DNA from: a bacterium | GTDB lineage: Bacteria; Thermosulfidibacterota; Thermosulfidibacteria; Thermosulfidibacterales; JALWSI01 | Assembly: GCA_027080315.1 (NCBI GenBank) | Contig: JALWSI010000134.1 | Coordinates: 1-20,495 of the forward strand | Length of the DNA: 20,495 nucleotides | Reading direction: 5' to 3' | Part shown: positions 1 through 20,495 of the stretch, in pieces | How the letters are laid out: each line of letters opens with the position of its first letter | How positions within the stretch are numbered: position 1 is the first letter of the stretch | Notes under the pieces: generated by a model | What the model was told of the DNA's origin: nothing | What the model saw: the letters and a program-made list of their open reading frames with translations, nothing else | The model's database searches: none | Translations under genes and position numbers: made by a program

Positions 1-2342
<2,342 letters not shown>

Positions 2343-2484
2343 TTAGATCTCTCCTCCTCTCGGTTCTTAAAGAATAAACCCCGTCCATCTTCATGTCCAC
2401 AGACCCACAGGCTAAAGAAGCCCTTGCACAAACCCAATTTCTGAGTAAATTGCAATAGAAGCTGATAACTAAGGAGGGGCTTTT
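2343..2484. promoter_or_regulatory. Divergent intergenic region between ccdA-like gene and gdh
   Basis: This 142-base AT-richer gap must hold the start signals for both divergent units. For the plus strand the best sigma70-like candidate is TTGCAC (2424-2429), a 16-base spacer and TAAATT (2446-2451), about 35 bases before the gdh ATG. The gdh ribosome site AAGGAGG (2471-2477) is strong and well spaced. On the minus strand there is a GAGGAG site and only a weak TATTCT-like -10. The promoter assignments are inference from motif resemblance. Confidence 0.35.
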
Positions 2485-5400
2485 ATGCTTAGAGGATCGT
2501 TCTTTGAGAAGGTGAAGCAAGAGCTGTTGGAAAGGCTAAAGGGTGAAGATAGGGACACCATAGAGAAGTTTATTGAAGGGCTATTAAAAAGCTCACCCCC
2601 CGATCTTCCAGAGCTTGCCACTGTGCAAGAGGTTGCCGAAATGGCAGATTCGCTGTTCTCGTTCTTCAAAGAGCGTTCTCCCAATGAGATAAAGGTTGAG
2701 GTGAAACCCGGCCCCAACGACACCACCATGGTGATGAGCTGTCTTGAGGATCAGGTCTTCATCATTGACACCATAACCCTCTACTTGAAAAAGAAAGGTT
2801 ACCCTTACAGGTTTGTGCTTCATCCCATTCTCAATGCCATCAGAGAGAAGGAGGCTCTAAAAGGAATAGGAGAGGGCGGCACTCCTGAATCAATAAACCT
2901 AACCTTGGTAGAAAAACCTCTCTGCAGTGAAGATTGTGCCTCTCTGGCAAGCGAGATCAAGAAGCTGCTCACAATAACACGGGATGTAGTCTCAGACTTC
3001 ACCCGCATGAAGCGGCTTATGAGAATAGCCATAAGCGACATTGAGTTCAGAGGAGAAGCCGGCTTTGTTCCCATGGAAGAGGTTGAAGAGATCGTAGCTC
3101 TTCTTGAGTGGACCCTTGACAACAAGTTTGTGTTCTTGGGCAGCATTGAGGCTGAGAAAAAGAAGAAGGGAATAAGCCTTAAGTGGGATAGCGGTCTTGG
3201 TGTATGTCGCAAGGAACACCAGGATTTTGCCTACAGCCTTGATTCTTCTGAGATTGAAGAGCTATTGCTTGATAGCGAAGATAGGCTCGCTGTTGCATCA
3301 AAGCTTGACGCAGAGTCCACCATACACAGAGCAGGCAAACTCGATTTATTAGCGGTTCAGATGGCCCCAGACGAAAAAGGTGCCACAAAAGGGTGGTACG
3401 TGTTTGTGGGGCTTCTCACTAAATCCGCTGTGCTTGAGAAGGGCACAGAGGTACCTTTAGTACGCAACAAGCTGAGAGAGGTGGCATCCAAACTCGAGCT
3501 TGCTCCTGGTAGCCATAGCTATCGTGAGGCTGTGGGGATCTTCAACACCATCCCCGTTGAGGCACTATTCCTCTACGATGTTGAGCATCTCACCAAGGTG
3601 TTTGAAGGAGTGCTGGGGCTTGGAAAGGAGTTTGAACCCAAGGTCTTTGCGGTAGAGGGAGGCAAGGGAATCCACTCCATACTGGTGGTGATCCCACAAG
3701 AGCGCTACAGCGCCACCTTAGAAGAGGAGATTGGTGATTTTCTGCGAGAGGCTTACGAGGCAACCTACATCTACAGCACCTTCTCCTCCATGGAAGGTGA
3801 AAAAGGCTTTATTCACTATTTCGTATCCACTCCCGCGGAAGATGTTAGCATTCCAGTAGAAGAGATAGAGGAGAAGGTTAAAGAGCTCTCAACAACCTGG
3901 GAGGACAGGCTGTATCGCATTATTCAACGGGAGATCGGCAACAAGAAGGCCGCTGAGCTGTACACAAGGTACAAAGGAACCTTCAACGAAGAGTACCGCT
4001 CCTTATTCTCTCCAGAGAAGGCCTATGAAGATCTCCAGATGATTGAGAGGCTTCTTGAGACAAAAGATCTTCAGGTGAATATCTCTGAAGATAAGGAAGG
4101 ATTCTCTCACATCACCATCTTTAGCCCCCAGCCCTTAATTCTGAGCCAGACAGTGCCCATACTGGGCCATCTCTTCTTGAAGGTTCTGGACGAAATCTCA
4201 ATAGAGCTTCTTATTCAAGGGGACCAGAAGATCTACCTGCACGCCTTCAGGGTGTTACAGGCCAGCGGAGAGCCTCTGCCTCAGGAGGTACCCTTAGCGG
4301 AAGCCCTCATTGCAGCCATAACCGGGGTGGTAGAAAGCGATCCTTTGAACCAGCTGGTTGTTAAGGCGGCTCTTCCCTGGGAGGTTGTGGATCTTTTGAG
4401 AACCTACAGAAACTACCTGAGGCAGATAGCCCCGGCCTACACCCGCACGTCCATCTACAACGCCTTCCTTGAGTACCCAGAGATAACCACCACCATCTGG
4501 GACTATTTTGACGCCAAGTTCAATCCCATTAGGGAAGAGAGCGTAGAAGAGAGAAAGAAGGGGTTATTGGAAGAGGTTAAGGATAACTTTTTAAAGCAAC
4601 TGGACAAGGTTCAGGACCTCACCTCTGACAAGATATTCAGGCTCTTCTTCAACATGGTAGAGTCAACTTTGCGCACCAACTTTTACAAGAGCAGCCGTTC
4701 CCATCACTACATCTCCATAAAGATAGACTGCAGCAAGATACTGGAGATGCCCCTGCCCAGGCCCATGTATGAGATCTACGTCCACGAAGTGGGCATGGAG
4801 GGAGTTCACCTGAGGGGTGGCAAGGTTGCCCGTGGAGGTATCAGGTGGAGCGACAGGCCTGACGACTTCCGTACCGAGATCCTGGGCCTTATGAAGACCC
4901 AGATGGTGAAGAACGCTATCATCATTCCAACAGGTTCCAAGGGCGGCTTCGTTATCAAAGTCAGAGGGGCCTCTCGTGAAGAGACCAACAAGCTGGTAAC
5001 CGAGAAGTACACTGTGCTTATGAGCGGCATGCTTGACATCACCGACAACGTGGTTGACGGAAAGCCGGTTCATCCCCAAGAGGTGGTGTGCTACGACGAC
5101 TACGATCCCTATCTGGTGGTGGCTGCAGACAAGGGGACGGCCCATCTATCCGACACTGCAAACGCCATCTCCCAGTCTTACGGATTCTGGCTTGACGATG
5201 CCTTCGCGTCAGGAGGCTCTGCAGGGTACGACCATAAGAAGCTGGGCATCACCGCAAAGGGAGCCTGGGTCAACACCCGTCGCCACTTCATGGAGCTGGG
5301 CATTGACCCCAACAAAGACAACATCACCGTGGTTGGTATAGGAGACATGGGAGGCGACGTCTTTGGCAACGGAATGCTGCTTAGCCAGAGCATCAAGCTG

Positions 5401-7221
5401 GTTGGAGCCTTCAACCATATTCACATCTTCCTTGATCCCGATCCCGACCCACTAACCTCCTGGAAAGAGAGAGCGCGACTCTTCAAAGAGGGCAAGGGCT
5501 GGGATCACTACAACAAGGAGCTGATCAGCGAAGGTGGTGGAGTATTCTCTCGTCAGGCCAAATCGGTACCCATCTCGCCACAGATGCAGAAGGTTCTTGA
5601 CACAACAAAGAGCGAGGCCAGCGGAGAAGAGGTGATCAGGATGCTCCTAAAGGCCCCTGTTGACCTCCTATGGAACGGCGGCATTGGCACCTATGTGAAG
5701 GCATCCTCAGAGACCCACCAGGATGTGGGGGATCACTCCAACGACAGCGTCAGGGTTGATGCAAAAGACCTGCGCTGCAGGGTTGTGGGAGAGGGAGGCA
5801 ATCTTGGATTCACCCAAAGGGCCAGGGTTGAGTATGCCCTTCATGGAGGGGCCATCTACACAGACGCCCTTGACAACTCCGCCGGCGTTGACATGTCGGA
5901 CCACGAGGTGAACCTCAAGATTCTCTTCCAGGGCATGTTGAAAAAGGGCACCATGTCTCGGGAGGAGCGCAACAAGCTACTTGAAGAGCTCACCCCAGAG
6001 GTTGTGGACCACGTTTTAAGGGACAACTACGAGCAGAGCCTCGCTGTCAGCCTTGATGCTATTCGTTCCAAAAAAGACATCTCTCCCTTCAGCACAACAA
6101 TTGACCTTCTCATCAGAGAGAGTCTCTTTGACCCTGCCGAGACCGTTGTACCCACCCACAGCGAGAGGCAGGCCCGTAAAAACGCAAAAGAGGGACTCTT
6201 TAAGCCTGAGCTTGCCCTGCTTTTGGGCCACGTTAAGCGCTGGGTGAAGAGAGAGCTTGAAGGATGCGAGTTTATTGATGCCGAGTACCTAAACGATCTT
6301 CTGGCCTCTTACTTCCCCGTCTCCTTGAGAGAGCGGTTCAAAGAGGCGATAGAGCAACACCTGTTGCGCAGGGAGATCCTCATAACCCTCATAACCAACA
6401 GGGTGGTCAACCAGGCAGGTCAGTCCTTCTTCGCCTCCCTTCAGGCAGAGATGGGGACCTCTGTTGGAGAGGTGGCGGCAGCGTACATGGTCATGGATGG
6501 CATCCTTGAGGCGGACACCATCAGGGATAAGATAAACTCCTTGGACTTCAAGGTACCTGCCGAAGTCCAGTACAAGGCCCTGATAGCCCTGGATGATCTC
6601 GTAGGCGGGCTTGTTCGCTGGGCCCTTCTCTTCGGCGGCGACTGGATGCCCTTAAAAGAGGTGATCTCAAAGTACAACAAGCTGGTTTACATGCTGGTTG
6701 AAGAGCTGCCAAACATACTTACACCATCGGCTCTTGAGAGCTACCACGCCCAGAGGGCAGAGCTTGAAAAGCACGGCATCCCACAAAAGAGCGCCTCTCT
6801 CATCGCTGCAGGCAGATACGTGCTTAACTTCATGGATGTGATAACCTTAGCTGAGACCCTGAACACCTCTAAGGTGAAAGAGCTTGCAGTGATCTACACA
6901 GAGATGATGGAGAGGTTCCAGTTCTTCGTGGTGCAAGACGCCCTGAAAGAGGATCCCAAAGAGACCCTTTGGGATCACCAGGCATATACCCTGCTTGAGA
7001 AGGATCTCTGGAACATAAAGCGCACTTTGGCCTCTCAGCTGTATGAACACTACGAAAAGACAAATGACATAAACGCCATGTGGAAGGCCCATCGCCAGGC
7101 CAATCCTCTCCTCTACACCTATCTTGAAGAGGTGGCCAACAGCGTTAAGAGAAGACACGCCACGGGCCTTGCGGTTTGGAGCGTAGTGCTAAGACGTATT
7201 CAGGAGACTCTTCAGGGATAG
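2485..7221 (+). CDS. gdh: NAD-specific glutamate dehydrogenase, large (about 180 kDa) class
   Basis: Oxidatively deaminates L-glutamate to 2-oxoglutarate and ammonia, mainly a catabolic reaction in this class, in the cytoplasm. At 1578 residues it matches the large bacterial NAD-GDH family (Pseudomonas GdhB/Streptomyces type, about 1600 residues), not the usual 450-residue enzymes. Roughly the first 600 residues are the regulatory ACT-like region typical of the family. The catalytic core follows, with GGIRWSDRPDDFRTE around 784-798, substrate lysines Lys804/Lys809, the catalytic lysine Lys819 in PTGSKGG, the general aspartate Asp882 in VVAADKGTA, and the nucleotide-binding GIGDMGGDVFGNG from Gly951. 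A conserved VVGEGGNLGFTQRARVEY and a long helical C-terminal region complete it. Strong AAGGAGG before the ATG. It heads the plus-strand unit with a solute-binding protein and proC, pointing to glutamate/proline turnover. No frameshift seen. Confidence 0.97.
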   Translation: MLRGSFFEKVKQELLERLKGEDRDTIEKFIEGLLKSSPPDLPELATVQEVAEMADSLFSFFKERSPNEIKVEVKPGPNDTTMVMSCLEDQVFIIDTITLYLKKKGYPYRFVLHPILNAIREKEALKGIGEGGTPESINLTLVEKPLCSEDCASLASEIKKLLTITRDVVSDFTRMKRLMRIAISDIEFRGEAGFVPMEEVEEIVALLEWTLDNKFVFLGSIEAEKKKKGISLKWDSGLGVCRKEHQDFAYSLDSSEIEELLLDSEDRLAVASKLDAESTIHRAGKLDLLAVQMAPDEKGATKGWYVFVGLLTKSAVLEKGTEVPLVRNKLREVASKLELAPGSHSYREAVGIFNTIPVEALFLYDVEHLTKVFEGVLGLGKEFEPKVFAVEGGKGIHSILVVIPQERYSATLEEEIGDFLREAYEATYIYSTFSSMEGEKGFIHYFVSTPAEDVSIPVEEIEEKVKELSTTWEDRLYRIIQREIGNKKAAELYTRYKGTFNEEYRSLFSPEKAYEDLQMIERLLETKDLQVNISEDKEGFSHITIFSPQPLILSQTVPILGHLFLKVLDEISIELLIQGDQKIYLHAFRVLQASGEPLPQEVPLAEALIAAITGVVESDPLNQLVVKAALPWEVVDLLRTYRNYLRQIAPAYTRTSIYNAFLEYPEITTTIWDYFDAKFNPIREESVEERKKGLLEEVKDNFLKQLDKVQDLTSDKIFRLFFNMVESTLRTNFYKSSRSHHYISIKIDCSKILEMPLPRPMYEIYVHEVGMEGVHLRGGKVARGGIRWSDRPDDFRTEILGLMKTQMVKNAIIIPTGSKGGFVIKVRGASREETNKLVTEKYTVLMSGMLDITDNVVDGKPVHPQEVVCYDDYDPYLVVAADKGTAHLSDTANAISQSYGFWLDDAFASGGSAGYDHKKLGITAKGAWVNTRRHFMELGIDPNKDNITVVGIGDMGGDVFGNGMLLSQSIKLVGAFNHIHIFLDPDPDPLTSWKERARLFKEGKGWDHYNKELISEGGGVFSRQAKSVPISPQMQKVLDTTKSEASGEEVIRMLLKAPVDLLWNGGIGTYVKASSETHQDVGDHSNDSVRVDAKDLRCRVVGEGGNLGFTQRARVEYALHGGAIYTDALDNSAGVDMSDHEVNLKILFQGMLKKGTMSREERNKLLEELTPEVVDHVLRDNYEQSLAVSLDAIRSKKDISPFSTTIDLLIRESLFDPAETVVPTHSERQARKNAKEGLFKPELALLLGHVKRWVKRELEGCEFIDAEYLNDLLASYFPVSLRERFKEAIEQHLLRREILITLITNRVVNQAGQSFFASLQAEMGTSVGEVAAAYMVMDGILEADTIRDKINSLDFKVPAEVQYKALIALDDLVGGLVRWALLFGGDWMPLKEVISKYNKLVYMLVEELPNILTPSALESYHAQRAELEKHGIPQKSASLIAAGRYVLNFMDVITLAETLNTSKVKELAVIYTEMMERFQFFVVQDALKEDPKETLWDHQAYTLLEKDLWNIKRTLASQLYEHYEKTNDINAMWKAHRQANPLLYTYLEEVANSVKRRHATGLAVWSVVLRRIQETLQG

Positions 7222-7229
7222 TTTACAGA

Positions 7230-8384
7230 TTGAAAAGAGCAAAAATTCTCCTCGCAGGGCCGCTGCTTTTGGTGGCGGCCCTGTTGCTTATGGCACCTTT
7301 CGGCTTAGCCGAAACGGTGGTAATACCAGAGCCCTCTGGGGGCAAGATGATGAAGCAGCAGGATTCACAGCCCCCTTCTGGGCAAAGCCAAGAGGAAGGC
7401 CCCACATCCCAAAAACCAGAAAAGGCCAAAGAGCCTGAGCCTCCCTGGCCCTACCGATTCTCGCGACCTTACAGGGTCTTTCTGGTCTTTGACAGGCCCA
7501 AAGAGGACAAGTGGGTGGTGGAGAGCCGTAAAGGCATAGAGAAGGCCTTAAAGAACTTCCCCGTGGTATTCAAAGACGCCTATCTTGTGGGAGACGACAA
7601 CGCCACAAATGCCACTGCCAAAGAGATTCAAAGAACCATAAGGCAATGGCATCCTGCAGTTGTGATAGCCTCGGGAGAGGTGAGCGCCCAGAAGGTTGTA
7701 AAACCCCTGTTGGACACCCCCGCTGCCTTTGTGGTCTTTGGAATGCACAGCAATCCCAAGGACCTGGGATTCATCTTAGACAGTCCGCAGCATCCAGGAC
7801 GCAACGTCACTGGGGTGTTGCCGGCATCTCCCTTAATCAGGGCTATGAGGCTTGCAAAAGAGATCTGCCCCAAGATTGAGCGAGGGGTCTTCCTGACAGA
7901 CACCCCTGCTGAATCCCGGGTGGTGCTCAAAGACCTGCAAAGGGAGTTTCTGCCTTTCAAGATAGAGTCTATCCAGATCGCCGAGACCCAGGAGAGGTGG
8001 CTTAAAATAATGAAGGGGCTGAGGTTCTCTGTTGATGCGGTGATCATCTCAGATGTCTCTCACCTGACAACGGACTCCGGAGACACCGTAAACACCGAGA
8101 AGCTGGTGAAGAAGGCCATTGCCCACAGTCCCCTCATTGGCATAGCCCTTTCAAAGGAACTGGTGAGATACGGGATTCTCGCGGGGGTAGAGGTAACCCC
8201 CTATCTCTACGGAGAAGAGGCGGGCAAGAAGGCAAGAGAGGTGCTCAACGGGGTGGCGGTGGGCGAGGTCTCCTTCTCGGCTCCCCCTGAGCCCTCTGTC
8301 TTCGTTAACCTTTCCCGAGCGAGGCAGCTGGGGCTTGAGATTCCTCCATCGGTGCTCATGGAGGCAGACTACATATACCCTTAG
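7230..8384 (+). CDS. Exported ABC-type substrate-binding protein (ABC_sub_bind/TrpX-like family)
   Basis: A periplasmic-binding-protein-like fold of the family Pfam calls ABC_sub_bind, whose members bind small molecules such as amino acids for an ABC importer. I chose a TTG start at 7230, giving 384 residues, because it places a clean signal peptide at the N-terminus (LKRAKILLAG..., cleavage likely after FGLA at residue 27). A TTG at 7176 would add 18 residues and overlap gdh by 46 bases. Only a modest AGGGA precedes 7230. Residues 28-75 are a Pro/Gln/Glu/Lys-rich linker, unusual for the family. Family hallmarks are RNVTGV (about 191-196), the late GILAGVEVTPYLYGEEAG segment and the C-terminal LGLEIPPSVLMEADYI. 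No permease or ATPase gene is nearby, so it is an orphan receptor. Its place between gdh and proC suggests an amino-acid ligand, which is inference. Confidence 0.83.
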   Translation: MKRAKILLAGPLLLVAALLLMAPFGLAETVVIPEPSGGKMMKQQDSQPPSGQSQEEGPTSQKPEKAKEPEPPWPYRFSRPYRVFLVFDRPKEDKWVVESRKGIEKALKNFPVVFKDAYLVGDDNATNATAKEIQRTIRQWHPAVVIASGEVSAQKVVKPLLDTPAAFVVFGMHSNPKDLGFILDSPQHPGRNVTGVLPASPLIRAMRLAKEICPKIERGVFLTDTPAESRVVLKDLQREFLPFKIESIQIAETQERWLKIMKGLRFSVDAVIISDVSHLTTDSGDTVNTEKLVKKAIAHSPLIGIALSKELVRYGILAGVEVTPYLYGEEAGKKAREVLNGVAVGEVSFSAPPEPSVFVNLSRARQLGLEIPPSVLMEADYIYP

Positions 8385-8404
8385 GCAGCAGTGAGGAGGA
8401 CACC

Positions 8405-9205
8405 ATGAAAAGAGTAGGGGTGATTGGAACAGGAAACATGGGTGGAGCCCTGCTCCAAAGGGCAGCCCAGATCGGCAAAATGAAAGGCTGGAGCTTCACG
8501 GCCTACGACATAGAGAAGGAAAGGCTTCAAGAGGTGTGCCAGAGCTGCGGAGCCACACCCGCTCAAAGCAACAGGGCTCTTGTAGAAGCATGCGACACTA
8601 TTGTGCTGGCGGTGAAACCCCAGGTGTACAAGGATGTTATGAAAGAGGTGGCAGAGGAATTGAAAGATAAGACCCTCATCTCCGTGATGGCAGGGGTATC
8701 TCTCTCCAGCCTAAAAGAAACAGGGGGCGGCTCATGCAGACTGGCGAGAATAATGCCCAATCTGCCGGCCTTGATTGGCCAGGGTGCCCTTGCCTGTGCC
8801 TGGGGCGAGGGATGGTCAGAGGAAGAGAAGTCTGAGGTGCTTGAGATGCTCAGCGCCATGGGCACTGTGGTGGAGCTGCCTGAGAGCCTCATGGACGCAG
8901 TAACAGGGCTCTCTGGAAGCGGTCCTGCCTATCTCTTTCTCTTTGTTGAGGCCCTCTCTGACGCCGGAGTAAGGGCGGGCATTCCCCGGGATACTGCATA
9001 CAAGCTGGCCCTTCAAACGGTAATTGGCAGCGCCCAGTTCTTGAAAGAGAAGGGGCTTCATCCTGCCCTGGCCAAAGAGATGGTGACCTCCCCTGGGGGA
9101 ACAACCATAGCTGGCCTGCATGTTATGGAGAGTTACGGCCTTAAAGGCATAATCATGGATGCCGTGGTGGCCGCCACTGAACGTTCAAGAGAGTTAGGGG
9201 GCTGA
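8405..9205 (+). CDS. proC: Pyrroline-5-carboxylate reductase
   Basis: Catalyses the last step of proline synthesis, reducing 1-pyrroline-5-carboxylate with NAD(P)H in the cytoplasm. The 266 residues are a normal family length. The N-terminal Rossmann fold opens with MKRVGVIGTGNMGGAL. The conserved RIMPNLPA lies near 115-122. The C-terminal dimerisation/active-site part contains TGLSGSGPAY (167-176) and MVTSPGGTTIAGL (226-238), both diagnostic for ProC. The ATG is preceded by GAGGAGG (about 8393-8399). The stop overlaps the next start by one base (TGATG), so tadA is probably translationally coupled. With gdh upstream it forms a glutamate/proline pair, although proA and proB are not in the window. 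Confidence 0.98.
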   Translation: MKRVGVIGTGNMGGALLQRAAQIGKMKGWSFTAYDIEKERLQEVCQSCGATPAQSNRALVEACDTIVLAVKPQVYKDVMKEVAEELKDKTLISVMAGVSLSSLKETGGGSCRLARIMPNLPALIGQGALACAWGEGWSEEEKSEVLEMLSAMGTVVELPESLMDAVTGLSGSGPAYLFLFVEALSDAGVRAGIPRDTAYKLALQTVIGSAQFLKEKGLHPALAKEMVTSPGGTTIAGLHVMESYGLKGIIMDAVVAATERSRELGG

Positions 9206-9702
9206 TGCCAAGGGACCTGAACGTAATAGACCCTGAAGCAGACTGCGACATCTCGCGGTTCATGCTCATAGCCTTAGAGGAAGCCACCCAGGCCATGGTT
9301 GAAAGAGAGGTGCCTGTGGGGGCAGTGCTGGTGAAAGAGGGCGAGGTGCTGGCCAGGGACCACAACCGCAAAGAGCAGCTTCAGGACCCCACTGCCCACG
9401 CGGAGATGCTGGTGATGCGGGCAGCGGCAGAGACCCTTTGCTCTTGGCGTTTAGAGGGCTGCGAGCTTTACGTAACCCTGGAGCCCTGTGCCATGTGCGC
9501 AGGAGCCATGGTGCAGGCACGCCTTGGCAGGCTCATCTTTGGTGCCTGCGATCCCAAGGCCGGAGCAGTAGTATCGCTCTACAACCTATTGGACGACAAT
9601 AGGCTGAACCACCGTGTTCCTTGGGTAAAGGGGGTTATGGAGCGGGAGTGTGGCGAGATACTGAGGGAGTTCTTCTCTCAATTGCGGAACCATCAGCCTT
9701 AG
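9205..9702 (+). CDS. tadA: tRNA adenosine(34) deaminase
   Basis: Deaminates the wobble adenosine of tRNA-Arg(ACG) to inosine. The 165-residue protein has the cytidine-deaminase fold with the zinc and proton-relay motif DPTAHAE (His65, Glu67) and TLEPCAMCAGA (Cys95, Cys98), plus the VPVGAV strand near 36-41 and DPKAGA downstream; together these fit TadA better than free-nucleoside deaminases. The first 15 residues (MPRDLNVIDPEADCD) are an extension before the usual FM..AL..A helix. The start is fixed by the one-base overlap with proC. It is followed at once by a tRNA gene and fmt, giving a small tRNA-centred cluster. A guanine-deaminase-like alternative is unlikely because of the specific motif spacing and the context. 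Confidence 0.96.
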   Translation: MPRDLNVIDPEADCDISRFMLIALEEATQAMVEREVPVGAVLVKEGEVLARDHNRKEQLQDPTAHAEMLVMRAAAETLCSWRLEGCELYVTLEPCAMCAGAMVQARLGRLIFGACDPKAGAVVSLYNLLDDNRLNHRVPWVKGVMERECGEILREFFSQLRNHQP

Positions 9703-9710
9703 GGTATAGC
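9682..9710 (+). promoter_or_regulatory. Candidate promoter of tRNA-Ser
   Basis: TTGCGG (9682-9687), a 17-base spacer and TATAGC (9705-9710) overlap the end of tadA. The -10 ends 7 bases before the mature tRNA 5' end, and the intervening stretch is GC-rich (TTGCCCC). A GC-rich discriminator is a known feature of stringently controlled stable-RNA promoters. The -35 matches consensus at only three positions, so this is tentative. Confidence 0.4.
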
Positions 9711-9717
9711 TTGCCCC

Positions 9718-9806
9718 GGAGGAGTGGCCGAGTGGACGAAGGCGGGTGACTCGAAATCACCTGTACCCTATGGGTACCGGGGGTTCGAATCCCTCCTCCT
9801 CCGCCA
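9718..9806 (+). tRNA. tRNA-Ser (anticodon CGA), reads UCG
   Basis: An 89-base class II tRNA with encoded CCA. The acceptor stem GGAGGAG (9718-9724) pairs perfectly with CTCCTCC (9796-9802), followed by discriminator G and CCA (9804-9806). The anticodon stem GGTGA/TCACC encloses the loop CTCGAAA, giving anticodon CGA. The long variable arm folds as GTACCC-TAT-GGGTAC, as expected for serine. The T loop is TTCGAAT on a stem GGGGG/CCCTC. It lies between tadA and fmt, 15 bases after the tadA stop and 25 before the fmt ATG, so it may be processed from the operon transcript as well as made from its own promoter. Confidence 0.98.
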
Positions 9807-9831
9807 TTTTAAGTCTGTTGGAGATTGATTG

Positions 9832-10770
9832 ATGAGAGTGGTCTTTGTGGGCACCTCGCCCTTTGGAATACCCACCCTGCGGAGGCTGAAGGAGGCAGGG
9901 GTTGAGATACCTTTAGTTGTCACCCAGCCCGACCGACCCAAAGGCAGGGGCAGAAAGCTGGCTCCAACCCCTGTGAAGGAGGCGGCGACAGAGCTTGGTC
10001 TGCCGATTATTCAGCCTGAACGTATTGGAGATGCCAAGGAGCAGATAGCCGCCGAGAAGCCCCATATTCTGCTTGTGGTCTCCTACGGCCAGATACTGCC
10101 TCAAGAGGTGCTTGAGATACCCTCAATTGGGCCTCTGAACATTCATCCATCCCTCCTGCCAAGGTATAGGGGAGCGGCACCCTTGCAGCGGGTGCTCATG
10201 AACGGTGAAACCGAGACGGGAATCTCACTAACCTGGATGGTGAAAGAGCTTGATGCAGGACCCGTATTTGCAGCAAAGCGCTGCGCCATTGATCCCAACG
10301 AGACCTACGGCGAACTGCACGACCGTTTGGCCAAAGAGAGCGCAGAGTTTCTCATTGAGCATCTCCCGCAACTTGCGGAGTTAACAGAACCGATCGGTGA
10401 ACCCCAGAACCCCGCAGATGCCACCTATGCCCCTTCCATCAAGAAGGAGGAGACAAAGATAGACTGGTCTTTACCTGCCCAGAAGGTGCACAACCTGGTG
10501 AGGGGCATCTCTCCAGCCCCAGGGGCCTCAACAACTCGCAAGGGCAAGCAGCTTAAAATCTTGAGAACCGAGCTAACCGATGCAAACGGCGAGCCGGGAG
10601 AGGTGGTTACTGCAAACCCCAAGACCGGAGAGCTTGTGGTGGCCTGTGGCGAGGGGGGGGTCAAAATCCTTGAGCTTCAACCCCAGGGGAAGAGGGTGAT
10701 GAAGGCAAAGGAGTTTCTGCAGGGCTACCAACCCAGGGGAGGGGAGAGGTGGTATGATAACAAAAATTGA
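9832..10770 (+). CDS. fmt: Methionyl-tRNA formyltransferase
   Basis: Transfers a formyl group from 10-formyl-tetrahydrofolate to initiator Met-tRNA. The 312 residues are the normal family length. The N-terminal formyltransferase domain begins MRVVFVGTSPFGIPTL and carries the basic loop DRPKGRGRK. The catalytic residues are Asn103 and His105 in NIHPSLLPRYRGAAP and Asp141 in KELDAGPV, matching the known Asn/His/Asp triad. The C-terminal OB-like tRNA-binding domain starts near residue 205. I used the ATG at 9832, with TGGAGA 8 bases upstream, over an in-frame TTG one codon earlier. The usual neighbour def (peptide deformylase) is absent. The 3' end converges on the minus-strand nuclease-like gene with only 27 bases between and no obvious terminator hairpin. 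Confidence 0.98.
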   Translation: MRVVFVGTSPFGIPTLRRLKEAGVEIPLVVTQPDRPKGRGRKLAPTPVKEAATELGLPIIQPERIGDAKEQIAAEKPHILLVVSYGQILPQEVLEIPSIGPLNIHPSLLPRYRGAAPLQRVLMNGETETGISLTWMVKELDAGPVFAAKRCAIDPNETYGELHDRLAKESAEFLIEHLPQLAELTEPIGEPQNPADATYAPSIKKEETKIDWSLPAQKVHNLVRGISPAPGASTTRKGKQLKILRTELTDANGEPGEVVTANPKTGELVVACGEGGVKILELQPQGKRVMKAKEFLQGYQPRGGERWYDNKN

Positions 10771-10797
10771 CCGTTTTCACAAGAATACCTTCTAAAG

Positions 10798-11577
10798 TTA
10801 TGATGTTAGTTTTTTAGTCAACTCGATGATTAGTTCTCTGGTTGCTAGTGAAGGATCCTTCGCTTGTATGTATTCTATATCAGAAAACCCATCCCCTCGT
10901 TTTCTATTCAGCGCTGGTTCAACAGTCTCAATAAGAATAGCCTCTGCTGTTTGTAGAAATAAACTTTCATCAATATTAATAGCAACTTTCTCTAACTTGC
11001 CTTCTTCGGTAACACTTAGAAGACCAAACCACGAGAACCGATCCCAACGTCCCCGCAGCCTGTCTTGAGTGTGTTCATATAACCTCTTTCCCAGAGGTCT
11101 ATCCGTAGCCCTACCAACATATACGACCTCTCTTCCGTCGTGTAACAAATATATCCCAATTTGGCCATAAAAGTCGACTGTTTCTGCACCAATACTTTGC
11201 TGACCCAAAAGTTTAGGTTGGGGTTTCCAGTCTACGAGAGAGCGATCCCAATACATGCCAAAAGCTTTAACAACTGATATTTCGTCATCTCTTAGCTTTT
11301 CTTCAACTTTTTTCTTATCTGCAACATCTCCAGCGTCGGGTTCTTCAAATTCTCTTAACCCATATCTTCCACGTTCAACCCGAATAAAAGGAGACTTTGC
11401 TCCCTCTCTACGTATTGATGTAGTAATACGAGAGTTTACAGTATTTTTGGGAGTAGCACCCACTTTTTTCCTGAGTCCTAGCGTAACAATACGCTCAGCG
11501 ATTTCTCCACAGGTCATCGGTTCCCCTGCTTCTCGGAGGACCTTTTCAATAGCTTTTCTCCAAGATGTTTCACTCAT
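10798..11577 (-). CDS. HARE-HTH / GIY-YIG nuclease-like two-domain protein
   Basis: A 259-residue protein with two recognisable parts. Residues about 3-75 resemble a HARE-HTH winged helix (SWRKAIEKVLREAG, ...GEIAERIV, ...FIRVERGRYGL), a domain proposed to read DNA or chromatin state and common near restriction and modification enzymes. Residues about 138-230 look like a GIY-YIG nuclease: GIYLL (Tyr143), VVYVG (Tyr153), GKRLYEH (Arg165, His169), AEAILIE (Glu212) and Asn224. The spacings Tyr-Tyr 10, Arg-His 4 and Glu-Asn 12 agree with the UvrC catalytic set as I remember it, so the site looks intact. The ATG at 11577 is preferred over GTG at 11580, from the position of AGGGTG upstream. The gene is AT-richer than its neighbours and stands alone on the minus strand, suggesting horizontal acquisition. 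DNA cleavage and any defence role are inference. A site-specific endonuclease or repair factor is equally possible. Confidence 0.8.
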   Translation of the reverse strand: MSETSWRKAIEKVLREAGEPMTCGEIAERIVTLGLRKKVGATPKNTVNSRITTSIRREGAKSPFIRVERGRYGLREFEEPDAGDVADKKKVEEKLRDDEISVVKAFGMYWDRSLVDWKPQPKLLGQQSIGAETVDFYGQIGIYLLHDGREVVYVGRATDRPLGKRLYEHTQDRLRGRWDRFSWFGLLSVTEEGKLEKVAINIDESLFLQTAEAILIETVEPALNRKRGDGFSDIEYIQAKDPSLATRELIIELTKKLTS

Positions 11578-11648
11578 CACATCACCCTACTATTTAGCCT
11601 CTAATCCTTATTTCATCTATGTTTTCCTTAATATTATTTACTATTTGT

Positions 11649-11729
11649 TGTCAATGGAAAGTTGCGGTAACGAAAGAAAAAGCCAAATGAGTAACACCTT
11701 ACCTCTTCGTGCCTAACCCAACTGTCAAT
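11649..11729. repeat. Imperfect inverted repeat with nested hairpin, flanked by TGTCAAT
   Basis: In the AT-rich gap upstream of the HARE-HTH gene, 11660-11723 forms an imperfect palindrome. The arm beginning AGTTGCGGTAACGAAAG can pair with the arm ending in CTTCGTGCCTAACCCAACT, with bulges. An inner hairpin GAGTAA-CACC-TTACCTC lies at 11689-11705 in the centre. The heptamer TGTCAAT occurs on both sides (11649-11655 and 11723-11729). On the minus strand the left copy also reads as a perfect TTGACA -35 box for the nuclease-like gene, though a good -10 is not evident. The element could be a small mobile remnant, an operator or a structured RNA. Confidence 0.45.
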
Positions 11730-11739
11730 TAACAATTCC

Positions 11740-11774
11740 AAAAAAGGGGCGGGGTTTTAACCCCACCCCTTTTG
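11740..11774 (-). terminator. Rho-independent terminator of aconitase
   Basis: Read on the minus strand this is AAAAGGGGTGGGGTT, a short A-rich loop, then AACCCCGCCCC followed by a T run, 15 bases after the aconitase stop. The stem is nearly perfect with one mismatch. Because A and T runs sit on both sides, it may act in both directions, but no plus-strand gene ends just upstream. Confidence 0.87.
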
Positions 11775-11788
11775 CTCATCCATGCACT

Positions 11789-13774
11789 CTATTCCGTGAT
11801 CTCAATCTCCTTAAAGCTCTTACCAGCCTGGGTCTTGGCAACAGCCATGGTTCCACCAAGCAGAATAGTCTTTCTCTCACGCTCAGAGAGGTTGTAGGTG
11901 AGAGGAATATCAATTCCCTTGGTCTCGTTACGCATTATGATCTCGCCCCTGTCCTCAATCAGGGCCTTGCGCACATCCTTGATCACCAGCTTGTCGCCTT
12001 GGTCAATCTTATCGTAGTCGTCAGGGTTCTTGTAGTAGAGGGGCAGAATACCAAAGTTCACCAGGTTTGCCCTGTGGATACGCTCAATGGTCTTTGCCAC
12101 AACCGCCTTAACCCCGAGGTACATGGGACAAAGAGCAGCGTGCTCACGGGAAGATCCCTGACCGTAAGAGTCACCGGCAACGATGATGTTGTGAATCCCC
12201 TTCTCTTTGTTCTCAAGGGCCCGGGAGGGGAAGGTGGGATCTGTGGTCTCAAAGACGAACTCTGCGTATTTGGGAACATTTGAGCGGTATTTCAGACGCT
12301 GACCAGCAGGCATGATGTGATCTGTGGTGATCTTGTCTCCCACCTTTATGGTGGCCTCTCCCACTATGTCCTTGGGCAAGGGCTCGCCACCAGGAGGATC
12401 CTTGATGTTGGGGCCTTTGTAGATCTCAACAGAGTCGGGATCCTCAGCAGGAGGAATCACCAAGCCGTCGTCAATTAGGAACTTGTCAGGAACCTGGATG
12501 TCGGGATACTGGACCCCAAATCTCTCAGGCAGATCCCTGGGATCCATGAACTCTCCAGCCAGTGCGCAGGCTGCCGCTGTCTCGGGGCTCACAAGGTAGA
12601 TACCGGCGGTTACGGTGCCGGAACGACCGTAGAAGTTCCTGTTGTTGGTTCTCACGCTAACCGCATTGTTGCGTGGTGCCTGGCCTGCTCCGATGCAGAA
12701 GCCACAGGCGTTCTCCATCAGCCTGATACCGGCATGCAACAGGGCGTCAAGGCCCCCTTCCTGGGTGATCATACGTAGCACCTGCTTGGAGCCTGGGGCC
12801 ACAATCATGTCAAGATCAGGATGAACCCTTCTGCCTTCCAAGATCTTGGCAACGGTCATAAGGTCTTTGTACGAGGAGTTGGTGCAAGATCCCACGCAGA
12901 CCTGGTCAACCTTTAGTCCCGCCAGCTCCCTAACAGTTGTCACATTATCGGGGCTGTGGGGCTGGGCCACCATGGGCTCGAGCTCAGAGAGGTTGATCTC
13001 AATCACCTTGTCGTACTCGGCATCGGGATCAGCCTTGATCTCTACCCACTGATCTCCTCTGCCCTGGGCCTCCAAGAAGGCCTTGGTGGTCTCGTCAGAG
13101 GGGAAGACAGAGGTGGTAACTCCCAGCTCTGCTCCCATGTTGGTAATGGTGGCGCGCTCGGGCACCGAAAGGGTCTTCACCCCGGGACCAAAGTACTCAG
13201 CTATCCAACCCACATTGCCCTTGGTGGTGAGTATAGAGAGCACCTTCAAGATCACGTCCTTTGCAGAGACAAAGGGCTGCAACTTGCCGGTCAGTTTGAT
13301 TCCAACAACCTTGGGTGCTGGAAGATAGAAGGGCATTCCTGCCATAGCCGCCGCCACATCAAGTCCACCCGCACCGATGGCGATCATGCCGATACCACCG
13401 CCGGTGGGAGTGTGAGAGTCAGACCCCAAAAGGGTCTTTCCTGGGCGACCAAAGCGCTCAATGTGAACCTGATGGCAGATACCGTTTCCTGCTTTGGAGA
13501 GATAGAGACCGTACTTTGCAGCAAAGGTCTGAAGATAGCGGTGGTCATCTGCGTCTTCAAAACCCATCTGAATGGTCTTGTGATCAATGTAGCTCAACGA
13601 GATCTCTGTTTTAACTCTATCCACGCCCATCTGCTCAAACTGCAGATCGGCCATGGTTCCCGTGGCGTCTTGGGTGAGGGTCTGGTCTATCTTAATGGCT
13701 ATCTCTTGCCCTGGTACCAGCTCCCCCTCAACCAGATGGTCCTTCAGAATCTTCTGGACGACATTCAAACCCAT
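11789..13774 (-). CDS. acn: Aconitate hydratase, Aquifex-type
   Basis: Interconverts citrate and isocitrate in the TCA cycle using a [4Fe-4S] cluster. From the ATG at 13774 it is 661 residues, close to the Aquifex-type aconitase subfamily and shorter than the roughly 890-residue AcnA. Cluster ligands are Cys297 in CVGSCTNSS and Cys357/Cys360 in NACGFCIGAG. Other signatures are LGSDSHTPTGGG (about 116-127) and the C-terminal swivel-domain motif GDSYGQGSSREHA, which holds the catalytic serine region (about 534-546). I chose the ATG preceding GLNVVQKIL because AAGGAGG lies 7 bases upstream. An in-frame start at 13846 would add 24 residues but overlaps the predicted promoter. The gene stands alone with its own promoter and terminator, divergent from a methyltransferase gene. 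Confidence 0.96.
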   Translation of the reverse strand: MGLNVVQKILKDHLVEGELVPGQEIAIKIDQTLTQDATGTMADLQFEQMGVDRVKTEISLSYIDHKTIQMGFEDADDHRYLQTFAAKYGLYLSKAGNGICHQVHIERFGRPGKTLLGSDSHTPTGGGIGMIAIGAGGLDVAAAMAGMPFYLPAPKVVGIKLTGKLQPFVSAKDVILKVLSILTTKGNVGWIAEYFGPGVKTLSVPERATITNMGAELGVTTSVFPSDETTKAFLEAQGRGDQWVEIKADPDAEYDKVIEINLSELEPMVAQPHSPDNVTTVRELAGLKVDQVCVGSCTNSSYKDLMTVAKILEGRRVHPDLDMIVAPGSKQVLRMITQEGGLDALLHAGIRLMENACGFCIGAGQAPRNNAVSVRTNNRNFYGRSGTVTAGIYLVSPETAAACALAGEFMDPRDLPERFGVQYPDIQVPDKFLIDDGLVIPPAEDPDSVEIYKGPNIKDPPGGEPLPKDIVGEATIKVGDKITTDHIMPAGQRLKYRSNVPKYAEFVFETTDPTFPSRALENKEKGIHNIIVAGDSYGQGSSREHAALCPMYLGVKAVVAKTIERIHRANLVNFGILPLYYKNPDDYDKIDQGDKLVIKDVRKALIEDRGEIIMRNETKGIDIPLTYNLSERERKTILLGGTMAVAKTQAGKSFKEIEITE

Positions 13775-13816
13775 GGTTCTTCCTCCTTGCGGGGTGATAT
13801 TCCTCTCTGGGCGGGC

Positions 13817-13846
13817 TATATACCCAAAAGGGGTTGGCGTTGTCAA
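13817..13846 (-). promoter_or_regulatory. Sigma70-like promoter of aconitase
   Basis: On the minus strand a perfect TTGACA (13846-13841) is followed by an 18-base spacer and TATATA (13822-13817), giving a predicted transcript start near 13810 and a leader of about 36 bases. Its position upstream of the AAGGAGG site supports the ATG at 13774 as the true aconitase start. Confidence 0.65.
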
Positions 13847-13876
13847 AAGTCATAGAAATAAGGAGCTTTTTAGCAC

Positions 13877-14476
13877 ATGAACCGTCGTTCTGTTTTTGAA
13901 GGAAAGAGGCTAAAGATCCTTGAGGCACACGATGACAACTTAAAAGATAACCCTAAAAACAGGGGAGAGATCCATATTCTTCGCGGTGCCTTTGGTTCAG
14001 GAGAGCACGAGACCACAGTCATGTGCCTAAAGCTGCTTGAGGAGTACAATCTACAAGGATTAAACGCCTTGGACCTTGGCACGGGAACGGGAATACTGGC
14101 CGTAGCCGCCCTGCGTTTGGGATGCGCAAAGGTGATGGCTGTTGACCCCTCCCCTGAAGCCATAGAGACCTGCAAGCGCAACGCCAGGCTGAACGGGGTT
14201 GAAGACAAAATAACCACCATTTTAGGAACTTTGGATCAGGTAGAAAACAGCTCACGGTTTGATCTCATCATGGCAAACCTCTATGGTCATCTTCTTGAGG
14301 AGGTGGTAGCTCCTTTATGCTCCATGTTGAATCCCAGAGGAATCATGGTGCTCTCTGGCATGCTCTATGGAGAAGACTTCTCAATACGCCGAGAGGCGGA
14401 ACGGTGCGGGGTTCTGGTAGATAAGCGTTTGGGAGGCGAAGAGTACTTGGGTCTAAGCCTGACAAAGAGAATGTAA
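13877..14476 (+). CDS. PrmA-like SAM-dependent methyltransferase lacking the N-terminal L11-binding domain
   Basis: A class I methyltransferase of 199 residues that resembles the catalytic half of ribosomal protein L11 methyltransferase (PrmA, about 290 residues). Visible motifs are the PrmA signature AFGSGEHETT (38-47), motif I LDLGTGTGILAVAA (66-79), the acidic residue of motif II in VMAVDPSPEA (Asp90), an Asn-rich helix RNARLNGVED, and motif IV DLIMANLYGHLL (129-140), which corresponds to DLVVANI in PrmA. The N-terminal part that binds L11 is absent: only about 37 residues precede AFGSGEHETT. The substrate may therefore differ from L11. AAGGAG lies 11-12 bases before the ATG, a little far. 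Divergent from aconitase, 102 bases apart. Calling it prmA outright would go beyond the sequence. Confidence 0.8.
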   Translation: MNRRSVFEGKRLKILEAHDDNLKDNPKNRGEIHILRGAFGSGEHETTVMCLKLLEEYNLQGLNALDLGTGTGILAVAALRLGCAKVMAVDPSPEAIETCKRNARLNGVEDKITTILGTLDQVENSSRFDLIMANLYGHLLEEVVAPLCSMLNPRGIMVLSGMLYGEDFSIRREAERCGVLVDKRLGGEEYLGLSLTKRM

Positions 14477-14484
14477 GCCCATCC

Positions 14485-14513
14485 TTGCAACGAACGCAGG
14501 GGTCTGGTAAAAG
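14485..14513 (+). promoter_or_regulatory. Candidate promoter for the small exported protein and OmpA pair
   Basis: TTGCAA (14485-14490), a 17-base spacer and TAAAAG (14508-14513), each matching four of six consensus positions, lie between the methyltransferase stop and the next ribosome site AAAGGAGGG. Tentative; the pair could also be read through from the methyltransferase gene. Confidence 0.3.
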
Positions 14514-14550
14514 GGCGTTTGGATTTCAGATGCATAAAGGAGGGTACAAA

Positions 14551-15003
14551 ATGAAAAGATTAGCGTTGGTGTATGGAGTGCTTTTTCTGTTAGCCGGCTC
14601 AGCATCGGCATGGGCAGGGGTGATTCAGACCCAACCTGCAACAGCAGGTCCTTTTGAGGCAGACATCATCAAAGCATCAGTGAGAGACAACGTGCTCACC
14701 ATTCAGGTGGCTTTCAGGTGCCAGGGGCCCTCTTCAAATCCCATAAGCTTCAAATTTGGAGACGTCTATCTCACAGATCTTAAAAACAAGAAGAAGTATT
14801 ACCCCTTGAAAGACTCCTCCGGCCGCTATCTTGCAGGCCCCGCTGCAGACTGGCTTGAGGGAGGAACCTACAGCGCTTGGATGAAGCCTGGGGACAGATT
14901 CATATTCTGGATCAAGTTTCCTGCTCCTCCCGCCGACGTTGAGAAGATTGACGTAATGGTTCCGGGATTTCTGCCCTTTGAGGACGTTCCCATAAAGCGC
15001 TAA
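14551..15003 (+). CDS. Small exported beta-rich protein of unknown function
   Basis: A 150-residue protein with a signal peptide (MKRLALVYGVLFLLAGSASA, likely cleaved near residues 20-22, WAG). The ATG at 14551 is chosen because AAAGGAGGG precedes it at proper spacing; a start at 14485 would bury the signal peptide behind 22 residues. The mature part alternates short hydrophobic strands: NVLTIQVAFRCQG, DVYLTDLKNKKKYYPLKD, GDRFIFWIKFPAPP and KIDVMVPGFLPFEDVPI. This looks like an immunoglobulin-like sandwich with one cysteine. I recall similar segments (ligand described by strand, 'KFPAPP', 'PFEDVPI') in periplasmic proteins linked to OmpA-family genes, and the next gene, 14 bases away, is indeed OmpA-like. 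The two probably work together in the envelope. No specific function can be assigned. Confidence 0.8.
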   Translation: MKRLALVYGVLFLLAGSASAWAGVIQTQPATAGPFEADIIKASVRDNVLTIQVAFRCQGPSSNPISFKFGDVYLTDLKNKKKYYPLKDSSGRYLAGPAADWLEGGTYSAWMKPGDRFIFWIKFPAPPADVEKIDVMVPGFLPFEDVPIKR

Positions 15004-15017
15004 ACAACGGACCCACC

Positions 15018-15704
15018 ATGAAAACAAAGCTTTTATCTGCCGCCTTGGTGGTGGCAATACTCGTTTTTTACTCCCATGTAGGGATGGGCGAACAGGTCTA
15101 TTCTGGACCAGACGATCCCAAAGCCATAGCCGCCGCCAAAGAGGCCGTTGCAAAAGGACGTTACTACATTGCCTCCATCTCAGAATGGCCTCCATCCTCT
15201 TTAACCTACTTTCAAGCAGGGATTGTTGGAATTCCAGATGCAGGAATAGCAGGTATAGGCGCCGGTTTTAAGGGAGAGGTTGGAGGCATAGAGGGCATCC
15301 TCAAGGATCTCAAGGCCAAAAAGGTTGGGCAGAAGGTGCAGATCTCCCTTTCAGGGGATGTGCTATTTGACTTTGACAAGTGGAACATCCGACCAGAGGC
15401 TGAGAAGACCTTAATCAAAGTTGCAAAGGCCATCAAAGGCATGAAAGTTAAACATGTTCTCATTGAAGGACACACCGACTCAAAGGGCTCAGAGCAGTAC
15501 AACCTGCGTCTCTCTCGGCTAAGGGCCGATTCGGTTAAGGCCTGGCTGGTTCAGAATGGCGGGGTGCCAGAATACCTTATTGAGACCAAGGGGTACGGAG
15601 AATCCCGGCCTGTGGCCCCAAACACCAATCCTGACGGCTCAGACAACCCCCAGGGACGCGCCAAGAACAGAAGGGTTGAGATTTATCTCACGGTTGAACA
15701 ATAA
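15018..15704 (+). CDS. OmpA-family peptidoglycan-binding envelope protein
   Basis: A 228-residue exported protein that probably ties the outer membrane or periplasmic structures to peptidoglycan. An N-terminal signal peptide (MKTKLLSAALVVAILVF..., cleavage near residue 24) is followed by about 80 residues of unassigned sequence with a glycine-rich stretch (GIPDAGIAGIGAGFKG). The C-terminal OmpA domain spans about 108-226. It contains DVLFDFDKWNIRPEA, then IEGHTDSKGSEQYNLRLSRLRA with the diaminopimelate-binding pair Asp154 and Arg169 (15 apart, as in E. coli OmpA), and NRRVEI near the end. There is no lipobox cysteine and no beta-barrel of OmpA size, so it is a soluble periplasmic or peripherally attached form. 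The ribosome site is weak, and translation may be coupled to the preceding gene 14 bases upstream. Confidence 0.93.
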   Translation: MKTKLLSAALVVAILVFYSHVGMGEQVYSGPDDPKAIAAAKEAVAKGRYYIASISEWPPSSLTYFQAGIVGIPDAGIAGIGAGFKGEVGGIEGILKDLKAKKVGQKVQISLSGDVLFDFDKWNIRPEAEKTLIKVAKAIKGMKVKHVLIEGHTDSKGSEQYNLRLSRLRADSVKAWLVQNGGVPEYLIETKGYGESRPVAPNTNPDGSDNPQGRAKNRRVEIYLTVEQ

Positions 15705-15708
15705 GCGG

Positions 15709-15740
15709 GTAGGAGAGTATCAATTATGCTCCACTCCTAC
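15709..15740. terminator. Weak hairpin at the convergent end of the ompA-like and glycosidase-like genes
   Basis: GTAGGAG (15709-15715) can pair with CTCCTAC (15734-15740) over an 18-base loop. The hairpin lies between the two convergent stop codons and slightly into the minus-strand gene. It has no T run on either side, so terminator function is doubtful. Confidence 0.25.
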
Positions 15741-18700
15741 TTCAACAGCACCGGCGTGTCCGTCAAGGCAATCTCCTGCCCCGGGGTAACAGTCCCCCAA
15801 GAGAAATTGCCAGCATCATCGGGCACCACAAAGACCATCTGGGTTATTCCCGAAGGCACGGTGAAGCTGCCACTGCCCCAGGCCACGTACTTCTCTGCTC
15901 CACTTTTGGTCTCAATGCGGTAGATGTTGCTGCCTCCCACGCTGGTGCTTATGGCCTCAACCTTGGTGAAGGGTACCAATTCGCTTGTGAGTAGGCGAAA
16001 ACTGTAGAGAGCAGGCTTGGGGCTACCGTCGGCCTCACGCAGGCCGTATTCGCGCCAGATGTTCTCAGGCTGATCCTCTGAGCCTATGTAGGTGTGCCAG
16101 ATGGCCAGCTGATCCCCTGCACCCCAGGCGGCCACAAGGCGGCGAAACACATCTGCTGCCTGGGTCTGGGGGCTGTTGGGGTAATTGGTGCGCAGGGTGA
16201 GGGTTGGGCTTGAGGTTGATCCAGTCTCTGTTATCCACACGGGCTTATCTTCAAGTCCGTGGGCTTTCAGAAAGGCCTCCAGCTCCGCCCTCTGCTTCAC
16301 GTAATTCTGCCATGGTCCGTAGTAGTGGTAGTTCACAACATCAAACCAGTCGCTTCCACCACCCTCTAACACCCCGGCAAACCAGGTGTTGATGGAGTAA
16401 TCGCTAAGCCCCATGATGCCCGGCATCACAATCACCGCATTGGGATCGTGTTCCCGGATGTACTGGGCCGCCTGAGCCAAGAAGCGCCCCTGCTCCTGGG
16501 GAGAGAAGCCTTCTGCAGGCAGACACTGGGGCAGGGTGTCAACCTCCCGGTCGTTGGCAGGATCAGCAGCCCTCCAGTGCTCCATCTCGTTGCCGATCTC
16601 CCAGTACTTCACGTAGGGACCGTAGCGCTCAATCACGTGGTCAAGGTAGTCTTTGGCTTCGGGGCCCAGGGTTTTCTGGAATTGGGAGGAATCGGTACAC
16701 CAAGGCGGTGTGCCCGAGGTGTAGGAGTAGTCAAACACCGTTGCAATGAAGGGAACCGGGGAGTTAAATATTATGCTGTCTGTAATATCAAACTTCCAGT
16801 GGTCGTCTTTGGGCTCAATGTTGGCCCAGGTGAGTTCCGCTTTCACTAAGTGTCGATACACCTGCACCCCAGAGTCTGAAAAGTCCTGAAAGATTGAGTC
16901 AGGGCTGAAGGGATCGGTGCCTTTGAAGTAGAAGCGGATGAAGTTCAATCCCACCTGAAAGGGGGCGCTCTCCTCTCCCTGGTCGGGTGTGGACCCCTGG
17001 GACTCTATGAAGACCGGGGTGTCAGAGAGACTGATGGTCAACCGGCCACCATTGCCCCTCATGGTCTGTTCATTCCCAGAGGCATCTGTCACCTTAACGG
17101 TCTGGTAGGGTATGGGCAGACTCACGGGTACAGGGTCGGCCTGGGCCGAGTCGTATGGATCAAGCCTGGGATCCCTGTGCCAGGCCACGAAGATTGAGGA
17201 ATCGCTCCCCTTCTTCACCTCAAAGAGGTGTATGCTCTGGTCTCCCACATCCATCTGCTGCACATCGGTGACGCCATCCATCTTTGAGACCAGCCTCTTG
17301 TAGCAGGCGTATCCCGGCAGCTCCTCCATGGCAGGGGTTCTCAGCCTCATCTGCCCAAAGATGAAGTCCTTGCCCGGGGACTTCAGGTTCCACCACCAGG
17401 TGGCCTGCACTCCAGATGCCAGCATAACCAGGTTGCGCTGCACAATGTCGTGGCAGTGGATAACCTCTAAGAAGTTGTTCTCCTCTTCGCTGCCCACATT
17501 GAAGAAGGGCCGCAGCTTGGGGGAGATCTCGTCCCGATGTTCGCTAACCCAGTTACGCACGCAACGATCTCTCTCGGCCATGTCGTTGCTGGATCCACAT
17601 ATGGTCTCAAGCCTGCTTAACAGCTCACTAAAGAGGTAATTGTTACCATCGTGCATGGTGCGGGGATCCGGCCCCCCCTGCTCGGTAGAGAAGACGGGCT
17701 TTTCGTAGCCGTTCTTCCTCATGCCTTCACGGAACCACTTCACCCGATGGGGTATGGTGAGATACTCCTCGTAGAGCCTAAGGTCCAGGGCGTCGTAGTA
17801 GTCCTCCATGTGCTCCAGCACATACTCAAAGAACTGGTCAGAGTAAGGCTCTCCCATGCCGTTGAGCTTAAAGTTGCCGTTCTGGTTCACCCCGATCACC
17901 GTGACCTCTGGCAGCACCGACTTCACCGCAGAGTAGAAGATCCGCTGGATCTCAACGTACTCCTGGGGCTTGTCTGCGGGAAAGTGCAACCCAGAGGCGG
18001 GCTCCGTGTCCCTCTGGAAGTACCTGACACCCCCGTGGGCCCTCTCCTTCACCCGCTCTGCCACCCTGGTCACAAACTCCCTGTAGTACTCCTCACAGCT
18101 CTTCTCGCACGATGCCGCATCGTTGGGGCACTGACGCAGGGTTGCCCCCTTGTGGGAGCTCTCCCTCTCCTGATTGGTGCACCAGCCGTCGGTGAAGAGG
18201 TTCACCAACGCCTCGTCGTCTGGTCCAAGCTGATCCAGGTACTGGTCTAACCGCTCAAAGTCGTACTGGTCAGGCTCGGGTTCAAGTATGCTCCAGTAGA
18301 AGGAGACCTTAGTGCGATGCAGCCCAAGGTCGTGAATGTAATACATGAAGTGATCCTGGTTGTCAGAGCCCTCCCCAAAGGCGACGCCCAGGGGCATATC
18401 CCCAACAAAGGGGCCGGAGTTGGCCCGGTAGAGGGTGGAATCAGCTGCCAGGGCCGCCACGAAATCGTCAAACCGGCTAAGGGGTCCAAAGAGATTGAAG
18501 AGCATGTCTGCCACCCCCTGCGGCTCGTTAGGAGAGCCGTAGCACTGGGCAAACCAGCTCCAGAAGAAGTCCGCTTTCAGCTCAAACCCCACCACCACTG
18601 CATCTGGTGAGATGGTTATGCTCCTTGATGTATCGGAGAATGAGAGGGGCTTAACGATGCTATTCTCCATCTCCCCTGTGACCACGGCTTTCAGGTTAAT

Positions 18701-19087
18701 GGTGGTATTGCCCGTGATCTCGGGGTCCCTGTCTATGTACCCCGCCTCGGTGGTGAATATCCCTGTGCTCACAGGGGGAATGCCATCGGCAAAGGAGTCT
18801 CCAAGCACGGCGTAGAAGGTGATGAACCCTTCCCGGCTGTCGGTGGTGAGGCCCATGAGGTCGGCAATGTCCATGATCATCACCAGAGGGCCAATGGAGA
18901 GATCGTCCGTCCTTGAGGACACAAAGAGGTAGGCCTTCTGATCCTGGGGAACCATTCCCGTGTAGTTGCCAAGCCAGTCCACCACCGCTGCGTCAAACCG
19001 GGCATTCACCGACTGCTGGGACCAGCACGGTTGAACAAGACCCACAGCCAGAGACAGAATTGCCAACAGCAACAGGGCTCTCTTCAT
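15737..19087 (-). CDS. Large exported protein with two glycoside-hydrolase clan A-like barrels
   Basis: A 1116-residue secreted protein. ATG at 19087, with AAGGAGG 7 bases upstream, is preferred to GTG one codon earlier. Signal peptide MKRALLLLAILSLAVGLVQP, cleaved near CWS/QQ. Residues 25-210 match nothing I recognise. Two similar units follow. Unit 1 (about 230-695) has a TIM-barrel start (LGLHRTKVSFYWSILEPEP), a candidate acid/base Glu362 in RDTEPAS and nucleophile Glu469 in FSTEQGGPD, ending in a beta domain with DTPVFIE. Unit 2 (about 705-1116) has the canonical pair Glu834 in YWEIGNEME and Glu954 in VWITETGS, and ends with DTPVLL. Repeated order and endings indicate an internal duplication. 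Many cysteines in unit 1 (for example 302, 319, 327, 331) suggest disulfides outside the cytoplasm. Resemblance is to GH5/GH39-like retaining enzymes; substrate unknown. It stands alone and converges on the ompA-like gene. Confidence 0.8.
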   Translation of the reverse strand: MKRALLLLAILSLAVGLVQPCWSQQSVNARFDAAVVDWLGNYTGMVPQDQKAYLFVSSRTDDLSIGPLVMIMDIADLMGLTTDSREGFITFYAVLGDSFADGIPPVSTGIFTTEAGYIDRDPEITGNTTINLKAVVTGEMENSIVKPLSFSDTSRSITISPDAVVVGFELKADFFWSWFAQCYGSPNEPQGVADMLFNLFGPLSRFDDFVAALAADSTLYRANSGPFVGDMPLGVAFGEGSDNQDHFMYYIHDLGLHRTKVSFYWSILEPEPDQYDFERLDQYLDQLGPDDEALVNLFTDGWCTNQERESSHKGATLRQCPNDAASCEKSCEEYYREFVTRVAERVKERAHGGVRYFQRDTEPASGLHFPADKPQEYVEIQRIFYSAVKSVLPEVTVIGVNQNGNFKLNGMGEPYSDQFFEYVLEHMEDYYDALDLRLYEEYLTIPHRVKWFREGMRKNGYEKPVFSTEQGGPDPRTMHDGNNYLFSELLSRLETICGSSNDMAERDRCVRNWVSEHRDEISPKLRPFFNVGSEEENNFLEVIHCHDIVQRNLVMLASGVQATWWWNLKSPGKDFIFGQMRLRTPAMEELPGYACYKRLVSKMDGVTDVQQMDVGDQSIHLFEVKKGSDSSIFVAWHRDPRLDPYDSAQADPVPVSLPIPYQTVKVTDASGNEQTMRGNGGRLTISLSDTPVFIESQGSTPDQGEESAPFQVGLNFIRFYFKGTDPFSPDSIFQDFSDSGVQVYRHLVKAELTWANIEPKDDHWKFDITDSIIFNSPVPFIATVFDYSYTSGTPPWCTDSSQFQKTLGPEAKDYLDHVIERYGPYVKYWEIGNEMEHWRAADPANDREVDTLPQCLPAEGFSPQEQGRFLAQAAQYIREHDPNAVIVMPGIMGLSDYSINTWFAGVLEGGGSDWFDVVNYHYYGPWQNYVKQRAELEAFLKAHGLEDKPVWITETGSTSSPTLTLRTNYPNSPQTQAADVFRRLVAAWGAGDQLAIWHTYIGSEDQPENIWREYGLREADGSPKPALYSFRLLTSELVPFTKVEAISTSVGGSNIYRIETKSGAEKYVAWGSGSFTVPSGITQMVFVVPDDAGNFSWGTVTPGQEIALTDTPVLLK

Positions 19088-19217
19088 CACATCCCCTCCT
19101 TGAAAGACATAAATCTAACACCCTTTTTAGCATCTTTGACCCCGCCTCTCAACGCTGTTGTGCTAAGAGGTTTCTTGGGGATACTTAGTGGGGAAAACCG
19201 ATGCGCAGGGAGAATCG
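19088..19217. promoter_or_regulatory. Divergent intergenic region before the radical SAM gene
   Basis: This 130-base gap separates the glycosidase-like gene from the radical SAM gene. TTGACC (19136-19141) on the plus strand is a plausible -35, but the best -10 downstream (TGCTAA-like, near 19160) is poor. On the minus strand TAGATT is a possible -10 without a convincing -35. AGGGAG at 19207-19212 supports the TTG start of the radical SAM gene. Confidence 0.3.
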
Positions 19218-20495
19218 TTGAGAGAACCAGACCCCTTTGAGATGCTAAGACCGCACCTGCTGAAGCTGCAGCGTCCAGGCAGGTACATTGGCCACGAGAT
19301 GAACGCCCTCTACATTCCGTGGAAGACCGCCACGGTGAGGGTTGCCCTGCTGTTCCCCGACGCCTACGAGCTGGGAATGTCAAACTTAGGCTTCCAGATT
19401 CTCTACCACATCCTGGGAAACATACCCGGGGTTCTGATTGACAGGGCCTACCTGCCCTGGCCCGATGCCCAGGATCTCATGGAAAAAGAGGGAATACCCC
19501 TCTTCGCCCACGAGAGCAGGCGTCCTTTGAAGGATTTTGACCTCGTGGGCATAACCCTGCAGGCGGAGATAGCTGCTACAAACATCCTCCAATCCCTCCA
19601 CCTGGCCCAGATTCCTCTCCGTGCCCGGGACCGAGGGAATCAACACCCCATAGTCTTAGGTGGTGGTCCCTGTGTGCTCAACCCTGCTCCCATTGGCCCC
19701 TTCTTTGACGCCCTCTTCATGGGAGAGGCTGACGAAGCCATGGTGGAGATAGCAGAGGTGCTGAGGGAAACCAGGGACAAAGGACGGGAGAGAATCCTTG
19801 AGGAGCTTGACAGAATTGAGGGGATCTTTCTCCCAGCCAATCCTAAGCCAGTGAAGAGAAGGCTGGTAAGCCTCCACAAAACCCCTCATCCCACGAAGCT
19901 TCTGGTTTCCCACACCGAGGTGGCTCATCAGAGAATACCCGTTGAGATAATGCGGGGATGCGACAGGGGGTGCAGGTTCTGCCACGCAGGATTCACCACC
20001 AGACCCCTCAGGGAACGCTCTGCCAAAGAGATTTGCAACATCGCCTTTGAAGCGGTTGAGGCCACAGGCCACGACACCATATCCCTTCTCTCACTCTCCA
20101 CCTCGGACCACTCACAGATCGTAACAGCCGTGGAGGGGCTGCTGCCCATATTGCAAAAGAGGCGGGTCACCCTCTCCATGCCCTCCCTCCGGGCAGGCTC
20201 ACTCACCCCAAGGCTGATCAAGGCCATGGAGGGATTGAGGAGATCGGGGTTCACCATAGCCCCGGAGGCCGGCAGCGAGAGGCTGCGCCGGGTGATCAAC
20301 AAGGGGATCTCCCACCACGAGGTGGTGGAGACTGCAAGGCTGGCCTTTGAGAACGGCTGGGAGCTGGTGAAGCTCTACTTCATGATGGGACTGCCAACGG
20401 AGACTGAAGAGGACCTGAGGGAGATGGGTCGCCTCGCCAGAGAGGTGCTCTCCCTTGCCAAGAAGCACGCCAAACGGCGGGGCAAGGTGCACGTT
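19218..20495 (+). CDS. B12-binding radical SAM protein (TIGR03960-like), C-terminus cut by window edge
   Basis: The first 426 residues of a radical S-adenosylmethionine protein with an N-terminal cobalamin-binding-like domain. The opening LREPDPFEMLRPHL...RPGRYIGHEMNA and TVRVALLFPDAYELGMSNLGFQILY fit the TIGR03960 family as I know it. The middle section IVLGGGPCVLNPAPIGPFFDALFMGEADEA is the end of the B12-type fold. The radical SAM cluster motif CDRGCRFC supplies Cys248, Cys252 and Cys255, and TIAPEAGSERLRRVINKG is a typical later radical SAM segment. I chose TTG at 19218 because AGGGAG lies 5 bases upstream and the length to RYIG matches the family; GTG at 19188 and ATG at 19242 are alternatives. 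The reaction is unknown for this family. What follows (often a DUF2344 part) is outside the window. Confidence 0.92.
   Translation, partial: MREPDPFEMLRPHLLKLQRPGRYIGHEMNALYIPWKTATVRVALLFPDAYELGMSNLGFQILYHILGNIPGVLIDRAYLPWPDAQDLMEKEGIPLFAHESRRPLKDFDLVGITLQAEIAATNILQSLHLAQIPLRARDRGNQHPIVLGGGPCVLNPAPIGPFFDALFMGEADEAMVEIAEVLRETRDKGRERILEELDRIEGIFLPANPKPVKRRLVSLHKTPHPTKLLVSHTEVAHQRIPVEIMRGCDRGCRFCHAGFTTRPLRERSAKEICNIAFEAVEATGHDTISLLSLSTSDHSQIVTAVEGLLPILQKRRVTLSMPSLRAGSLTPRLIKAMEGLRRSGFTIAPEAGSERLRRVINKGISHHEVVETARLAFENGWELVKLYFMMGLPTETEEDLREMGRLAREVLSLAKKHAKRRGKVHV

Follow-up and report, generated by a model that had tools for sequence, protein, structure and literature searches.

What is a lone gene that couples a putative DNA-reading domain to a nuclease-like domain doing between two housekeeping genes of a bacterium? 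The stretch of 20,495 nucleotides that we analyzed (the window) carries such a gene on its minus strand (10798..11577), an intact open reading frame that encodes 259 amino acids from an ATG at position 11577. Translation could alternatively begin at an in-frame GTG (11580), and the start residue is about the same among homologues. The original prediction had described an AT-rich islet with a solitary HARE-HTH/GIY-YIG fusion gene that could be a modification-dependent restriction enzyme or serve another single-gene defence function. Here, we ask how much of this description holds and which function best fits the family.

An AT-rich gene beside an apparently inverted block

The flanking genes are those that had been named: fmt lies on the plus strand (9829-10770) and the aconitase gene acn on the minus strand (11789-13846). 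The interval between them (10771..11788) has a GC content of 0.411, compared with 0.541 in the rest of the window. The islet gene itself (GC 0.418, GC3 0.30) is likewise AT-richer than its surroundings, as had been noticed, and falls outside the range of the other window genes (GC 0.50-0.58, GC3 0.53-0.73). Just past the aconitase stop, a strong terminator-like hairpin with a T run (11742..11773, minus strand; -25.4 kcal/mol, z -3.9), which was missed by a consensus scan, separates the islet gene from acn transcription, which makes a separate promoter for the islet gene probable. A promoter consensus scan upstream of the gene returned one weak candidate only (11660-11633). The aconitase open reading frame at 11789-13846 is listed with a TTG start that is too far upstream; relatives start about 20 residues later, and the 'internal stops' that they seem to contain are an artefact of this start.

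None of the eight other genomes examined from this small phylum carries the islet gene, which matches the reading of the islet as acquired. Conserved presence across the phylum with the same neighbours and normal GC, named beforehand as the pattern that would argue for a core function, is thus absent on account of both the 0/8 relatives and the abnormal GC. In the relatives, the two genes found here at 1-2342 (minus strand) come directly after fmt on its own strand, and acn lies elsewhere, not adjoining fmt. Inverting positions 2343-10770 restores the relatives' gene order, so this block (2343..10770; gdh-sbp-proC-tadA-tRNA-Ser-fmt) is apparently inverted and the islet borders it, just outside its right end; the source genome is a 253-contig assembly, which bears on the reliability of the fmt-islet-acn junction. 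A tRNA-Ser(CGA) gene (9718-9806) occupies the gap between tadA and fmt, near the rearranged region. Horizontal acquisition of the islet gene is supported.

A HARE-HTH domain joined to a divergent GIY-YIG nuclease

The N-terminal domain (residues 5-77; 11347..11565, minus strand) is a HARE-HTH winged helix, as anticipated: it matches Pfam PF05066 with an E-value of 1.4e-19 (70.7 bits against a curated cut-off of 25.9), and the same domain was detected in 36/36 aligned homologues. In the AlphaFold2 model of the whole 259-amino-acid protein (pLDDT 87.5), it resembles the winged helices of RNA polymerase delta, Z-alpha and linker-histone domains. HARE-HTH domains also occur in the human chromatin proteins ASXL1 and HB1. 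In the passage of PMC11037411 that cites Aravind and Iyer 2012, the domain is put forward as a reader of modified bases, with cytosine the likelier one. A variable linker (residues 78-104; 11266..11346, minus strand), low in identity, in part low in pLDDT and 14-45 residues long in homologues, connects it to the nuclease half. Across phyla, mean pairwise identity is 49% for the HARE-HTH reader and 65% for the nuclease.

The C-terminal half (residues 105-240; 10858..11265, minus strand) is predicted to adopt the GIY-YIG nuclease fold in its extended form. Sequence profiles barely see this divergent subfamily: the best Pfam match, GIY_YIG_2, stays below threshold at 14.1 bits (cut-off 22.4; E 0.047), PADLOC offers a hint at E 0.0058, and a Pfam GIY-YIG match at E<0.01 appears in only 2/36 homologues. 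Rather, the assignment is carried by predicted fold and residues. When the AlphaFold2 model of residues 97-259 (pLDDT 88.6) was searched with Foldseek, the GIY-YIG domain of UvrC ranked first (E 6e-3, probability 1.00). VIA-align Z-scores were 8.1 for UvrC (84 residues, 2.7 Å), 7.1 for T4 EndoII, 6.0 for I-TevI, 5.4 for Eco29kI and 4.9 for CMoRE; these matches score above the unrelated rows beneath them, and GIY-YIG enzymes make up almost all of the top PDB rows. The structural check that had been proposed therefore sustains the domain call. So do the six catalytic residues, Y143, Y153, R165, H169, E212 and N224, which bear the numbers given originally, are correctly placed and are invariant in 78/78 homologues. 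Their spacing (Y-10-Y-12-R-4-H and E-12-N) is very close to that in UvrC, where Y19, Y29, Y43 and N88 are the positions substituted in the Foldseek-matched PDB entries. The family signature RWDRFSWFG (residues 177-185; 11023..11049, minus strand) hardly varies, even in the stand-alone relatives from phages and plasmids. A sequence search of the PDB gave no credible solved-structure homologue, returning only designed TPR repeats over 15-25 residues, and a PHROGs search gave no match. We rejected an identity with PADLOC's PDC-S14, as the match is too weak.

A solitary and mobile gene family

At least 211 genomes encode relatives in one genome scan. The best 80 of these relatives are full-length, share 44-53% identity with the window protein and span about 19 phyla. 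The homologue tree mixes phyla, and protein identity between phyla reaches 87%, some of these genomes being metagenome bins, which may be contaminated. When homologous loci are compared, similarity at the DNA level usually ends no more than tens of bases from either end of the gene; it extends up to about 125 bases past the gene in the closest pairs, is gene-bounded even at 95% identity, and continues into long shared flanks in only one case (L011/L012, both bins from a single family). In 94% of 72 loci, the gene is richer in AT than the flanking DNA, and the mean GC difference is -7.4 points. Close pairs display dN/dS values of 0.035-0.09, indicating strong purifying selection, and only 3/80 copies contain an in-frame stop. 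All-against-all clustering of 734 neighbours at 79 loci revealed no recurrent neighbour (no cluster in more than 4/79 loci), and we rejected a fixed partner gene on this basis. The absence of recurrent neighbours, the gene-sized transfer, the low dN/dS and the scarcity of stops together identify a solitary, functional and mobile gene. In line with the original prediction, no methyltransferase partner is found among the scanned window genes, and none recurs at the 79 homologous loci.

An annotation note on a phage, together with the gene-sized transfer, had raised the idea of an integron cassette; we rejected it because 0/76 downstream regions contain an attC site, in a search whose positive control worked. 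Repeats that are not attC-like flank some homologues (L020, L023, L045, L067 and L072). The L020 repeat reads as a putative repeated protein C-terminus resembling that of Eco57I-type methylases, and at L067 a near-identical 94-bp repeat with a strong hairpin (7018-7111 and 7834-7927) brackets the gene that precedes the nuclease homologue.

Relatives also reside on mobile elements. One full-length copy lies on the 8.9-kb plasmid pDMC2 and another, in a prophage-like setting, in a viral contig (L084), near resolvase, terminase and methylase genes; among 2.9 million viral contigs, full-length members number one. The nuclease half alone is found in a phage contig between terminase and portal genes (L087:7995-8537), beside portal and terminase genes in Synechococcus phage Ssp-JY39 (L089:4010-4504), and beside an Eco57I-like methylase gene in Methylorubrum. 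A further HARE-less relative (L002, 1165-3281) adjoins the C-terminal fragment of an Hma-type helicase with a NOV_C domain (PADLOC HmaA match), a neighbour typical of defence. The HARE-less form in phages suggests a packaging or homing role, and its existence makes HARE look modular, gained or shed by a nuclease that is also in use among phages.

Candidate functions and known relatives

The family's surroundings point modestly to a defence setting, in a signal carried by few loci. Counting homologues near defence genes had been proposed as a check. Type I HsdM lies within 10 kb of the gene in 4/36 carrier genomes against 0.45 expected, a ninefold enrichment (P ~0.001). The PADLOC comparison of neighbours with 146 control genes is blurred by generic helicase models and shows a small contrast once such matches are discarded, lending only modest support. 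Most direct neighbours are diverse ordinary or unknown genes; individual loci place HsdR just upstream (L049), PDC-S41 (L006) or PDC-S21 (L045) next to the gene, or HsdM (L010) nearby.

The methyltransferases of the carriers narrow the possible targets. C5-cytosine methyltransferases are encoded in 21/36 carrier genomes, so blanket 5mC-dependent cutting is unlikely, and type I-like N6-methyltransferases in 26/36. Common methyl marks are therefore not simply toxic alongside the nuclease; what remains is that it senses hypermodified bases, that it depends on particular motifs, or that it senses no modification. In the genome that carries the window, neither PF00145 nor PF02384 has a match at E 1e-10, and one N6/N4 methyltransferase is encoded elsewhere.

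The reading that best accommodates these observations, which we hold with moderate confidence, is a restriction nuclease of type IV-like, modification-dependent character that is encoded by one mobile gene. We infer that the protein cleaves DNA, prefers modified DNA and acts against invaders; closely similar two-domain enzymes are likely to destroy incoming DNA, which may be phage DNA carrying chemical marks. The horizontally acquired, free-standing endonuclease would act alone: its HARE-HTH winged helix would bind and select target DNA, and the GIY-YIG domain, held on a flexible linker, would cut it with the help of a single metal ion. As the nuclease comes without a cognate methyltransferase, self DNA must be spared through the reader's recognition, most likely by a preference of the reader for a mark on the invader, such as a modified base of phage or plasmid DNA.

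Tentatively, the nuclease might instead attack invading DNA without sensing base modification, its HARE-HTH domain recognizing a sequence or structure absent or rare in the host; possible targets are phage or plasmid replication intermediates, with EndoII-type degradation or plasmid exclusion as the outcome. That carriers tolerate C5 and N6 methyltransferases, that T4 EndoII is among the structural matches, and that the conservation of both domains across phyla hints at a single shared target would all fit, and RNA polymerase delta and other relatives of HARE-HTH are not known to be modification readers. A stable unmodified target, however, would be expected to lead to cutting of the host at least sometimes, and the closest characterized two-domain analogues are modification-dependent (PMC11037411, PMC12923530).

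We consider it improbable that the gene is a selfish nuclease, free-standing homing or phage packaging-associated, that gained a HARE-HTH domain and spreads by cutting empty sites. The HARE-less domain beside terminase and portal genes in two phages, the gene-sized transfer and the position of the window copy at a rearrangement edge favor this idea, yet full-length members sit at unrelated sites with no single conserved insertion site, are rare in viral contigs, and combine low dN/dS with few broken copies, unlike the usual decay of homing genes. A host nuclease in DNA repair or regulation, with a UvrC/Slx1-like housekeeping role, would agree with UvrC as the closest fold and with the strong purifying selection; we hold it to be very unlikely, as the gene is missing from 8/8 relatives and patchy elsewhere, AT-rich and mobile, and has no operon partner.

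Returning to the modification-dependent nuclease, it would be a further and doubtful step to see in HARE-HTH a genuine reader of modified DNA, perhaps hypermodified cytosine, and in this family the first recognized widespread one in which it serves a single-gene GIY-YIG defence nuclease. Such reading has been proposed since 2012, and in the literature searched we found neither biochemical work that tests it in a restriction enzyme nor experiments on any member of this family. Both the reader and the divergent nuclease subfamily appear uncharacterized in that literature; the architecture may stand in the 2012 HARE-HTH survey. A compact enzyme of 260 amino acids that is free of partners and conserved over about 19 phyla lends itself well to such a test, and if HARE-HTH reads modified DNA here, a long-standing prediction becomes directly testable. 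Modification dependence, if true, would extend the type IV toolbox by one pairing of reader and nuclease and possibly by a tool for detecting modified bases.

A single-gene combination of reader and GIY-YIG restriction nuclease is itself a kind already known. The extended GIY-YIG fold, with an N-terminal strand before the motif, is shared with T4 EndoII (DenA), a phage enzyme that degrades host DNA, and with R.Eco29kI, which has a cognate methyltransferase; both are without a HARE-HTH reader. HARE-HTH is joined to a nuclease also in the HARE-HTH-REase fusions of Dnd and BREX neighbourhoods, which are proposed to discriminate modified DNA (PMC10853773, PMC12839542); there, the nuclease is of the PD-(D/E)XK type and belongs to multi-gene systems, whereas here a GIY-YIG nuclease stands alone. 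The closest characterized kinds are CMoRE and the 6mA-dependent wH-GIY-YIG enzymes. CMoRE / PD-T4-3 is a single-gene, 5hmC/5ghmC-dependent GIY-YIG nuclease (PMC12923530) to which the nuclease half is structurally similar (Z 4.9), but its nuclease is N-terminal and followed by an unrelated sensor, whereas ours is C-terminal, and its motif is of the GIYxY-YIG type, whereas ours reads GIYLL...YVG and lacks the third tyrosine. The 6mA-dependent Ahi29725I and Apa233I of Acholeplasma combine in a single gene a GIY-YIG nuclease with a winged-helix-type reader, which the name of the fusion (wH-GIY-YIG) puts first, and methyltransferases are rarely nearby (PMC11037411). Their reader is a DpnI-like wH domain that senses Gm6ATC, whereas here it is HARE-HTH by profile, a domain that PMC11037411 separates from the DpnI-type wH by an extra helix and a suggested role as cytosine reader; with these enzymes, our comparison is by description.
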